The notes under the pieces are model-generated. The model worked only from the letters and a program-made list of their open reading frames with translations. It was not told the DNA's origin and made no database searches. A program made the translations under genes and the position numbers. From Pseudomonas sp. K2I15 (lineage in GTDB: Bacteria; Pseudomonadota; Gammaproteobacteria; Pseudomonadales; Pseudomonadaceae): a DNA stretch of 64,000 nt. Positions 1 to 64,000 of the stretch are shown here, piece after piece. Within the stretch, counting starts at the first letter, position 1. Each line of letters opens with the position of its first letter. The stretch is from assembly GCF_002204795.1 (NCBI RefSeq), contig NZ_NIXO01000005.1, positions 1 through 64,000 on the forward strand. The letters run 5' to 3'.

Positions 1-25
1 GGCTTCAGGGGGCGCTTCGCACCCC

Positions 26-49
26 AGCGGGAGCAAGCTCCCTCGCCAC
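26..49. repeat. single REP-like palindromic unit
   Basis: This is one half-site of the GCAAGCTCCCTCGCCAC type, lying 3' of the DUF2058 gene. The same unit occurs as an inverted pair at 10912-11027. Its partner, if any, would lie outside the window or has been lost. Confidence 0.7.
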
Positions 50-85
50 AACAAGCCCTCTCACCACAATGTCGCTTCTAAAGCC

Positions 86-631
86 TTACCACATCAGATC
101 ATCAGGGATCTGGTACGCCGCGTACGGATCATCTTCATCCGGCACCTGGCTTTCGGTCAGGATGTTCATCTGGACGATGCGCTCCGGCGCCCGCTCCTGG
201 ATCTTCAGCGCCGCCTCACGCGGGATCACCTCGTAACCGCCACCGTGATGCACGATCGCCAGGGAGCCGTTGCTCAGCTTGTTGCGCATCAGCGTGTTGA
301 CCGACAGGCGCTTGACCTTCTTGTCGTCCACGAAGTTGTAGTAGTCCTCGGTGGTCAGCTTGGGCAGGCGCGAGGTTTCGATCAGTTGCTTGACCTGCGC
401 AACGCGGGCCTTGGCCTCGGCTTTTTCCTGATGCTGACGGTTCAGCTCCTGGTCGCGCTTGACCTTCTCGGCATGCGCTTCAATGGCCAGGCGCGCCTGG
501 CTATCATCGGCCGTGACCTGGCCTTTATGCACCAGGCGCTGCTGTTTCTGTTTCTCTTTGCCGACCTGCTTGGCCTGCTTTTGGTTGACCAGGCCTGCTT
601 TGAGCAACTGGTCGCGAAGGGAAATGCTCAT
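86..631 (-). CDS. DUF2058 family protein (YaiL-like)
   Basis: The protein has 181 residues. Its N-terminal half is highly charged and probably coiled-coil (Lys/Gln/Glu-rich, residues 15-85). The C-terminal half carries the pattern of DUF2058 proteins, with a YYNFVDDKKVKRL stretch near residue 97 and IVHHGGGYEVIPR near 125. The family is described as nucleoid- or RNA-associated, but its precise role is not established. It lies 25 bp downstream of mazG on the same strand and may be the last gene of the relA-mazG group. The name rests on family resemblance only. Confidence 0.85.
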   Translation of the reverse strand: MSISLRDQLLKAGLVNQKQAKQVGKEKQKQQRLVHKGQVTADDSQARLAIEAHAEKVKRDQELNRQHQEKAEAKARVAQVKQLIETSRLPKLTTEDYYNFVDDKKVKRLSVNTLMRNKLSNGSLAIVHHGGGYEVIPREAALKIQERAPERIVQMNILTESQVPDEDDPYAAYQIPDDLMW

Positions 632-656
632 GGTGCTTACTCACTTGGGCAACGGC

Positions 657-1490
657 TCAGCCGCAGCTGGACAGATTCTTTTCCTGGCGTTTGGCTTCGC
701 CCCACAGGGCGTCCAACTCTTCGAGGGTGCAATCTTCTATGGGACGGTGGGTATCGCGCAATGCCTGTTCGATAAATCGGAAACGTCGTTCGAATTTGGC
801 GTTGGCTAAACGCAAGGCCGCTTCAGGGTCAACCTGGAGATGACGGGCCAGGTTGACCGCTGCAAACAGCAGGTCACCCACCTCATCGGCGATGGCTACC
901 GGGTCGTTATCGGCCATGGCTTCGAGCACTTCATCCAGCTCTTCGCGCACGTTGTCCACCACCGGCAACGCAGCCGGCCAGTCGAAGCCAACCTGCCCGG
1001 CGCGCTTTTGCAATTTGGCGGCGCGGGAAAGCGCCGGCAAGGCCGTGGGCACGTCATCCAGCAGGGATAGTTGCTGCGGCGCGTCGGACTTTTCCGCACG
1101 CTCCTCGGCCTTGATTTCCTCCCAGCGCTGCTTGACCTGTTCCTCACTCAACTGCGGGATATCCAGCGGCGCATACAGATCGCCGGTGGGGAACACGTGC
1201 GGGTGTCGGCGAATCAGCTTGCGGGTAATGCTGTCGATCACCCCGGCAAATTCGAAGCGCCCTTCTTCTCGCGCCAGCTGGCTGTAATACACCACCTGGA
1301 ACAACAGATCGCCCAGTTCACCTTGCAGGTGATCAAAATCCCCGCGCTCGATGGCGTCGGCGACTTCGTAGGCTTCTTCCAGGGTGTGGGGGACGATGGT
1401 GGCGTAGGTTTGCTTGATGTCCCACGGGCAACCGTATTGCGGGTCGCGCAGGCGGTTCATCAGGTGCAGCAGGTCTTCAAGTGAATACAT
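657..1490 (-). CDS. mazG: nucleoside triphosphate pyrophosphohydrolase MazG
   Basis: This 277-residue protein has the two tandem MazG domains typical of the full-length enzyme, which hydrolyses (d)NTPs to monophosphates and pyrophosphate. The N-terminal domain shows CPWDIKQTYATI, HTLEEAYEVADAI and ELGDLLFQVVYYSQ; the second shows VREELDEVLEA and ADEVGDLLFAAVNLARH. These EExxE/ExxD patterns bind metal. The reading frame stays open to 1619, but the extra 43 codons come from the adjacent REPIN, so I place the start at 1490 (MYSLEDLLHLMNRLRDP). In E. coli MazG is linked to ppGpp turnover, which fits its position next to relA on the same strand. Confidence 0.95.
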   Translation of the reverse strand: MYSLEDLLHLMNRLRDPQYGCPWDIKQTYATIVPHTLEEAYEVADAIERGDFDHLQGELGDLLFQVVYYSQLAREEGRFEFAGVIDSITRKLIRRHPHVFPTGDLYAPLDIPQLSEEQVKQRWEEIKAEERAEKSDAPQQLSLLDDVPTALPALSRAAKLQKRAGQVGFDWPAALPVVDNVREELDEVLEAMADNDPVAIADEVGDLLFAAVNLARHLQVDPEAALRLANAKFERRFRFIEQALRDTHRPIEDCTLEELDALWGEAKRQEKNLSSCG

Positions 1491-1530
1491 CAGTCTCTTT
1501 CCGCAGAAGTGGGAACGCTGAAGATCAAAT

Positions 1531-1620
1531 GTGGGAGCGGGCTTGCTCGCGAAGGCGTCGTGCCAGTTACCTGATGGTTGACTGACACACCGCCTTCGCG
1601 AGCAAGCCCGCTCCGACATT
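1531..1620. repeat. REPIN between mazG and relA
   Basis: Two REP arms face each other: GTGGGAGCGGGCTTGCTCGC starts at 1531 and its inverted copy ends at 1620, with a short spacer. The same pair type recurs at 40049-40137 and 58154-58244. It falls in the relA-mazG intergenic gap. Confidence 0.88.
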
Positions 1621-1643
1621 TTAGTCCGCGCTCATCCAGCTAC

Positions 1644-3887
1644 TCATGGTGTCCGGTTGCGCCGGGTCTCAATGATGTTCGGCAGCTGGGAAATACGCCC
1701 CAGCAACCGACCCAACGCGTCCAGCCCCGGAATTTCGATCGTCAGGGACATCAACGCAGTGTTGTCCTCTTTATTCGAGCGGGTGTTGACCGCCAGCACG
1801 TTGATCCGCTCATTGAGCAGCACCTGCGACACGTCGCGCAGCAGGCCGGAACGGTCGTAGGCGCGGATGACGATGTCCACCGGATAGGTCAACACCGGCA
1901 CCGGGCCCCAACTGACCTGGATGATCCGCTCCGGCTCGCGCCCGCCCAGTTGCAACACCGAGGCACAATCCTGGCGGTGAATGCTCACCCCACGGCCTTG
2001 GGTGATGTAACCGACGATGGCGTCGCCCGGCAATGGCTGGCAACAGCCGGCCATTTGCGTCATCAGGTTGCCGACACCCTGGATCTGGATATCACCACGC
2101 TTGCCCGGTTTGTAGCCGGTGGCTTTACGCGGAATCAGCTCCAGCTGCTCGCTGCCACGCTCCGGCTCAACCAGTTGCTGGGCCAGATTAACCAACTGCG
2201 CCAGGCGCAGATCGCCGGCACCGAGGGCGGCGAACATGTCTTCGGCGATCTTCATGTTGGCCTTTTCGGCCAGCTTGTCGAAGTCCACCTGTGGCAGGCC
2301 CAGGCGCGCCAATTCGCGTTCAAGCAAGGTTTTGCCGGCGGCGACGTTCTGGTCACGCGCCTGCAATTTGAACCAGTGAACAATCTTCGCCCGCGCCCGG
2401 GACGTGGTGATGTAGCCCAGGTTCGGGTTCAGCCAGTCGCGGCTCGGCGTACCGTGCTTGCTGGTGATGATCTCGACCTGTTCACCGGTCTGCAGGCTGT
2501 AGTTGAGCGGCACGATGCGCCCGTTGATCTTCGCGCCACGGCAGTTGTGGCCGATCTCGGTGTGCACGCGGTAGGCAAAATCCAGCGGCGTGGAGCCCTT
2601 TGGCAAGTCGATCGCATGGCCATCAGGGGTGAAGATGTAGACCCGATCTGGCTCGATGTCCACCCGCAACTGGTCAGCCAAACCGCCGATATCACCCAGT
2701 TCTTCGTGCCATTCCAGCACCTGGCGCAACCAGGAGATTTTCTCTTCGTACTGGTTGGACCCGGCCTTGACATCGGTGCCCTTGTAGCGCCAGTGAGCGC
2801 ATACACCCAGCTCCGCCTCTTCGTGCATGGCGTGCGTGCGGATCTGCACTTCCAGCACCTTGCCCTCAGGGCCGATCACTGCCGTGTGCAACGAGCGGTA
2901 ACCGTTTTCCTTGGGGTTGGCGATGTAGTCGTCGAACTCCTTGGGGATATGCCGCCACAGCGTGTGGACGATACCCAGCGCGGTGTAGCAGTCGCGCATT
3001 TCCGGTACCAGCACGCGCACGGCGCGCACGTCGTAGATCTGGCTGAACGCCAGGCCCTTGCGCTGCATTTTGCGCCAGATGGAATAGATGTGTTTGGCCC
3101 GGCCACTGATGTCGGCTTCAACGCCGGTGGCCTGCAATTCCGTGCGCAGCTGGGTCATCACGTCGGCGATGAAACGCTCACGGTCAAGCCGCCGCTCGTG
3201 GAGCAACGTGGCAATCTGTTTGTATTGATCGGGCTCGAGGTAACGGAAGGACAAGTCCTCCAGCTCCCACTTGATATGGCCGATGCCCAGGCGGTGGGCC
3301 AACGGCGCGTAGATGTCGAACACCTCGCGAGCCACGCGATTGCGCTTTTCGTCGTCGGCGGTTTTCACCGCACGAATCGCGCAGGTGCGTTCGGCCAGCT
3401 TGATCAGCGCGACGCGTACGTCGTCGACCATCGCCACCAGCATCTTGCGCAGGTTCTCCACCTGGCCCTGGGTGCCCAACACCATCGACTGGCGCGGGCT
3501 CAGGCTGGCACTGATCGCCGCCATGCGCAGCACGCCGTCGATCAGCTTGGCCACCACGGTGCCGAAACGCTGGCTGACGGTGGGCAATTGAATATGCCCC
3601 TCGCGCACGCCGCGATACAGCACGGCTGCGATCAGCGAATCCTGATCGAGCTTGAGATCGGCGAGGATCTCGGCGATTTCCAACCCGGTGCGAAAGCTCG
3701 AAGTGCCTTCGGCCCACAGGTTCTTGGCCGCATTGTCTTGCTGCTCAGACTCACGAGCGAACTCGCAGGCTGCTTTCAAGGCTTCACGGTCCAGTGCCGG
3801 GTCGACACTGATGGCATGATCCAGCCATGCCTCGAGATTGATACTGCCGTCGGTGTTGATCGGCTGGTGTGCTCTCACCTGTACCAT
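1644..3887 (-). CDS. relA: GTP pyrophosphokinase RelA (ppGpp synthetase I)
   Basis: This 747-residue protein makes (p)ppGpp from ATP and GTP/GDP on ribosomes stalled by amino-acid starvation. The HD hydrolase region is degenerate: where SpoT has a His-Asp metal site, residues 87-97 read AAVLYRGVREG, so it should lack hydrolase activity. The synthetase domain contains EFDDYIANPKENGYRSLHT, whose EFDD signature is typical of RelA rather than SpoT. TGS (around 410-470, beginning near VYIFTPDGHAIDLPKGSTP), zinc-finger/CC (TQMAGCCQPLPGD) and C-terminal ACT domains follow. The ATG at 3887 is preceded by AAGG at a suitable distance. Confidence 0.97.
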   Translation of the reverse strand: MVQVRAHQPINTDGSINLEAWLDHAISVDPALDREALKAACEFARESEQQDNAAKNLWAEGTSSFRTGLEIAEILADLKLDQDSLIAAVLYRGVREGHIQLPTVSQRFGTVVAKLIDGVLRMAAISASLSPRQSMVLGTQGQVENLRKMLVAMVDDVRVALIKLAERTCAIRAVKTADDEKRNRVAREVFDIYAPLAHRLGIGHIKWELEDLSFRYLEPDQYKQIATLLHERRLDRERFIADVMTQLRTELQATGVEADISGRAKHIYSIWRKMQRKGLAFSQIYDVRAVRVLVPEMRDCYTALGIVHTLWRHIPKEFDDYIANPKENGYRSLHTAVIGPEGKVLEVQIRTHAMHEEAELGVCAHWRYKGTDVKAGSNQYEEKISWLRQVLEWHEELGDIGGLADQLRVDIEPDRVYIFTPDGHAIDLPKGSTPLDFAYRVHTEIGHNCRGAKINGRIVPLNYSLQTGEQVEIITSKHGTPSRDWLNPNLGYITTSRARAKIVHWFKLQARDQNVAAGKTLLERELARLGLPQVDFDKLAEKANMKIAEDMFAALGAGDLRLAQLVNLAQQLVEPERGSEQLELIPRKATGYKPGKRGDIQIQGVGNLMTQMAGCCQPLPGDAIVGYITQGRGVSIHRQDCASVLQLGGREPERIIQVSWGPVPVLTYPVDIVIRAYDRSGLLRDVSQVLLNERINVLAVNTRSNKEDNTALMSLTIEIPGLDALGRLLGRISQLPNIIETRRNRTP

Positions 3888-3905
3888 CTTGCTTACCTTC
3901 CCTAC

Positions 3906-3925
3906 GACGCACCTTTTAGTGCGTC
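3906..3925 (-). promoter_or_regulatory. hairpin in relA leader
   Basis: GACGCAC and GTGCGTC form a 7-bp stem with a 6-nt loop, 19-38 nt upstream of the relA start codon. No U-run follows it on the minus strand, so it is more likely a 5'-leader structure than a terminator. Its function is unknown. Confidence 0.35.
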
Positions 3926-4023
3926 AAAATCATCGCTGACCTGCTTTACAAAAAAAGCTTATGCACGCTCCCTGGCAGGTCACAGGCCCAGGAGATGCAG
4001 GCCAGTCGGATTAAACGGGCATC

Positions 4024-5376
4024 CTAGCCCGCCTCAAATAACGCCATGGCCTCGACATGGGCCGTCTGGGGAAACATGTCGAGGATCCCGGCACGTTTTA
4101 GCCGGTAGCCTTGCTTGACCAATTCGACCGTGTCCCGCGCCAGCGTTGCCGGGTTGCAGGACACATACACCAGGCGATCAGCCCCCAGGGTGGCGAGCTT
4201 GCGCACAACCTCCAGGGCTCCATCGCGGGGTGGGTCCAAGAGTACCGCAGAAAAGCCCTCTTTGGCCCATTCCGCGTCGGTCAAAGGCTGGGACAAATCG
4301 GCCTGAAAAAACTGCACATTATGCAAATCATTGCTGACGGCATTCAGTGCCGCCCGCTCCACCATGGCTTGTACGCCTTCCACCGCCACCACTTCCCGCA
4401 CTTGGCGAGCCAATGGCAAGGCGAAGTTGCCCAAGCCACAAAACAAATCCAGCACCCGCTCGTCGGGCTTTGGCGCCAGCCATTCCAGGGCCTGGGCAAC
4501 CATCGCCTCGTTGACCCCGGCATTGACCTGCACGAAATCTCCCGGGCGATACGCCAACTGCAAATCCCACTGTTCCAGACGATAGCCCAAGGCCTGGTCG
4601 GGTTCGAACGGTTGCGGCTGGCCCTCGCCATGCAGCCACAGTTGCGCTTCATGGAAGGTGCAAAATTCCTGCAGGATCGTCAGGTCCGCCTCGGACAACG
4701 GCGACATATGTCGCAACAACACGGCAATCGACGACCCACTGAACAATTCCACATGCCCCAACGCCTGAGGCTTGCTCAAACGCCGCAGCATGTTTGGCAA
4801 CCGCTGCATGATCGGTTGCAAAGCCTGTACCAGCACCGGGCAATCGTCGATGGCAACGATGTCCTGGCTGGCAACGGCACGAAAGCCGACCTCGAGTTTC
4901 TTCGCCTTGGCGTCCCAGCGCACGGCCACCCGCGCACGGCGGCGATAGCCGAATTCCGGCCCGCTCAGAGGCGCGGCCCACTCTTGAGGTTCGACACCCG
5001 CCACACGGGATAATTGCTCGGCGAGCATGCGCTGTTTCAGGGCGAGCTGTTCGTCATGGGGCAAGTGTTGCAGGCTGCAACCGCCACAGCGGCCGGCATG
5101 CACACACGGCGCCGGGCGGCGCAGTTCGCTGGCGGTGAACACCCGCTCGGTGCGCGCCTCGACCACTTTGCCGTGGGCGCCCAACACCCGCGCCTCAACC
5201 TCTTCACCGGCCAGGGCACCCACCACAAACCAGGTGCGGCCTTCAAAGAACACGATGCCACGGCCGTCGTTGGCCAGGCGCTCGATGGTCAGGCGCTGCT
5301 TCTTGCCTACAGGAATCTGTGGGGCCCGGCTGCCGCCCGTCGGTTGGAAGCGCAGGCCTCTCTCGTGCTTGGCCAT
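4024..5376 (-). CDS. rlmD: 23S rRNA (uracil-1939-C5)-methyltransferase RlmD
   Basis: This 450-residue SAM-dependent RNA methyltransferase has an N-terminal TRAM domain (about 20-80) and an iron-sulfur cluster motif with Cys91, Cys97 and Cys100 ([10 protein letters not shown]), completed by the Cys in DDCPVL. The SAM-binding motif is [12 protein letters not shown]. The catalytic motifs are LLDPPRDGA and [12 protein letters not shown], whose Cys is the nucleophile. Its ATG overlaps the cysM stop codon by one base (TGATG), so the two genes are probably translationally coupled. relA lies 136 bp downstream. Confidence 0.95.
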
Positions 5377-6278
5377 CAGTTGGGCGCGTCGAAAATGCCG
5401 GTCGACAGGTAACGGTCGCCACGGTCACAGATGATCGCGACGATCACCGCGTTTTCCAACTCTTGGGACAAGCGCAACATTCCGGCCACGGCGCCACCAG
5501 ACGACACGCCGCAGAAGATGCCTTCTTCACGGGCCAACCGGCGGGTGGTGTCTTCGGCTTCACGCTGGGCCATGTCGATGATGCGATCGACGCGGGCCGC
5601 GTTATAAATCTTCGGCAAGTATTCTTCGGGCCAACGACGGATCCCCGGGATCGACGCACCTTCCATCGGTTGCAGGCCGACGATCTGGATCTCGGGGTTC
5701 TGCTCCTTGAGGTAGCGCGAGTTGCCCATGATGGTGCCGGTGGTGCCCATCGAACTCACAAAGTGAGTAATGGTGCCCTGGGTCTGGCGCCAGATTTCCG
5801 GGCCGGTGGTGGTGTAATGCGCCTCGGGGTTGTCCCCGTTGGCGAACTGGTCCAGCACCAGGCCACGGCCTTCGGCAGCCATGCGCTCGGCGAGGTCGCG
5901 CGCGCCTTCCATGCCTTCTTCCTGGGTGACCAGGATCAATTCGGCGCCATAGGCGGTCATCGCCGCCTTGCGCTCGGCGCTGCCGTTGTCGGGCATGATC
6001 AGGACCATCTTGTAGCCCTTGATCGCCGCAGCCATGGCCAGGGCAATCCCGGTGTTACCGGAGGTGGCTTCGATCAGGGTGTCGCCGGGCTTGATCTGCC
6101 CACGCAACTCGGCGCGGGTAATCATCGACAGCGCCGGACGGTCCTTGACCGAGCCGGCAGGGTTGTTCCCTTCGAGCTTGAGCAACAAGGTATTGCTGGT
6201 GTTGCCCGGCAGGCGCTGCAAGCGGACCAACGGGGTGTTGCCGACGCAATCGGCGATGGTGGGGTACTGCAAGGTCAT
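5376..6278 (-). CDS. cysM: cysteine synthase B (O-acetylserine sulfhydrylase)
   Basis: This is a 300-residue PLP enzyme of fold type II. The PLP lysine is K45 in [12 protein letters not shown], the substrate loop is [14 protein letters not shown], and the phosphate-binding glycine loop is near [11 protein letters not shown]. Several features are CysM-like rather than CysK-like: the 300-residue length, the [11 protein letters not shown] insertion and the position next to rlmD and relA. The frame is open to 6344, but the ATG at 6278 gives the family N-terminus ([18 protein letters not shown]). A second sulfhydrylase gene of the CysK type is at 53663-54637. Confidence 0.94.
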
Positions 6279-6378
6279 GGCGTATTCGCAATCCAGACTG
6301 CGGGGGCGACCATCATACCGGGAAAGACTGGCGGGCCATATCACGCAAAGTGTAGTGCTTATCGCTTAATGGAATAAG

Positions 6379-6975
6379 TCAGGCGGGACCGTGGTTTCTC
6401 TGGAACACTTCGTCGCCCATCGCGGCAATTTGTCCTTCGATCAATGCCTCGAAAGGTTTCAACAGCGGCTCAAATGACGTGGGCGCTTCAAGCACCTGCA
6501 ATGCCTGCGCGATGGCCTCCACCGTCGACAATGCCCCAGGGCCCGGTGCTTTGCGCAAGCGATACCGGGACACGGCGCCCTCCACCAGCGTCACCCTTGG
6601 CAACGCCGCCAACAATGGATTGAGGTGCAACAACTTGCGAGCCTTGCGCCAGGTGCCGTCCGGCACTACCAGCAGCAACGGTTCGTCGGAAGGCATGTAA
6701 GCCTGCAACGGCTGGGCATCTTCGGCGGGGAATAACAGTCGCGCCTGATAGCCCGGCGGACTCAACAGAGTCTGCAAATCCTCAAACACCTCTCCCACTA
6801 TTAATTGCGCATTCACCAATCCCAGCGCCGCCAACCGTGCGGTATTCAATGCGTGATTGACCTCGCTCGGATGCTGCAGCAGCAACACGCGGGTACGGCT
6901 ATCGAGGCTTGGGATCAACGTGCACAGGCAATGAGTGGTGGGCCGCAGGCAGCGGGGGCATTGGGGTCTGGACAT
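6379..6975 (-). CDS. DTW-domain tRNA-uridine aminocarboxypropyltransferase
   Basis: This 198-residue protein belongs to the DTW/TapT (YfiP) family, which adds an acp group from SAM to uridine in tRNA to give acp3U. It has the N-terminal zinc-ribbon pattern CPRCLRPTTHCLC (residues 6-18), the core PSEVNHALNTARLA, and the DxTW-type motif PDGTWRKARKLLHLNP. SRYRLRKAP is also typical. The gene starts 6 bp after the gbuR stop on the same strand and may be co-transcribed with it, although no functional link is evident. E. coli has two paralogues, so I give no symbol. Confidence 0.88.
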   Translation of the reverse strand: MSRPQCPRCLRPTTHCLCTLIPSLDSRTRVLLLQHPSEVNHALNTARLAALGLVNAQLIVGEVFEDLQTLLSPPGYQARLLFPAEDAQPLQAYMPSDEPLLLVVPDGTWRKARKLLHLNPLLAALPRVTLVEGAVSRYRLRKAPGPGALSTVEAIAQALQVLEAPTSFEPLLKPFEALIEGQIAAMGDEVFQRNHGPA

Positions 6976-6981
6976 GGGTTT

Positions 6982-7875
6982 TCAGGCCTGGTTGAGCTGG
7001 GCTTTGAGTAAGTCGCGGAAGGTCTGGATCAACGGCTCGCGGCTGCGGCCCCGGCGCATGATCATCGAGAACGGCGCCTGGTAACCAAAGGTTGCCGGCA
7101 ATAGCACCCGCAAGTCGCCCTTGTCGGCCCAGGCCTGGGCGTAGTGCTCCGGCAGGTAGCCGATGTAGGCGCCGGACAGCACCAGGATCAACTGCGCTTC
7201 CATACTTTCGACCGTGGCCGCACTGTGCTTGAAACCGTGGCGTGCGAGCTCGGCCTGGCTCCAGTAGCCACGGCCGACCATGCGTTGCTGGGTGATCACT
7301 TGTTCAGGGATGCGCCGCTCGTTGAACAGTGGATGGCGGGTGCTGCAATACAGCCAATGCTGTTCGCGGTAGAGCGGCATATAGATCAGCCCGCTCATGC
7401 GGTTGGAGAAGGCACCGATGGCCAGGTCCAGGCGATTGTCCTGTACACCCAACTGCAACTCGTAAGGGCTCATCACCGACAGGTGCAAATGCACCGCCGG
7501 GTGTTCCTGGCTGTAGGCGCCGATGACTTCGGCAAACGGCAAGGCCTTGTCGCTGACGGTGGAGTCGAGCACGCCGAGCTTCAACGTACCGCGCAATTCG
7601 CCTTTCAGCGCGGCGGCGTATTGCTCGAAACCTTCCAGTTCGCCCAACAGGCGCAGGGTTTCCTGATGGAACAACTCGCCCTTGCTGGTCAGGCTGAAAC
7701 CACCCCGGCCGCGATGGCACAACACCAGGCCCAACGCGGCTTCCAGTTGGCTCATATAGGTGCTGATGGCCGAGGTCGACAGGTTGAGTTCGTGCTGGGC
7801 GTTGGCGAAACCCTGGTGCCGCACGACGCTGACGAAGATGCGCAGGAGTTTCAGATCGGGCAAGGCGTTGGCCAT
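6982..7875 (-). CDS. gbuR: LysR-family regulator of the guanidinobutyrase locus (GbuR-like)
   Basis: This 297-residue LysR regulator has an N-terminal winged helix (about 8-66, ANAQHELNLSTSAISTYMSQLE) and a periplasmic-binding-like effector domain (about 95-290). It is transcribed divergently from gbuA. In P. aeruginosa (PA1422/PA1421, from memory) the orthologous pair has the same arrangement, and GbuR activates gbuA in response to 4-guanidinobutyrate. The 187-bp intergenic region holds a near-perfect palindrome at 7959-7982 that fits a LysR operator. The symbol rests on synteny and the identity of its neighbour. Confidence 0.82.
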   Translation of the reverse strand: MANALPDLKLLRIFVSVVRHQGFANAQHELNLSTSAISTYMSQLEAALGLVLCHRGRGGFSLTSKGELFHQETLRLLGELEGFEQYAAALKGELRGTLKLGVLDSTVSDKALPFAEVIGAYSQEHPAVHLHLSVMSPYELQLGVQDNRLDLAIGAFSNRMSGLIYMPLYREQHWLYCSTRHPLFNERRIPEQVITQQRMVGRGYWSQAELARHGFKHSAATVESMEAQLILVLSGAYIGYLPEHYAQAWADKGDLRVLLPATFGYQAPFSMIMRRGRSREPLIQTFRDLLKAQLNQA

Positions 7876-7958
7876 GGGCTCTCCGGTGAATCGTGACGCG
7901 GAGCGCCACAGGATGCATTCCCACGCAGAGCGCAGGAACGATCAGTCTACCTCAGCCA

Positions 7959-7982
7959 TTAGTTTAGAAAAATCTGAACTAA
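7959..7982. promoter_or_regulatory. palindromic operator between gbuR and gbuA
   Basis: Two 10-bp arms, TTAGTTTAGA and TCTGAACTAA, match at 9 of 10 positions around an AAAA centre. The site lies 84 bp upstream of the gbuR start and 80 bp upstream of the gbuA start. It contains the T-N11-A geometry expected of LysR regulators and is the most likely GbuR binding site. Confidence 0.6.
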
Positions 7983-8062
7983 GTATTTGCCCCTGCCGAT
8001 TCTTCCCTTCCGATGCATTTCGCAGAATCGGCTTCTAATAAACAAAACGATGAGGCAATCCC

Positions 8063-9013
8063 GTGGACAAGATTTTCCACCAACCACTGGGCGGCAACGA
8101 AATGCCGCGCTTCGCCGGCATCGCCACCATGATGCGTCTTCCCCATTTGCAATCGGCCAAGGGCCTGGATGCCGCCTTCGTCGGCGTGCCCCTGGACATC
8201 GGTACCTCCCTGCGTGCCGGCACCCGTTTCGGGCCGCGGGAAATCCGCGCTGAATCGGTGATGATCCGCCCTTACAACATGGCCACCGGCGCCGCGCCGT
8301 TTGACTCGCTGTCGGTTGCCGACATCGGCGACGTGGCGATCAACACCTTCAACCTGCTGGACGCCGTGCGCATCATCGAAGAAGCCTACGACGAGATCCT
8401 CGAACACAACGTGGTTCCGATGACCCTGGGCGGTGACCACACCATCACCCTGCCGATCCTGCGGGCGATCCACAAGAAACACGGCAAGGTCGGGCTGGTG
8501 CACATCGATGCCCACGCCGACGTCAACGATCACATGTTCGGCGAAAAAATCGCCCACGGCACCACCTTCCGCCGCGCGGTGGAAGAAGGCTTGCTGGATT
8601 GCGACCGCGTGGTGCAAATCGGCCTGCGGGCCCAGGGCTACACCGCCGAAGACTTCAACTGGAGCCGTAAACAGGGGTTCCGTGTGGTTCAGGCCGAAGA
8701 ATGCTGGCACCACTCGCTGGCGCCCTTGATGGCTGAAGTGCGCGAGAAAGTCGGCGGCGGCCCGGTGTACCTGAGCTTCGACATCGACGGCATCGACCCG
8801 GCCTGGGCGCCTGGCACCGGCACCCCGGAAATCGGTGGCTTGACCACGATCCAGGCGATTGAAATCATCCGCGGCTGCCAAGGCCTGGATCTGATTGGTT
8901 GCGACCTGGTAGAAGTTTCGCCGCCGTACGACACCACCGGCAACACCTCGCTGCTGGGCGCCAACCTGCTGTACGAAATGCTCTGCGTGTTGCCTGGCGT
9001 GGCGCACCGCTGA
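8063..9013 (+). CDS. gbuA: guanidinobutyrase (ureohydrolase family)
   Basis: This 316-residue ureohydrolase probably converts 4-guanidinobutyrate to 4-aminobutyrate and urea. The binuclear Mn ligands are visible in GGDHT, DAHADVND and SFDIDGIDP. The N-terminus MDKIFHQPLGGNEMPRF closely matches P. aeruginosa GbuA as I recall it. The start is GTG, with GAGG 8 nt upstream (the ATG at 8050 is in another frame). The stop overlaps the next gene by one base (TGATG). The operon continues with an NTF2-like gene and two permeases, the order of P. aeruginosa PA1421-PA1418. Agmatinase is an alternative annotation, but the context favours GbuA. Confidence 0.9.
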   Translation: MDKIFHQPLGGNEMPRFAGIATMMRLPHLQSAKGLDAAFVGVPLDIGTSLRAGTRFGPREIRAESVMIRPYNMATGAAPFDSLSVADIGDVAINTFNLLDAVRIIEEAYDEILEHNVVPMTLGGDHTITLPILRAIHKKHGKVGLVHIDAHADVNDHMFGEKIAHGTTFRRAVEEGLLDCDRVVQIGLRAQGYTAEDFNWSRKQGFRVVQAEECWHHSLAPLMAEVREKVGGGPVYLSFDIDGIDPAWAPGTGTPEIGGLTTIQAIEIIRGCQGLDLIGCDLVEVSPPYDTTGNTSLLGANLLYEMLCVLPGVAHR

Positions 9014-9438
9014 TGAGCACGCAGGCTGAGGTATTAAAAGCCGCGGCCGACCTGGTGTCGGCTTTTGCCCGCAATGACCGCGCCGCCTACTTTGGCGCGT
9101 TCAGTGCCGACGCCAGCTTCGTGTTCTACACCCTCCCCCAGCCGCTGCTGAGTCGCGACGCCTACCAGGTGTTGTGGGACAGCTGGCGCCGGGACGAGGG
9201 ATTCGAGGTGCTGTCCTGCACCTCAAGCAACGCTTTCGTCAGCCTGCAAGGTGACGTCGCAATATTTGTGCATGACGTGGCCACCGAGCTGCGCATGAAC
9301 GGGGAGCAATTCTTTAGCCAGGAACGCGAGACCATTGTCTTCAAACGACAAGGTGATCGCACACAACAAAAAGAAGGCCTGTGGCTGGCCTGTCACGAAC
9401 ATTTGTCCGCTATGCCGGAAGGGCTGCCGCCCCCTTAG
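9013..9438 (+). CDS. NTF2/SnoaL-like small protein of the gbu operon
   Basis: This 141-residue soluble protein has the alternating helix/strand pattern of the NTF2-like (SnoaL/DUF4440) cone fold: VLKAAADLVSAFARNDRAAYFGAF, then SFVFYTLPQPLLSRDAYQVLW, then strands ending in LWLACHEHLSAMP. Its function is unknown. It starts inside the gbuA stop codon, so it is translationally coupled. The corresponding P. aeruginosa gene (PA1420) is also uncharacterised as far as I know. A role in handling a guanidino intermediate is only a guess from position. Confidence 0.75.
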   Translation: MSTQAEVLKAAADLVSAFARNDRAAYFGAFSADASFVFYTLPQPLLSRDAYQVLWDSWRRDEGFEVLSCTSSNAFVSLQGDVAIFVHDVATELRMNGEQFFSQERETIVFKRQGDRTQQKEGLWLACHEHLSAMPEGLPPP

Positions 9439-9459
9439 CCAATGTGATCGGAGCTGATC

Positions 9460-10965
9460 ATGAATAATAAAAACAACGAAAATAGTATTCGCAACATAGA
9501 AACCAACGGCGTCGAACAGATCCCGGACCACGAACGTACCGCCGGGCCGAAGGATTTGTTTCGCCTGATTTTCGGCGGTGCCAACACCTTCGCCACCGCC
9601 GTGCTGGGGAGCTTTCCGGTGCTGTTTGGCTTGTCGTTCCAGGCCGGCGCCTGGGCGATTGTGCTGGGCGTGCTGGTGGGTGCGGTGATCCTCGCGCCCA
9701 TGGGCCTGTTCGGGCCGCTCAATGGCACCAATAACGCCGTGTCTTCCGGTGCGCACTTTGGTGTGCACGGGCGGATTGTCGGCTCGTTCCTGTCGCTGCT
9801 GACGGCCATCGCATTCTTCTCACTGTCGGTGTGGAGTTCAGGCGATGCGCTGGTGGGTGGTGCGAAACGGCTGGTGGGCTTGCCAGAAACCGACCTGACC
9901 CTGGGCCTGGCCTACGGCGTGTTCGCCATTCTCGTACTGACGGTGTGCATCTACGGCTTTCGCTTCATGCTGTGGGTCAACCGCATTGCCGTGTGGGCGG
10001 CGAGCCTGCTGTTCCTGCTGGGCATCTTCGCCTTCGCACCCACCTTTGATAGCCACTTCGCCGGCACCGTTGCCCTCGGCCAGACCGGTTTCTGGGCGGC
10101 GTTTATCGGTGCGGCACTGGTGGCCATGAGCAACCCGATTTCCTTCGGGGCGTTCCTCGGTGACTGGTCGCGCTACATCCCGCGGGAAACCTCAAAGATG
10201 CGGATCATGCTGGCGGTGGTGTTCGCGCAGATCGCCACCTTGATCCCGTTCCTGTTCGGCCTGGCCACCGCGACCATCGTAGCGATCAAGGCACCGGACT
10301 ACATCGCATCCAACAACTATGTCGGCGGCCTGCTGGCCGTGGCGCCGAGCTGGTTCTTCCTGCCGGTGTGCCTGATCGCGGTAATCGGCGGCATGTCCAC
10401 CGGCACCACCTCGCTATATGGCACCGGGCTGGACATGTCCAGCGTGTTCCCACGGTTGCTGTCGCGGGTCAAGGCGACGCTGCTGATCGGGGTGATGTCG
10501 ATTGCCTTCATCTTTATCGGACGTTTCGCCGCCAACCTGGTGCAGAGCGTGTCGACCTTCGCCGTGCTGATCATCACCTGCACCACACCGTGGATGGTGA
10601 TGATGATCATCGGCCTGATCGTACGCCGGGGTTATTACTGCCCGGACGACCTGCAAGTGTTCACTCGCGGTGAAACCGGCGGGCGCTACTGGTTCAGCCA
10701 CGGCTGGAACTGGCGCGGCCTGGGGGCCTGGATCCCGAGTGCGCTGGTGGGCCTGTGCTTCGTCAACCTGCCGGGGCAGTTTGTCGGGCCACTGGGCAAC
10801 CTCGCCGACGGCATCGACATCAGTTTGCCGGTGACGCTTGGCCTGGCCTCGCTGGTGTACCTGACGCTGCTTCGCGTGTTCCCTGAACCGGCTTCCGTCT
10901 ACGGGCCGACGGTGGCGAGGAAGCTTGCTCCCGTTCGACTGCGCAGCAGTCGCGAGGTCGCCTGA
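9460..10965 (+). CDS. NCS1-family permease (gbu operon)
   Basis: This 501-residue cytosine/purine-type nucleobase:cation symporter has about 12 hydrophobic segments after a polar N-terminus. LIFGGANTFATAVLGSFPVL is in the first helix and SFGAFLGDWSRYIP in the middle, both NCS1 signatures. Substrate is inferred from the operon: guanidinobutyrate or a related guanidino compound. The last roughly 18 codons and the stop lie inside a REPIN (10912-11027), so the C-terminal tail (VARKLAPVRLRSSREVA) is repeat-encoded and not ancestral. Confidence 0.88.
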   Translation: MNNKNNENSIRNIETNGVEQIPDHERTAGPKDLFRLIFGGANTFATAVLGSFPVLFGLSFQAGAWAIVLGVLVGAVILAPMGLFGPLNGTNNAVSSGAHFGVHGRIVGSFLSLLTAIAFFSLSVWSSGDALVGGAKRLVGLPETDLTLGLAYGVFAILVLTVCIYGFRFMLWVNRIAVWAASLLFLLGIFAFAPTFDSHFAGTVALGQTGFWAAFIGAALVAMSNPISFGAFLGDWSRYIPRETSKMRIMLAVVFAQIATLIPFLFGLATATIVAIKAPDYIASNNYVGGLLAVAPSWFFLPVCLIAVIGGMSTGTTSLYGTGLDMSSVFPRLLSRVKATLLIGVMSIAFIFIGRFAANLVQSVSTFAVLIITCTTPWMVMMIIGLIVRRGYYCPDDLQVFTRGETGGRYWFSHGWNWRGLGAWIPSALVGLCFVNLPGQFVGPLGNLADGIDISLPVTLGLASLVYLTLLRVFPEPASVYGPTVARKLAPVRLRSSREVA

Positions 10966-11027
10966 TGAATTGCGTGGAGCAGATTGGGGCTGCTGCGCAG
11001 CCCAACGGGAGCAAGCTCCCTCGCCAC
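10912..11027. repeat. REPIN overlapping the NCS1 permease stop
   Basis: The outer arms are GTGGCGAGGAAGCTTGCTCC (from 10912) and the inverted GGAGCAAGCTCCCTCGCCAC (ending 11027), with inner self-complementary stretches CGACTGCGCAGCAGTCG and GGGGCTGCTGCGCAGCCC. The permease stop codon at 10963-10965 lies inside it. The same half-unit occurs singly at 26-49. Confidence 0.88.
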
Positions 11028-11076
11028 ACAGCCCGCTTTAGCCGCTCATAAAAAAGACAATCGGAGACTCGCCGCC

Positions 11077-12459
11077 ATGGCATTAGATCTATTCGTCGTC
11101 CTCATCTACGCCGCCGGCATGCTGGTGCTCGGCTACTACGGCATGCGCCGCGCCAAGACCCATGAAGACTACCTGGTGGCGGGCCGCAACCTCGGCCCGA
11201 CGCTGTACATGGGCACCATGGCCGCCACCGTGTTGGGCGGTGCGTCCACCGTCGGCACCGTGCGCCTGGGTTATGTACATGGTATTTCCGGTTTCTGGCT
11301 GTGCGCCGCGCTGGGTGCGGGGATCATTGCGTTGAACCTGTTCCTGGCCAAGCCACTGCTGAAGCTGAAAATCTTCACCGTGACCCAGGTCCTGGAAAAG
11401 CGCTACAACCCGATGGCCCGCCAGGCCAGTGCGGTGATCATGCTGGCCTACGCGCTGATGATCGGCGTGACCTCGATCCTGGCGATCGGCACCGTGCTGC
11501 AAGTGCTGTTCGGCCTGCCGTTCTGGATCTCGGTGCTGCTGGGCGGTGGCGTGGTGGTGGTGTATTCGACCATCGGCGGCATGTGGTCGCTGACCCTGAC
11601 CGACATCGTGCAGTTCGTGATCAAGACCGTTGGCCTGATGTTTATCCTGCTGCCGATCTGCCTGTACCGCGTCGGCGGCTGGGATCAACTGGTGGCCAAG
11701 CTGCCCGCGTCGAATTTCAGCTTCACTGAAATCGGCTGGGACACCATCATCACCTACTTCATGATCTACTTCTTCGGCATCCTGATCGGCCAGGACATCT
11801 GGCAACGGGTGTTCACCGCCCGCGACGAAAAGGTCGCCAAGTACGCAGGCACGTTCGCTGGCTTCTACTGCATCCTCTACGGCCTGGCCTGTGCACTGAT
11901 CGGCATGGCCGCCCACGTACTGATCCCGGACCTGGACAACGTCAACAATGCGTTTGCCGCCATCGTCAAAGTTTCGCTGCCGGACGGTATCCGTGGCCTG
12001 GTGATTGCCGCTGCACTGGCCGCGATGATGTCCACCGCCAGCGCCGGCTTGCTCGCCGCCTCCACCGTATTGACCGAAGACCTGCTGCCGCGTCTGCGGG
12101 GTGGCAAGCAGTCGAGCTTAAACATCAACCGCCTGTTTACCTTGCTGACGGGGATTGCCGTGCTGGGTATCGCGCTGGTGGTAACCGACGTGATCAGCGC
12201 GCTGACCCTGGCTTACAACCTGCTGGTGGGCGGTATGTTGATCCCGCTGATCGGGGCGATTTTCTGGAAGCGTGCAACGACCTCCGGGGCGATTACTTCC
12301 ATGGCGCTGGGCTTTGTGACTGCGCTGGTGTTCATGATCAAGGATGGTCTGGATGCCAACACACCGATCTACTACAGCCTGGGCGTGGGCCTGGTGAGTT
12401 TTGTGGTGGTGAGCTTGCTGTCGCGTCGTCCGGAGGCTGTTGCGGCTCGGGCGATCTGA
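11077..12459 (+). CDS. sodium:solute symporter (SSS family) of the gbu operon
   Basis: This 460-residue protein has about 13 transmembrane segments and SSS motifs: AKTHEDYLVAGRNLGP near the N-terminus, GGASTVGTVRLGYVHG and FFGILIGQDIWQRVF. It is a sodium-coupled uptake system, and its position after gbuA suggests a guanidino or related nitrogen compound. The start at 11077 has CGGAGA upstream; an open extension to 10984 runs into the REPIN. The gene ends 28 bp before a strong terminator. A relic of a homologous 3' end is at about 15031-15075. Confidence 0.88.
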   Translation: MALDLFVVLIYAAGMLVLGYYGMRRAKTHEDYLVAGRNLGPTLYMGTMAATVLGGASTVGTVRLGYVHGISGFWLCAALGAGIIALNLFLAKPLLKLKIFTVTQVLEKRYNPMARQASAVIMLAYALMIGVTSILAIGTVLQVLFGLPFWISVLLGGGVVVVYSTIGGMWSLTLTDIVQFVIKTVGLMFILLPICLYRVGGWDQLVAKLPASNFSFTEIGWDTIITYFMIYFFGILIGQDIWQRVFTARDEKVAKYAGTFAGFYCILYGLACALIGMAAHVLIPDLDNVNNAFAAIVKVSLPDGIRGLVIAAALAAMMSTASAGLLAASTVLTEDLLPRLRGGKQSSLNINRLFTLLTGIAVLGIALVVTDVISALTLAYNLLVGGMLIPLIGAIFWKRATTSGAITSMALGFVTALVFMIKDGLDANTPIYYSLGVGLVSFVVVSLLSRRPEAVAARAI

Positions 12460-12487
12460 ACGAATAGTTGAAAGAAGCTTTCTTCAG

Positions 12488-12522
12488 CGGGTGCGACGTC
12501 GGATGTCGCACCCGTTTTTTTT
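12488..12522 (+). terminator. rho-independent terminator of the gbu operon
   Basis: A perfect 10-bp stem (CGGGTGCGAC / GTCGCACCCG) with a 7-nt loop is followed by eight T residues. It ends exactly at the stop codon of the convergent 699-codon gene. Confidence 0.92.
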
Positions 12523-14621
12523 CATTCCCACATTGCCGAAACCGCAGGCGCTTTTGCCTGAATGAGCTCCTGGACCAATGAGGCCCATACTAACCCCTGT
12601 GTTGTGCCCCCGGCATAAGTTGCCCCGGCTACAATTCGGTTGTATGCAGACCAATAAACGATTGAAAGTCCATCTGCTGTGCCGGGCCTGGCACATTCGA
12701 TAATTTGCAAGTCACCACTGTTGATCGCCCGTCGGTAAGACTTTGGAAAGTGCCGGGAAACAGCACCCAGACACGCCTCCAGTATCTGCTCCTTGTACTC
12801 CTGCGCCGAATCGGGCGGAACCTGCCCGCCAGAGACAAGAATGTAGCCCCCGTCCAAGCGGCAATTCATGACGCCGATTGGCAGATCGTACTGCAGCTTG
12901 AGTCCGCGCATGTCGGCACCTTCATTGCCAACAGCGCGCACCTTGAAAAACCAGCCAACGATCGCAACTACCTCTGCTTCCTCTACCCCCATGGCAGTGA
13001 TGACGAAGTGTTCTCTGCTTAGCTCAGCAATTTGAGCCGGGCTCTGATGCTGCGGTAGGAACTGAACCCCTGAGCGCTGCAAAAGCGCCCCTAGCTCATT
13101 CATAAGATGGCTAAACTCCAGATCGTAGCCCGATACCTCAATAGCCCGACCGATCCCAGGGATTCCATAATTTGTCTGGAATTGCAGTTGACCGACCTCT
13201 TTGAGCTCACATCCCGGCTTACCACTCGGCCAAGGCCTGCTTTCGATATCGCATTGCTCGCGGATCGCGGCCTCTATGCCACTGGCGTCGTCCATATAAG
13301 CTCGCACAATCCGCGACCGCGCGAATTGGGCCAACGATGGGTTGTCGGCCAGGAGCTTTTCAAACAGCTCGATACCTGCGCGATTGCACTCAACGGCCAA
13401 ATACTGATTTCCAGAAGTTAGATAATCGTTATATAGGGGCTTTGCCATCGTCTCCGTTGCTGACAGATGGCGCATGTTCACATTCTTATGACTGGCTCCA
13501 TCTCGCTCCTGATTTCCTCCGTAAACTATGACTTGATAATTCGCCAGGCGGAGCATCACGGCTTGGAGCAGGCCGTTGATACCTCTGCCGATGATCGACA
13601 CGCGCGGCGCACCGGCATATGCCTGCTGAGAGGGGATCACCAATGATTGTGCAAGTTTGCGCCTGACAAGACCGCGCAAGGCCGTCAAGCTCAGCTGAAC
13701 CGAGACAGCATAGTCAAGATCGCAATTGCAGGCTTCGGTGGTTGCCGCCTGTGTAGTAAGCGTCGCCGGTTTGCGCCATGTGGAGACACTACAGCCGAGC
13801 GCTTGTGTGCGCATACGAAATGCATCCAATGTATTAAGTCCATAGTCCAATACAAGTTGGATGTCTTCAGCGGTTGCCAGTGTCTGCAAAGCATCACCGC
13901 TGAAGACATCCGGTTTTGCGACGCAGACCAGGCGAGCTTTTTTGTGCATACGCTGAATGAGAGCACGATCAATGCAATGAGTGGATTCATCATTCAGGGA
14001 TATGCATATGGCGACAGCATAGGCATCCTCCAACGCCTCGAGCCAGTTAACGACAAATGACACTCTACTATTGGAGAATACAGTCCCAATATTGTCAGGC
14101 ACTCGCACCTGTCGAACCAACACCTTAATCCGAACATCCGGATCTCGATCAAGTAACAATTTAACGAGTTCTTTGCCCACATTGCCGTATCCCAGTACAC
14201 AGACATCATGGGGTATGGAGCCATCCGCCAGTGTCAGCCAGTGTGCAATATAGGCAGCAACATGCGGCGCGTTGACCCCTGGCATATTGACCACTCGAAT
14301 ATCGTTAGTTTCGCAAAGATCCAGTCGCACCTTATCCAAACTCGTACCTCTGCGGACCAAATAGAGGTCTCCAAAGGGGTGGGATATACGCCATTGTTCT
14401 ATAACGTCTGCGTCGATAATTTGGTCTGCGACAATGATTGTCGTTGGGCGCAGAAGTGCGATTTGTATGAGCAGAGCCTGCTTGGTTAATGTCGGGGGGA
14501 AAAACACTACGTTGCTCGGGGCGTCAGCCTTCCAACATCTTGATGCCGGTGCGATATGTAAGATAATTTCGGTTGTGGCGATGAGTGACGCGGCGACTGG
14601 CGGAACGGAAGAGAGCATCAT
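12522..14621 (-). CDS. two-domain protein: 2-hydroxyacid-dehydrogenase-like half plus DadA-like flavoprotein half
   Basis: The 699 residues form two halves. Residues 1-300 look like a D-2-hydroxyacid dehydrogenase, with the linker DIRVVNMPGVNAPHVAAYIA and a Rossmann loop LGYGNVGKELVK (143-154). The usual catalytic Arg motif (NxARG) reads VAKPDVF and the terminal His motif reads ATLTTQAATTEA, so it may be catalytically dead. Residues 338-690 look like a FAD-dependent D-amino-acid dehydrogenase/oxidase: SIIGRGINGLLQAVML (GxGxxG), then ECARPGTADG and GATYAGGTTQGLVWA. The usual acidic residue after the second strand is absent (VIVYGG). GGAG precedes the ATG. Base composition is lower in GC than the neighbours. 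I do not recognise a named family. Confidence 0.7.
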   Translation of the reverse strand: MMLSSVPPVAASLIATTEIILHIAPASRCWKADAPSNVVFFPPTLTKQALLIQIALLRPTTIIVADQIIDADVIEQWRISHPFGDLYLVRRGTSLDKVRLDLCETNDIRVVNMPGVNAPHVAAYIAHWLTLADGSIPHDVCVLGYGNVGKELVKLLLDRDPDVRIKVLVRQVRVPDNIGTVFSNSRVSFVVNWLEALEDAYAVAICISLNDESTHCIDRALIQRMHKKARLVCVAKPDVFSGDALQTLATAEDIQLVLDYGLNTLDAFRMRTQALGCSVSTWRKPATLTTQAATTEACNCDLDYAVSVQLSLTALRGLVRRKLAQSLVIPSQQAYAGAPRVSIIGRGINGLLQAVMLRLANYQVIVYGGNQERDGASHKNVNMRHLSATETMAKPLYNDYLTSGNQYLAVECNRAGIELFEKLLADNPSLAQFARSRIVRAYMDDASGIEAAIREQCDIESRPWPSGKPGCELKEVGQLQFQTNYGIPGIGRAIEVSGYDLEFSHLMNELGALLQRSGVQFLPQHQSPAQIAELSREHFVITAMGVEEAEVVAIVGWFFKVRAVGNEGADMRGLKLQYDLPIGVMNCRLDGGYILVSGGQVPPDSAQEYKEQILEACLGAVSRHFPKSYRRAINSGDLQIIECARPGTADGLSIVYWSAYNRIVAGATYAGGTTQGLVWASLVQELIQAKAPAVSAMWE

Positions 14622-14687
14622 AGTTCTATCTCCAACAATTTGAACTTACTCATGTCCCGGGGAGAGAAATTCAATAAAACTGGGGCG

Positions 14688-14972
14688 TTACGGAAATGCG
14701 CTGAAGTTTTTCCCGAGAGAAGTTTTCTTGCCTGAATAACTTTCTACGACCTTTAAGTCGACTTCGAGCGCCCCCCCTTGAGGAAGTTTTAGAAACGTAA
14801 ACGATACAAATCCCTCCCTAACGGAACTCAACCTACGCTTATCGTTAGAATTAAATAAGCCAGCCAGCTCCGACAAACTAGTAGTCCAATTCCGACACTT
14901 GAACACCGAAGCCTGATTAACGCGCACAAAGTCGGACGACTTCCGCAATACCGTGGAACTATTAAACGACAT
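14688..14972 (-). CDS. unknown 94-residue ORF upstream of the fused oxidoreductase
   Basis: This short AT-rich ORF starts MSFNSSTVLRKSSDFVRVNQ and ends YSGKKTSLGKNFSAFP. It is rich in Ser, Lys and Phe, with no signal peptide, membrane segment or domain I recognise. It lies 66 bp upstream of the 699-codon gene on the same strand, so it could be the first gene of a two-gene operon or a fragment of something larger. The ribosome-binding site is weak (TTTGGAA close to the ATG). It may not be a real gene. Confidence 0.4.
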   Translation of the reverse strand: MSFNSSTVLRKSSDFVRVNQASVFKCRNWTTSLSELAGLFNSNDKRRLSSVREGFVSFTFLKLPQGGALEVDLKVVESYSGKKTSLGKNFSAFP

Positions 14973-15030
14973 ATTCCAAAGGCATTTCCTGAAATCAGGC
15001 GCCTCTATCCGGACAATCGTTTAGATCGCC

Positions 15031-15122
15031 TTGGGCTTTATCACCGCGTGGGTATTCATGATCAAGGATGGGTAGGACGTAAACACCAGCAGGCGCGGCG
15101 TCGGAAGTCGCACCTGTTTTTT
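15031..15122 (+). pseudogene. relic of a second SSS symporter 3' end with its terminator
   Basis: From 15031 the plus strand reads LGFITAWVFMIKDG then a stop, matching ALGFVTALVFMIKDG near the end of the intact symporter (around 12301-12350), with nucleotide differences throughout. The last 100 or so bases of that gene are missing. A degraded copy of the same terminator type (stem around 15090-15116, then T residues) follows at once. The two copies bracket the foreign segment. This is a fragment, not a functional gene. Confidence 0.65.
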
Positions 15123-15149
15123 CGCCTTTGAGAAACTCACCAAACCCCA

Positions 15150-15180
15150 GAAACGAAAACGTCCGGCCAAAGCCAGACGA
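15150..15180 (-). terminator. terminator downstream of the PA1414-like gene
   Basis: On the minus strand CGTCTGGC and GCCGGACG pair around a TTTG loop (15160-15179), followed by TTTTCGTTT. It would end a transcript running from the small gene at 15285-15407, leaving about 105 nt of 3' untranslated RNA. Confidence 0.6.
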
Positions 15181-15284
15181 AGAATAGAAGTACACAGTAG
15201 CAGGTCATGCTCAATCATGACTTCAATACATAGGCAGAACACCTGGCCGCGCCCAAACAAACATACTTGAGCGCTTTCCAGGAC

Positions 15285-15407
15285 TTACCTGCGACGCGGG
15301 CGACGCTGCTCGTCATCGGTGCGAATTGGCACCGGTTGCAGCGGTGGCTCGATCAAGCCGAGTGCGACGCCGAGGTCGTGCAGCCAGTTTTGCAGTTTCT
15401 CTTTCAT
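15285..15407 (-). CDS. small PA1414-like protein (possible SicX-type transcript)
   Basis: This 40-residue protein (MKEKLQNWLHDLGVALGLIE, then PPLQPVPIRTDDEQRRPRRR) has an amphipathic helix and an Arg-rich tail. The Shine-Dalgarno AAGGGGG lies just upstream and fixes this start; a longer frame to 15503 lacks one. The sequence and the position near gbuA match the small P. aeruginosa gene PA1414 as I recall it. There the transcript is associated with the oxygen-controlled sRNA SicX. Whether an equivalent RNA exists here cannot be seen directly, but long untranslated flanks, a terminator and a possible Anr half-site upstream are compatible. Confidence 0.65.
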   Translation of the reverse strand: MKEKLQNWLHDLGVALGLIEPPLQPVPIRTDDEQRRPRRR

Positions 15408-15520
15408 GGTGCCCCCTTGGGGTAATGCCGAGCGGCTGGAATTCTGTGGCCGCTTCCTACTGATAGTAGTCTTAAGTCCTACGCATTGCTTGAACGAAAC
15501 CACAACGAACTATTACTGAA

Positions 15521-15534
15521 TTGATCAAGATCCT
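15521..15534 (-). promoter_or_regulatory. possible Anr/FNR-type site upstream of the PA1414-like gene
   Basis: On the minus strand AGGATCTTGATCAA has a perfect right half (ATCAA) and a partial left half compared with TTGAT-N4-ATCAA. It lies 114 bp upstream of the start codon. A TACTAT -10-like element at 15463-15468 would place the site further upstream than usual, so this is tentative. Confidence 0.35.
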
Positions 15535-15544
15535 GACGGATCGT

Positions 15545-16441
15545 TCAAGCAATTGCTCGGGTTTCGGTTTCCGGTAGCACCTTGCCCTCTTGTTGCAGGT
15601 CAATCCACGCATTGAGGTTAGCGCCGAGCATGCCCTTGCGCCACATCAACCAGGTGGTAGCGCTGGCAAAAGGCTCCGCCAACGGATGAATGGACACGCT
15701 GTCCTTGCCCGGCAGGCTGTCGAGCATCGATTCAGACATCAATGCAACCCCGGAACCGGCGGTCACACAGGCCAGCATGCCCTGGTAAGACTCGATCTCG
15801 ATGGCCCGGCCCATGGCCACACGGTCGTGGGAAAACCAAGCTTCCAGGCGCGCCCGGTAGGAACAACTGCGTCGGAACGTGAACACCGAGCGGCCGGCAA
15901 CATCCTTCGGCCCACGCACGGGCGGGTGATCCGCTTCGCAAATCAGCAGCAGGCGCTCTTCGCACAGCGGCACGCCATCCAGTGTGGCCAGGGTCAAAGG
16001 CCCATCCACCAGCGCGGCATCCAGGCGCCCGGTGATCAAGCCTTCCAGTAGTTCGCCACTGGGGGCCGACTGCACTTGCAGGTTCACCATCGGATACGCC
16101 TTGTGGTAGCGCGCCAGCAGTTTCGGCAAATGAATCGCCGCCGTGCTGTACATGCTGCCAAGCACAAAGTCGCCCGCCGGTTGCCCGCCTTGCACCGCGC
16201 CATGGGCTTCGTCATGCAGGGCCAGCAGGCGGGCGCTGTAGTCCAGCAGCACTTTGCCTGCGGGAGAAAGCTGCAAGCGTTGGCGCTCGCGCACGAACAG
16301 GTCGACGCCGAGCTGTTCTTCCATCTGTTTGAGCCGGGTCGACAGGTTGGACGGCACCCGGTGCAGACGTTCGGCGGCACGGGTGATGGAGCCCTCCTCG
16401 GCCACGGCCTGGAAAATACGCAATTGACTGAACTCCACCAC
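15545..16441 (-). CDS. LysR-family transcriptional regulator
   Basis: This 298-residue protein has a winged helix at 5-62 (ITRAAERLHRVPSNLSTRLKQ) and a LysR effector domain at 90-290. It is divergent from a YbfB-type MFS transporter gene with a 101-bp gap, so it probably regulates that gene. The sequence resembles the PtrR/YneJ type often annotated next to YbfB-like transporters. Its effector is unknown. Confidence 0.87.
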   Translation of the reverse strand: MVEFSQLRIFQAVAEEGSITRAAERLHRVPSNLSTRLKQMEEQLGVDLFVRERQRLQLSPAGKVLLDYSARLLALHDEAHGAVQGGQPAGDFVLGSMYSTAAIHLPKLLARYHKAYPMVNLQVQSAPSGELLEGLITGRLDAALVDGPLTLATLDGVPLCEERLLLICEADHPPVRGPKDVAGRSVFTFRRSCSYRARLEAWFSHDRVAMGRAIEIESYQGMLACVTAGSGVALMSESMLDSLPGKDSVSIHPLAEPFASATTWLMWRKGMLGANLNAWIDLQQEGKVLPETETRAIA

Positions 16442-16542
16442 CTTTCTCCAAAACTGAACAAGTTACTCACTATTATTCATTTTTAAAGAAAGTCAATCCG
16501 CTTTAGCCTGATGGTCACTCGCTACTCGCAGGAAAAACCGCC

Positions 16543-17751
16543 ATGTCACCGCTGATCCGCTTACTCGCCAGCTTTATCGCCTTGATGATGGCCATGGGAA
16601 TCGGCCGCTTCGCGCTTACCCCGCAAATGCCGCATTTGCTCAGTGAAGGGCAGATCGACCTGACCGGCGCTGGCCTGATCGCCGCGGCCAACTATCTGGG
16701 ATATTTCGTCGGCGCGGTGGATTCGATCTTTGCCCGCAGCCATCACCATGTACGCGGACGTTTGTACGGTGGGCTTTGGCTGTGTGTGCTGCTGACCCTG
16801 GCGTCGTACTGGGCCCATGGGTTTTGGCCACACCTGCTGTTGCGCTTCGGTACCGGTGTGGCGAGCGCCTGGGCGTTGGTGATGATCACCAGCCTGAGCC
16901 AGCCGCTGGCAATTGCCGCCGGGCGCCCACGCCTGGGTGCACTGGTGTTTGCCGGGCCGGGGCTGGGGATTCTGTTGACCGGGTTGCTGGCGCTGGGCTC
17001 CAACCTGCTGGGGCAAAGCTCTGCAACCTTATGGCTGGTGTATGGCGTAGTGGCGCTGGTCATGCTGCTGGTAATCCTGCCGTTCCTGCCCAAGCCTTCC
17101 GCCGCCAGCGCGCCCGTTGCCAGCCACACCGACGTGGTCAGCAACGGCAGCATCACACACCTGTGCTGGATCTACGTGTTGTATGGCCTCGGCTACATCA
17201 TCCCGGCGACGTTCCTTTCACAGATGGCCAGCGCGCAATTCAAAGGCGCCTGGCAGGCAGACCTGTTCTGGCCCTGCTTTGGCCTGGCTGCCGCGATTGG
17301 CGTGGTGGTCGCGAGCCTGCGCCGCAAGGACCCGGACACCACCCGCCGCTGGCTGATGACAACCCTTTGGCTGCAAGCGGCCGGGGTATTTGCCTGCCTG
17401 TTGGGCAACGGTTGGGGTCTGGCGCTGGGGGTGTTGCTGTGCGGTGGGCCATTCCTGGCGTGCATGCAACTGGTGATGGCGCGCTTGCGTGAGGTCGCAC
17501 CCCACGGCTACCAGCGCAGCACCGGGTTGCTGACCGCCAGCTTTGCGATCGGCCAATTGAGCGGGCCGTTGCTGGCGTCGGTCAGCAGCCACCTCAGTGG
17601 TGGCCTGCAACCGGCGCTGGTGGTCGCCGGCGCCGGTTTGTTAGTGGCAGGATCGGTACTGCTCAGCCGGCAACCATCGGTGCAGGCGCACGAACCTGTT
17701 CACGCCGCGCCAACACCAGGAAAAACAGCCCACCCAGGAAGCAGCCGGTAA
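16543..17751 (+). CDS. YbfB/YjiJ-family MFS transporter
   Basis: This 402-residue inner-membrane transporter has 12 predicted hydrophobic segments. The N-terminus LIRLLASFIALMMAMGIGRF and TPQMPHLLSEGQ are characteristic of the YbfB/YjiJ group, and the second half begins near residue 205 (ITHLCWIYVLYGLGYIIPAT). The substrate is unknown. Its last 89 bp overlap the convergent NCS1 permease gene at 17663-19105; both frames look intact. Confidence 0.88.
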   Translation: MSPLIRLLASFIALMMAMGIGRFALTPQMPHLLSEGQIDLTGAGLIAAANYLGYFVGAVDSIFARSHHHVRGRLYGGLWLCVLLTLASYWAHGFWPHLLLRFGTGVASAWALVMITSLSQPLAIAAGRPRLGALVFAGPGLGILLTGLLALGSNLLGQSSATLWLVYGVVALVMLLVILPFLPKPSAASAPVASHTDVVSNGSITHLCWIYVLYGLGYIIPATFLSQMASAQFKGAWQADLFWPCFGLAAAIGVVVASLRRKDPDTTRRWLMTTLWLQAAGVFACLLGNGWGLALGVLLCGGPFLACMQLVMARLREVAPHGYQRSTGLLTASFAIGQLSGPLLASVSSHLSGGLQPALVVAGAGLLVAGSVLLSRQPSVQAHEPVHAAPTPGKTAHPGSSR

Positions 17752-19105
17752 ACCAGGCGAAGTTGGCCATGCCCTGCAGCGCCGGGGTGAAGGTGATCGC
17801 GACGCCCACCAGCGTCGCGGGCACCAGTGCCTTGACCGCCGTCCAGTTCACGCCGCCGTCAAAGTAGTAGCGCCCGCTGGGGCTGTCATCGAACAGCGCA
17901 TCCACATCGATCTTCTGCTTTTTGATCAGATAGAAATCCACCAGCAGAATCCCGAACAACGGCCCGATAAACGCCGCGAGGATGTCGAGGGTGTAGTGGA
18001 TCATCAGCGGGTTGTTGAACAGGTTCCACGGGGTGATGAAGATTGAGGCCACCGCTGCGATCATGCCGCCGGCGCGCCAGCTGATTTTGCTCGGTGCCAC
18101 GTTGGCGAAATCAAACGCAGGCGAGACGAAGTTGGCGACGATATTGATACCGATGGTCGCGGTAACAAAGGCGAACGCTCCCAGCAGCACGGCCATATTG
18201 TTGTCGATGCGTGAAACGGTGGCGATCGGGTCGTGGAGCATTTCGCCAAACACCGGCAAGGTGCCCGAGACGATCACCACGGTGACCAGGGAGAACGCCA
18301 GGAAATTTACCGGCAAGCCCCAGAAATTTCCGCGACGTACGTCCTTCATCGTGCGGCAGTAACGACTGAAATCACCGAAGTTCAAGGTCGGCCCGGAAAA
18401 GTACGACACCACCAATGCGGTCGCCACGATGATTTGGCCGAAGGCCTGCCAACCTGACAGGGACTTTTCCGCCAGGGTAAAGCTGATATTGGCCCAACCG
18501 GCCTTCCAGACGATCCAGCCGGCCAGGGCAAACATCACCGCATAGACGATAGGTCCCGCCCAGTCGATAAAACGCCGGATGGATTCCATGCCGGTCCAGA
18601 ATACCAGCGCCTGGAGCGTCCATAGGCTGAGGAAACCGAACCAGCCCAAGTAAGACAGGCCTGCGAAATGTGGCTCTGCGTATACCGCCATCTGTGGGAA
18701 AAACCGCAGCACCACAATGATCAATGCGCTGGACGCCAGGTACGTCTGAATCCCGTACCAGGCCACCGCGATCAAGCCGCGAATCACCGCAGGAATATTC
18801 GCCCCAAAAACACCAAATGCCAGCCGGCAGATCACCGGATACGGCACCGCCGCCTGCTGGCTCGGCTTGGCCACCAGGTTGGCGATCAATTGCACGATGC
18901 AAATCCCGCCGAGCAAGGCGATCAACACCTGCCAACTGGCCAGCCCGAGGGCAAACAGGCTGGCAGCGAATACGTATCCGCCGACGCTGTGCACGTCGCT
19001 CATCCAGAAGGCGAAGATGTTGTACCAGTTCCATTTTTGCGGCAGCGGCCCCAGGTCCTGGTTGTACAGGCGCGGGCTGTAGCCTTTGGGCAATTGTTCG
19101 GTCAT
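17663..19105 (-). CDS. NCS1-family nucleobase/hydantoin-type permease
   Basis: This 480-residue NCS1 transporter differs from the one in the gbu operon. It has KWNWYNIFAFWMSDVHSVGGY at the N-terminus and LIAVAWYGIQTYLASSA in helix 3, typical of uracil, allantoin or hydantoin permeases, with 12 predicted membrane segments. The frame is open to 19267, but MTEQLPKGYSPRLYNQDLGP at 19105 is the family N-terminus. No catabolic gene or regulator lies next to it. Two operator-like palindromes lie upstream (near 19172 and at 19322-19335). Confidence 0.87.
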   Translation of the reverse strand: MTEQLPKGYSPRLYNQDLGPLPQKWNWYNIFAFWMSDVHSVGGYVFAASLFALGLASWQVLIALLGGICIVQLIANLVAKPSQQAAVPYPVICRLAFGVFGANIPAVIRGLIAVAWYGIQTYLASSALIIVVLRFFPQMAVYAEPHFAGLSYLGWFGFLSLWTLQALVFWTGMESIRRFIDWAGPIVYAVMFALAGWIVWKAGWANISFTLAEKSLSGWQAFGQIIVATALVVSYFSGPTLNFGDFSRYCRTMKDVRRGNFWGLPVNFLAFSLVTVVIVSGTLPVFGEMLHDPIATVSRIDNNMAVLLGAFAFVTATIGINIVANFVSPAFDFANVAPSKISWRAGGMIAAVASIFITPWNLFNNPLMIHYTLDILAAFIGPLFGILLVDFYLIKKQKIDVDALFDDSPSGRYYFDGGVNWTAVKALVPATLVGVAITFTPALQGMANFAWFTGCFLGGLFFLVLARREQVRAPAPMVAG

Positions 19106-19321
19106 CGCAGGGCTCCTCGTAAATACCGGCCTGCCACCCGCGACGGGAGTGCGTACGGGAGGCGGCATGGTTTGTATACGAATTGATGAGCAGAATGCGT
19201 GCCAATGGAATAAAACTCGGCACAATCCCTCTGGGACGTGGGTCTTCAGGAGGCTATGCGAGGGCACAGAGATGATTAATCGGTGCAGGTTCGCTCAGGG
19301 ATGGTGCAGATCAATCCTGTA

Positions 19322-19335
19322 CACAATCAATTGTG
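19322..19335. promoter_or_regulatory. CACAAT-CA-ATTGTG palindrome upstream of the NCS1 permease
   Basis: A perfect 14-bp inverted repeat lies within a run of related TGTACAC/GTGCAC words (19318-19350), about 220 bp upstream of the permease start and overlapping the end of the DUF2177 gene. A GTATAC-centred word is also near 19175. These resemble GntR-type operators; no regulator gene is adjacent. Confidence 0.35.
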
Positions 19336-19734
19336 CACCCTGCGTGCACATTGATAACCCATAGTGCAGCAAACCGCACTAAGGAAGGTGCCCCAGGCGA
19401 TATCCATGACAGCCAACCCGGCGGACCAACCCTGCAAGGTCGCCCAATTGCTCAGGTCATAGGTGCCGTAAGCCACCAGCCCCAGCAATGCGCCAAGCCG
19501 CGCGGCACGTTGCCAGCCGCCGCTCGTTAACGCGGGAAGCACGACAAACACCACACAACCGAATACATAGAGGAGATAGAACGCCACGGCCGGGAACAGG
19601 CGCGGCTGATCGAGCATCAGCGAGCCGAGCAGCGCTTTGTAGGTCGGCCCCATAAGGACGCCGAGCCAAAGGCCGTCGAGAATCAGAAAGGCGAGCAAGG
19701 TGCCGAGGTAGGCGAAGAGCGTTTTCCTGGACAT
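19327..19734 (-). CDS. DUF2177 family membrane protein
   Basis: This 135-residue protein has four predicted transmembrane helices and the DUF2177 signature: FLILDGLWLGVLMGPTYKALLG near the N-terminus and GLVAYGTYDLSNWATLQGW in the third helix, then DIAWGTFLSAV. Its function is unknown. The ATG at 19734 is preferred over an extension into the palindrome at 19747-19772. It is probably monocistronic. Confidence 0.85.
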   Translation of the reverse strand: MSRKTLFAYLGTLLAFLILDGLWLGVLMGPTYKALLGSLMLDQPRLFPAVAFYLLYVFGCVVFVVLPALTSGGWQRAARLGALLGLVAYGTYDLSNWATLQGWSAGLAVMDIAWGTFLSAVCCTMGYQCARRVHN

Positions 19735-19746
19735 CGTCGTGACCCC

Positions 19747-19772
19747 TTGTAGGAGCGAGCTCGCTCCTACAA
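19747..19772. repeat. perfect 26-bp REP palindrome
   Basis: TTGTAGGAGCGAG is followed directly by its complement CTCGCTCCTACAA. It is the TGTAGGAGCGAGC family unit found as REPINs at 37295, 50322, 55850 and 63030, but here with the two ends joined without a spacer, upstream of the DUF2177 gene. Confidence 0.8.
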
Positions 19773-19786
19773 AGAGCAAACCGCGA

Positions 19787-20623
19787 TCAGCTTAGTTCAA
19801 TACGATCCGCGTGGATCACGATGTGACCCTGCTTATAGAGGGCGCCGATGGCCTTCTTGAAGTTGCCTTTGCTGACACCAAACAAACTGCTGATCAGCGC
19901 CGGGTCGCTTTTATCGCTGACCGGCAAGGTGCCGTTGTTGTCACGCAACTTGGCGAGGATCTTCGAGTTCAGGCTGGAGGCCGCTTCTTCACCGACCGGC
20001 TGCAGGCTCAGGCTGATATTGCCGTCGGCACGGATTTCCTTGATGAAGCCTTTCTCTTCCTTGCCCGGGCGCAGGAACTTGAACACTTCATTCTTGTGGA
20101 TCAGGCCCCAGTGCTTGTTGTTGATAATGGCCTTGAAGCCCATGTCGGTGGCTTCGGCCACCAGCAAGTCAACTTCCTGGCCTACCTTGTAGGTGGCCGG
20201 GGTCTTGTCCAGGTAACGGTCAAGGCGCGCGGTGGCGGTGATGCGCTTGGTGTGTTTGTCGAGGTAGACATGCACCACGCAATATTCACCGGCAGTCAAC
20301 TGGCGCTTTTCTTCGGAGTAAGGCAGCAGCAAATCCTTGGGCAGGCCCCAATCCAGGAACACACCAATGCTGTTGACTTCAACCACTTTCAGACTGGCAA
20401 ATTCACCCACCTGTACTTTTGGTTTTTCGGTGGTCGCGATAAGTTTGTCATCGCTGTCCAGATAAATAAAAACGTTGAGCCAGTCTTCATCTTCACTGGG
20501 AATATCTTTGGGGATATAACGATTGGGCAAGAGGATTTCGCCCTCTTGATCACCATCCAGGTACAAACCAAAGTTAGTGTGTTTAACCACTTGCAAGCTG
20601 TTGTAGCGCCCGACTAAAGCCAT
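19787..20623 (-). CDS. CvfB-like S1-domain RNA-binding protein
   Basis: This 278-residue protein carries repeated S1-like OB-fold domains (about 1-60, 65-130, 145-210) and a C-terminal winged helix (about 225-278, DPALISSLFGVSKGNFKKAIGAL). This order is typical of CvfB/YitL proteins. In Gram-positive bacteria CvfB affects virulence gene expression; the role in Pseudomonas is not established. The ATG at 20623 has GAGGG 8 nt upstream on the minus strand, while the upstream ATG at 20638 has none. Confidence 0.88.
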   Translation of the reverse strand: MALVGRYNSLQVVKHTNFGLYLDGDQEGEILLPNRYIPKDIPSEDEDWLNVFIYLDSDDKLIATTEKPKVQVGEFASLKVVEVNSIGVFLDWGLPKDLLLPYSEEKRQLTAGEYCVVHVYLDKHTKRITATARLDRYLDKTPATYKVGQEVDLLVAEATDMGFKAIINNKHWGLIHKNEVFKFLRPGKEEKGFIKEIRADGNISLSLQPVGEEAASSLNSKILAKLRDNNGTLPVSDKSDPALISSLFGVSKGNFKKAIGALYKQGHIVIHADRIELS

Positions 20624-20946
20624 CTCAAATACCCTCATTGCGTGGGCGGCATTCTACCCGAGTTGACGGCGGCGGTCCCGTGTACCGGCGCACAGGCCTG
20701 AAAAATCGTGGGTTTGCCGAGCTCCGCCCCGCTCGTCAGATCATTAGCCTGATTTCTGCCAGTACCCAACGCATATTTCCCCATGGGTTTCGAGTTAAAA
20801 CAGCGAGTTAGGTGAGTATTTCACTCATTAATTGCAGGCAATTCATAAACCCTCCGTATATTTCAGGGGGATATTTGCCGAGCAATTGTCAAGCATTTCA
20901 TGTACGATGCATGGCCAAGTTAATTTTCTACAGGTTAGTGGCCGCC
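20624..20946. other. intergenic region, no gene seen
   Basis: This 323-bp stretch lies between the cvfB-like gene and the small gene at 20947. It contains a short TGAGT/ACTCA inverted repeat at 20813-20827 and AT-rich sequence that may hold the promoter of the downstream small gene. I find no convincing -35/-10 pair. Confidence 0.5.
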
Positions 20947-21126
20947 ATGCGCGTAAAAGCATCCAACAGCAAAGCAAAGCCAGCTCCCGCCGTTGAAACC
21001 AGCGAATCGATCAACAACCAAATTGCTGCATTCCTCAAGCAGGGCGGCGAAATCCAGCAGATTGCCAAAGGCGTAAGCGGCCAGACTTTCGGCCCGTCCA
21101 AGCAGATCACCCTGGGTAAAAAGTAA
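20947..21126 (+). CDS. small conserved protein, function unknown
   Basis: This 59-residue basic protein (starting MRVKASNSKAKPAPAVETSE, ending FGPSKQITLGKK) has a charged N-terminal tail and the compact core NNQIAAFLKQGGEIQQIAKG, which could form a helix-turn-helix or helical hairpin. I recall near-identical proteins in other pseudomonads without a known function. The ATG at 20947 begins the conserved part; an in-frame ATG at 20911 has no ribosome-binding site. It is flanked by a long upstream gap and is probably transcribed alone. Confidence 0.65.
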   Translation: MRVKASNSKAKPAPAVETSESINNQIAAFLKQGGEIQQIAKGVSGQTFGPSKQITLGKK

Positions 21127-21335
21127 TATTTGCGCAGTACACCTGGTCCCTAAGCGCTTTGCCTTTCAAGGCGCTAGGACTAGAGCCCGCAACACACTCT
21201 TGATCCACCCCCTTTTTACACCAATCGACGAACGGGCTTCATCTGCGAACCATCGCCGGTATGCTTGCACACGTCTAGATCGGGCATTTGCCTGATATTC
21301 CCCGTTACTGCTCCTCGCTTTTCATGGAGTGAAGC

Positions 21336-22061
21336 ATGCTCAAACCCTGCATTTTCCTGGTCGGTGCCCTGTTGGCCAGCCCCCTTGCCGAAGCGCAGGT
21401 TTTCCAGCGTGAGTTGGGCGACTTCGACCTGAAATTGGGCACCACCCCCGGCCGCAGTATGGCCCAGGGCCTGGTCAAACCCACCGCACCTGGCAGCGAC
21501 TCGTTCCACGGTGGCCTGGACTTGAGTCACGACAGCGGCCTATACCTCGGCCAATTCTCACCGAGCATGGGGATGTCTCCCAGCAGCAACCTGGAAGTCG
21601 ACTCTTATATGGGCTTCAAGCATCCCTTCGACCAGACCCTGGGTTATGAACTGGGGATGATTCACTACAGCTATCCCAAGCTGAGTCCCCTCGACAGCCA
21701 GGAGTTCTACGGCGGCCTGACCTTGCTGGGCAATCGCTTCGGCGCCTCCTTCAGCAACGACCCGGACCGACAAGACAGCACATTGTTTGCCGACCTCGGC
21801 GGTACCAAGCCTTTTGGTATCGGCGTCAGCATGAAATACACCACCCACCAGTTGGGCACGCCGGTGTCGGTAGCCGATGGCAACTCCATCCGCAGCTTCA
21901 GCGATTGGTCGGTGCAATTCTCCAGGCCGTGGATGGGCGTCGACCTGAACCTGATCTACAGCGACTCCAGCCTCAGCGGCGGCGATTGCTCGGCCTACTC
22001 CGGACACAACTCGCAATGCGACGGCCTGTTGACCCTGAAGGCCGAGCGGGCGTTTTATTGA
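21336..22061 (+). CDS. TorF-like putative outer-membrane porin
   Basis: This 241-residue protein has a signal peptide (cleavage after LASPLAEA, about residue 20) and alternating amphipathic strands of an outer-membrane barrel: GGLDLSHDSGLYLGQF, then LEVDSYMGFKHPFD, then a C-terminal ERAFY ending in an aromatic residue. It matches the TorF/TIGR02001 group. GGAG precedes the ATG. The substrate is unknown. Two cysteines near the C-terminus (CSAYSGHNSQC) may form a disulfide, as in related proteins. Confidence 0.78.
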   Translation: MLKPCIFLVGALLASPLAEAQVFQRELGDFDLKLGTTPGRSMAQGLVKPTAPGSDSFHGGLDLSHDSGLYLGQFSPSMGMSPSSNLEVDSYMGFKHPFDQTLGYELGMIHYSYPKLSPLDSQEFYGGLTLLGNRFGASFSNDPDRQDSTLFADLGGTKPFGIGVSMKYTTHQLGTPVSVADGNSIRSFSDWSVQFSRPWMGVDLNLIYSDSSLSGGDCSAYSGHNSQCDGLLTLKAERAFY

Positions 22062-22127
22062 TGAGCTGAACTGTCGCCGCACTGACGGGTTCAGATGCAA
22101 TACTCTCGTCTGCGCAAGGACTCGCTC

Positions 22128-22994
22128 ATGCTGCGTCGGTTAAAACTTCTGGTGATACTGCTGACCCTCAGCCTGGTGCTTGCCGGCTGCAATCGGGTGG
22201 GCCTGGCCTATCGCAATCTGGATGTGATCATCCCCTGGACCCTCAGCGACTACCTGGACATGAACGCCGGGCAAAAGAGCTGGTTCAACGACAAACTCAA
22301 GGAACACCTGGCGTGGCATTGCACCACCCAATTGCCAGGCTACCTGGACTGGCTCGACCGCCTGCAACAGATGGTCGACAACAACCAGGTGACCGACGCC
22401 GCCCTGCAAACCCGTACCGCCGAGGCCAACCAAGCCATTGCCGAGAGCGCCCGCGCAATCACGCCATCCGCCATCGAATTATTGCAGGGACTCGACGACC
22501 AGCAAGTGCAGGACATGGAACAAGCGTTCACCAAAGACCTGCGCAAACGTCAGGACGAATACCTGAAACCGCCCCTCGAACAGCAGATCAAAGAGCGCGC
22601 CGAGCGCATGAACAAACGGCTGGATGCATGGCTGGGGCCGTTAAGCGCCAGCCAGCAGAATCGCGTCACCGCCTGGTCGATCGCCTTGGGCGAGCAAAAC
22701 CAACAATGGATTGGTAACCGCGCCCACTGGCAGACGCTGTTTATCGCGGCGGTCAAGGACCGACACAGCCGCGACTTCCCACAAAAGATCGAGCAACTGC
22801 TGGTGGACCGCGAAAGCCTCTGGACGCCGGAATACCGCCAGGCCTACGCCCAGACCGAAACCGCCGCCCGTGGCCTGATCGTCGACCTGATGGCTGAAAG
22901 CACCGTGCAACAGCGCCAGAAGCTGACGCAGAAGATCGACAAGGTGCGCAGCGACTTCAAGGCCCTTAAATGCCTGAAGGCTGGCACCCCGTAG
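22128..22994 (+). CDS. DUF6279-type lipoprotein
   Basis: This 288-residue protein has a lipoprotein signal peptide with lipobox LVLAGC (Cys21), followed by a helical domain. The motif RVGLAYRNLDVIIPWTLSDYLD just after the lipobox identifies the DUF6279 family. It is expected on the periplasmic face of a membrane; no function is known. The ATG at 22128 has AAGGA upstream; the upstream in-frame ATG at 22095 would put extra residues before the signal peptide. Confidence 0.83.
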   Translation: MLRRLKLLVILLTLSLVLAGCNRVGLAYRNLDVIIPWTLSDYLDMNAGQKSWFNDKLKEHLAWHCTTQLPGYLDWLDRLQQMVDNNQVTDAALQTRTAEANQAIAESARAITPSAIELLQGLDDQQVQDMEQAFTKDLRKRQDEYLKPPLEQQIKERAERMNKRLDAWLGPLSASQQNRVTAWSIALGEQNQQWIGNRAHWQTLFIAAVKDRHSRDFPQKIEQLLVDRESLWTPEYRQAYAQTETAARGLIVDLMAESTVQQRQKLTQKIDKVRSDFKALKCLKAGTP

Positions 22995-22997
22995 TCA

Positions 22998-23390
22998 TCA
23001 GGCAATCTGAGCTTTCGAAGCCACTTCATCGAACGTCGCCGGGTCCAGCGCATCCGCCTGCTCGTCCAGCACCTCACGCGGGTGATTATTGCCTGGGATA
23101 CAGCTGTCGATCAGACTCAGCAACTGCGAGCCACGCAGGGTCAATACAAAATTCTCACCATTACCGCCCTCATCCTCAGGGCGCGGCTCGATAAAGCCAC
23201 GGTCCAGCAGGAGCTTTTCGTACTCGGTGGCGGTCACTTTCAGCTCGTCCAAGTTACCCACGTCTTCGCCATTCGCTGCCTTGGCGGCCGCTTCCTGCTC
23301 CGCATAGGGGCGCGGTGTAAAGCTGTGCCCGGCGCTGTTCTGCACTTCATGCAGCAGGCGTTCGAGCAAATCCCAATTGTAAGTCGTCAT
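22998..23390 (-). CDS. conserved hypothetical protein, possible winged helix
   Basis: This 130-residue acidic protein starts MTTYNWDLLERLLHEVQNSA. Residues 55-100 (EYEKLLLDRGFIEPRP, then FVLTLRGSQLLSLIDS) have the layout of a winged helix similar to DUF2513 proteins, but I cannot confirm the family. AGGAGG lies 7 nt before the ATG at 23390 and decides against the upstream start at 23411. It converges on the lipoprotein gene with 3 bp between the two. Confidence 0.65.
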   Translation of the reverse strand: MTTYNWDLLERLLHEVQNSAGHSFTPRPYAEQEAAAKAANGEDVGNLDELKVTATEYEKLLLDRGFIEPRPEDEGGNGENFVLTLRGSQLLSLIDSCIPGNNHPREVLDEQADALDPATFDEVASKAQIA

Positions 23391-23544
23391 CCTGATTCCT
23401 CCTGAAGCCACACGAATATAGGCCCTTCAAAGGTGTGACATGCCGGACCCGTTGCCGTTCAGCCTAGCGGACAGGCGCAATTTCGCTGAACTTTTAAGCG
23501 GCTGCGGCCCTCAACCGAATATCACCGCCATGGAGGTCCGAATA

Positions 23545-23820
23545 ATGAAAACCCTGCTGAATATGGCCGTCGCGGCCACGCTGCTCGCTGCCCTGCCCGC
23601 CTGGGCCTGCACACTGGAAGAAGCCACCGCCAAACGTGAGCAACTGGCCAAGGAGGTGACGAAGCTCACCCAACAGAACCCAGAGAAGGCCAAGGAGATC
23701 AACGAGGAGCTGCAGAACATGAAGCTGGAGACCGCCAGCGCAGACCTGCCTGACAAGTGCCAACTGATCGACCAGCGCCTCAAGGAAATGGACGAGGCCG
23801 CCGCCAAAACCAAAAACTGA
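23545..23820 (+). CDS. small exported coiled-coil protein
   Basis: This 91-residue protein has a signal peptide (MKTLLNMAVAATLLAALPAWA) followed by a short, charged helical domain rich in Glu and Lys with two cysteines (CTLEEATAKRE and DKCQLIDQRL) that could form a disulfide. It is predicted periplasmic. GGAGGT precedes the ATG at 23545; the open frame back to 23440 has no signal sequence. No function is known. A strong terminator follows. Confidence 0.7.
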   Translation: MKTLLNMAVAATLLAALPAWACTLEEATAKREQLAKEVTKLTQQNPEKAKEINEELQNMKLETASADLPDKCQLIDQRLKEMDEAAAKTKN

Positions 23821-23824
23821 GGCG

Positions 23825-23854
23825 AAAAAAAACCGGACATTGTCCGGTTTTTTT
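23825..23854. terminator. bidirectional terminator
   Basis: ACCGGAC pairs with GTCCGGT, with an A-run before and a T-run after. It separates the convergent small exported-protein gene and the DEAD-box helicase gene and can serve both. Confidence 0.88.
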
Positions 23855-23866
23855 GTGGCTCAAGCC

Positions 23867-25213
23867 TTACTCGGCAGCAGGTGCTTCCGGCTTGCGGCGC
23901 TTCAGAGGAGCCATGCCGTCCTTGCTGACCAACGACAGGTTGTCGGTCTTTGGACGGTTGGCAATCTTGCGCTTGGTCGGCGACTTGGCGCCGGCTTTCT
24001 TCTTCTCGCCCTTGGCGTCGACCTTTTTCTTCTTCACGCCAACGGCCTTGCCCGACGCCTTGACCTTTTTCGGCCCGCCGTAGGTGCCTTTGACTTCCTT
24101 GATGGTGCGGCGCTCGAACGACTGCTTCAAGTAGCGCTCGATGCTCGACATCAGGTTCCAGTCGCCGTGGCAGATCAGCGAGATCGCCAGGCCATCGTTG
24201 CCGGCACGCCCGGTACGACCGATACGGTGCACGTATTCGTCGCCGCTGCGGGGCATGTCAAAGTTGATCACCATGTCCAGGCCATCCACGTCCAGGCCGC
24301 GGGCGGCAACGTCGGTGGCGACCAGGATCTTCACGCCGCCTTGCTTGAGGCGGTCGATGGCCAGCTTGCGGTCCTTCTGGTCTTTCTCACCGTGCAGGAC
24401 GAACGCCTTGTACTCCTGCGCCACCAGGCGACCGTAGATGCGGTCAGCCATGGCGCGGGTGTTGGTGAACACGATGGCCTTCTGATAGGTCTCGTTGGCC
24501 AGCAACCAGTTGAGGATCTGCTCTTTATGCACGTTGTGGTCAGCGGTGATGATCTGCTGACGCGTGGTCGAGTTCAGGTCGCTGACGTTGTTGACCTGCA
24601 GGTGCTCAGGGTTGTTCAGGACCTTGGCGACCATGTCGCGCAGGGTCGAACCACCGGTGGTGGCCGAGAACAGCATGGTCTGCTGACGGTTTACGCACTC
24701 TTGCACCAGGCGCTGCACGTCGTCGGCAAAGCCCATGTCGAGCATGCGGTCGGCTTCGTCGAGCACCAGTACTTCAACTTCCTTGAGGTCCAGGTTGCCA
24801 GCGTTCAGTTGCTCGATCATCCGGCCCGGGGTGCCGATCAGGATGTCCGGCACCTTGCGCAGCATGGCGGCCTGGACCTTGAAGTCTTCACCGCCGGTGA
24901 TCAGGCCGGACTTGATGAAGGTGAACTGCGAAAAGCGCTCCACTTCCTTCAGGGTTTGCTGGGCCAGTTCGCGGGTTGGCAGCAGGATCAGGGTCTTGAT
25001 ACTGACACGGACTTTGGCCGGGCCGATCAGACGGTTAAGGATCGGCAGGACGAAAGCGGCGGTTTTGCCACTCCCGGTTTGAGCCGTCACCCGCAGGTCA
25101 CGCCCTTCGAGCGCGAGCGGGATGGCCGCTGCTTGCACAGGCGTTGGCTCGACAAATTTAAGCTCGGCCACGGCTTTGAGCAGGCGTTCGTGCAGGGCGA
25201 ATTGGGAAAACAC
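23867..25213 (-). CDS. DEAD-box ATP-dependent RNA helicase (SrmB/RhlE-like)
   Basis: This 448-residue helicase has all core motifs: Q motif with PTPVQAAAIP, AQTGSGKTAAF, PTRELAQQ, TPGRM, VLDEADRMLDMGF, SATTGG, IVFTNTRAMAD, ATDVAARGLDVDGLD and HRIGRTGRAG. A Lys-rich tail (about 385-445) likely binds RNA. The probable start is GTG at 25213 (MFSQFALHERLLKAV), with GAGGT 7 nt upstream; a TTG at 25237 would add eight residues. It is likely involved in ribosome assembly or RNA turnover, though the exact subfamily is uncertain. Confidence 0.9.
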   Translation of the reverse strand: MFSQFALHERLLKAVAELKFVEPTPVQAAAIPLALEGRDLRVTAQTGSGKTAAFVLPILNRLIGPAKVRVSIKTLILLPTRELAQQTLKEVERFSQFTFIKSGLITGGEDFKVQAAMLRKVPDILIGTPGRMIEQLNAGNLDLKEVEVLVLDEADRMLDMGFADDVQRLVQECVNRQQTMLFSATTGGSTLRDMVAKVLNNPEHLQVNNVSDLNSTTRQQIITADHNVHKEQILNWLLANETYQKAIVFTNTRAMADRIYGRLVAQEYKAFVLHGEKDQKDRKLAIDRLKQGGVKILVATDVAARGLDVDGLDMVINFDMPRSGDEYVHRIGRTGRAGNDGLAISLICHGDWNLMSSIERYLKQSFERRTIKEVKGTYGGPKKVKASGKAVGVKKKKVDAKGEKKKAGAKSPTKRKIANRPKTDNLSLVSKDGMAPLKRRKPEAPAAE

Positions 25214-25406
25214 GGGTGCTACCTCGAAGAAATACAAAAAAACAGCTGCATAGGGTAACGGTTTCGGGCGCCGAGGCCGAGTTTCTTTACGCGAACTACG
25301 TTAATCAGGCGCTTTTTTGTCAGGGGATTTGTCCACAAGGACAACTTTGATGCACTTAAATGCTCTAATCGCCCCGTCACGTCTTACAGAAGAATCGCGT
25401 TTACCC

Positions 25407-26705
25407 ATGGATATCAAACAGCTCTGGCTCAAGGTCCAAGACCTTTGGGGCACCCTCGACGAACACCCGTTGCTGCATTCCAGCCTGGCGCTGGTGGTGT
25501 TGCTGGTGGTGGCATTGCTGCTCGGACGAGTGGCTCGGTACCTCATCCTGCACGCCGTCAAACTGCTGGGCCGGCAACCCGCGCTGCACTGGCTCAACGA
25601 CCTGCGGCACAACAAAGTTTTCCACCGCCTGGCGCAGATGACGCCGTCGCTGGTGATCCAGTTCGGCCTGTACCTGGTGCCAGACCTGAGCAAGACCGCC
25701 ACCCTGTTCATCGGCAATGTCGCCCTGGCATTCACCATCCTGTTCATGGTGCTGGCGATAAGCGCCCTGCTCAACGCCTTGCTGGACATCTACGCCCGCA
25801 CCGAACACGCCCGCACCCGCTCGATCAAGGGCTACGTGCAGTTGGCGAAGATGGTGTTGTTCGTGTTTGGCGCCATCATCATCGTCGCCACGCTGATCGA
25901 CCGCTCGCCGCTGCTACTGCTCTCCGGTTTGGGTGCGATGTCGGCGGTAATTCTGTTGGTCTACAAGGACACCTTGCTGTCGTTCGTCGCCAGCGTACAG
26001 CTGACCAGCAACGACATGCTGCGGGTCGGCGACTGGATCGAAATGCCCCAGGTCGGCGCCGACGGTGACGTGGTGGACATCACCCTGCACACCGTGAAGG
26101 TGCAGAACTTCGATAAAACCATCGTCTCGATTCCCACCTGGCGCTTGATGTCCGAGTCGTTCAAGAACTGGCGCGGCATGCAGGCCTCCGGTGGCCGGCG
26201 GATCAAGCGCAGCCTGTATATCGACGCCAGCGGCGTGCGCTTTATCCGCGACGACGAAGAGCTGAAACTCTCCCAGGTGCACCTGCTGACCGACTACATG
26301 AGCCGCAAGAAGGCCGAATTAAAGGCCTGGAACGAAGCCCAGGGCAATGTCGCCGCGATGTCCGCCAACCGCCGGCGCATGACCAATATCGGCACGTTCC
26401 GCGCGTATGCGTTGGCGTATTTGAAAAGCCATCCGGAGATCCAGCCGAACATGACCTGCATGGTGCGGCAGATGCAGACCACCGCCCAGGGTATTCCGCT
26501 GGAGATTTACTGCTTTACCCGCACCACCGCGTGGGCCGACTACGAGCGTATCCAGGGCGATATCTTCGATTACCTGCTGGCGGTGCTGCCGGAATTTGGC
26601 TTGAGCCTGTACCAGCAGCCGAGCGGTGGTGACTTGCGGGCGGGGATGTTGCCGGCGGTGTTGGGGGCCAGTCACCTGCCCGCTCCGGAAAAGGCAGTGA
26701 TGTAA
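25407..26705 (+). CDS. MscS-family mechanosensitive channel (YbdG-like)
   Basis: This 432-residue inner-membrane protein has five predicted N-terminal helices and the MscS pore helix/beta domain: LLSGLGAMSAVILLVYKDTL, then LTSNDMLRVGDWIEMP and VDITLHTVKVQNFDKTIVSIP. The long C-terminal domain (GRRIKRSLYIDASGVRFIRD, then FRAYALAYLKSHP) is characteristic of the YbdG/MscM group. I use ATG at 25407 (MDIKQLWLKVQDLW). ATG at 25350 has a better Shine-Dalgarno (AAGGA, 8 nt) and would add 19 residues, so the start is uncertain. Confidence 0.86.
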   Translation: MDIKQLWLKVQDLWGTLDEHPLLHSSLALVVLLVVALLLGRVARYLILHAVKLLGRQPALHWLNDLRHNKVFHRLAQMTPSLVIQFGLYLVPDLSKTATLFIGNVALAFTILFMVLAISALLNALLDIYARTEHARTRSIKGYVQLAKMVLFVFGAIIIVATLIDRSPLLLLSGLGAMSAVILLVYKDTLLSFVASVQLTSNDMLRVGDWIEMPQVGADGDVVDITLHTVKVQNFDKTIVSIPTWRLMSESFKNWRGMQASGGRRIKRSLYIDASGVRFIRDDEELKLSQVHLLTDYMSRKKAELKAWNEAQGNVAAMSANRRRMTNIGTFRAYALAYLKSHPEIQPNMTCMVRQMQTTAQGIPLEIYCFTRTTAWADYERIQGDIFDYLLAVLPEFGLSLYQQPSGGDLRAGMLPAVLGASHLPAPEKAVM

Positions 26706-26710
26706 TAACA

Positions 26711-26746
26711 AAAAAACGGCACAACCTGAGTTGTGCCGTTTTTTTT
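26711..26746. terminator. bidirectional terminator
   Basis: A 10-bp stem (ACGGCACAAC / GTTGTGCCGT) is flanked by an A-run and a T-run between the channel gene and the convergent isochorismatase-like gene. Confidence 0.9.
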
Positions 26747-26756
26747 GAGGTCGGCC

Positions 26757-27401
26757 TTACTTGAGCGGACGCTGCGGCGCGCCGTGCACCATGGTGTAGG
26801 CGTAATCCACACCCATGCCGTAAGCGCCGCTGTGTTCCAGGACCAAGCCCATCACCGCGTCGTAGGTTTCCTTGTGTGCCCAGTCACGCTGGTATTCCAG
26901 CAGCACTTGCTGCCAGGTGACCGGTACCGCCCCGGCCTGAATCATCCGTTGCACCGACATGTCGTGCGCTTCTTTGCTGGTGCCACCGGAGGCGTCGGTG
27001 ACGATGTACACCTCGTAGCCTTCGGCCAGGGCTTCGAGGGCAGGGAAGTTCAGGCAAACCTCGGTCCACAGGGCCGCCATGATCAGCTTTTTGCGGCCGG
27101 TGGCTTTCACCGCTGCCACCAGTGCCTTGTCTTCCCAGGAGTTCATCGAGGTGCGCTCGATTGGCTGCTGGTCCGGGAACACGCTCAACAGTTCCGGCCA
27201 GATGTAGCCACTGAAGCTCTTGGTCTCAACCGAGGTCAGGATGGTCGGCACGTTGAAGATCTTGGCCGCCTTGGCCAGCGCCACGGTGTTGTTCTTCAGG
27301 GTCTGGCGATCAATCGACTGCACGCCAAAGGCCATCTGCGGCTGGTGGTCGATCAGGATCAGGGTGGAGTTGGTTGGGTTGAGCAATTCGCGAATAGACA
27401 T
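26757..27401 (-). CDS. isochorismatase-family hydrolase (YcaC-like)
   Basis: This 214-residue cysteine hydrolase has Asp18 (LILIDHQPQM) and Cys116 (ALWTEVCLNFPA), two of the three residues expected in the catalytic triad of the isochorismatase superfamily. Length and motifs such as SFSGYIWPELL and DASGGTSKEAHDM match the octameric YcaC group, whose natural substrate is unknown. It diverges from a LysR gene with a 153-bp gap, which suggests regulation by that protein. Confidence 0.87.
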   Translation of the reverse strand: MSIRELLNPTNSTLILIDHQPQMAFGVQSIDRQTLKNNTVALAKAAKIFNVPTILTSVETKSFSGYIWPELLSVFPDQQPIERTSMNSWEDKALVAAVKATGRKKLIMAALWTEVCLNFPALEALAEGYEVYIVTDASGGTSKEAHDMSVQRMIQAGAVPVTWQQVLLEYQRDWAHKETYDAVMGLVLEHSGAYGMGVDYAYTMVHGAPQRPLK

Positions 27402-27522
27402 GGTGACTTCCTTTTAATGTTTTCGATTCGGTAAGGGGTGCGTTCAGCGCCGCGGTAACGCTTTGCTGGCGGCTTGGAAGTAACTTTACGGGCTGGATAA
27501 AATAGAGACAATTACCTAAAAT

Positions 27523-27537
27523 CGAGAATCATTGATT
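27523..27537. promoter_or_regulatory. AGAATC-ATT-GATTCT palindrome in a LysR divergent promoter
   Basis: A perfect 15-bp inverted repeat lies 18 bp before the LysR start codon and upstream of the divergent hydrolase gene. It is a candidate autoregulatory operator for the LysR protein. Confidence 0.4.
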
Positions 27538-27554
27538 CTAAAAAAGGGACAGTC

Positions 27555-28460
27555 ATGGATCGCATCGAATGCATGCGGGCGTTTGTCGTCACAGTCGGCG
27601 AGAACGGCTTTGCGGCCGCCGCGCGAGCCATGGACGTACCGCGCTCAAAAGTCAGCAAGCAGATTCAGGCGCTGGAAGACGCCATCGGCGTGCAACTGCT
27701 TCAGCGCACCACCCGCAGCCTGCATTTGACGGAGGCTGGGGCCGAGTATTTCGACGCGGCACGTGAGGTGCTGGCCGCCCTGGACGAGGCCGAGCAGCGG
27801 GCCCGGGACGGCATCGGTGAGTTACGCGGAGTGCTGCGGGTGAATGCGCCGATGTCGTTCGGGCTACATCGCCTGGGAAGGTTGATTCCGCTGTTCCATG
27901 AACAGCATCCTCATATCGAGTTGCAACTGGTGCTCAGTGACCAGCAGGTGGATCCGGTACGCGGCGGTTTCGACGTGACCATCCGCATCGCCAGCATGCC
28001 CGACTCAACGATGATCGCCCGCCAGCTGGCGCCTGCGCCACGGGTCATGGTGGCCGCGCCGGCCTACCTCGCACGCGCGGGCACACCGCAAACCCCGCAA
28101 GACCTGCGCCAGCACCAATGCCTCAATTATGGGTATCTGCAAAGCGGCGTCAGCCTGCAACTGAGCAAGGGCCAGGAAACCCAGCGGGTCAACGTCACCG
28201 GCCCTTTGCACGCCAACAATGGCGACCTGCTGGCCCAGGCGGCAGAAGCCGGAATGGGTATCGCCCTGTTGCCGGACTTTATCGTCGAAGACGCCCTGAA
28301 TGCCGGGCGCCTGGTGCCGGTGCTCTGCGAATGGCAAGCGCCGGCAATCACCATCAATGCGGTCTATTCGTCAGCGCGACGCGTGCCGCAAAAGACCCGG
28401 GCGTTCATTGATTTTTTGGTGACGCAACTGGCGCCGACGACCGCAGGCCCAACCGGCTGA
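27555..28460 (+). CDS. LysR-family transcriptional regulator
   Basis: This 301-residue protein starts MDRIECMRAFVVTVGENGF, with HTH residues 18-37 (AAAARAMDVPRSKVSKQIQALE) typical of the CrgA/YhjC-like LysR branch that often controls oxidoreductases and stress enzymes. It is divergent from the isochorismatase-like gene, its likely target. Its 3' end overlaps the convergent EamA gene by 56 bp. Confidence 0.88.
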   Translation: MDRIECMRAFVVTVGENGFAAAARAMDVPRSKVSKQIQALEDAIGVQLLQRTTRSLHLTEAGAEYFDAAREVLAALDEAEQRARDGIGELRGVLRVNAPMSFGLHRLGRLIPLFHEQHPHIELQLVLSDQQVDPVRGGFDVTIRIASMPDSTMIARQLAPAPRVMVAAPAYLARAGTPQTPQDLRQHQCLNYGYLQSGVSLQLSKGQETQRVNVTGPLHANNGDLLAQAAEAGMGIALLPDFIVEDALNAGRLVPVLCEWQAPAITINAVYSSARRVPQKTRAFIDFLVTQLAPTTAGPTG

Positions 28461-29286
28461 TCCAGACCGCCGCCAGAATCACCAACCCGCCCAACAGCAA
28501 CCGTCCCAACGGCTCGTGCTGGTTCCAGATCAACAGGTTGAGCAACAACCCTACCGGCACATGCAGGTTGTTCATCACCGCCAACGTGCCACCGTTGACC
28601 ATGCACGCGCCCTTGTTCCACCAGTACATGCCCAGTGCCGTGCTGACCAGCCCCAGGAATACCAGCACGCCCCATTGCAACGGCGCCTCCGGCAGGAAGT
28701 TGGCCTTGCCGAACATCAGGAACGCCGGCAACGCCACCGCCAGTGCACCGAGGTAGAAGTAACCAAACCGCCGATAGTGCGGCAGATCGCTCGGATGGCG
28801 GGCCACCAGATGCTTATAAAGCACCTGCCCAGCGGCATAGGTGAAGTTGGCCAGTTGCAGCAGCAAGAAGCCCATGAAGAAGTTCGGCGTGATCTGGTCA
28901 AAGCGAATGACCGCCGCTCCCGTCACCGCTACCAGCGCGGCCACCAGCGCCCACGGGTTGAAGCGGCGGTTCAAGGCGTCTTCGATCAAGGTCACGTGCA
29001 ACGGCGTCAGGATGGTGAACAGCAACACCTCCGGCACCGTCAGTACGCGGAAGCTCAGGTACAGGCACACGTAGGTCACGCCAAACTGCAGCGCGCCGAT
29101 CAGCAGCATGCCGCGCATGAACGCCGGTTCCACCGAGCGCCAGCGGGTCAGCGGGATAAACACCAGCCCGGCCAACAGCACACGCACCAGCACCGCGAAG
29201 TAACTGTCGACGTGACCGGCCAGGTATTCGCCGATCAAGCTGAAGGAAAACGCCTGGATCAGCGTCACAACAAGTAGATAGCCCAT
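28405..29286 (-). CDS. EamA/DMT-superfamily transporter
   Basis: This 293-residue protein has ten predicted helices and two EamA repeats. It starts MGYLLVVTLIQAFSFSLIGE and includes YVCLYLSFRVLTVPEVLLFT and VFLGLVSTALGMYWWNKGA. Such carriers export amino acids or amines; the substrate here is unknown. The open frame to 29412 is not supported by a ribosome-binding site. Its 3' end overlaps the LysR gene on the other strand. Confidence 0.87.
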   Translation of the reverse strand: MGYLLVVTLIQAFSFSLIGEYLAGHVDSYFAVLVRVLLAGLVFIPLTRWRSVEPAFMRGMLLIGALQFGVTYVCLYLSFRVLTVPEVLLFTILTPLHVTLIEDALNRRFNPWALVAALVAVTGAAVIRFDQITPNFFMGFLLLQLANFTYAAGQVLYKHLVARHPSDLPHYRRFGYFYLGALAVALPAFLMFGKANFLPEAPLQWGVLVFLGLVSTALGMYWWNKGACMVNGGTLAVMNNLHVPVGLLLNLLIWNQHEPLGRLLLGGLVILAAVWISRLGLRSSAPVASPKNQ

Positions 29287-29350
29287 GCTCGCCTCATTTT
29301 GAATGGGCGCGACATTAGCGGTTTTCGCACGCTTGCGAAACTCAAGGCAA

Positions 29351-29384
29351 AAAAAACCCGACCTCGCTAAAAGCGTCAGTCGGG
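29351..29384 (-). terminator. terminator downstream of azoR
   Basis: CCCGAC/GTCGGG with an inner CGC/GCG stem is followed on the minus strand by a run of T residues. It lies about 105 bp past the azoR stop. Confidence 0.75.
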
Positions 29385-29489
29385 CAGGAGCACTCAGGAG
29401 CAAAAAGTGCAAAGGGAGGTTCGATACGCGTACTTGAAGGGTTGCGTGGAGCTATATAAACAGCAGGCGATTATCTGGCGATTAACGGA

Positions 29490-30089
29490 TCACGCCACCT
29501 GTGCCAGCAAAGCCTTCGCCTGGTTCACGCCCTTTTCCTGGAAGTCACCGCCCAGGTTCACCCCTTCGGCGTGAATGAACGTGACGTCGTGAATGCCGAT
29601 AAAGCCCATGACCTGACGCAGGTACGGTTCCTGGTGGTCGGTGCTGCCGCCAGCATGAATGCCGCCGCGGGCCGTCAGCACAAACGCACGTTTATCAGTC
29701 AGCAGGCCCTGCGGGCCGGTGGCGGTGTACTTGAAGGTCACCCCGGCACGCAGCACATGGTCGAGCCAGGCCTTGAGGGTGCTGGGAATCGCGAAGTTGT
29801 ACATCGGCGCGGCCATCACCAATACATCGGCAGCCAGCAGTTCATCGGTCAGTTCGTTGGAGCGGTCCAAAGAAGCCTGTTCGAGAGTGTTGCGTTGTTC
29901 AGCGGGTTTCATCCAGCCGCCCAGCAGGTGAGCGTCCAGGTGCGGCACCGGGTTGATGGCAAGGTCACGCACGGTGATCTGATCAGCCGGGTGGGCGACT
30001 TTCCATTGGCTGATGAATTGTTGGGTCAGCTGACGGGAGATTGAATCCTGCTGACGGGCGCTGCTTTCGATGATCAGAACACGGGCCAT
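29490..30089 (-). CDS. azoR: FMN-dependent NADH-azoreductase
   Basis: This 199-residue flavodoxin-fold enzyme starts MARVLIIESSARQQDSISRQ and contains the FMN phosphate loop SSARQQDSIS and the APMYNFAIPSTLKAWLDHVLR motif of AzoR enzymes, then LLTDKRAFVLTARGG. It reduces azo compounds and quinones with NADH, with FMN as cofactor. It appears monocistronic, with a terminator downstream. Pseudomonads usually have several AzoR paralogues, so a number cannot be assigned. Confidence 0.92.
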   Translation of the reverse strand: MARVLIIESSARQQDSISRQLTQQFISQWKVAHPADQITVRDLAINPVPHLDAHLLGGWMKPAEQRNTLEQASLDRSNELTDELLAADVLVMAAPMYNFAIPSTLKAWLDHVLRAGVTFKYTATGPQGLLTDKRAFVLTARGGIHAGGSTDHQEPYLRQVMGFIGIHDVTFIHAEGVNLGGDFQEKGVNQAKALLAQVA

Positions 30090-30240
30090 GATTAAGTAAG
30101 CTCCATCGGTGAATGCTGTAAGTCGATGGAGTGAAGGTTAATCAGAGCCCGTTCGATTAAAAAGCGTAAAAAATTGCTATAACCCATCTAGAAATTTGTT
30201 TATAAGCGGAGTATTGCTGTAGGCATCCTCCGCTTTTGCC

Positions 30241-30555
30241 TTATTTCGGTGCGCAGGTCAGTTGTATACGCATCTTGATAACGGCACGGCTGAAATTCAC
30301 CGTGGTGTTGGTGGTTTTCCCCGCCGGTACCGAGACGCTGCGGGTACGCGGGGCTTCCGGCCCATTGGTAAAGCGTACCTTGCACTGCGCATCATTGGGG
30401 CCGTAGTTGGTGAGTTGGATCGAACTGATATTGCTGTCGACGTCCGACGCGCTGTAATCGATCTTCACGCCCTGAATATCTTTCGTAACGTCGGTAGTAA
30501 ATGCAAACGCGCTCAACGGCAGCAGCGCCAGCAGCACACAACAGAATTTTCTCAT
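30241..30555 (-). CDS. small exported protein, function unknown
   Basis: This 104-residue protein has a signal peptide (MRKFCCVLLALLPLSAFA) and a mature beta-rich domain (GVKIDYSASDVDSNISSIQL, then MRIQLTCAPK). Two cysteines at about 78 and 101 (CKVRF, LTCAPK) may pair. It is predicted periplasmic. Similar proteins in other pseudomonads have been mislabelled as 3-phosphoglycerate kinase; nothing in the sequence supports that. It is divergent from a LysR gene with a 49-bp gap. Confidence 0.72.
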   Translation of the reverse strand: MRKFCCVLLALLPLSAFAFTTDVTKDIQGVKIDYSASDVDSNISSIQLTNYGPNDAQCKVRFTNGPEAPRTRSVSVPAGKTTNTTVNFSRAVIKMRIQLTCAPK

Positions 30556-30604
30556 TCGGCAGTCTCCAATAAGGACCGCCAGCTTAGGACAAGAGGAGCT
30601 CATC

Positions 30605-31528
30605 TTGAAAGCGCCCCGCGTTACCCTTGATCAATGGCGCACCCTGCAAGCCGTGGTCGACCATGGCGGCTTCGCCCAGGCAGCCGAAGCGCTGCACCGT
30701 TCGCAATCCTCCGTGAGCTACACCGTGGCGCGCATGCAAGACCAGCTTGGCGTGCCGCTGCTGCGCATCGACGGGCGCAAGGCCGTGCTCACCGAAGCCG
30801 GTGAAGTGCTGCTGCGCCGCTCCCGGCAACTGGTAAAAAACGCCAGCCAGTTGGAAGACCTCGCCCACCATATGGAACAAGGCTGGGAGGCCGAAGTGCG
30901 GCTGGTGGTCGACGCCGCCTACCCCAACGCCCGACTGGTACGTGCCCTCACCGCCTTTATGCCGCAAAGCCGTGGCTGCCGGGTACGCCTGCGTGAAGAG
31001 GTGCTGTCCGGTGTCGAAGAGCTGTTGATCGATGGCATGGCCGACCTTGCCATCAGCAGCTTTATCATCCCGGGTTACCTGGGCACGGAAATGAGCGACG
31101 TCGAATTTGTCGCCGTGGCCCACCCCGAGCACCCGCTGCATCGGCTGCACCGCGAACTGAGCTTCCAGGACCTCGAAAGCCACATGCAGGTGGTGATCCG
31201 CGACTCCGGCCGCCAGCAGCCACGGGACGTCGGCTGGCTGGGTGCCGAACAGCGCTGGACCGTCGGCAGCCTGCCCACCGCCGCCACCTTCGTCAGCAGC
31301 GGCCTGGGCTTTGCCTGGCTGCCTAGGCATTTGATCGAGCGCGAACTCAAGGAAGGCCTGCTCAAGCTACTACCCCTGGAACGGGGTGGCAGCCGCAACC
31401 CGACGTTCTACCTTTACTCGAACAAGGACAAACCCCTGGGCCCGGCCACGCAGATTCTCGTCGAGTTGCTGCGCACCTTCGACACCGCTCCACTGGACGC
31501 GCCTTTCGCCGCACCGCAGCAAGCCTGA
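30605..31528 (+). CDS. LysR-family transcriptional regulator
   Basis: This 307-residue protein has a HTH at about 18-40 (FAQAAEALHRSQSSVSYTVARMQ) and a LysR effector domain. The start codon is TTG, with AGAGGAG 6 nt upstream. It is followed after 13 bp by an alpha/beta hydrolase gene and then by a cyclophilin gene, all in the same direction, so it probably heads a short operon. The effector is unknown. Confidence 0.87.
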   Translation: MKAPRVTLDQWRTLQAVVDHGGFAQAAEALHRSQSSVSYTVARMQDQLGVPLLRIDGRKAVLTEAGEVLLRRSRQLVKNASQLEDLAHHMEQGWEAEVRLVVDAAYPNARLVRALTAFMPQSRGCRVRLREEVLSGVEELLIDGMADLAISSFIIPGYLGTEMSDVEFVAVAHPEHPLHRLHRELSFQDLESHMQVVIRDSGRQQPRDVGWLGAEQRWTVGSLPTAATFVSSGLGFAWLPRHLIERELKEGLLKLLPLERGGSRNPTFYLYSNKDKPLGPATQILVELLRTFDTAPLDAPFAAPQQA

Positions 31529-31541
31529 ACAAGGAGTTCCC

Positions 31542-32345
31542 ATGGCCTATTTCGAACATGAAGGTTGCACCCTGCATTACGAGGAATATGGCCACGGCGC
31601 CCCGCTGATCCTGATCCACGGCCTGGGCTCCAGCTGCCTGGACTGGGAGCTGCAAGTGCCGGTGTTGGCGCAGCACTACCGACTGGTGGTGGTGGACGTG
31701 CGCGGTCACGGCCGCTCCGACAAACCCCGGGAGCGCTACACCATCGCAGGCTTTACCGCCGACCTGGTGGCCTTGATCGAACACCTGCAACTGCCGCCGG
31801 CCCACGTGGTCGGCCTGTCCATGGGCGGCATGATTGCCTTCCAGTTGGCGGTGGACGAACCGCAGATGCTCAAGAGCTTGTGCATCGTCAACAGCGCGCC
31901 CCAGGTCAAGGTGCGCACGGCCAGCGATTATTGGCAGTGGGCCAAGCGCTGGAGCCTGGCGCGCATCCTCAGCCTGAACACCATCGGCAAAGCCCTGGGC
32001 AGCCTGCTGTTTCCCAAGCCTGAACAGGCCGAACTGCGACGCAAGATGACCGAGCGCTGGGCAAAAAACGACAAACGTGCTTACCTCGCCAGCTTCGATG
32101 CGATTGTTGGCTGGGGCGTACAGGAACAACTTTCGAAAATTTCCTGTCCAACCCTGGTCATCAGCGCAGACCACGACTACACCCCCGTGGCGCAGAAAGA
32201 AATCTATGTAAAACTGCTGCCCGATGCGCGACTGGTGGTGATCGAGGATTCCCGCCATGCCACGCCGCTGGACCAACCCGAACACTTCAATAACACCCTG
32301 CTCGATTTTCTCAAGACAGTCGAAACCACAACCCAGGATCACTGA
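31542..32345 (+). CDS. alpha/beta-fold hydrolase
   Basis: This 267-residue serine hydrolase has oxyanion motif LILIHGLGSS (25-34), nucleophile elbow GLSMGGMIAF (Ser around 96), the acid near SADHDYTPVA, and the catalytic His in EDSRHATPLDQPEHF. It resembles esterase and 3-oxoadipate-enol-lactonase-like enzymes, but no specific substrate can be assigned. AAGGAG precedes the ATG. It lies between a LysR gene and a cyclophilin gene with 13-bp and 3-bp gaps. Confidence 0.87.
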   Translation: MAYFEHEGCTLHYEEYGHGAPLILIHGLGSSCLDWELQVPVLAQHYRLVVVDVRGHGRSDKPRERYTIAGFTADLVALIEHLQLPPAHVVGLSMGGMIAFQLAVDEPQMLKSLCIVNSAPQVKVRTASDYWQWAKRWSLARILSLNTIGKALGSLLFPKPEQAELRRKMTERWAKNDKRAYLASFDAIVGWGVQEQLSKISCPTLVISADHDYTPVAQKEIYVKLLPDARLVVIEDSRHATPLDQPEHFNNTLLDFLKTVETTTQDH

Positions 32346-32348
32346 CCC

Positions 32349-32912
32349 ATGCTGAAAAAAATCGCCTTCTTTGCCGGTTCCGTACTGTTCGCTGCCAACC
32401 TGATGGCGGCCGAACCCGCCAAGGCTCCTCACGTATTGATCACCACCACCAATGGCGACATCGAAATCGAGCTGGACCCGGTCAAGGCCCCGATCAGTAC
32501 CAAGAACTTCCTGGCCTATGTCGACAAGGGCTTCTACACCAACACCATTTTTCACCGGGTAATCCCGGGCTTCATGGTGCAGGGCGGCGGGTTCACCTCG
32601 CAGATGTCGCAAAAGCCGACCGAAGCCCCGATCAAGAACGAAGCCAGCAACGGCCTGCATAACGTGCGTGGCACCCTGTCAATGGCGCGTACCAACGACC
32701 CGAACTCCGGCACCAGCCAGTTCTTCATCAACGTTGCAGACAATGCCTTCCTCGACCCGGGCCGTGATGCCGGTTACGCGGTGTTCGCCAAAGTGGTCAA
32801 GGGCATGGACGTGGTCGACATCATCGTCAACTCGCAAACCACCACCAAACAGGGCATGCAGAACGTGCCAATCGATCCTGTCCTGATCAAGTCGGCCAAG
32901 CGCATCGACTGA
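32349..32912 (+). CDS. periplasmic peptidyl-prolyl cis-trans isomerase (cyclophilin, PpiA-like)
   Basis: This 187-residue protein has a signal peptide ([20 protein letters not shown]) and a cyclophilin domain: [35 protein letters not shown] and [17 protein letters not shown]. Arg in FHRVIPGFM and the Phe/Gln of TSQFFIN form the active site. It catalyses proline isomerisation during folding of exported proteins. It lies 3 bp after the hydrolase gene and is probably co-transcribed with it. Confidence 0.92.
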
Positions 32913-32970
32913 AGGCTACAGGGAGTTTCGCGCGGTGCCCGCTAGGCATCGCGCGTATTTGAACAGGAGA

Positions 32971-32985
32971 GCCCGCCACGCGGGC
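32971..32985 (+). promoter_or_regulatory. hairpin between Shine-Dalgarno and start of the ABC gene
   Basis: GCCCGC-CAC-GCGGGC is a 6-bp GC stem directly after AGGAG (32965-32969). The distance from AGGAG to the ATG at 32996 is 26 nt, but only about 11 nt if the hairpin is looped out. There is no closer ribosome-binding site in view. Confidence 0.45.
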
Positions 32986-32995
32986 GTCAGACCCA

Positions 32996-34828
32996 ATGCT
33001 CTATCGTCGTTTTGAACAACTGATCGACATCTTCCGCGACCCTCCCAGCGCGGCCCCTCCCGATAAAGTCCTGCCGTTCTACATCTATTACCTGCGCCAG
33101 GTATGGCCCTGCTTTGCCGCCTTGCTGGTGGTGGGCCTGATCGGCGCGCTGATCGAAGTGGCGCTGTTCAGCTACCTGAGCCGCATCATCGACCTGGCCC
33201 AAGGCACACCGCCAGCCAACTTTTTCCAGATCCACGCCACCGAGCTGATCTGGATGGCCGTGGTCGCCCTGCTGCTGCGCCCGATCTTCGGCGCGCTGCA
33301 TGACCTGCTGGTGCACCAGACCATCAGCCCCGGCATGACCAGCCTGATCCGCTGGCAGAACCACAGCTATGTGCTCAAGCAGAGCCTGAATTTTTTCCAG
33401 AACGATTTTGCTGGACGCATTGCCCAGCGCATCATGCAAACCGGCAATTCCCTGCGCGACTCTGCGGTGGCCGCCGTGGATGCGATCTGGCACGTAGCAA
33501 TCTACGCCATCAGCGCCCTGGTGCTGTTCGCCGAAGCCGACTGGCGCCTGATGATCCCGTTGATCACCTGGATCGTCGCCTACAGCCTGGCCCTGCGGTA
33601 CTTCGTGCCACGGGTCAAGGAACGCTCAGTGATTTCATCCGAGGCACGCTCCAAACTGATGGGGCGGATTGTCGACGGCTACACCAACATCACCACCTTG
33701 AAGCTGTTTGCTCATACCCGTTCCGAGCAGAACTACGCCAAGGAAGCCATCGTCGAGCAGACCGAAAAAACCCAACTGGCCAGCCGCGTCGTGACCAGCA
33801 TGGACATCGTGATCACCACCATGAACGGCCTGCTGATTGTCACCACCACGGGCCTTGCCCTGTGGTTGTGGACTCAATCGCTGATTTCGGTGGGCGCCAT
33901 CGCCCTGGCCACCGGTCTGGTGATTCGTATCGTCAACATGTCCGGCTGGATCATGTGGGTGGTCAACGGTATTTTCGAAAACATCGGCATGGTCCAGGAC
34001 GGCCTGAAAACCATCGCCCAGCCGCTGGCGGTGACCGACCGGGATAATGCCCCGCGCCTGGAAGTGCCCCATGGCGAGGTGCGTTTCGATCAAGTGGACT
34101 TCCACTACGGCAAGAAGAGCGGAATCATCGGCGGCCTGAACCTGGACATTAAACCGGGTGAAAAAATCGGCCTGATCGGCCCGTCCGGCGCGGGTAAATC
34201 CACCCTGGTCAACCTGCTGCTGCGCCTGTACGACCTGCAAGGTGGACGCATCCTGATCGACGGCCAGAACATCGCCGAAGTCGCCCAGGAAACCCTGCGC
34301 GAACAGATCGGCATGATCACCCAGGACACCTCGCTGCTGCACCGCTCGATCCGCGACAACCTGCTGTATGGCAAGCCGGACGCCACCGACGAAGAGCTTT
34401 GGGCCGCCGTGCACAAGGCCCGCGCCGATGAGTTCATCCCGTTGCTGTCGGACGCCGAGGGCCGCACCGGCCTGGACGCGCACGTCGGCGAGCGCGGGGT
34501 CAAACTCTCCGGCGGGCAACGCCAGCGCATCGCCATCGCGCGGGTGCTGCTCAAGGACGCGCCAATCCTGATCATGGACGAAGCCACCTCGGCGCTGGAT
34601 TCGGAAGTCGAAGCGGCGATCCAGGAAAGCCTGGAAACCCTGATGCAGGGCAAGACGGTAATCGCCATCGCCCACCGGCTCTCGACCATTGCCAGAATGG
34701 ACAGGCTGGTGGTACTGGAAAAAGGCCAGATTGCCGAGACCGGCAGCCATGCCGAATTGCTCACACACGGCGGTTTGTATGCACGTTTGTGGCAACACCA
34801 GACCGGCGGGTTCGTCGGAATAGACTGA
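32996..34828 (+). CDS. ABC transporter, fused membrane and ATPase domains (exporter type)
   Basis: This 610-residue half-transporter has six transmembrane helices (about 35-325) followed by a nucleotide-binding domain: Walker A GPSGAGKST (about 396-404), signature LSGGQRQRIAIARV, Walker B ILIMDEATSALD and the switch His in AIAHRLSTIARMD. It acts as a homodimer and probably exports lipids, peptides or drugs (MsbA/MDR-like); the substrate is unknown. The initiation region contains an unusual hairpin. It stands alone between the cyclophilin gene and aqpZ. Confidence 0.9.
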   Translation: MLYRRFEQLIDIFRDPPSAAPPDKVLPFYIYYLRQVWPCFAALLVVGLIGALIEVALFSYLSRIIDLAQGTPPANFFQIHATELIWMAVVALLLRPIFGALHDLLVHQTISPGMTSLIRWQNHSYVLKQSLNFFQNDFAGRIAQRIMQTGNSLRDSAVAAVDAIWHVAIYAISALVLFAEADWRLMIPLITWIVAYSLALRYFVPRVKERSVISSEARSKLMGRIVDGYTNITTLKLFAHTRSEQNYAKEAIVEQTEKTQLASRVVTSMDIVITTMNGLLIVTTTGLALWLWTQSLISVGAIALATGLVIRIVNMSGWIMWVVNGIFENIGMVQDGLKTIAQPLAVTDRDNAPRLEVPHGEVRFDQVDFHYGKKSGIIGGLNLDIKPGEKIGLIGPSGAGKSTLVNLLLRLYDLQGGRILIDGQNIAEVAQETLREQIGMITQDTSLLHRSIRDNLLYGKPDATDEELWAAVHKARADEFIPLLSDAEGRTGLDAHVGERGVKLSGGQRQRIAIARVLLKDAPILIMDEATSALDSEVEAAIQESLETLMQGKTVIAIAHRLSTIARMDRLVVLEKGQIAETGSHAELLTHGGLYARLWQHQTGGFVGID

Positions 34829-34917
34829 TTCCTTTGGTTAACTGCAACCTCAATTCCGAACAATTCTGACAGTTTTCTCTATCCCGCTGGTCTTGCGACA
34901 CAATCCTGCTGTACTGC

Positions 34918-34943
34918 AATCAGGCCCCAGGAGGGCCCTGATT
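34918..34943. promoter_or_regulatory. hairpin between the ABC gene and aqpZ
   Basis: AATCAGG and CCTGATT pair around a GC-rich loop, followed by TTT. It could be a weak terminator of the ABC gene or part of the aqpZ leader. The 179-bp gap also holds the aqpZ promoter, which I cannot place. Confidence 0.35.
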
Positions 34944-35007
34944 TAAGGCAGCAGGGAAGCATCACAGACCCGTTAATCAGATAGAGCAATCTACTAAGGA
35001 TGTGTTC

Positions 35008-35709
35008 ATGTCACTGTTCAAACGTTCCGTTACGGAAGGACTGGGTACGTTTTGGCTGGTGTTGGGCGGCTGCGGGAGTGCGGTGTTGGCCGCAGCGTTC
35101 CCCAATGTCGGGATCGGCCTGCTCGGTGTGGCCCTGGCGTTCGGGCTCACGGTGCTGACCATGGCATTTGCCATCGGGCACATCAGCGGGTGTCATCTGA
35201 ACCCGGCAGTTTCGGTGGGGCTGGTAGTGGGCGGAAGGTTTCCGGCCAGGGAGTTACCGGCCTACATCGTGTCTCAGGTGATCGGGGGCACCATCGCCGC
35301 CGCGCTGCTGTACTTCATCGCCAGTGGCAAGCCAGGGTTCGAACTGGCCTCCGGGCTGGCCAGCAACGGCTATGGCGAGCATTCGCCCGGTGGTTATTCG
35401 ATGGCGGCAGGGTTTGTGTGTGAGCTGGTGATGACGGCGATGTTCGTGCTGATCATCCTCGGCGCCACCGACCGGCGCGCGCCGGCAGGCCTGGCGCCGA
35501 TCGCCATTGGCCTGGCGCTGACGCTGATCCACCTGATCTCGATCCCGGTCACCAACACCTCGGTCAACCCGGCCCGCAGTACCGGCCCGGCGCTGATTGT
35601 CGGCGGTTGGGCGCTCCAGCAGTTGTGGATGTTCTGGCTGGCGCCGATCCTGGGTGCGATAGTTGGCGGCGTTACCTATCGATGGCTGGGCGCAGAAAAA
35701 CCCGCCTGA
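35008..35709 (+). CDS. aqpZ: aquaporin Z
   Basis: This 233-residue major intrinsic protein has six transmembrane helices and both NPA motifs: HLNPAVS (residues 64-70) and SVNPARS. The second motif is followed by the selectivity-filter Arg. N-terminal [20 protein letters not shown] is typical of AqpZ water channels rather than glycerol facilitators. The ATG at 35008 has TAAGGA 7 nt upstream; the GTG at 35002 is too close to it. Confidence 0.93.
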
Positions 35710-35720
35710 GCCCAACCGGT

Positions 35721-35745
35721 TCAGCCCTGCCGATAAGGCAGGGCT
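35721..35745. repeat. copy 1 of a 25-bp direct repeat (hairpin), cognate with the acyltransferase-like gene 3' end
   Basis: TCAGCCCTGCC, five bases, then GGCAGGGCT. It matches 36144-36168 at 23 of 25 positions. Read on the minus strand it spells ALPYRQG then a stop, exactly the C-terminus of the gene at 36144-37268, with synonymous changes. It can also form a 9-bp hairpin and may act as a terminator for aqpZ. Confidence 0.7.
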
Positions 35746-35797
35746 ATCCTTAATGCTGTTCCGTTAAGGAGTGAGCGTCCAAACAAAGGAGGTCAAG

Positions 35798-35902
35798 GTG
35801 GGAGCTGTCGAGCCTTGGCGAGGCTGCGATGGGATCACAGCGCTGTACCTGCCAGACCGCAGCGCCTGCATCGCAGCCTCGCCAAGGCTCGACAGCTCCC
35901 AC
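35798..35902. repeat. long-armed REPIN
   Basis: Two perfect 34-bp inverted arms start GTGGGAGCTGTCGAGCCTTG at 35798 and end at 35902, with a 37-bp spacer. The arm sequence is a different REP family from the others in this window. Confidence 0.88.
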
Positions 35903-35931
35903 ACTTGATCGATTTTGCGTCCTAAATATCG

Positions 35932-36120
35932 TTAGTCATCAGAAGATAGGCGCGGAGTTAATTCGTCTTCATATAGGTGTTCTAATCCCTGCGCCATCGG
36001 TAAGTGCAATTTGGCACGACGACAAAAATCTTCGTCCAGTTCCGGGATATCACTGGTATCAATATCCTGATCGTTCATGTTGGTAAGTCGCGTCCAGTCG
36101 GTTTTCGACTCTTTCAACAT
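35932..36120 (-). CDS. truncated antitoxin-like protein (BrnA/DUF4415-like N-terminus)
   Basis: This 62-residue protein starts MLKESKTDWTRLTNMNDQDI and continues DTSDIPELDEDFCRRAKLHL. The pattern TDW-R-L-MxDxDIDTSDIPELDxxFxxRAxLxxP is that of BrnA/DUF4415-type antitoxins. In those, a ribbon-helix-helix DNA-binding part (VTLRLDxDVLxWF) should follow; here it is replaced by MAQGLEHLYEDELTPRLSSD. No toxin gene is adjacent. It is probably a decayed or repurposed orphan. It sits inside the repeat-bracketed module at 35721-36168. Confidence 0.55.
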   Translation of the reverse strand: MLKESKTDWTRLTNMNDQDIDTSDIPELDEDFCRRAKLHLPMAQGLEHLYEDELTPRLSSDD

Positions 36121-36143
36121 ATTGCCTCGCCGCCACACGGTGT

Positions 36144-36168
36144 TCAGCCCTGCCGGTACGGCAGGGCT
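36144..36168. repeat. copy 2 of the 25-bp direct repeat (end of the acyltransferase-like gene)
   Basis: This copy contains the last codons and stop of the gene at 36144-37268 and is self-complementary (AGCCCTGCC / GGCAGGGCT). See copy 1 at 35721-35745. Confidence 0.7.
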
Positions 36169-37268
36169 GCCCTCGCCTCCTCGGCATACGCCAGGATCCC
36201 CACGCTTTCGCGCTCCAGGAAGTCCACCACCGCCGTCTTCAACCCCGGATGTCGCAGGTAATGCCAGGAATGCGTGATCACCGGTTCAAACCCGCGAATC
36301 AACTTGTGCTCGCCCTGGGCACCGGCGTCAAAACGCTGCAGGCCATGGGCAATCGCGTAATCCATGCCTTGATAGAAACAGGTCTCGAAATGCAGCCGGT
36401 CGAACTCGGCCAGGCAGCCCCAGTAACGTCCATAAAAGCTGTCGCCGCCGATCAGGCTGAAGGCCATGGCCACCGGCCGTGAGCCTTGCTTGGCCAGCAC
36501 CACGCGAATCGCCTCGGGCATGCGCTCGGCCAGCAGGCTGAAAAACGCCCGGGTCAGGTACGGCGATTGTCGGCGGATGGCGTAGGTGTTGGCGTAACAG
36601 GCGTAGACGAAATCCCACTGCGCTTCGCTCAGCTCATGGCCTTGCAACCACTCGAACTCGATACCCTGCCCCGCCACCTGTTCGCGCTCCTTGCGCATCT
36701 GCTTGCGCTTGCGCGAACTCAAGGCATCGAGGAAGTCCTGGAAGTCGCGGTAACCGCGGTTTTGCCAATGAAACTGGCAGCCGAGGCGTTGCAGCCAGCC
36801 CGGCTGCTGGGCCAACGCGGTATCTGCCAGGGCGTCGGTAAAGTTGATATGGGCGCTGGAAAGGCCTTCGATTTCCAGGTAACCGGGCAGGCTTTTAAGC
36901 AGCTCGAAACCGTCCTCGGCGCTGGCAGCCAGCAAGCGCGGACCGCTGACCGGGCTGAAGGGCACCGCCGTCAGCAGTTTCGGGTAGTAGTCGATACCCG
37001 CACGCTCGCAGGCGTCGGCCCAACCGTGGTCGAACACGTATTCGCCATAGGAATGCCATTTGCGGTAACTGGGCAACGCGGCAATCAGCCGGCCACCTTC
37101 GTAGTGCAGTAAATGCTCGGGCTGCCAGCCGGAATGCGGGCCGATGCTGGCGCTGTCCTCCAGCGCACTGAGGAACGCATGGCGCAGAAACGGCTGATCA
37201 ACGGGGACCAACGCGTTCCATTCATCGGGCCCAATCTCGGACAGGTTATTCAAACGTTGTAACGGCAT
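36144..37268 (-). CDS. FemAB/GNAT-like acyltransferase (COG3146, DUF482)
   Basis: This 374-residue protein belongs to the COG3146 group, predicted N-acyltransferases with two GNAT-like folds. Diagnostic stretches are NALVPVDQPFLRHAFLSALE, YVFDHGWADACERAGIDYYP and CYQGMDYAIAHGLQRFDAGA, followed by a conserved HKLIRGFEP. The substrate is unknown; older annotations suggest peptidoglycan or lipid-linked targets without proof. Its last 24 bp are duplicated 423 bp downstream, on the far side of the antitoxin-like ORF. A REPIN lies just upstream (37295-37394). Confidence 0.83.
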   Translation of the reverse strand: MPLQRLNNLSEIGPDEWNALVPVDQPFLRHAFLSALEDSASIGPHSGWQPEHLLHYEGGRLIAALPSYRKWHSYGEYVFDHGWADACERAGIDYYPKLLTAVPFSPVSGPRLLAASAEDGFELLKSLPGYLEIEGLSSAHINFTDALADTALAQQPGWLQRLGCQFHWQNRGYRDFQDFLDALSSRKRKQMRKEREQVAGQGIEFEWLQGHELSEAQWDFVYACYANTYAIRRQSPYLTRAFFSLLAERMPEAIRVVLAKQGSRPVAMAFSLIGGDSFYGRYWGCLAEFDRLHFETCFYQGMDYAIAHGLQRFDAGAQGEHKLIRGFEPVITHSWHYLRHPGLKTAVVDFLERESVGILAYAEEARAALPYRQG

Positions 37269-37294
37269 CCCATTCCCCGACGGTCACGGCTTTG

Positions 37295-37394
37295 TGTAGG
37301 AGCGAGCTTGCTCGCGATGGTCGTTAACAATAACGCGACCATTCTGACAGAACGCGGCGTTCTCTGGTTCTTCGCGAGCAAGCTCGCTCCTACA
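37295..37394. repeat. REPIN upstream of the acyltransferase-like gene
   Basis: Arms TGTAGGAGCGAGCTTGCTCG (from 37295) and its inverted copy (ending 37394) enclose about 54 bp. It belongs to the family also at 50322, 55850 and 63030. Confidence 0.9.
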
Positions 37395-37405
37395 AGGATC
37401 AACGC

Positions 37406-37431
37406 AAAAAAAACCCCGCCAGACGGCGGGG
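37406..37431 (-). terminator. terminator downstream of the OprO/OprP-like porin gene
   Basis: CCCCGCC-AGAC-GGCGGGG is followed on the minus strand by eight T residues, 66 bp past the porin stop. Confidence 0.88.
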
Positions 37432-37496
37432 CAAACCAAATGAGGAGCGCTTTAACGGATGAAGAAAGAGCGCTTTGGAGCGGTGTTAAACGTTAC

Positions 37497-38831
37497 TTAG
37501 AACACGTACTGCACGCGGGCCACGATGGCGTCGCCGCTGTCGTCGCCATTGGCATTGTTGATCTTGTCGGTGCTGACCTTGAGGTAGTTGGCAGAGATCT
37601 TCACCGCTTCGTTGGCGTACCAGTTAACACCGATGGTGTTCAGGCTGGCCTTGGCGTCGCCCACTTCACGGGTCGCGCTGTTACGCACCACGTTTTTGTC
37701 GTCGACGCTGATGTTGTCGTAGCGGTAAAACACTTCCCACGCGCCAAACTGCTTGTTCTCGGGCTTGATGGTGTCGAACTTGGCGCCGTCGAGCTTGTAG
37801 ACCCGGGACTCACCGGTCAAGGTGTAAGCCACCTGGCCGTAGAAACCGGTGGCCTTCACGTCCTGATAAGCGCTGCTGTCGGCCTTCATCTTGCGATTCA
37901 GGTATTCGGCCTGCAGGGACAGCGGGCCGCGAGCGAAGGCAAATTCACCACCGAACACCGTGTCGGTGTCGTAGGCATCGTTCGCCGTCAGGTTGCCGGA
38001 GTCCAGCCCCACGCCGCCGCCGAACGTCGCACGGTTACCGTTGGCACCGGCATCATTACCGCCGTTGGTGGCAACGCCGCGAGCGTCCAGGCGAGGACGG
38101 ATTCGCGAGTCGAACGAGGTGTCTTTCAGGTCACGCACCGCCACGTCCACGCCCAGGTGCAAGACGTTGCCGCTGTCGTGCATCGGCGCAAACACGGCAC
38201 GGGCGTTGAACTGCTTCACGCCTTTGCCGTTCTTGTCGTTGATGCCTTTGGACGACACGCCGGAGGACAGATAGGCCATGTCACCCACCACCGCGCTGAC
38301 CTGCAGGCCCATGCCGTTTTCGTGGGAGTTGACCCAGTCAGCGACTTCATAACCCAGGTTACGCTCGATGGCGGTGACCCACTTGGAGCTGGTGGCTTTT
38401 TCCAGGCCGAAGTCCTGGTCGAAGCGGCCGGCGCGAATCACCACCGGTTTGAAGCATACGTACGAGAAGGACGCTTCGTCGAAGTAGCCATCATCGGCGC
38501 TGCCGGAGTTGTGGGAGAAGTCGTAGTTGATCTGGTATTTCCAGTCCTTGTACACCGTGCCGCCCAACTCGAGGTAGGCACGACGGAAGTACGCCGCGTC
38601 GGCCGAGTCGCCGTTTTTGGTATAAAAGCCATCAAACGTGCCGTAATCGGCCTGCAAACGACCACCCAGCTTGAAGCTGAAATTCTGGTCGGTGGTTGCA
38701 ACCTCAAGGCCGCCCTTGGTTTTGACAACGATATCGGCGCCGTCAGTTGTGACAGTACCAGCGAAAGCCTGGGCGGTAACGGCCAGGGCCAGGGCGCTGG
38801 CCGCTAAACCGGCGAAGTGCTTAACGATCAT
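37497..38831 (-). CDS. phosphate/polyphosphate-selective porin (OprO/OprP family)
   Basis: This 444-residue trimeric outer-membrane porin has a signal peptide (cleavage after VTAQAFA, about residue 24) and strands typical of OprP/Opr[41 protein letters not shown] and a C-terminal ARVQYVF. Gene order with the ECF sigma/anti-sigma pair and ketosynthase resembles P. aeruginosa PA3280 (oprO) to PA3286, from memory. Phosphate-starvation control would be expected, but no clear Pho box is visible upstream. Confidence 0.88.
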
Positions 38832-39170
38832 CGAAAAATCCCCCTAATTGATGGTCTTGTTCAGTGGTAAAACACGCAGCTCATGGCCGTCTGTGTTGGT
38901 TGGCGATCTTGGGCAGGGGATATTTCAGTCGGGTTTCCGGTATATAAAAATTTTGTTACCAAGGAACTTTTTAATAGCCAACGGAAATAAGCCAAAGGCC
39001 ATGCACATCAGGGCTCCAGCATTAAAAAGTGTTTAAAATGTCAGATGATACAAGATGTAAAAATACCCGATAAAAATGAAATGCTTTTCATGTTGATTAT
39101 TTTTTGATCAAAAAAAAGCCCGCATCGATAGTCGATGCAGGCTTCGTTCAAGTGTGAAAAGTGACGGGTG
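38832..39170. promoter_or_regulatory. AT-rich intergenic region upstream of the porin
   Basis: These 339 bp hold no gene. They contain the porin promoter region (poly-A/T tracts 38940-39110), an ATGAAA-TGCT-TTTCAT palindrome at 39076-39091, and the anti-sigma gene terminator at 39110-39142. A CTGACAT word on the minus strand near 39040 is only a partial Pho-box match. Confidence 0.45.
39110..39142 (-). terminator. terminator of the sigma/anti-sigma operon
   Basis: GCCCGCATCGA pairs with TCGATGCAGGC (one mismatch), followed on the minus strand by eight T residues. It is about 30 bp past the anti-sigma stop. Confidence 0.88.
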
Positions 39171-39404
39171 TTACTGGTCGCGCGAACGCTCGGCGGCCAG
39201 GCGCTCGGCCAACGCATCGACGTCGCCGATGGGCGGCTCGGGCAGGATCTTCAGCGTCGCTTGCATCAAGCGCATCTGCCGGATAAAGCGCCGGCAGTTG
39301 GGGCAGAACATCAGGTGATGGCGCACCAGCAGACGTTCGCGAAAGGTCAGTTGCCCATCGAGATAGTCACTGGAACGCGCTACTTGTTCTTTACAGGTCA
39401 ACAT
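39171..39404 (-). CDS. zinc-binding anti-sigma factor
   Basis: This 77-residue protein carries the ZAS motif: His30-x3-Cys34-x2-Cys37 (HHLMFCPNC) after the upstream helix SSDYLDGQLTFRERLLVR. It lacks a membrane segment and so should be a cytoplasmic anti-sigma factor, possibly redox- or zinc-responsive, that binds the sigma factor encoded just upstream. Its ATG overlaps the sigma stop by 7 bp, indicating coupled translation. Confidence 0.87.
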   Translation of the reverse strand: MLTCKEQVARSSDYLDGQLTFRERLLVRHHLMFCPNCRRFIRQMRLMQATLKILPEPPIGDVDALAERLAAERSRDQ

Positions 39405-40012
39405 TCGCCGGTTTCCTCAAAATGCTCCACCGTGGCGAAGACTTTAAGCCGTGCTCGATGCAACAGCACACGAACATTGGAGAGCGATAGTGTCAGAAGA
39501 TTACAAATCTCCTCCAACTCCAGCCCCTGACGTTCGCGCAGCAGCAATACGCTGCTCTGCAATTCGGAAAGACTGGCTAGCGTGTGCTCCAGGCACTCGC
39601 GCAGTTCGTCTTCGGTGAGCAGCGCTTCGGGCGTGTCCTGATGCCAGGCAAACGGCGCCACGGCCCAGTGGCCATCGTCGGGCACGAAGCGATCATCGCC
39701 GATGGTGCCGTGGGGCGACGGCAGGTCATCAAGCAGCACTTCCCGGCGATTTTGCTTGTAGCGGCCTTTTGCCGAGTTGGCCGTGATGGTCAGCAGCCAG
39801 GTCTTGAGGCTGGAGCGCCCCTCGAACTTCGCCAGGTTGCGCACCACCGATAGCCAGGCGTCCTGCACCACCTCATCGGCATGGCGCTGGCCGACGATGG
39901 CATAGGCCACGGCGCGCATGGCGCTCTGGTAGGTGGTGACCAATTCCTTGTAGGCCCGCTGCTCGCCCTTGAGCAATCGTTCAAGCAGGTGCGCGTCGTC
40001 CGCTGCTGCCAT
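39398..40012 (-). CDS. ECF-family RNA polymerase sigma factor
   Basis: This 204-residue sigma-70 ECF factor has region 2 at about 25-95 (AVAYAIVGQRHADEVVQDAW, then RSSLKTWLLTITANSAKGRY) and region 4 at about 140-195 (LASLSELQSSVLLLRERQGL, then SLSNVRVLLHRARLKVF). The partner anti-sigma gene overlaps its 3' end. Position beside a PA3286-like ketosynthase gene matches P. aeruginosa PA3285 as recalled. The regulon is unknown; the divergence of the linker is typical of this group. Confidence 0.92.
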   Translation of the reverse strand: MAAADDAHLLERLLKGEQRAYKELVTTYQSAMRAVAYAIVGQRHADEVVQDAWLSVVRNLAKFEGRSSLKTWLLTITANSAKGRYKQNRREVLLDDLPSPHGTIGDDRFVPDDGHWAVAPFAWHQDTPEALLTEDELRECLEHTLASLSELQSSVLLLRERQGLELEEICNLLTLSLSNVRVLLHRARLKVFATVEHFEETGEC

Positions 40013-40048
40013 TCAAGACCTCTGTTTCAAGACAGGAACACCGTCAAT

Positions 40049-40137
40049 GTGGGGGCGGGCTTGCTCGCGAAGGCGGTGTGTCAGCCGTGCATCCGGTGGC
40101 TGAATCACCGCTTTCGCGAGCAAGCCCGCTTCCACAT
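40049..40137. repeat. REPIN between ketosynthase and sigma factor genes
   Basis: GTGGGGGCGGGCTTGCTCGC and an inverted GCGAGCAAGCCCGCTTCCAC flank a short spacer with a TCAGCC/GGCTGA inner repeat. It is the same family as the copies at 1531 and 58154. Confidence 0.9.
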
Positions 40138-40139
40138 GA

Positions 40140-41261
40140 TCAGCGTTTGCGCAGAATCACGCTACCAATCGAATACCCCGCGCCAAACGAGCTGAGCACG
40201 GCCACAGCGCCCTTGGGCAAGTCGTCCTGGTAGGTGTGAAACGCAATCACCGAACCCGCCGAGCTGGTGTTGGCGTAAGTATCGAGGATCACCGGCGCTT
40301 CTTCCACCGAGGCCTCGCGGCCCAGCAGTTTCTTGACGATCAGGTGATTCATGCTGAGGTTAGCCTGATGCAGCCAGAAGCGCTTCACATCGCCCACGTT
40401 CAGCTGGTTTTCCGACAAGTGCTTGCCGATCAACTCGGCGACCATCGGGCAGACATCACGGAAGACTTTGCGGCCTTCCTGCACGAACAGCTTGTCTGGA
40501 GCACCAATACCCTCTTGCGCCGCGCGGTTGAGGAAGCCGAAGTTATTGCGGATGTTGTTGGAGAACTTGGTCAGCAGCTTGGTGCTCACCACGTCAAACT
40601 GATGCTCGGAGGTGGCGAGATCAGCCCGCTCCAGAATCACGGCGGTGGCCGCATCGCCAAAGATGAAGTGGCTGTCGCGGTCACGAAAGTTCAGGTGGCC
40701 GGTGCAGATCTCCGGGTTGACCATCAGGATCGCCCGGGCCTGGCCCAGCTGGATGCTGTTGGCGGCGTTCTGGATGCCGAAGGTCGCCGAGGAACAGGCC
40801 ACGTTCATGTCAAAGCCGAAACCCTGGATGCCCAGCGCTTCCTGGACTTCGATGGCAATCGCCGGGTACGCCCGTTGCAGGTTGGAGCAGGCAACGATCA
40901 CGCCGTCGATGTCGGCGGCGGTCTTGCCGGCGCGCTGCAAGGCTTGCTCGGCAGCACCCACGGCCATCTGGCAGAGGATCGACCACTCGTCGTTGGAACG
41001 CTCGGGCAGGCGTGGCGCCATGCGCTGCGGGTCGAGAATGCCAGCCTTGTCCATGACAAAGCGGCTCTTGATGCCCGAGGCCTTTTCGATGAAAGCGGCG
41101 CTGGATTCGGTCAGTGGCTGGACGTCACCGCGTTCGATGGCTGCGGCGTTATCCAGGTTGAACTGTTGCACGTAAGCATTGAAAGACTGCACCAGCTCTT
41201 CGTTGGAGATGCTGTTGGCCGGGGTGTACAGGCCTGTGCCGCTGATGACGACGTTATGCAC
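40140..41261 (-). CDS. beta-ketoacyl-ACP synthase III-type enzyme (PA3286-like)
   Basis: This 373-residue thiolase-fold condensing enzyme has catalytic Cys156 (NVACSSATFG), His in FWLHQANLSMN and Asn in YANTSSAGS. It is longer than FabH (about 320). In P. aeruginosa the similar PA3286 is reported to feed octanoyl-CoA from beta-oxidation into fatty-acid synthesis; the same role here is an inference. The start is GTG at 41261 (MHNVVISGTGLYTP), with GAGGA 7 nt upstream; the open frame to 41387 is not conserved. A sharp palindrome lies 36 bp upstream. Confidence 0.88.
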   Translation of the reverse strand: MHNVVISGTGLYTPANSISNEELVQSFNAYVQQFNLDNAAAIERGDVQPLTESSAAFIEKASGIKSRFVMDKAGILDPQRMAPRLPERSNDEWSILCQMAVGAAEQALQRAGKTAADIDGVIVACSNLQRAYPAIAIEVQEALGIQGFGFDMNVACSSATFGIQNAANSIQLGQARAILMVNPEICTGHLNFRDRDSHFIFGDAATAVILERADLATSEHQFDVVSTKLLTKFSNNIRNNFGFLNRAAQEGIGAPDKLFVQEGRKVFRDVCPMVAELIGKHLSENQLNVGDVKRFWLHQANLSMNHLIVKKLLGREASVEEAPVILDTYANTSSAGSVIAFHTYQDDLPKGAVAVLSSFGAGYSIGSVILRKR

Positions 41262-41296
41262 GGTCGTTCCTCTAAATCTGTTCAGGCAGAAGGGTA

Positions 41297-41314
41297 TTGG
41301 TACCGTCGTACCAA
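41297..41314. promoter_or_regulatory. TTGGTAC-CGTC-GTACCAA palindrome upstream of the ketosynthase gene
   Basis: Perfect 7-bp arms with a 4-bp centre lie 36-53 bp upstream of the GTG start. Position and symmetry suggest a repressor operator overlapping the promoter. The binding protein is not identifiable. Confidence 0.5.
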
Positions 41315-41477
41315 ACCGTAAGTAGTTTTGTGCCGCCCAGCGGCCTTCAAACTGGAAACGCTTTATTCCATCGCGCCATGGCTGCACCAGCCCAACTCGA
41401 CGATCCCGGCATTTATAACCGCGAAGTTTGCCACAACATCGGAAACTTGGCGCCTATCCCGCACAAACACCTTACCT

Positions 41478-41606
41478 GTGGCGAGCGAGCTTGCTCGCGC
41501 TGGGTCGCGAAGCGGCCCCAGTCGGTCACTGAGGTGCTTCAGCCTGAACACTGTTGGCCGCGATGGGGCTGCTTCGCCGCCCAACGCGAGCAAGCTTGCT
41601 CGCCAC
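41478..41606. repeat. REPIN downstream of hrpA
   Basis: Arms GTGGCGAGCGAGCTTGCTCG (from 41478) and CGAGCAAGCTTGCTCGCCAC (ending 41606) enclose inner complementary TCGCGAAGCGGCCCCA / TGGGGCTGCTTCGCCG stretches. It fills most of the 354-bp hrpA-ketosynthase gap; apart from the palindrome at 41297 I see nothing else there. Confidence 0.85.
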
Positions 41607-41615
41607 CGGTGTGCC

Positions 41616-44600
41616 TCACGCCTCGACCTGGCTCCATTGCTTGCTCAAGCGCTTGTCGGAAATCGGTACCTTGGTGCCCAACTGCTGGGCAAACAACGAC
41701 ACCCGGTATTCCTCCAACCACCAGCGATACAGCTCCAGTTGAGGGTCGCGCTTGCCTTCCTGGGCGTGTTTGTTCAGGCGGTTCTGATACTGGCTCCACA
41801 GGCCGCCCAACTCGGTACTCCAGACCCGATCCTTCTGCACCTGGCTCGGCAATTTCTCCAGGCGCAACTCGATGGCCTTGAGGAAACGCGGCAGCTCCTT
41901 GAACCATTGCGCGGGGGTTTCCCGCACGAAGCCGGGATACACCAGGTTGCCCAGTTGCTGCTTGATGTCATTGAGAGCCACGGCCTGGGCCAGGTCAATC
42001 TTGCCCTTGAAGCGTTTTTGCAGGCCATGCCACAGTTTCAAGATTTCGAGGGTCAAGCGCGCCTGGCGCTCGGCATGCTCGGTCCAACTGCCGCGCTTGC
42101 GCTCGGCCAAGGCTGCCAGGCCGGCGCCATCCCGCGGCAGGCTGGCTTCGCCCTCCAGCACGCAGCTGTCGAGGCTGGCCAACAGAATGTCTTCCACCAA
42201 GGCTTCGATGCGCCCCAGTTCGCGGTACATCAGCCCCAATTCAGTCAGGCCAGGCAACTTGCCCCGCAGGAATTTTGCCGGTTCGGCCAATTGCTGCAAC
42301 AGCAGACGCTGCAAGGCTCGACGGTGCTGGAACTCGGCCTCGGCGGCGGTGGAGAAACGCCCTTCCTTCACCGTACCGTTTTCTTCCACCAACGCCGGAT
42401 AAACCGTCATCGACAGCCCGGCGATGTTTTGCTGGGTTTTCTCGGCCACCGCCGCGAACACCTTGGCCTCCACCGGCTGCTGGCTTTTCGCAGTCTGCGG
42501 CACCGCCAATGCAGCCTGGCTGGCTTCGGCGAAGCGCGCCGTCAGCTCGGCCAGGTCGCGGCCTTCGCCGAGGAACTTGCCCTGGCCGTCGACCACTTCG
42601 AGATTCATTTTCATGTGGTTTTCCACCTGCTGCGCGGCTTCGGCCCAGGCTTCATCGCTGACCCGAGCGCCGGTCATGCGCAACAGCTCGCGCCCCAATG
42701 CCTGAGGCAAAGAGCCTTGGCCGAACTCGATACGCTGCAACGCCGCCTTGACGAAATCCGGCACCGGTACGAAGTTCTTGCGCAGGGCCTTGGGCAAGTT
42801 GCGCACCAGGGCAATGCACTTGGCCTCGATCACACCCGGCACCAGCCATTCCAGGCGTTCGGGAGGCAAGGCCGGCAACAGCGGCGCCGGTACGCGCAAG
42901 GTCACGCCATCGCGCGGATGGTTGGGCTCGAAGTGATAACTCAAGGCAAGGGCCAGGTCGCCCAGGTGCAAGGTGTCTGGATAATGGGCGGCGGTGACTT
43001 CACTGGCCTCGCGGGCCAGCACGTCTTCCTCGCGCATGATCAGCAGCTGCGGGTCCTTCTGGCTGTTGACCTTGTACCAACTGTCGAAGGTCGCGGTCTG
43101 GTGGATCTCCGCCGGCAAGCGCGCATCGTAGAAGGCGTACAGGGTCTCTTCGTCCGCCAGGATGTCGCGCCGGCGGGCCTTGGCTTCCAGTTCATCGAGC
43201 TGTTCCAGCAGTTGCTGGTTGGCGGTCAGGCATCGGGCCCGGGACTGAATCTCGCCCCGTACCAGGCCTTCGCGGATAAACAGCTCGCGGGACGTCACCG
43301 GATCAATCGGCCCGTAATGCACCGGCCGGCGACCGACGATGATCAACCCGAACAGGGTGATCTGCTCAAACGCCACCACCTGTCCGCGCTTCTTCTCCCA
43401 ATGGGGTTCGAAGTGGTTTTTCTTGATCAGGTGCCCGGCCAACGGCTCGATCCAGTCGGCGTCGATCTTGGCCACCATCCGCGCATAGAGCTTGGTGGTT
43501 TCCACCAGTTCGGCGGTCATCAGCCATTGCGGGCGCTTCTTGCCGATGCCCGACGAAGGGTGAATCCAGAAGCGCCGCTGGCGCGCGCCGAGGTAATCAC
43601 CGTCTTCGGTTTTCTGGCCGATCTGGCTCAGCAGGCCAGACAGTACCGCCTTGTGCAGTTTCGGGAAGTCCGCCGGTTCTTTGTTAACGGTCAACTGCAT
43701 GTCGCGGCAGATCAGGCTCAACTGGCGGTGGGAATCACGCCATTCCCGCAGGCGCAGGTAATTCAGGAAGTTCTTGCGGCACCAGTTGCGCAACGGGCTG
43801 GCGGTCAATGCCTGGCGCTGTTCTTCAAAGCCGCGCCACAAGTTCACCAACCCGGCGAAGTCGGAATCCGGGTCCTTCCATTGTGCGTGGGCCTGGTCGG
43901 CGGCTTGCTGGCGTTCCGGCGGGCGCTCGCGCGGGTCCTGGATCGACATCGCGCTGGCGACAATCAGCACTTCCTGCAAGCTGCCCAGCTTGGCCGCTTC
44001 CAGCAACATGCGGCCCATGCGCGGGTCCACCGGCAAACGCGCCAGCTGGCGGCCCATCGGCGTCAGTTGGCTGTTGCGGTCGACGGCCGACAGCTCTTGC
44101 AGCAGATTAAAACCGTCACTAATGGCCTTGCCATCCGGCGGCTCGATAAACGGGAAGTCGGTGATCTCGCCCAAACGCAGGTGCAGCATCTGCAGGATCA
44201 CGGCCGCGAGGTTGGTACGTAGAATCTCGGGGTCGGTAAATTCCGGGCGCCCGATAAAATCTTCTTCGCTGAACAGGCGCACACAAATGCCCGGCTCGAC
44301 GCGCCCGCACCGGCCTTTACGCTGGTTGGCGCTGGCCTGGGAAATCGCCTCGATCGGCAAGCGCTGGACCTTGGCCCGGTAGCTGTACCGGCTGATGCGC
44401 GCAGTGCCGCTGTCGATCACATAACGAATGCCCGGCACGGTCAGCGAGGTTTCCGCGACGTTGGTCGCCAGCACCACGCGGCGGCCCGGGTGGGACTGGA
44501 AAATTCGCTGCTGCTCGGCCGGTGACAGGCGCGCGTACAGCGGCAGGATTTCAGTGTGCTTGAGCTGGGCCTTGCGCAGCATGTCGGCAGCATCGCGAAT

Positions 44601-45527
44601 CTCGCGCTCGCCGGGCAGGAACACCAGCACATCGCCGGGGCTCTTGCGCTCGCTGCGCTCAAAGGCGGCAATTTCATCAAGGGTGGCGAGAATCGCCTGG
44701 TCGACGGTCAGGTCGTCCTCGACGCGGTTGCCCTCCTCGTCCTGCTCCAGGGTCAGCGGGCGGTACCAGGTTTCCACCGGGAACGTGCGGCCCGACACTT
44801 CGACAATCGGCGCATCGTCGAAGTGCTTGGAAAAGCGCTCCAGGTCGATGGTGGCCGAGGTGATGATGACTTTGAGGTCCGGGCGACGCGGCAGCAGGGT
44901 TTTCAGGTAGCCCAGCAGGAAGTCGATGTTCAGGCTGCGCTCGTGGGCTTCGTCGACGATGATCGTGTCATAGCGCTCGAGGTAGCGGTCGTTCTGGGTT
45001 TCGGCCAGCAGGATGCCGTCGGTCATCAGCTTGATCAGGGTGTTGGAATCACTCTGGTCCTCAAACCGCACCTGGTAACCCACCAGCGAACCCAGTGGTG
45101 TCGCCAACTCTTCCGCGACCCGGCTCGCCACGCTGCGCGCTGCAATCCGCCGCGGCTGAGTGTGGCCGATCAAACCGTATTGGCCACGGCCGATTTCCAG
45201 GCAGATTTTCGGCAACTGCGTGGTTTTACCCGAGCCGGTCTCACCGGCAATGATCAGCACCTGATGCTTGAGCAGCGCTGCCTTGATCTCGTCACGCTTG
45301 GCGGCGATCGGCAAGCTGTCGTCGTAGCGAATCACCGGCAGGCTGGCACGCCGCGCCGCCACCTGGGCACAGGAGGCCTGCATCCGCGTCACCCACTGCG
45401 CAAGTTTTTCCTCATCGGGCTTCTTGCGCAGCTCAAGCAGCTGCCGCCGCAAGCGGTGGCGGTCGGCGAGCATGGCGTGATCGAGGTTTTTCAGCAGTTG
45501 GTCGATAGCGGGCGCTTGGTCAGTCAT
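41616..45527 (-). CDS. hrpA: ATP-dependent RNA helicase HrpA
   Basis: This 1303-residue DEAH-box helicase is the usual length. Walker A is IIAGETGSGKTTQLPK, the DEAH motif is IIVDEAHERSLNIDFLLGYL, motif III is ITSATIDL and motif VI is QRKGRCGRVEPG. HA2/OB domains and the large DUF3418 C-terminal region (from about 720) follow. Bacterial HrpA acts on RNA, including resolving stalled ribosomes on mRNA in E. coli. It lies next to aceK (70 bp apart, same strand) without a known functional link. Confidence 0.95.
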   Translation of the reverse strand: MTDQAPAIDQLLKNLDHAMLADRHRLRRQLLELRKKPDEEKLAQWVTRMQASCAQVAARRASLPVIRYDDSLPIAAKRDEIKAALLKHQVLIIAGETGSGKTTQLPKICLEIGRGQYGLIGHTQPRRIAARSVASRVAEELATPLGSLVGYQVRFEDQSDSNTLIKLMTDGILLAETQNDRYLERYDTIIVDEAHERSLNIDFLLGYLKTLLPRRPDLKVIITSATIDLERFSKHFDDAPIVEVSGRTFPVETWYRPLTLEQDEEGNRVEDDLTVDQAILATLDEIAAFERSERKSPGDVLVFLPGEREIRDAADMLRKAQLKHTEILPLYARLSPAEQQRIFQSHPGRRVVLATNVAETSLTVPGIRYVIDSGTARISRYSYRAKVQRLPIEAISQASANQRKGRCGRVEPGICVRLFSEEDFIGRPEFTDPEILRTNLAAVILQMLHLRLGEITDFPFIEPPDGKAISDGFNLLQELSAVDRNSQLTPMGRQLARLPVDPRMGRMLLEAAKLGSLQEVLIVASAMSIQDPRERPPERQQAADQAHAQWKDPDSDFAGLVNLWRGFEEQRQALTASPLRNWCRKNFLNYLRLREWRDSHRQLSLICRDMQLTVNKEPADFPKLHKAVLSGLLSQIGQKTEDGDYLGARQRRFWIHPSSGIGKKRPQWLMTAELVETTKLYARMVAKIDADWIEPLAGHLIKKNHFEPHWEKKRGQVVAFEQITLFGLIIVGRRPVHYGPIDPVTSRELFIREGLVRGEIQSRARCLTANQQLLEQLDELEAKARRRDILADEETLYAFYDARLPAEIHQTATFDSWYKVNSQKDPQLLIMREEDVLAREASEVTAAHYPDTLHLGDLALALSYHFEPNHPRDGVTLRVPAPLLPALPPERLEWLVPGVIEAKCIALVRNLPKALRKNFVPVPDFVKAALQRIEFGQGSLPQALGRELLRMTGARVSDEAWAEAAQQVENHMKMNLEVVDGQGKFLGEGRDLAELTARFAEASQAALAVPQTAKSQQPVEAKVFAAVAEKTQQNIAGLSMTVYPALVEENGTVKEGRFSTAAEAEFQHRRALQRLLLQQLAEPAKFLRGKLPGLTELGLMYRELGRIEALVEDILLASLDSCVLEGEASLPRDGAGLAALAERKRGSWTEHAERQARLTLEILKLWHGLQKRFKGKIDLAQAVALNDIKQQLGNLVYPGFVRETPAQWFKELPRFLKAIELRLEKLPSQVQKDRVWSTELGGLWSQYQNRLNKHAQEGKRDPQLELYRWWLEEYRVSLFAQQLGTKVPISDKRLSKQWSQVEA

Positions 45528-45597
45528 CAGGTACGCAAAGGTCGTCTATTTATGCAGGGGCCGGATTGTCGCAGAAAAGCGCCGCCACGCGCTCCCC

Positions 45598-47319
45598 TCA
45601 TTCGTTGTCCAGGCCCTTGCGCCGGTAGGGAAACACATCAATCACCTTGCCGGCGCGAATCGCCTCTTGCAGGCTTTTCCAGTAGTCGGCGTTGTACAAC
45701 TCGCCATGCAGTTCGTCGAACAGCCGGCGCTGGCCCGCATCGGCAAACAGGAACGGCGGAAATTCCTCCGGGAACACGTCCAGCGGGCCGATGGAGTACC
45801 AGGGCTCGGAAGCCATTTCATCTTCAGGGGTGCGCGGCGCCGGGATATGCCGGAAGTTGGCCTCGGTGAGGAAGCAGATTTCGTCGTAGTCGTAGAACAC
45901 CACGCGACCGTGACGGGTGACGCCAAAATTCTTCAGCAGCATGTCGCCGGGGAAAATGTTCGCCGCCGCCAGTTGTTTGATCGCCAGGCCGTAGTCTTCC
46001 AGCGCTTCGCGCACCTGGGCTTCGTTGGCATTTTCCAGGTAGAGGTTGAGCGGGGTCATGCGCCGTTCGGTCCAGCAGTGGCGGATCAGCACCGTATCGC
46101 CTTCCACTTCGACGGTGCCAGCGGCGACTTCAAGCAGCTCGGCCAGGCACTCGGGCTCGAATTTGCTCAGCGGAAAACGGAAGTCGGCGAACTCCTGGGT
46201 GTCGGCCATGCGCCCGACCCGGTCGACACTTTTCACCAGCCGGTACTTCTCGATCACGGTGGCGCGGTTGACGTTTTTCGAGGGTGAAAACCGGTCCTTG
46301 ATGATCTTGAACACGGTGTTGAAGCCCGGCAGGGTAAACACGCTCATGACCATGCCGCGCACGCCCGGCGCCATGATGAACTGGTCATCGGTGGTGGCGA
46401 GGTGGTTGATCAGCGCCCGGTAGAATTCGGATTTGCCGTGTTTGTAGAAGCCGATCGAGGTGTACAGCTCGGCAATGTGCTTGCCCGGCAGGATGCGCTT
46501 GAGGAAGCCGATAAACTCCGCCGGCACCGGCACATCCACCATGAAATAAGAGCGGGTGAACGAGAAGATGATCGACACATCGGCCTCGTCGGTGATCAGC
46601 GCGTCGATCTGGATGCCGCGCCCTTCGCGGTGCAACAGCGGGATCACCAGCGGCCATTGTTCGTCGCGGGTGTAGATGCGTCCTACGAGGTACGCGCCTT
46701 TGTTGCGGTACAGCACCGAGGAAAACAGCTCGACGTTGAGGTCTGGGTCCTTGCACACCCAGTCCGGCAGGTTTTCGCGCAGCTGTGTTTCCAGGCGGCG
46801 CAGGTCTGCGGGCAAGTCGGCGTAGGGTTCGCTGAAGCGGTAGTCGGCAAAAATCTGTTCCAGCATACCCGCCAGCTTGCCGCCGGGCTTGTAGGTGCGG
46901 GTTTGCGCAGCGCGGGCGCGGCGCATGCTCGGCCGGGTGGTGTGGATGAACATGCAGCCGTCGCTGATCAGGTCATGACTGAACAGGCCGCAAAACGTCG
47001 AGTTGTACCAGGTCTCGGACAGCTCATCGTCAAACCGCAGGTCAATCAGGCTGATGTAGGCGCTTTTCACCAGCGGCCATACTGAAATGTCGAGCAATAC
47101 GGCCTCATCGAAGGCCGCGCGCAGCCGCGCCGTGACCTCGCTGACCTTGTCTTCATACAGGTTGATACGCGCAGCCGACGCCGCCTGCCCTTGCTGCCAC
47201 TGCGCCTTTTCGAAACGCTCCCGGGCGCCGTCGGTGATCTGGCGGAAGTGCTCGCGGTAGTCGTCGAAGCCGTCGAGGATCATCTGCGCAATGTCGAGGG
47301 CTGGCGTTTGCTGCGGCAT
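45598..47319 (-). CDS. aceK: isocitrate dehydrogenase kinase/phosphatase
   Basis: This 573-residue AceK phosphorylates and dephosphorylates isocitrate dehydrogenase, switching carbon between the TCA cycle and glyoxylate bypass. ATP-binding and regulatory stretches are [19 protein letters not shown] and [17 protein letters not shown]; the kinase core has [20 protein letters not shown] and [14 protein letters not shown] choose ATG at 47319 because AGAGG lies 8 nt upstream; the ATG at 47340 lacks one. Unlike in E. coli it is not next to aceBA. Confidence 0.95.
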
Positions 47320-47732
47320 TTGGGAAACCTCTGCGGGCATTTGGAGTGAGCTGAGCTTAGCCAGTGTGCGGGTAGAGGAGAAGGGTCATTTTTCGTTCAG
47401 ACTTGTACAGCTTTGTTCATTTTGTACATTTATTTTCAATTTTATGAGTTCGACCATTCGGTCAATAAAAACACCTTGCAGTCATCCCCTCCCGGTTAAA
47501 CGTTTCATCTGAAGACCTTTAACCACGGGCCTTACCTGTGTGTCTTCGGGAAAATCCGAGTCTTTGCTCTACCACAACAGACCTCTCCCATTCTCCGCGC
47601 ATTGGATCCAACGTAAGGGAAACCCTGATTACAAGAATGATGGCTCTTTGCTATATAGCGCGCCCTCTCCCACCCTAACAAGGTCAGAAGACCGACCCGG
47701 GAACAGGTTCTAATCGCCCAAGGAGCATTGAG
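47320..47732. promoter_or_regulatory. intergenic region upstream of the chemoreceptor gene
   Basis: These 413 bp lie between divergent aceK and the chemoreceptor gene. The aceK-proximal part (47380-47470) is AT-rich. A weak sigma-70-like pair, TTACAA (47629-47634) and TATATA (47652-47657), has 17-bp spacing and could serve the chemoreceptor gene. No FliA-type consensus is evident, and no short gene is convincing. Confidence 0.4.
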
Positions 47733-49358
47733 ATGTCATTGAGGAATATGGGGATTGGCCTGCGCGCCAGTCTGAGTTTTGGGGTTTTGGCCAGTCTGTT
47801 GATAGTGGTCGGCCTGTTTGGTTTGGGGCAAATGGCCAAGCTGCGGGAAAGCGCGCTGGTCATCGAAGAATCGTGGATGCCAAGCATTGAAAACATTCAC
47901 GACAGCGCCGCCTATGTCGCCAGCATCCGCCTGGAAGCGCTGCGCTTGCTCACCACCGATGAGTCGAGGGTGCGTGACAACAGCAAAAACCTGATCAGCC
48001 GCCAGCGCGGCGACCTTGAAGAACTGCTGAAGCGTCACGAAACCCTTCTGAGCAACGAGCAGGAACGCGACATGCTCAAGCAGTTGAGAGCCAACGTTGC
48101 GAGTTACATGACGATCGTCGCCCAGATGATTCAATTGGTCGACCAGGACCAACAGCAAAACGCCATGGACCTGCTCAACAGTCGCCTGGCGCCCCAAGGC
48201 GGGGTCCTCAATAAAAGCCTGGAAGACATGATCACCTTTAACCAGAAAGGTGTGGAAGACGCCGCAGAATCGGCGGCCCAGATGTACACCAGCGCCCAAT
48301 GGGTAGTCGGCGCCATTATCGTCACTGCCCTGCTGGCCACCTTATTGCTGGCCTGGCTGCTGACCCGCAGCATCACCACGCCGATTGGCCAGGCACTGAC
48401 GGTGGCCCGCACCATCGCGTCCGGCGACCTGAGCCGGCCGATCGTCGTCGAAGGCAAGGATGAGCCGGCGCAGTTGCTAACGGCATTGGCCACCATGCAG
48501 ACCAACCTGCAGGAAACCATCCGTGGCATCAGCGAATCGTCGCAGCAGTTGGCATCGGCGGCCGAAGAGATGAGCTCGGTAATGGAACAGAGCACCCGCG
48601 GCCTGCAAGCGCAGAACGACGAAATCGAACAGGCCGCCACCGCCGTGACGCAGATGAGCGCAGCAGTGGATGAAGTGGCGGGCAATGCGGTGTCCAGCGC
48701 CGAAGCTTCCAAGGCCTCCGACGAAGACAGCAAGCACGGCCACTACCAGATCAGCGAAACCATCAGCTCGATCCAGAACCTGGTGGACGAAGTACTCGGC
48801 GCCTCGACCAAGGCTGAAGGCCTGGCGGTGCAGGCTCAAGACATCACCAAAGTGCTGGAAGTGATTCGCGGGATAGCCGGGCAGACCAACCTCCTGGCGC
48901 TCAATGCCGCGATTGAGGCAGCCCGCGCGGGCGAGGCCGGCCGGGGTTTTGCGGTGGTAGCGGACGAGGTGCGCTCGCTGGCACAACGCACCCAGGATTC
49001 CACCGAAGAAATCGAGCAGATGATCAACGGTATCCAGCAAGGCACCCGGGATACCGTCGGCGCCCTGAACAGCAGTGCCGAACACGCCGGCCAGACCTTG
49101 CAGCGGGCCAACAGCGCCGGCAGTGCGCTGGAGAAAATCACTGCGGCAATCTCGCAGATCAGCCAGCGCAACCTGGTGATCGCCAGTGCCGCCGAGCAGC
49201 AGGCGTTGGTGGCTCGCGAGGTGGACCGCAGCCTGGTGAATATTCGGGATCTGTCGACGCAAACAGCAGCCGGTGCCACCCAAACCTCGGCGGCCAGCCA
49301 GGAACTGTCACGACTGGCGGTGGACCTCAACGGGTTGGTGACGCGTTTTGTGCTGTAA
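47733..49358 (+). CDS. methyl-accepting chemotaxis protein
   Basis: This 541-residue chemoreceptor has TM1 at about 12-32, a four-helix-bundle periplasmic sensor (about 35-188), TM2 at about 190-212, HAMP, and a cytoplasmic coiled coil with the signalling tip [20 protein letters not shown] then [20 protein letters not shown]. Methylation-type Glu/Gln heptads are present. There is no CheR-binding pentapeptide at the C-terminus (ends LVTRFVL). The ligand is unknown. The ATG is preceded by AAGGAG. Confidence 0.93.
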
Positions 49359-49429
49359 AGCTGTATTAGCGATTGTGTCAGACAGGTCGGTGGGCAACAC
49401 TTCCACCCTTATCCAACAGGAGTTTTTCC

Positions 49430-50326
49430 GTGAGACCTGTCGACACCCTGCACCTGTTGGTGCTGGCCGCTATCTGGGGCGCTAGTTTTCTGTTCATGCG
49501 AATTATCGCGCCGGAGATCGGCACCCTTCCTACCGCGTTTTTCCGGGTGTCGATTGCCGCCACCGGCCTGCTGGTGATCCTCGCCATGATGCGGGTGAGC
49601 TGGGACTTCCAAGGCAAGTTCAAGACGGTTCTGTTGCTGGGCGTCATCAACTCCGGCATTCCCGCGACCATGTATTCGGTGGCGGCCCAAGTACTGCCAG
49701 CCGGCTACTCGGCGATCTTCAATGCCACCACGCCGCTGATGGGCGTGTTGATTGGCGGGCTGTTTTTCAGTGAGCGCCTGACACCGTCGAAAATCGCCGG
49801 GGTATGTCTGGGGCTGTTTGGCGTTGGCGTCCTGACCCGCGCCGGGCCGGTGGCCTTCGATATGGAACTGCTGATGGGCGCGCTGGCGTGCCTGTTGGCA
49901 ACCACATGTTATGGCTTTGCCGGCTTTTTGGCACGACGTTGGCTCGATCAACGGGGCGGCCTGGACAGTCGCCTGGCGGCCTTGGGCAGTATGCTCGGGG
50001 CCTCGCTGTTTCTGCTGCCGCTGTTTGCCTGGAGTGCCATCCGCCATCCACCGGTCAGTTGGGGTGGTTGGCCTGTGTGGTTGTCGCTGCTGGGATTAGG
50101 GCTGGTGTGTACGGCGTTTGCCTACATCCTGTACTTCCGCTTGCTGACGTCCATTGGCCCGGTGAAGTCGATGACCGTGACCTTCATGATTCCGCCGTTT
50201 GGGGTGTTGTGGGGCGCGTTACTGCTGGATGAGCCGTTGTCCATGGCGCATCTGTATGGCGGGTTGTTGATTGCGGGGGCGTTGTGGCTGGTGCTTCGGC
50301 CGGGGAAGTTGGCTAAATCCCTGTAG
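49430..50326 (+). CDS. EamA/DMT-superfamily transporter
   Basis: This 298-residue protein has ten predicted helices and two EamA repeats. DTLHLLVLAAIWGASFLFMR starts helix 1; MYSVAAQVLPAGYSAIFNAT and SMTVTFMIPPFGVLWGALLL are typical. The start is GTG at 49430 with AGGAG 7 nt upstream; the in-frame ATG at 49373 has no hydrophobic continuity. The stop codon TAG lies within a REP unit (CTGTAGGAGCG). The substrate is unknown. Confidence 0.87.
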   Translation: MRPVDTLHLLVLAAIWGASFLFMRIIAPEIGTLPTAFFRVSIAATGLLVILAMMRVSWDFQGKFKTVLLLGVINSGIPATMYSVAAQVLPAGYSAIFNATTPLMGVLIGGLFFSERLTPSKIAGVCLGLFGVGVLTRAGPVAFDMELLMGALACLLATTCYGFAGFLARRWLDQRGGLDSRLAALGSMLGASLFLLPLFAWSAIRHPPVSWGGWPVWLSLLGLGLVCTAFAYILYFRLLTSIGPVKSMTVTFMIPPFGVLWGALLLDEPLSMAHLYGGLLIAGALWLVLRPGKLAKSL

Positions 50327-50436
50327 GAGCGAGCTTGCTCGCGAAAAACGTCAAGGCACCGCGTTCATTCAGACATCGCGCGTTATCGTTGACGTCCATC
50401 GCGAGCAAGAACCAGGCGTGCCCCTCGCTCCTACAG
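50322..50436. repeat. REPIN with interrupted right arm
   Basis: Left arm TGTAGGAGCGAGCTTGCTCG starts at 50322 inside the EamA stop. The right arm reads GCGAGCAAG, then 14 extra bases (50410-50423), then CTCGCTCCTACAG, so the arm has been split. Confidence 0.8.
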
Positions 50437-50449
50437 TGGTGCAGGTTGA

Positions 50450-51310
50450 TCAGCTCTTACGGAACACAAACGCCAATCCGACGATGATCAAGCCCATCCC
50501 CAGCAAGCTCAGCATTGCCAGCTTGTTGCCGAAGATCAGGTAGTCCATTACCGCTGTCACTGCGGGCACCAGGTAGAACAAGCTGGTGACATTCACCAGG
50601 TTGCCCCGGGCGATCAGCCGGTACAGCAACAACGTCGCCAGCAGTGACACCACCAGCCCCATCCACAGCACCGGCACGAAAAAGCCGGTGCTGTGTTCAA
50701 AGTGGAGCGGCTGGAACGGTACAAACACCGAGCACAACAGCAAGCCGGCCAGGTACTGCACCGGCAGCGTGCCCAACGGGTTATCGGTGATGCGTTTCTG
50801 CATGATCGAACCGAAGGTCATGCTGGCCAGCGCCAACAGGCCGAAGAGCACCCCGGCCAAGGACATGCCGGACATGCCGATGCCCTGATACACCACCATG
50901 ATCAACCCCGCCAACCCCAGCGCCAGGCCGAACATCCGGCTCCAGGAGCGCTGACGTTCCATCAACACCACGGTCAGAATCGGCTGCACCCCCATGATGG
51001 TTGCCATCATCCCGGGCGTCACTTTGAGGTCCAGGGCCAGCAGGTAGAAAATCTGGTAAGCCCCCAACAGCACCAGCCCGGTGGCCGCCGCGTAGAGCAT
51101 CGGCTTGCCGGGGCGTGGCAACTTCAGCTTGAGGATCGGTACCAGAATCACCAACCCCGCCAGGGCGATGGCAAAACGGATCAGCAGAAACGCAAAGGGA
51201 GACGCGTGGGCCAAGCCCCATTTGGAGAAAATCGCCCCGCTGCTCCACAGCAATACAAACAGGCTCGTGGAGGCCGCCGCGGCCACGGATTGTTTCGAAA
51301 GAACAGACAT
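50450..51310 (-). CDS. EamA/DMT-superfamily transporter
   Basis: This 286-residue, ten-helix transporter includes FVLLWSSGAIFSKWGLAHAS near the N-terminus and SLFYLVPAVTAVMDYLIFGN near the end, typical of EamA proteins of the RhtA/YedA kind. The ATG at 51310 has AGGTGG 5 nt upstream. It is convergent with the other EamA gene across a REPIN; the two proteins are only distantly similar. The substrate is unknown. Confidence 0.87.
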   Translation of the reverse strand: MSVLSKQSVAAAASTSLFVLLWSSGAIFSKWGLAHASPFAFLLIRFAIALAGLVILVPILKLKLPRPGKPMLYAAATGLVLLGAYQIFYLLALDLKVTPGMMATIMGVQPILTVVLMERQRSWSRMFGLALGLAGLIMVVYQGIGMSGMSLAGVLFGLLALASMTFGSIMQKRITDNPLGTLPVQYLAGLLLCSVFVPFQPLHFEHSTGFFVPVLWMGLVVSLLATLLLYRLIARGNLVNVTSLFYLVPAVTAVMDYLIFGNKLAMLSLLGMGLIIVGLAFVFRKS

Positions 51311-51740
51311 GGATACCACCTGTGATCAGGCAAAAAGCCAACTCAGCAACAGCTGAAATTCAGTAGGTTTTTTTCAGGCGGGCACAGGGGAACAGCAATC
51401 AGCTGATCAGCCCTAAATGCCAACACCCGGCGGTGATACGACTGCGTACACCGGCGTGCTACTGACAGGTGGGGGGTAGTGACTGATCTGCGCAGGCTGC
51501 TGGTTCCCGCACGGCACGACCGCAGCGTTGACCGCTGAATCGACTACCGCTATGCGCAGGGAAGCTGGCATGTGCTGATCTTTTTTGAGGGGATGAATAC
51601 GGTGTGTGAAAACACCAGGGGCCGACTATAACCAGCTGGGAACATGCTTTGCAATGAGTTTGCCAAAGGGCCAGTAAGGACAGGTAATGGAGGCGTGCCT
51701 AGGCTGAGGAAACCAGCCACCCCTGACCTCAAGAGAAAAA
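51311..51740. other. intergenic region, no convincing gene
   Basis: These 430 bp separate the EamA gene from the GNAT-like gene. A 12-codon ORF (51593-51631) has a strong GAGGGG before its ATG and a GGTGT/ACACC hairpin inside it, and could be a leader. Minus-strand frames here look like chance. The base composition is more mixed than in the surrounding genes. Confidence 0.4.
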
Positions 51741-52280
51741 ATGCCGCGACCACACACCTTTCTCAGGTACCAGTTGAATAGGTCAAAAGCCCGCAACTTT
51801 GCCAATGCAACACTTGCCCGATTGCCGACTAAATCGAAGCACGTAACCCCCGACATACCGGACCTCACGCACGTCAGATTTGAAGCAATCGATGGGGCTG
51901 CTCTGGATGCCTATCACACATGGGAGTCGCCCTGCTTTTCATGGGAAGAGGTCGTACAGTGGAAAGCGAAGGAGCTGATGTATTTCGACATCTCAATCTG
52001 GTTGGATCGTGAACTCTGTGGACTGTGCTTTGCCAACCCAAACCACAGCCGACTGAGGATGCGGATCGTCCGATTAGAAGCAAAACCGGGAGGCGATCAT
52101 TCACTGCGCGGTTACATCGCGCCGCTTGCGTTGATGGCCGTTGAACATTACGTACGGATCGTTGGCAGCAAGGCCATCGAAATACAGGAGCCTTTACCGG
52201 GAGCAGTTCCCGCCTACGAAAAACTGGGCTTTACATTCGATGCGTCAGGCAGGCTTGCAAAGGAAATAGGCAGCGCTTAG
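51741..52280 (+). CDS. GNAT-like protein, function unknown
   Basis: This 179-residue protein has a basic N-terminal tail (MPRPHTFLRYQLNRSKARNF) and a region resembling a GNAT acetyltransferase core. WLDRELCGLCFANPNHSRLRMRIVRLEAK could be strands 3-4, and EIQEPLPGAVPAYEKLGFTF matches the GNAT C-terminal A-YEKLGF pattern. The acetyl-CoA loop (Q/RxxGxG/A) is not obvious. GC is lower than in neighbours. It is followed after 42 bp by a 52-codon gene in the same direction, so the two may be a pair. Confidence 0.65.
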   Translation: MPRPHTFLRYQLNRSKARNFANATLARLPTKSKHVTPDIPDLTHVRFEAIDGAALDAYHTWESPCFSWEEVVQWKAKELMYFDISIWLDRELCGLCFANPNHSRLRMRIVRLEAKPGGDHSLRGYIAPLALMAVEHYVRIVGSKAIEIQEPLPGAVPAYEKLGFTFDASGRLAKEIGSA

Positions 52281-52322
52281 GATCCTGACCATCGATCAAT
52301 TAATGATCAATTCGGAGACACC

Positions 52323-52481
52323 ATGAAAGGTCTCGTTGAAAATAAAACAGCAAGAAACAAAAAATCATCCCGACGCCACGAACGGCTTAACGATGAGCCC
52401 CCAGCAGTTGATCCCCGAATCCTCCGCGCCCTCATTGAGGGAGTCGACGAGCCAGCTGGCGTATTGGCAGGACGCAAATAA
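52323..52481 (+). CDS. 52-residue small protein downstream of the GNAT-like gene
   Basis: A complete short ORF starts MKGLVENKTARNKKSSRRHE and ends VDEPAGVLAGRK. The N-terminal half is strongly basic and the C-terminal half forms a predicted helix (DPRILRALIEGVDEPAG). GGAG lies 6 nt before the ATG, and a terminator follows 10 bp after the stop, both supporting expression. I do not recognise a family. It could be a small partner of the GNAT-like protein. Confidence 0.6.
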   Translation: MKGLVENKTARNKKSSRRHERLNDEPPAVDPRILRALIEGVDEPAGVLAGRK

Positions 52482-52490
52482 TCCCCCCAT

Positions 52491-52520
52491 AAAAAAACCG
52501 CTCCAACAGAGCGGTTTTTT
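52491..52520. terminator. bidirectional terminator
   Basis: ACCGCTC-CAACA-GAGCGGT with an A-run before and T-run after. It lies between the 52-codon gene and the convergent lpxO. Confidence 0.9.
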
Positions 52521-52537
52521 CGTTTCAGGCACCTGGA

Positions 52538-53476
52538 TCAGCCAAACAGCCAATACCCCAACGCCGTCAGCACCACCACCGCCAACACCGGCCGCAGGAT
52601 GCGATAAGCCTTCGGATGCTTGCGCTTCCACTGCTTGACCACACCACTGAAGCGGTCGCTGAAGCGCTTGCTCCACGCATACGCCTGGTTGATCCCGCCA
52701 ACGCGCTCGTCATCCAGGTTCTGTGGCGCCGTAGCGCGACCCAGTTGGGCGCTGACCCAGCGGTTGATGCGGGTCATCAGGCGGCTGCTCAGCGGGCGTT
52801 CGATGTCGCAGAACAGAATCACCCGGGTGTGCTCGGTTTCGTTCTTCACCCAGTGCACGTAGGTCTCATCGAACATCACGTCTTCACCGTCACGCCAGGC
52901 GTACACCTGGCCGTCGACAAAGATGCGGCAGTCATCGGAGTTGGGTGTAGACAGCCCCAGGTGATAACGCAGGGAACCGGCAAACGGATCACGGTGCGGG
53001 TTGAGGTGGCTGCCACCGGGCAACAGGGCAAACATCGCGCCCTTGACGTTGGGAATGCTGCTGACCAGGGCCACGGTTTTCGGGCACAGCAGTTCAGCCG
53101 ACGGAAGAGGTTTGTCGTACCACTTGAGGTAGAAACGCTTCCAGCCCTTCTTGAAGAACGAGCCAAAACCGGCGTCGTTGTTCTTCTCGGCGGCGCGGAT
53201 GTAGCCCTCGTCGAACAGGTGCATGGCCTCTTCGCGAATCACCTCCCAGTTGTCCTTGAGCACGTCCAGCTCCGGGAACTTGCTGCGGTCCAGGTACGGC
53301 TTGGACGGCACCGCAGAGAAGATGTACATCAAGGCGTTATACGGGGCGAACAGCGCCGAATGGTTGACGAACTGACGCAACATCGGCAAACGGGCCTTGC
53401 CACGCAAATGCACATACAGCGTGCTGCCGATAAACAGCAGCAACACCGACAGTTTGGCGGCCAAAGAAAAGGTCAT
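52538..53476 (-). CDS. lpxO: lipid A 2-hydroxylase LpxO (aspartyl/asparaginyl beta-hydroxylase family)
   Basis: This 312-residue Fe(II)/2-oxoglutarate oxygenase has an N-terminal membrane segment (about 5-22) and probably a C-terminal one (about 290-308). The metal site is HRDPFAGSLRYHLGL (HxD) with distal His in FDETYVHWVKNE and the 2-oxoglutarate Arg in TRVILFCDIERP. LpxO hydroxylates the secondary acyl chain of lipid A at the cytoplasmic face. P. aeruginosa has two paralogues; which one this matches cannot be decided here. Confidence 0.88.
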   Translation of the reverse strand: MTFSLAAKLSVLLLFIGSTLYVHLRGKARLPMLRQFVNHSALFAPYNALMYIFSAVPSKPYLDRSKFPELDVLKDNWEVIREEAMHLFDEGYIRAAEKNNDAGFGSFFKKGWKRFYLKWYDKPLPSAELLCPKTVALVSSIPNVKGAMFALLPGGSHLNPHRDPFAGSLRYHLGLSTPNSDDCRIFVDGQVYAWRDGEDVMFDETYVHWVKNETEHTRVILFCDIERPLSSRLMTRINRWVSAQLGRATAPQNLDDERVGGINQAYAWSKRFSDRFSGVVKQWKRKHPKAYRILRPVLAVVVLTALGYWLFG

Positions 53477-53662
53477 GCAGCAACTCCTGGAAATAGGCGT
53501 CTGGCCATTAGCCTCCCGTTATCGGGAAACCAGACGTAGCAGCCGGCCATGATAAACACTCCGGGCCTCGGGCAAAACCCGCGCACTCCAACAATCAGCA
53601 TCCAGCGGTGCGCGATGATGGGCCAATTATGCATAAGGTCCACGCCATCGCGCTGATTTGAA

Positions 53663-54637
53663 TCAAGCCTGGTTTTCCTGATCGGTAAACAAATCGGCAA
53701 ACAACATGCTCGACAGGTAGCGTTCGCCGGAGTCCGGCAGCACCACCACGATGGTCTTGCCCTGCATTTCCGGCTTCTCAGCCAGCCGCACCGCCACGGC
53801 CATTGCCGCGCCACAAGAGATACCACACAAAATCCCCTCCTCCTGCATCAAGCGCAACGCCATGGCCTTGGATTCTTCGTCGCTGACCAACTCAACCCGG
53901 TCGACCATCGACAGGTCGAGGTTCTTCGGCACAAACCCGGCGCCAATGCCCTGGATCTTGTGGGGGCTGGGCTTGATCTCTTCACCGGCCAGCGCCTGGG
54001 TAATCACTGGCGAGCTGATGGGTTCCACCGCCACCGACAAGATCGGCTTGCCCTGGATGTTCTTGATATAGCGCGACACCCCGGTGATGGTGCCGCCGGT
54101 GCCCACGCCCGCCACCAGCACGTCCACGGCGCCATCGGTGTCGTTCCAGATTTCCGGACCGGTGGTTTTCTCGTGGATAGCCGGGTTGGCCGGGTTTTCG
54201 AACTGGGCCGGCATAAAGTACTTGCCCGGGTCGCTGGCAAGGATTTCGCCGGCTTTTTCGATCGCGCCCTTCATGCCCTTGGCCGGCTCGGTCAACACCA
54301 GTTCGGCACCTAGGGCTTTAAGCACCTTGCGCCGCTCGATGCTCATGGACGCCGGCATGGTCAGCAACAGCTTGTAACCACGGGCGGCGGCAACAAACGC
54401 CAGGCCGATCCCGGTGTTACCGGAGGTAGGTTCCACGATAGTCATGCCTGGCTTGAGTTTGCCGCTGCCTTCGGCGTCCCAGATCATGTTTGCTCCAATC
54501 CGGCACTTCACCGAATACCCCGGGTTACGCCCTTCTATCTTGGCCAGGATGGTCACGCCACGCGGGGCGATACGGTTGATCTGAACCAGGGGCGTGTTAC
54601 CGATGGAGTGCGCGTTGTCTGCAAAAATGCGGCTCAT
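53663..54637 (-). CDS. cysK: cysteine synthase A (O-acetylserine sulfhydrylase)
   Basis: This 324-residue PLP enzyme has PLP lysine Lys44 ([14 protein letters not shown]), the substrate loop [15 protein letters not shown] and the PLP-phosphate loop [15 protein letters not shown], followed by [15 protein letters not shown]. Length and motifs are CysK-like, in contrast to cysM at 5376-6278. It makes cysteine from O-acetylserine and sulfide. It is divergent from the DUF748 gene with a 123-bp gap. Confidence 0.94.
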
Positions 54638-54760
54638 GACGGGTCCTTAAGGCAATTTCAGGAAGGCCCCAAGGGTATGCCTCGTGTTGCGAGGCGTCCA
54701 GTCAAGCGAACGTCCGGCGACGCCAGCAGTCAATCGCCTACACGGATGGAGAAAAATCCT

Positions 54761-55837
54761 ATGAAACGTCGCTACAGTTGGCCGCTCTGGACCCTCGCCG
54801 GGGTCGTGGTACTGCTGGTCGTCCTGGATATCGCCCTGCCCTATCTGGTGCGCAATTACCTGAATGACAAACTCGCTGACATGGGCGATTACCGCGGCCA
54901 GGTCACCGACGTCGACCTGGCGTTGTGGCGCGGCGCCTATCGAGTCAACGGTTTGCAGATCGTCAAGGTCGACGGCAAGGTGCCGGTACCGTTCGTCAAG
55001 GCGCCGGTGATCGACCTGTCGGTCAGTTGGCATTCGCTGTGGTATGACCATGCGGTGGTGGCCCAGGCACAGTTCATCAAGCCGGAGCTGAACTTCGTCG
55101 ACGGCGGCACCAACAAGCAGGCGTCCCAGACCGGTCAGGGCACCGACTGGCGGGCGCAACTGGGCAAACTGTTGCCGATCACCCTCGACGAGGTGCGCAT
55201 CGACGACGGGAAAATCGCTTTCCATAACTTCAGTTCCAAGCCGCCGGTCAACATTTACGCGACCCAGGTCAACGCCAGCTTCTACAACCTGACCAACGTG
55301 GTGGACGTCAAAGGTCAGCGCGACGCGCGCTTCGACGGCAAGGCGCTGTTTTTGGGCCAGGCGCCGCTGGAGGCGACTGCAACGTTCGACCCCTTGAGCA
55401 ATTTCGAAGAATTCGAATTCCGCTTCCGCGCCCGGGATATCGAGCTCAAACGCATGAATGACTTCGCCTCGGCCTACGGCAAGTTCGACTTCAATGCCGG
55501 CACCGGCGACCTGGTGGTCGAAGCCCAAGCCGAAAAAGGCCAACTGACCGGCTACATCAAGCCCTTGCTGCGCAATGTCGAGGTGTTCAACTGGCAACAA
55601 GACGTGGAGAACAAGGACAAGGGCATCTTCCGCTCGATCTGGGAGGCCGTGGTTGGCGCCAGCGAAACCGTGCTGAAGAACCAGAACAAAAACCAGTTCG
55701 CCACACGGGTGGAACTGAGCGGCAACGTTCACCAGCAAGATATCAGCGCGTTCCAGGCGTTTTTGCAGATTTTGCGCAATGGTTTTGTCCAGGCCTTCAA
55801 CGCCCGCTATGAACAGCCCAAACCTAGTGCGGATTGA
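54761..55837 (+). CDS. DUF748 (AsmA-like) membrane-anchored protein
   Basis: This 358-residue protein has one N-terminal transmembrane helix (WPLWTLAGVVVLLVVLDIAL) and a periplasmic beta-rich region: LTSVDLALWRGAYRVNGLQI-type strands (residues 45-65), KPPVNIYATQVNASFYNLTN, and VELSGNVHQQDISAFQAFLQ near the end. DUF748 proteins belong to the AsmA-like, lipid-transfer-related group of envelope proteins. The start at 54761 follows GGAG; longer frames back to 54608 are not needed. It appears monocistronic and is followed by a REPIN. Confidence 0.82.
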   Translation: MKRRYSWPLWTLAGVVVLLVVLDIALPYLVRNYLNDKLADMGDYRGQVTDVDLALWRGAYRVNGLQIVKVDGKVPVPFVKAPVIDLSVSWHSLWYDHAVVAQAQFIKPELNFVDGGTNKQASQTGQGTDWRAQLGKLLPITLDEVRIDDGKIAFHNFSSKPPVNIYATQVNASFYNLTNVVDVKGQRDARFDGKALFLGQAPLEATATFDPLSNFEEFEFRFRARDIELKRMNDFASAYGKFDFNAGTGDLVVEAQAEKGQLTGYIKPLLRNVEVFNWQQDVENKDKGIFRSIWEAVVGASETVLKNQNKNQFATRVELSGNVHQQDISAFQAFLQILRNGFVQAFNARYEQPKPSAD

Positions 55838-55849
55838 AACGTTGACCCC

Positions 55850-55949
55850 TGTAGGAGCGAGCTTGCTCGCGAAAAGCGTCAACGCTGACGCGCGCATTCT
55901 GAATGAACGCGGCGCACTCGGGCTTTTCGTGAGCAAGCTCGCGCCTACA
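55850..55949. repeat. REPIN after the DUF748 gene
   Basis: TGTAGGAGCGAGCTTGCTCG (from 55850) and the inverted CGTGAGCAAGCTCGCGCCTA arm (ending 55949), with a GCGTCAACGCTGACGC inner stem. The right arm has two substitutions compared with the family. Confidence 0.88.
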
Positions 55950-56090
55950 GAGCAATGTGACTGCCCATTCAGAGACTGAATAGCCCGTCTGCGTTCACAG
56001 TCGCCGGGGCTGCGCGGTATAGTCGGGCCAAACTGATTACTCGCCCGCTTCGGTCCTGCACCGTTCGGCGTCACGTTCGAGGATTGATAG

Positions 56091-56936
56091 ATGAAGTTCG
56101 AAGGCACCCAGGCCTACGTTGCCACCGATGACCTGAAACTGGCCGTCAACGCCGCCATCACGCTGGAGCGGCCACTGCTGGTCAAGGGCGAACCGGGCAC
56201 CGGCAAGACCATGCTCGCCGAGCAACTGGCCGAATCCTTTGGCGCCCGACTGATCACCTGGCACATCAAGTCCACCACCAAGGCGCATCAGGGCCTGTAC
56301 GAGTACGACGCGGTAAGCCGCCTGCGGGACTCGCAACTGGGTGTGGACAAGGTGCACGACGTACGCAACTACCTGAAAAAGGGCAAGCTCTGGGAAGCCT
56401 TCGAGTCCGAGGAGCGGGTGATCCTGCTGATCGATGAGATCGACAAGGCCGACATCGAATTCCCCAACGACCTGCTGCAAGAACTCGACAAGATGGAGTT
56501 CTACGTCTACGAAATCGACGAGACCATCAAGGCCAAGAAACGCCCGATCATCATCATTACCTCCAACAACGAAAAAGAGCTGCCGGACGCCTTCCTGCGC
56601 CGCTGCTTCTTCCACTACATCGCCTTCCCGGACCGCACCACCCTGCAAAAGATCGTCGACGTGCACTACCCCAACATCAAGAAAGACCTGGTCAGCGAAG
56701 CGCTGGACGTGTTCTTCGACGTGCGCAAAGTACCGGGCCTGAAGAAAAAGCCATCCACCTCCGAACTGGTGGACTGGCTGAAACTGCTGATGGCCGACAA
56801 CATCGGCGAAGCGGTACTGCGCGAACGCGACCCCACCAAGGCCATCCCGCCGCTGGCCGGTGCCCTGGTAAAGAACGAGCAAGACGTGCAGTTGCTGGAA
56901 CGCCTGGCGTTCATGAGCCGTCGCGGTAACCGATAA
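56091..56936 (+). CDS. MoxR-type AAA+ ATPase
   Basis: This 281-residue ATPase has Walker A GEPGTGKT (33-40), Walker B ILLIDEIDKAD, sensor 1 IITSNNEKELPDAFLRRC with the Arg finger, and a small C-terminal lid (about 205-281). MoxR proteins work with VWA partners as metal-insertion or assembly chaperones. The VWA gene follows after 11 bp, so the two form an operon. The target complex is not encoded nearby. Confidence 0.91.
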   Translation: MKFEGTQAYVATDDLKLAVNAAITLERPLLVKGEPGTGKTMLAEQLAESFGARLITWHIKSTTKAHQGLYEYDAVSRLRDSQLGVDKVHDVRNYLKKGKLWEAFESEERVILLIDEIDKADIEFPNDLLQELDKMEFYVYEIDETIKAKKRPIIIITSNNEKELPDAFLRRCFFHYIAFPDRTTLQKIVDVHYPNIKKDLVSEALDVFFDVRKVPGLKKKPSTSELVDWLKLLMADNIGEAVLRERDPTKAIPPLAGALVKNEQDVQLLERLAFMSRRGNR

Positions 56937-56947
56937 GGGCGATTGCC

Positions 56948-58126
56948 ATGCTGCTCAACCTGTTCAATGAAATGCGTGCAGCCAAGGTGCCGGTCTCGGT
57001 GCGTGAGCTGCTGGACCTGATCAACGCGCTGAAACAGCGCGTGACCTTCGCCGACATGGACGAGTTTTACTACTTGGCCCGGGCGATCCTGGTGAAGGAC
57101 GAACGGCATTTCGACAAGTTCGACCGGGCCTTCGGCGCCTACTTCAACGGCCTGGAAAAACTCGACGATCACCTCCAGGCGCTGATCCCCGAAGACTGGC
57201 TGCGCAAGGAATTCGAACGTTCGCTGACCGACGAAGAACGCGCGCAAATCCAGTCTCTCGGCGGGCTGGACAAGCTGATCGAAGAATTCAAGAAACGCCT
57301 GGAAGAACAAAAGAAACGCCACGCCGGCGGCAACAAATGGATCGGCACCGGCGGCACCAGCCCGTTCGGCTCCGGCGGCTTCAACCCCGAAGGCATTCGT
57401 GTGGGTGATGCCGGCAAGCGCCAGGGCAAGGCGGTCAAGGTCTGGGACCAGCGTGAGTACAAGAACCTCGATGATTCGGTGGAACTGGGCACCCGCAACA
57501 TCAAGATCGCCCTGCGCCGCCTGCGCAAGTTCGCGCGCCAGGGTGCGGCAGAAGAACTGGACATCGACGGCACCATCGACCATACGGCGCGTGATGCCGG
57601 GCTGCTGAATATCCAGATGCGCCCGGAGCGGCGCAACACCATCAAGCTGCTGTTGCTGTTCGACATCGGCGGTTCGATGGATGCCCACGTGAAGACCTGC
57701 GAAGAGCTGTTCTCTGCCTGCAAGACCGAGTTCAAGCACCTGGAGTATTTCTACTTCCACAACTTCATTTATGAATCGGTGTGGAAGAACAACATGCGCC
57801 GGGGTTCGGAACGTACCTCGACCCAGGACCTGCTGCACAAATATGGCGCCGACTACAAAGTAATCTTTATCGGCGATGCGGCCATGGCGCCGTATGAAAT
57901 CACCCAGGCCGGCGGCAGCGTCGAGCACTGGAACGAAGAGCCCGGGTATGTGTGGATGCAGCGGTTCATGGAGAAGTACAAGAAGCTGATCTGGATTAAT
58001 CCGTACCCGAAAGACACCTGGGGCTATACGGCGTCCACCGGGATTGTTCGGGAGTTGATCGAAGACCAGATGTTTGCGTTGACGTTGCGAGGGCTTGAGG
58101 AAGGGATGCGCTTTCTCTCCAAATAA
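56948..58126 (+). CDS. VWA domain-containing protein (CoxE-like), MoxR partner
   Basis: This 392-residue protein has a helical N-terminal part (1-125), a Gly-rich linker (127-160, NKWIGTGGTSPFGSGGF) and a VWA domain with the MIDAS motif FDIGGSMD (238-245) and MIDAS Thr/Asp positions around FIGDAAMAP. CoxE-like VWA proteins act with MoxR ATPases. The MIDAS motif is DxGxS, as expected for metal binding. The gene lies 11 bp after the ATPase gene. Confidence 0.89.
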   Translation: MLLNLFNEMRAAKVPVSVRELLDLINALKQRVTFADMDEFYYLARAILVKDERHFDKFDRAFGAYFNGLEKLDDHLQALIPEDWLRKEFERSLTDEERAQIQSLGGLDKLIEEFKKRLEEQKKRHAGGNKWIGTGGTSPFGSGGFNPEGIRVGDAGKRQGKAVKVWDQREYKNLDDSVELGTRNIKIALRRLRKFARQGAAEELDIDGTIDHTARDAGLLNIQMRPERRNTIKLLLLFDIGGSMDAHVKTCEELFSACKTEFKHLEYFYFHNFIYESVWKNNMRRGSERTSTQDLLHKYGADYKVIFIGDAAMAPYEITQAGGSVEHWNEEPGYVWMQRFMEKYKKLIWINPYPKDTWGYTASTGIVRELIEDQMFALTLRGLEEGMRFLSK

Positions 58127-58153
58127 CCTGTTTCCCAGACAACCACGATCAAA

Positions 58154-58244
58154 TGTGGGAGCGGGCTTGCTCGCGAAGGCGGTGTATCAGCCACTATATT
58201 TGGTGGCTGACACTACGCTTTCGCGAGCAAGCCCGCTCCCACAT
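58154..58244. repeat. REPIN between the VWA gene and pxpC
   Basis: TGTGGGAGCGGGCTTGCTCG (arm from 58154) and an inverted arm ending at 58244, with a TCAGCCAC/GTGGCTGA inner stem. Convergent genes flank it. It is the same family as the copies at 1531 and 40049. Confidence 0.9.
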
Positions 58245-58262
58245 TTTGTCCTGCGGCGGTCT

Positions 58263-59186
58263 TTAGTTTCTGGCAAGGCGCTGCAAATACTCCACCTGCT
58301 GGCGATGCGCCGTCTCCTGCACCACCGGCGCCAACCTCACCTTCTCCCCCGGCAAACACTGCGCCAGCCGCGCCAGCGCCAACGGCGTCAACGCACCCAA
58401 TCGCGGATAGCCGCCAATGGTCTGCCGGTCATTGAGCAACACAATCGGTTGCCCATCCGGCGGCACCTGGATCGCGCCCAGCGGGATACCTTCCGAGATC
58501 AGCGACGGCCCCTGATACTGCAACGGCGTGCCCAGCAAGCGCATGCCCATGCGGTCGGCACGGCTGTCGAGGGTCCATTCGCTGTTGAACACATCGAACA
58601 GACTCTGCCCGCCGAACTGGCCGATCTGCGCCCCGAGGATCACCTCCAATGGCGCCTTCGAATCCAGTTTCGGCAACTGCTCGGCGGACAACTCCCGCAT
58701 CGCACCGCCCACGCCTGAGTACGCCAATTGCGCACCTTCAGCCAGCGCCCGGCCTAAGCCATCCAGCCCGCCCAGTTCCTCCCGCCCGACCGTGGCGCAA
58801 CTGCCCAGCACCTGCGGCGCATCAAACCCGCCCGGCGCCGCCAGGTAGGCCCGCGCGCCGCTGAAAGGCTGGGTAAAACGCAACCGTTGGCCTTTTTGCA
58901 GAATAAAACTGCGCCCCGGAGTGATGGCGCGCTCATCGACATAAGCGCCCAAGTCCGCCCCGGCCAACGCCAGCAGGCAATAGTCTTCAGCCTGCACCGT
59001 AAAGCCGCCCAAGGTAATCTCCACCACCGGCGCATCCAGGGCATTGCCCAGCAACCAATTGGCCCACGACATCGACACCCAATCCAGCGCGCCGCCTTGG
59101 GTCACGCCCAAATGCCTCACGCCAAAACGTCCGGCGTCCTGCAACAGGCACAGCGGGGTGCTGGCCTCGATCAACAAGCGGCTCAT
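58263..59186 (-). CDS. pxpC: 5-oxoprolinase subunit PxpC
   Basis: This 307-residue KipA/biotin-dependent carboxyltransferase-like subunit has the family start GVRHLGVTQGGALDWVSMSW and stretches GGLDGLGRALAEGAQ, SRADRMGMRLLG and PDGQPIVLLNDRQTIGGYPR. With PxpA and PxpB it hydrolyses 5-oxoproline to glutamate using ATP. Its ATG overlaps the pxpB stop by 4 bp (ATGA). It is the last gene of the operon. Confidence 0.93.
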   Translation of the reverse strand: MSRLLIEASTPLCLLQDAGRFGVRHLGVTQGGALDWVSMSWANWLLGNALDAPVVEITLGGFTVQAEDYCLLALAGADLGAYVDERAITPGRSFILQKGQRLRFTQPFSGARAYLAAPGGFDAPQVLGSCATVGREELGGLDGLGRALAEGAQLAYSGVGGAMRELSAEQLPKLDSKAPLEVILGAQIGQFGGQSLFDVFNSEWTLDSRADRMGMRLLGTPLQYQGPSLISEGIPLGAIQVPPDGQPIVLLNDRQTIGGYPRLGALTPLALARLAQCLPGEKVRLAPVVQETAHRQQVEYLQRLARN

Positions 59187-59887
59187 GCCTGTGCCTCCAA
59201 CGGCGTGTCATCGCCGCCCAGGTTGATGAATTCGCTATGGCTGATCGCTTCGTAACGCACGGTGTCACCCGGCTGCATCAGGCTGTAGCCCTCGCGCTCG
59301 CGGTCAAACAACTTGGCCGGCGTGCGACCGATCAGGTTCCAGCCGCCCGGCGATACCACCGGATAGGCCGCCGTCTGCCGCTCGGCAATCCCCACGCTGC
59401 CCGCCGCCACCCGCTTGCGTGGCGTGTTCAGCCGAGGCGTTGCGAGCAGTTCGTCCACCAGGCCCATAAAGGCAAAGCCCGGGGCGAAGCCCAAGGCGAA
59501 TACCTGGTACTCATGCTGGCTGTGGCGGCGAATCACCTCCTCCACCGCCAGCCCACTGCGCTGCGCGAGTAACGCAAGCTCAGGGCCGACACTCAGGTCA
59601 TACCAAACCGGCAACACATGGCATTGCCCGCTGCCCTTGGGCTCTGGCTGCAATTCTTTAAGCGCTTGAGCGATCAGCGCCCGTGCCTGGGCCGGGGCCA
59701 GTGCCAGCAGGTCGTAATGCACCATCAGGGTGGTGTACGACGGCACCAGATCCACCAACGCCGGGCCAAACCCTTCGCGCAACCGCCGGGTGGCGGCGAG
59801 CATCCAGGGCATGTTGTCTTCGGCGATCACCTCAAACAGGCGCACCATCAGGCAGTCGATGGCCACCACTTCAATCCGTGGCTTCAT
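59183..59887 (-). CDS. pxpB: 5-oxoprolinase subunit PxpB
   Basis: This 234-residue KipI-family subunit contains [12 protein letters not shown], the core [20 protein letters not shown] and [20 protein letters not shown], ending with [15 protein letters not shown]. It pairs with PxpC in the 5-oxoprolinase complex. It overlaps both neighbours by 4 bp, so translation of pxpA, pxpB and pxpC is coupled. Confidence 0.93.
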
Positions 59888-60627
59888 GCTGGCGTCAACG
59901 CCTCGCGGATGCGCTGCACGGCGGCCACCGAGCTGGCGTTATCGCCGTGCACACACAAGGTATTGGCTTGCAGATGCAATGGGCTGCCGTCGCTGGCGAC
60001 CAGGTGTTCACCACGGGCGATGGTCAGGGCTTGCTGGATGATCTTTTCCGGATCGTGGTGCACGGCGCCCGGCAACTGGCGAGAGACCAGATGGCCCGCG
60101 CTGTCGTAGGCGCGGTCGGCGAAGGCTTCGAACCACAGGGTCACGCCATATTCGTCACCCAGGGCCTGGGCGGCGCTGTTGTCGCGGGTGGCCATCAGCA
60201 TCAGCGGCAAGCTGGCGTCGTAGGCCGCCACGGCCTGGATGACCGCACGCAATTGCGCCGGCTTGGCCATCATGTCGTTGTACATCGCACCGTGGGGTTT
60301 GACGTAGCTGACCCGCCCGCCCTGAGCCCGGCAAATGCCGTCGAGGGCGCCGACCTGGTAGTGCAACAGGTCCTGGATTTCCTGCGGGGTGTAGGCCATG
60401 GAGCGGCGGCCGAAACCCTGCAGGTCCTGGTACGCCGGGTGCGCGCCCACTTGCACGCCATGCTCGAAGGCCAGGCTGACGGTCTTGCGCATGATGCTTG
60501 GGTCGCCGGCGTGGAAGCCGCAGGCAACGTTGGCGCAATCAATGAACGGCATGACCTCGGCGTCCAGACCCAAGGTCCAGTTGCCAAAGCTTTCGCCGAT
60601 GTCGCAGTTCAATAGCAGGCGGCTCAC
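59884..60627 (-). CDS. pxpA: 5-oxoprolinase subunit PxpA
   Basis: This 247-residue LamB/YcsF-family subunit has the N-terminal [13 protein letters not shown] motif, followed by [43 protein letters not shown] and [10 protein letters not shown]. The family's conserved Asp/His residues are present, and the N-terminal motif replaces the common LNADVGE with LNCDIGE. It works with PxpB and PxpC. It is the second gene of the operon after the MFS transporter (70 bp gap). Confidence 0.94.
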
Positions 60628-60697
60628 GGTGAGGGCTCCTGTAGTCTTTATATTTTTCTAGTGTGGGACCTTTCTTCAAGATCCCGCAACGTTCACG

Positions 60698-61984
60698 TTA
60701 CTGCGCTTCGAGTTGCTTGCCACGGGTTTCCGGCAGGCTCAGGGCCGCGAGGATCACCACGCCGTAGGACACCGCCGCAAATGCGCCAATGCCCATGCTC
60801 AGCGGCACCTCCTGGCTCAGCAGGCCAATCAGCAGCGGGAAAAACGCCGCGAGTGCCCGGCCAATGTTGTAGCAAAAGCCCTGGCCAGAACCGCGAATCC
60901 GCGTGGGAAACAGTTCGGTGAGAAACGCGCCCATGCCGCTGAAAATCCCCGAGGCAAAGAACCCCAGCGGGAAGCCCAGCCACAACATGACTGCGTTGCT
61001 GACATGCAGTTGGGTGTAGAGCACGACGATGATGAACGAGCCCACGGCGAACAAGATAAAGTTCTTTTTGCGCCCGAGCAGGTCCGTCAAGTAGGCACTG
61101 ATCACGTAACCGATGTAGGAACCCACGATCACCATCGCCAGATAACCGCCGGTGCCGAGGACGCTTAAACCGCGTTCGTTTTTCAGGAATGTCGGCAGCC
61201 AGGACGTGATGGCGTAGTACCCGCCCAACGCGCCGGTGGTCAGCAGTGAAGCGCGAATCGTGGTGCTGAGCATGCCGGGGGCGAAAATCTCGTAGAACTT
61301 CGCCGGGTTGCTTGGCGCTTCCTTGGCTTTGGTCTGCCGATAAATCTCCGGGTCCTTGACCAAGCGCCGCACAAAAATCACGAAGATCGCCGGCAACAGG
61401 CCCAACATAAACAGCGCGCGCCAGGCGTCTTCCGGTGGCAACCAGGAAAACAGCAGCGCATAGAGAATCGCCGTGATGCCCCAGCCCAGCGCCCAGCCGG
61501 ACTGCACCATGCCCACCGCCTTGCCGCGGTCCTTGGCGCGAATCACCTCGCCCATCAGCACTGCGCCGGCGGTCCATTCGCCGCCAAAACCAAAGCCCAT
61601 CAACGTGCGGGCGACCAGCAACTGCTCGTAGCTTTGCGCCAGGCCGCAGAGGAAGGTAAAAACCGCGAACCACAGCACCGTCAGTTGCAGGGTGAGCACA
61701 CGGCCAATGCGGTCCGACAGGATGCCGGCGATCCAGCCGCCCAGCGCCGAAGCGATCAGGGTGCTGGTGTGGATCAAGCCTGCCTGGCCGGTGGTAATGC
61801 CCCACATCGCAATCAGCGTCGGGACCACAAAGCTGAGCATCTGGGTGTCCATGCCGTCCAGGCCGTAACCGATCTTGCAGCTCCAGAAGGTGCGACGCTC
61901 CTGCTTGTTGATATTGCGGTACCAATCAAAAGGTCCGGCGCGGCGTTCGGGCTTGGCCACCTCCAGGGTATCGGGCGCACTCAT
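60698..61984 (-). CDS. MFS transporter of the 5-oxoproline operon
   Basis: This 428-residue transporter has 12 predicted helices and sugar/metabolite-type MFS signatures: DGMDTQMLSFVVPTLIAMWG in helix 1, GILSDRIGRVLTLQ after helix 2, RTLMGFGFGGEWTAGAVLMG in helix 4, and a second repeat with YLTDLLGRKKNFIL. It precedes pxpABC and diverges from a LysR gene, so uptake of 5-oxoproline or a related acid is likely. No experimental support is visible here. Confidence 0.9.
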   Translation of the reverse strand: MSAPDTLEVAKPERRAGPFDWYRNINKQERRTFWSCKIGYGLDGMDTQMLSFVVPTLIAMWGITTGQAGLIHTSTLIASALGGWIAGILSDRIGRVLTLQLTVLWFAVFTFLCGLAQSYEQLLVARTLMGFGFGGEWTAGAVLMGEVIRAKDRGKAVGMVQSGWALGWGITAILYALLFSWLPPEDAWRALFMLGLLPAIFVIFVRRLVKDPEIYRQTKAKEAPSNPAKFYEIFAPGMLSTTIRASLLTTGALGGYYAITSWLPTFLKNERGLSVLGTGGYLAMVIVGSYIGYVISAYLTDLLGRKKNFILFAVGSFIIVVLYTQLHVSNAVMLWLGFPLGFFASGIFSGMGAFLTELFPTRIRGSGQGFCYNIGRALAAFFPLLIGLLSQEVPLSMGIGAFAAVSYGVVILAALSLPETRGKQLEAQ

Positions 61985-62125
61985 GGCGGATCTCCACGTG
62001 AATATTATTGGTATTGTTCTGGGCCCCTACGACGCTTATCGTGAGACGAGCCGATTTTTGGCGTGCGCCCCCTGCTGCGTCCAACTAATAAAAACCGCCC
62101 CAATGCATAAGAAAAAGTTGATCCC

Positions 62126-63034
62126 ATGAATTTGAAGTTCCTTGAAACCTTCGTCTGGGTGGCCAAGCTCAAGAGCTTTCGGCTCACCGCCGAAAAACTC
62201 TTCACCACCCAGGCGTCGATTTCCAGCCGCATTGCGGTGCTGGAGAGTGAACTGGGGGTGAAGCTGTTCCTGCGCGATTCCCGTGGCGTAAGCCTGACCC
62301 CGGAAGGCGTGAAGGTGCTCGATTACGCCGAGCAGATGATGGCCACCATGCAGGGGCTGAAGCAGTCCCTGGAAACCACCAGCAGCAAGGTCGGGCGGAT
62401 CCGCATCGGAGTGATGGACACGGTGATCCATACCTGGCTCAGCCCGCTGGTGACCGAATTGATGGAGCGTTTTGCGCGGGTGGAGATCGAACTGGTGGCC
62501 GACACCTCGTTCAACCTCATCGATCAACTGCAAAAAGGCTTTCTTGACCTGATCCTGCAAACCGACCTGCTGCGCCAGGAAACCCTGCGCAGCCTGGAAC
62601 TGGGCAGCCACCCCATGGGCTGGATCGTCGCCAGCGACTCGATCCACAACCGCGACTACGCCTCCCTCGCCGAACTGGCCCAGGAGCGCATCATCACCTA
62701 CTCGAAAAACTCCTGCCCGCACCAGGACGTGCTCAGCCTGATGCAAGCCAACGGCGTGGCCGCGCCCAGGATGAACTGCGTGAATTCGGTGTCGGCGATT
62801 ACCCGCTTGCTGCGCGACGGGTTCGGGATTGGCGCCTTGCCGCCGGTGCTGGTCAGGGAAGAGTTGGCGCGGGGCGAGATGACCCTGCTGGCCATGGAGC
62901 AACGCCCGCCGAACTTGCAGGTGGTGGTGTCGTGGCGGGTCGGGGTGGAGTTGGTGGAGGAAGTTGTGGCGCTGTGCCAGACGGTAGTGGCGCAGTACGC
63001 ACAAAAAGTTGGCGAAGAATTTATGGTGCTGTAG
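62126..63034 (+). CDS. LysR-family regulator of the 5-oxoproline operon
   Basis: This 302-residue regulator has its HTH at about 16-40 (SFRLTAEKLFTTQASISSRIAVLE) and a LysR effector domain. It is divergent from the MFS-pxpABC operon across 141 bp and is its likely regulator. The last codons (VL, then TAG) run directly into a REP arm that supplies the stop (CTGTAGGAGC), so the original C-terminus may have differed. Confidence 0.88.
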   Translation: MNLKFLETFVWVAKLKSFRLTAEKLFTTQASISSRIAVLESELGVKLFLRDSRGVSLTPEGVKVLDYAEQMMATMQGLKQSLETTSSKVGRIRIGVMDTVIHTWLSPLVTELMERFARVEIELVADTSFNLIDQLQKGFLDLILQTDLLRQETLRSLELGSHPMGWIVASDSIHNRDYASLAELAQERIITYSKNSCPHQDVLSLMQANGVAAPRMNCVNSVSAITRLLRDGFGIGALPPVLVREELARGEMTLLAMEQRPPNLQVVVSWRVGVELVEEVVALCQTVVAQYAQKVGEEFMVL

Positions 63035-63129
63035 GAGCAAGCTTGCTCGCGATGAACGTTAACGATAACGCGTGCATCCTGGATACACGCGGGGCCTGTG
63101 AGTGCTTCGCGAGCAAGCTCGCTCCTACA
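63030..63129. repeat. REPIN supplying both convergent stop codons
   Basis: Left arm TGTAGGAGCAAGCTTGCTCG starts at 63030 and right arm ends at 63129 (CGAGCAAGCTCGCTCCTACA). The TAG of the LysR gene (63032-63034) and the TAG of the convergent DUF2937 gene (63125-63127, minus strand) are the same position of the two arms. Confidence 0.88.
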
Positions 63130-63667
63130 GCCCTTTCAAATCACGCTCTTCGATCGGCCGGCTCTGGCGCAGGCGCTTGCCGCCCAACACCACCCAGTCG
63201 ATCAGGCGGAACAGGCATTCGATGCCAAACGACAACAGCATCGCACCGCCCAAGCCCCAGCCCATGGCCTCTGGGGTCAGCAACAGCATGTAGCTGTAGC
63301 CGTTCCAGGTTTCCTGGCGAATCGCCGGGTCGGCGGCCACGGCCACTTGCAGCGCGCGGATGTACCACGGGCCTTGCATCGCCTGGAATTGTTTATCCAG
63401 CGCCACCTGACGGTCGAGCAAAGTGCCCAGGCTGTTGGCATCACTGCGAAACACCGGGTCGTCACTGGCGCGGTAATGGGCCACCAGCGCCTGCAAATCA
63501 CCGTTGAAGAACTGCTGCGCCGTGGCATCGAAGCCGCGCAAGCCAGTCTGGGCCTCAATCAAATGGGCTTCGACACGCTTGGCGTAGTCGCTGATAAACC
63601 CCGGCACCTGCACACCGACCAACAAGCCAACGGCAAACAACACCAGTCGCAAATAGCTGAGCAACAT
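63125..63667 (-). CDS. DUF2937 family membrane protein
   Basis: This 180-residue protein has an N-terminal helix (MLLSYLRLVLFAVGLLVGVQ), a periplasmic or coiled segment (QVPGFISDYAKRVEAHLIEA onward) and a second helix (about 145-165, GWGLGGAMLLSFGIECLFRL). This layout is DUF2937. Its function is unknown. ATG at 63667 has AAGGA 8 nt upstream. Its TAG stop lies in a REP arm. Confidence 0.83.
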   Translation of the reverse strand: MLLSYLRLVLFAVGLLVGVQVPGFISDYAKRVEAHLIEAQTGLRGFDATAQQFFNGDLQALVAHYRASDDPVFRSDANSLGTLLDRQVALDKQFQAMQGPWYIRALQVAVAADPAIRQETWNGYSYMLLLTPEAMGWGLGGAMLLSFGIECLFRLIDWVVLGGKRLRQSRPIEERDLKGL

Positions 63668-63678
63668 ATTCGACGTCC

Positions 63679-64000
63679 TTACTCGGTTGTACCTTGGGAT
63701 ACGCATTCGCCGCGTCGCCACAGGCTCCACTGGCCCGGTTCGTAGCGGGTCCAGGTCTCGTTTTCGGTCAGGGGTTCGGTGGCAATCACTGTCACCACGT
63801 CATTTGGCGTGGTTTCGGCTTGAAAATCGACGATCACGTCGACATCTTTCAAGCGCGCTGGGCCAAACGGCGCGCGCCGGGTGATCTGTGCCAGTTTGGT
63901 CGAGCAATAACAGAACAGCCAGTCGCCGTCACTCAGCAGGCAGTTGAACACACCTTTGCTGCGGTATTCGCTGCACGCGGCGATCAGGTCCGGCAGCATC
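63679..64000 (-). CDS. class II glutamine amidotransferase (YafJ-like), 3' part
   Basis: Only the C-terminal part of the gene (about 107 codons) lies in the window; the frame runs off the right edge. It reads SKGVFNCLLSDGDWLFCYCS, then TRRAPFGPARLKDVDVIVDF and TPNDVVTVIATEPLTENETW, which matches the YafJ/EgtC-like Ntn-hydrolase family. The catalytic Cys2 would be outside. The enzyme's substrate is unknown. The stop is 11 bp before the DUF2937 start, so the two are probably co-transcribed. Confidence 0.86.
   Translation of the reverse strand, partial: MLPDLIAACSEYRSKGVFNCLLSDGDWLFCYCSTKLAQITRRAPFGPARLKDVDVIVDFQAETTPNDVVTVIATEPLTENETWTRYEPGQWSLWRRGECVSQGTTE

Follow-up and report, generated by a model that had tools for sequence, protein, structure and literature searches.

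A Pseudomonas fusion protein joining a PdxB-like dehydrogenase fold to a DAO-superfamily flavoprotein domain

We describe a rare gene of Pseudomonas sp. K2I15 whose product joins a first half with the fold of the 2-hydroxyacid dehydrogenases (2HADHs) to a flavoprotein domain of the DAO superfamily. The protein is a real and coherent new domain arrangement made of known folds. Its long form is conserved and under purifying selection, and a short type and a mosaic pattern of gene cores are found in the same genus. We tentatively favour the reading that the long form is a flavin-dependent oxidoreductase of an amino or imino acid (or a related amine) that carries a remodelled, probably NADP-binding partner domain. 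That FAD and NADP are bound, that the pocket exists and that the two halves cooperate is predicted, as is the class of substrate. Common folds have here been combined into a lineage-restricted protein with a remodelled site, and the whole is undescribed by the family models tried.

A single reading frame encodes two known folds

The analysed window is a stretch of 64,000 nucleotides. On its minus strand, at 12522-14621 (stop codon included), lies a single intact frame of 699 codons; one frame of this length had been noted there in a first-pass annotation of this DNA. The frame runs from 14621 down to 12522, starts with ATG, contains zero internal stops and encodes a protein of 699 aa. Given the gene's own base composition, a run of 699 open codons at a given place would arise by chance with a probability of ∼2e-13. 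Pfam searches matched 2-Hacid_dh_C at residues 139-256 (E 2.4e-9) and DAO at residues 341-683 (E 1.2e-8), each above its cut-off, and no family model spanning the whole 699-aa protein was found in Pfam or NCBIfam. The searches did not place the protein in a characterised enzyme family; such a placement would have spoken against an undescribed activity. A literature search of open-licence papers revealed none that evidently describes a fusion of 2HADH-like and DAO halves. Rfam gave no match in window positions 8000-20000. Conservation of the upstream DNA yielded nothing usable in the part of the alignment examined.

The gene is present in one copy in its own genome. Its G+C content is 52.9%, below the 59.8% of the window as a whole, and at third codon positions it reaches 55%, as against 82% and 75% for the genes on either side. 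The fusion gene therefore looks acquired. A phage, plasmid or defence origin was considered and rejected, as no match was obtained in phages, plasmids, viral contigs, PADLOC or PHROGs.

The fusion is genuine and restricted to Pseudomonas in the samples searched

The gene was detected in 23 of 398 sampled Pseudomonas genomes (E ≤ 1e-10, the window's own included). Thirteen of these carry long frames, seven shorter open frames and three broken ones; the long frame of one genome (G196) ends a few residues early. A scan of named species added three long forms, from P. fragi, P. sp. KBW05 and P. helleri, and showed that P. aylmerensis carries a short form, which was counted as one with that of G139. 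Both Pfam domains were matched in all 16 long forms. Identity to the window protein is 70-84% for the other 15, and 264 alignment columns are invariant among the 16.

The first-pass annotation had proposed a fusion and had named a sequencing error joining two separate genes as the finding that would undo it. Such a join, whether by sequencing or by assembly, is refuted by the 16 long forms that keep both halves in separate genomes, and its probability is negligible. For five pairs of long forms, dN/dS was 0.14-0.20 in the first half and 0.10-0.17 over residues 373-699; the long form is under purifying selection and is a working gene.

A second search of the genus returned 15 of 287 genomes, all among the earlier matches. 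Wider searches were carried out in samples of the order, the phylum and the class, which overlap. A one-protein search of 194 genomes of the order and a profile search of 185 genomes of the class (E ≤ 1e-5) each found the own genome only, and a profile search of 398 genomes of the phylum (E ≤ 1e-15) gave two matches, both in Pseudomonas. In the samples searched so far, the fusion gene is restricted to this genus.

The first half is closest to PdxB and its site is remodelled

The first half (residues 15-305; 13707-14579, minus strand) was assigned a 2HADH fold, nearest PdxB, by VIA-align, PF02826 and the PdxB model. PF02826 (2-Hacid_dh_C) scored 37.3 bits compared to a cut-off of 25.1, which places the half in the 2HADH superfamily. 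The best 2HADH match in VIA-align, for model residues 15-305, had a Z of 15.8 and an rmsd of 4.7 over 246 aligned residues, on a weak AlphaFold model of the long form (mean pLDDT 56; blocks of 63-84 across residues 121-250, with a dip to 47 at 171-180); the VIA-align list was taken up entirely by first-half matches. The dehydrogenase scaffold proposed for this half thus agrees with both the Pfam match and the fold match, and the first nucleotide-binding loop, LGYGNVGKELVK, lies at residues 143-154 (14160-14195, minus strand), where it had been placed.

The NCBIfam PdxB model matched all 16 members, with a best E-value over members of 5.7e-10. A haloarchaeal D-2-hydroxyacid dehydrogenase model also matched 16 of 16, and for the window protein alone it scored 30.4 bits compared to 29.5 for PdxB. 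The own genome holds 19 PF02826 matches, the fusion gene included; two of the others were unreadable in frame, and among the remaining 16 proteins the genome's own PdxB came first (24.4 bits, next 19.7). By eye, the link from the first lobe to the nucleotide loop is short in the own PdxB and the fusion protein; it is longer in each of the nine other own 2HADH proteins whose loop could be located.

The catalytic triad of 2HADHs is Arg-Glu-His, according to the accessible text of PMC6303947. In the fusion protein the place of the NxARG motif reads VAKP, and Lys236 (13914-13916, minus strand, located by alignments), invariant in all 16 long forms, stands in place of the catalytic Arg. There is no invariant His between residues 121 and 377 of the long forms, and the partner column of the catalytic His is uncertain, being either the invariant Thr289 or position 291 (Gln, Arg or His). 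A catalytic Glu is absent from the conserved LDYGPxTL stretch after LDY in the 16 long forms. The first-pass annotation was therefore right that NxARG and His are missing. Its label of pseudoenzyme does not follow from the triad losses alone, since an active relative lacks His and Glu (PMC6303947, accessible text).

Ten residues of the first half are invariant in all 16 long forms: Arg90, Arg91, Gly92, Ser94, Asn117, His120, Lys236, Asp259, Tyr260 and Gly261. From the fold, these would meet in one pocket. Arg170, near a strand end, is conserved at 90% or more, which suggests NADP(H) as the nucleotide of the first half. The genomic search thus recovered a coherent clade with odd residues conserved, which the first-pass annotation had named as support for its reading: the triad is lost and other residues are invariant.

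The second half is a DAO-superfamily flavoprotein domain

The second half (residues 341-683; 12573-13601, minus strand) was matched by PF01266 (DAO) in all 16 long members. In the window protein the score was 35.3 bits compared to a cut-off of 27.9 and covered profile positions 2-350 of 353, which places the half in the superfamily. The second nucleotide-binding loop, SIIGRGINGLLQAV, is present as had been noted, at residues 342-355 (13557-13598, minus strand), one position off from the earlier 343-356. The motif RPGTADG at residues 645-651 (12669-12689, minus strand), which we take to be the FAD-side motif of DAO proteins, corresponds to the R-P-x-T-x-D-G-like motif of the first-pass annotation; both motifs were read from the sequence and the member alignment. 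GxGxxG and RPxTxDG are therefore both retained in the flavin half. In DAO flavin domains an acidic residue for the FAD ribose is usual after the second strand. Its lack in the window protein had been recognised earlier: the place is occupied by Gly368 in all 16 long forms, and by Glu in two of the seven intact short forms.

The former description of this half as DadA-like was too specific; the DAO superfamily alone is supported. NCBIfam searches listed 15 families for the window protein at E ≤ 1 and 13 for the 16 members at E ≤ 0.01, and no DadA model was among them. Of DAO-type subfamilies, just ThiO (E 0.0028) and the L-pipecolate oxidase AmaA (E 0.0064) were matched at E ≤ 0.01, each in one of 16 members. 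Of 37 DAO-profile matches in the own genome, the best 24 were compared in frame, and no close paralogue was found among them (best E 0.0065). A Foldseek match to an MnmC chain extended over 756 columns but with an rmsd of 29, and was taken as chance.

The gene shares its insertion site with other genes

A sodium/solute symporter gene adjoins the fusion gene in all 23 genomes, and the same LysR and MFS genes lie on the other side. P. fragi and P. helleri carry the gene at other sites, next to purA and a gene for a chemotaxis receptor, and next to a set of amino-acid ABC-transporter genes (products assigned by eye from translations). The symporter is present in 15 of 25 genomes without the fusion gene. 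In these 15, no remnant of the gene was found within 1.5 kb; the LysR gene was whole or nearly whole in five, partial in two and out of reach in eight.

The LysR gene of the window (15545-16441, minus strand) matches the model of the putrescine utilisation regulator PtrR (465 bits compared to a cut-off of 400), and an agmatinase-family gene is located at 8063-9013. From the sequence, these two genes suggest a polyamine/arginine neighbourhood.

Between the fusion gene and the LysR gene, at 15285-15407 (minus strand), lies a gene for a 40-residue PA1414-family small protein (NCBIfam NF041729, E 2.5e-24), beside which accessory genes insert. The small RNA SicX presumably originates at the PA1414 locus. 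For P. aeruginosa, the accessible text of PMC10247376 mentions SicX together with PA1414. At the same insertion site, some relatives have a gene of the Amidase_2 family (PF01510; E 7.1e-17 in L052, the copy tested). In L052, which is from the same genome as L034, it occupies positions 7704-8306 and is followed by a small lipoprotein-like gene at 8297-8677; the amidase gene is also found in L041, L050 and L053. The lipoprotein-like gene, recognised by eye and without a Pfam match, overlaps the amidase end in L034/L052 and in L053. As a guess, the two may be an effector and immunity pair.

A functional link of the fusion gene to its agmatinase, transporter and putrescine-regulator neighbours was put aside for three reasons. 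The amidase gene, in some genomes together with the lipoprotein-like gene, enters the same site; the neighbours simply adjoin in five of the 15 gene-less genomes; and two named species carry the fusion gene elsewhere.

A short type lacks most of the flavin half

In 10 of the 23 genomes the gene is of a short type, seven copies with open frames and three broken (L051, L056 and L057 in genomes G358, G278 and G067, respectively, where the matches are split over more than one frame). By alignment, two stretches are missing. The first lies near residues 430-493 (13143-13334, minus strand; 55-64 aa, edges varying over 430-508) and the second near residues 549-649 (12675-12977, minus strand; 100-103 aa, edges varying over 544-650). 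L016 has an extra 5-residue gap, L019 lost the second stretch in two blocks, and several short forms have smaller gaps. Besides the first half, the short forms retain the initial strand-helix-strand of the flavin half, an island near residues 500-548 and the tail. Judged from the DAO fold, the missing stretches would make up most of the part that binds the substrate. The model of a short form had a mean pLDDT of 65, with the strand-helix-strand at 340-367 reaching block means of 79-88. Flavin oxidation has probably been lost in the short type, with the first half kept either temporarily or for a separate function.

The intact short forms differ in how well the first half is preserved. At 115 first-half positions that are invariant in the long forms, L014 has three changes, L016 and L015 one each and L019 none; L034 has 12, L020 13 and L021 11. 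As a control, the same count for every long form against the other 15 gave deviations at 0-6 of 115-121 invariant positions. Lys236 is altered in two of the seven intact short forms (L034 and L021) and Tyr260 in three (L034, L020 and L021). L034 and L020 are sisters, so the three changed forms represent two lineages. The first-half site is thus highly conserved in the long forms, kept in four of the seven intact short forms and broken down in three. Its conservation in the long forms and in those four argues that the site is under selection.

These data bear on a reading in which the first half, as a pseudoenzyme, serves as a scaffold or NADP sensor in its own right and the flavin half is dispensable. 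The short forms exist as seven intact genes, four of which keep nearly all invariant first-half positions, and dN/dS in the first half is 0.21 for the short sisters L034/L020 and 0.07 for the long-short pair L011/L019. The 11-13 changes in the other three short forms, which include pocket residues, point the other way, as do the broken copies (three of 10 short compared to none of 13 long genes, Fisher p 0.068), and the first half of L019 could owe its preservation to recombination. We regard a scaffold or sensor as a doubtful account of the first half.

Another reading concerns the short type only, the window itself carrying the long type. Here the short forms would be an accessory enzyme gene being lost, on the way to pseudogenes. 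The three broken genes fit such decay, and the flavin remnants diverge more, with a mean DNA identity over residues 377-430 of 82.7% between long forms and 69.0% between short forms. Flavin-piece dN/dS in pairs with short forms was 0.15-0.56, an unclean measure of relaxation because of the mosaic pattern and the uncertain alignment at the gaps. Decay is, however, improbable: seven short genes have open frames despite at least two gap blocks each, the missing lengths are near constant, and first-half dN/dS in pairs that include short genes (0.07-0.21) exceeds that in long pairs (0.14-0.20) by a hair at most.

Cores are mosaic between long and short types

Pairs of gene copies were compared in windows of 150 bases. 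L045 and L053, a long-short pair from the L011 and L019 genomes, share 89-99% identity at the gene ends and in the downstream DNA, the island at bases 1501-1650 is only 63% identical (136 aligned bases), and upstream of -150 the DNA is unrelated. In L047/L055 both flanks are 79-97% identical compared to 55-74% for the gene body (bases 301-1650) in well-filled windows. L044/L050 show a weaker contrast between core and flanks. The much greater similarity of ends and flanks than of core or body in L045/L053 and L047/L055 points to exchange between species.

Separate trees were in line with this pattern. In the first-half tree the short type needs at least six state changes, and a single clade was rejected (AU p 4e-6). 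In the tail tree it needs five changes (one clade rejected, p 0.005), and in the core tree three, with one clade only weakly rejected (p 0.019). The core tree groups L019 with L021 (99/87), with L014 adjacent (94/88); in the first-half and tail trees L019 sits with L011 and L021 with L013. Long and short types are also intermixed in a tree of neighbour proteins. The simplest account of these sequence patterns is that cores move between lineages by recombination; an extreme local speed-up is a conceivable alternative. The short type may have arisen somewhere from a few to six times, with exchange of cores. A single recent origin is unlikely, since the short islands are no more alike mutually (64.3%) than to the long ones (68.1%).

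Possible roles of the long form

In the reading we tentatively favour, the DAO-superfamily half would act as the flavin-dependent oxidoreductase of an amino or imino acid, or of a related amine. The PdxB-like domain in the same chain, without the normal 2HADH triad and with its nucleotide loop conserved, would bind a nucleotide and a small acid in its pocket, and this pocket would work with the flavin site or control it. Lys236 and Tyr260, invariant in the long forms, are changed in two and three of the seven short forms, which is expected if the pocket serves the flavin half. Several points speak against this reading. Four of the seven short forms lack most of the flavin half and yet differ at only 0-3 of the 115 first-half positions, an argument that the oxidase is not required by the first half. 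Gly368 replaces the usual FAD-ribose acid, the predicted pocket geometry rests on a weak AlphaFold model (mean pLDDT 56), and the neighbour genes, at a site that other genes also enter, give no firm lead.

A more specific proposal is that oxidase and reductase act in one chain: the flavin half would yield an imino or keto acid, which the first half would reduce with NADPH at a Lys-based site. The 2HADH fold can act as an acyclic imino-acid reductase, and 6p2i (Bsp5) was among the fold matches (Z 15.1). Its score, on the weak model, was no higher than those of other 2HADHs, so that this match to one of the acyclic imino-acid reductases (Bsp5, PunC5) is undistinctive, and 6p2i was absent from the profile search at E ≤ 10, which listed 18 sequences. 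All long forms share the pocket residues, which three of seven short forms have lost in part; in the other four, however, the first half persists although most of the oxidase is gone. Arg has become Lys and neither the catalytic His nor the Glu is conserved, though type IIIK phosphoglycerate dehydrogenase is active without His and Glu (PMC6303947, accessible text). We consider such a coupled enzyme unlikely. By analogy to DauA/DauB of P. aeruginosa (PMC5619798, accessible text) and to Bsp5 with its oxidase, its product could, with the same low probability, be a mirror-image amino acid or a hydroxy acid.

It would be bolder to see in the protein a single-polypeptide amino-acid inverter, or amino-to-hydroxy-acid converter, built from a PdxB-derived Lys-site reductase and an oxidase core that Pseudomonas species exchange as a cassette between long and short types; this we think improbable. 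If oxidation and reduction were coupled in one chain, the protein would be a compact natural amino-acid inverter. The long and short types with their mosaic cores offer ready natural variants with which to study the role of the first half in the absence of the oxidase.

Comparison with known systems

The first half is, by sequence, closest to PdxB (4-phosphoerythronate dehydrogenase, 2HADH family) yet not PdxB. It shares with PdxB the best NCBIfam E-value over the 16 members, the short link before the nucleotide loop and the similar stretches NARGVVDYV/NAPHVAAYI and EDLQAVLDV/EDIQLVLDY. The fusion protein, however, scores 29.5 bits compared to the NCBIfam cut-off of 434, and its match stops at profile position 232 of 379. 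The cofactor loop of PdxB contains an Asp plus two prolines (PMC6303947, accessible text); this Asp-Pro-Pro loop is absent from the window protein, where strand end and loop read KVLVRQVRVP. The C-terminal dimerisation domain is lacking and a DAO domain follows instead. The half has neither the catalytic Arg nor the His and is fused to a flavoprotein.

When the profile was searched against PDB sequences, type IIIK phosphoglycerate dehydrogenase (4njm/4njo), which works without His and Glu, tied for the best match (E 3.9e-4); 4njo, the protein named in the accessible text of PMC6303947, has the same sequence as 4njm. Type IIIK differs in that the catalytic Arg is kept in the alignment, and the flavin half of the fusion protein is unmatched.

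The second half belongs to the DAO superfamily (PF01266; DadA, ThiO, AmaA), with a near-whole profile match and GxGxxG and RPxTxDG kept, and is not DadA specifically. It differs in having Gly368 for the usual acid, and the ThiO and AmaA models matched one of 16 members each.

For the combination of both halves, possible parallels are DauA with DauB, the latter belonging to another family, and Bsp5 with its partner oxidase. Bsp5 showed no sequence link to the fusion protein in the profile search (E ≤ 10). In P. aeruginosa, DauA produces iminoarginine, this turns into 2-ketoarginine, and DauB converts the latter to L-arginine (PMC5619798, accessible text), and the Bsp5 reductase and its partner oxidase carry out such coupled chemistry as separate proteins (PMC11876095, accessible text). 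Flavin-dependent amino-acid oxidation beside NAD(P)H reduction may be the logic that these systems share with the fusion protein, distributed over separate proteins there and placed in a single chain here.
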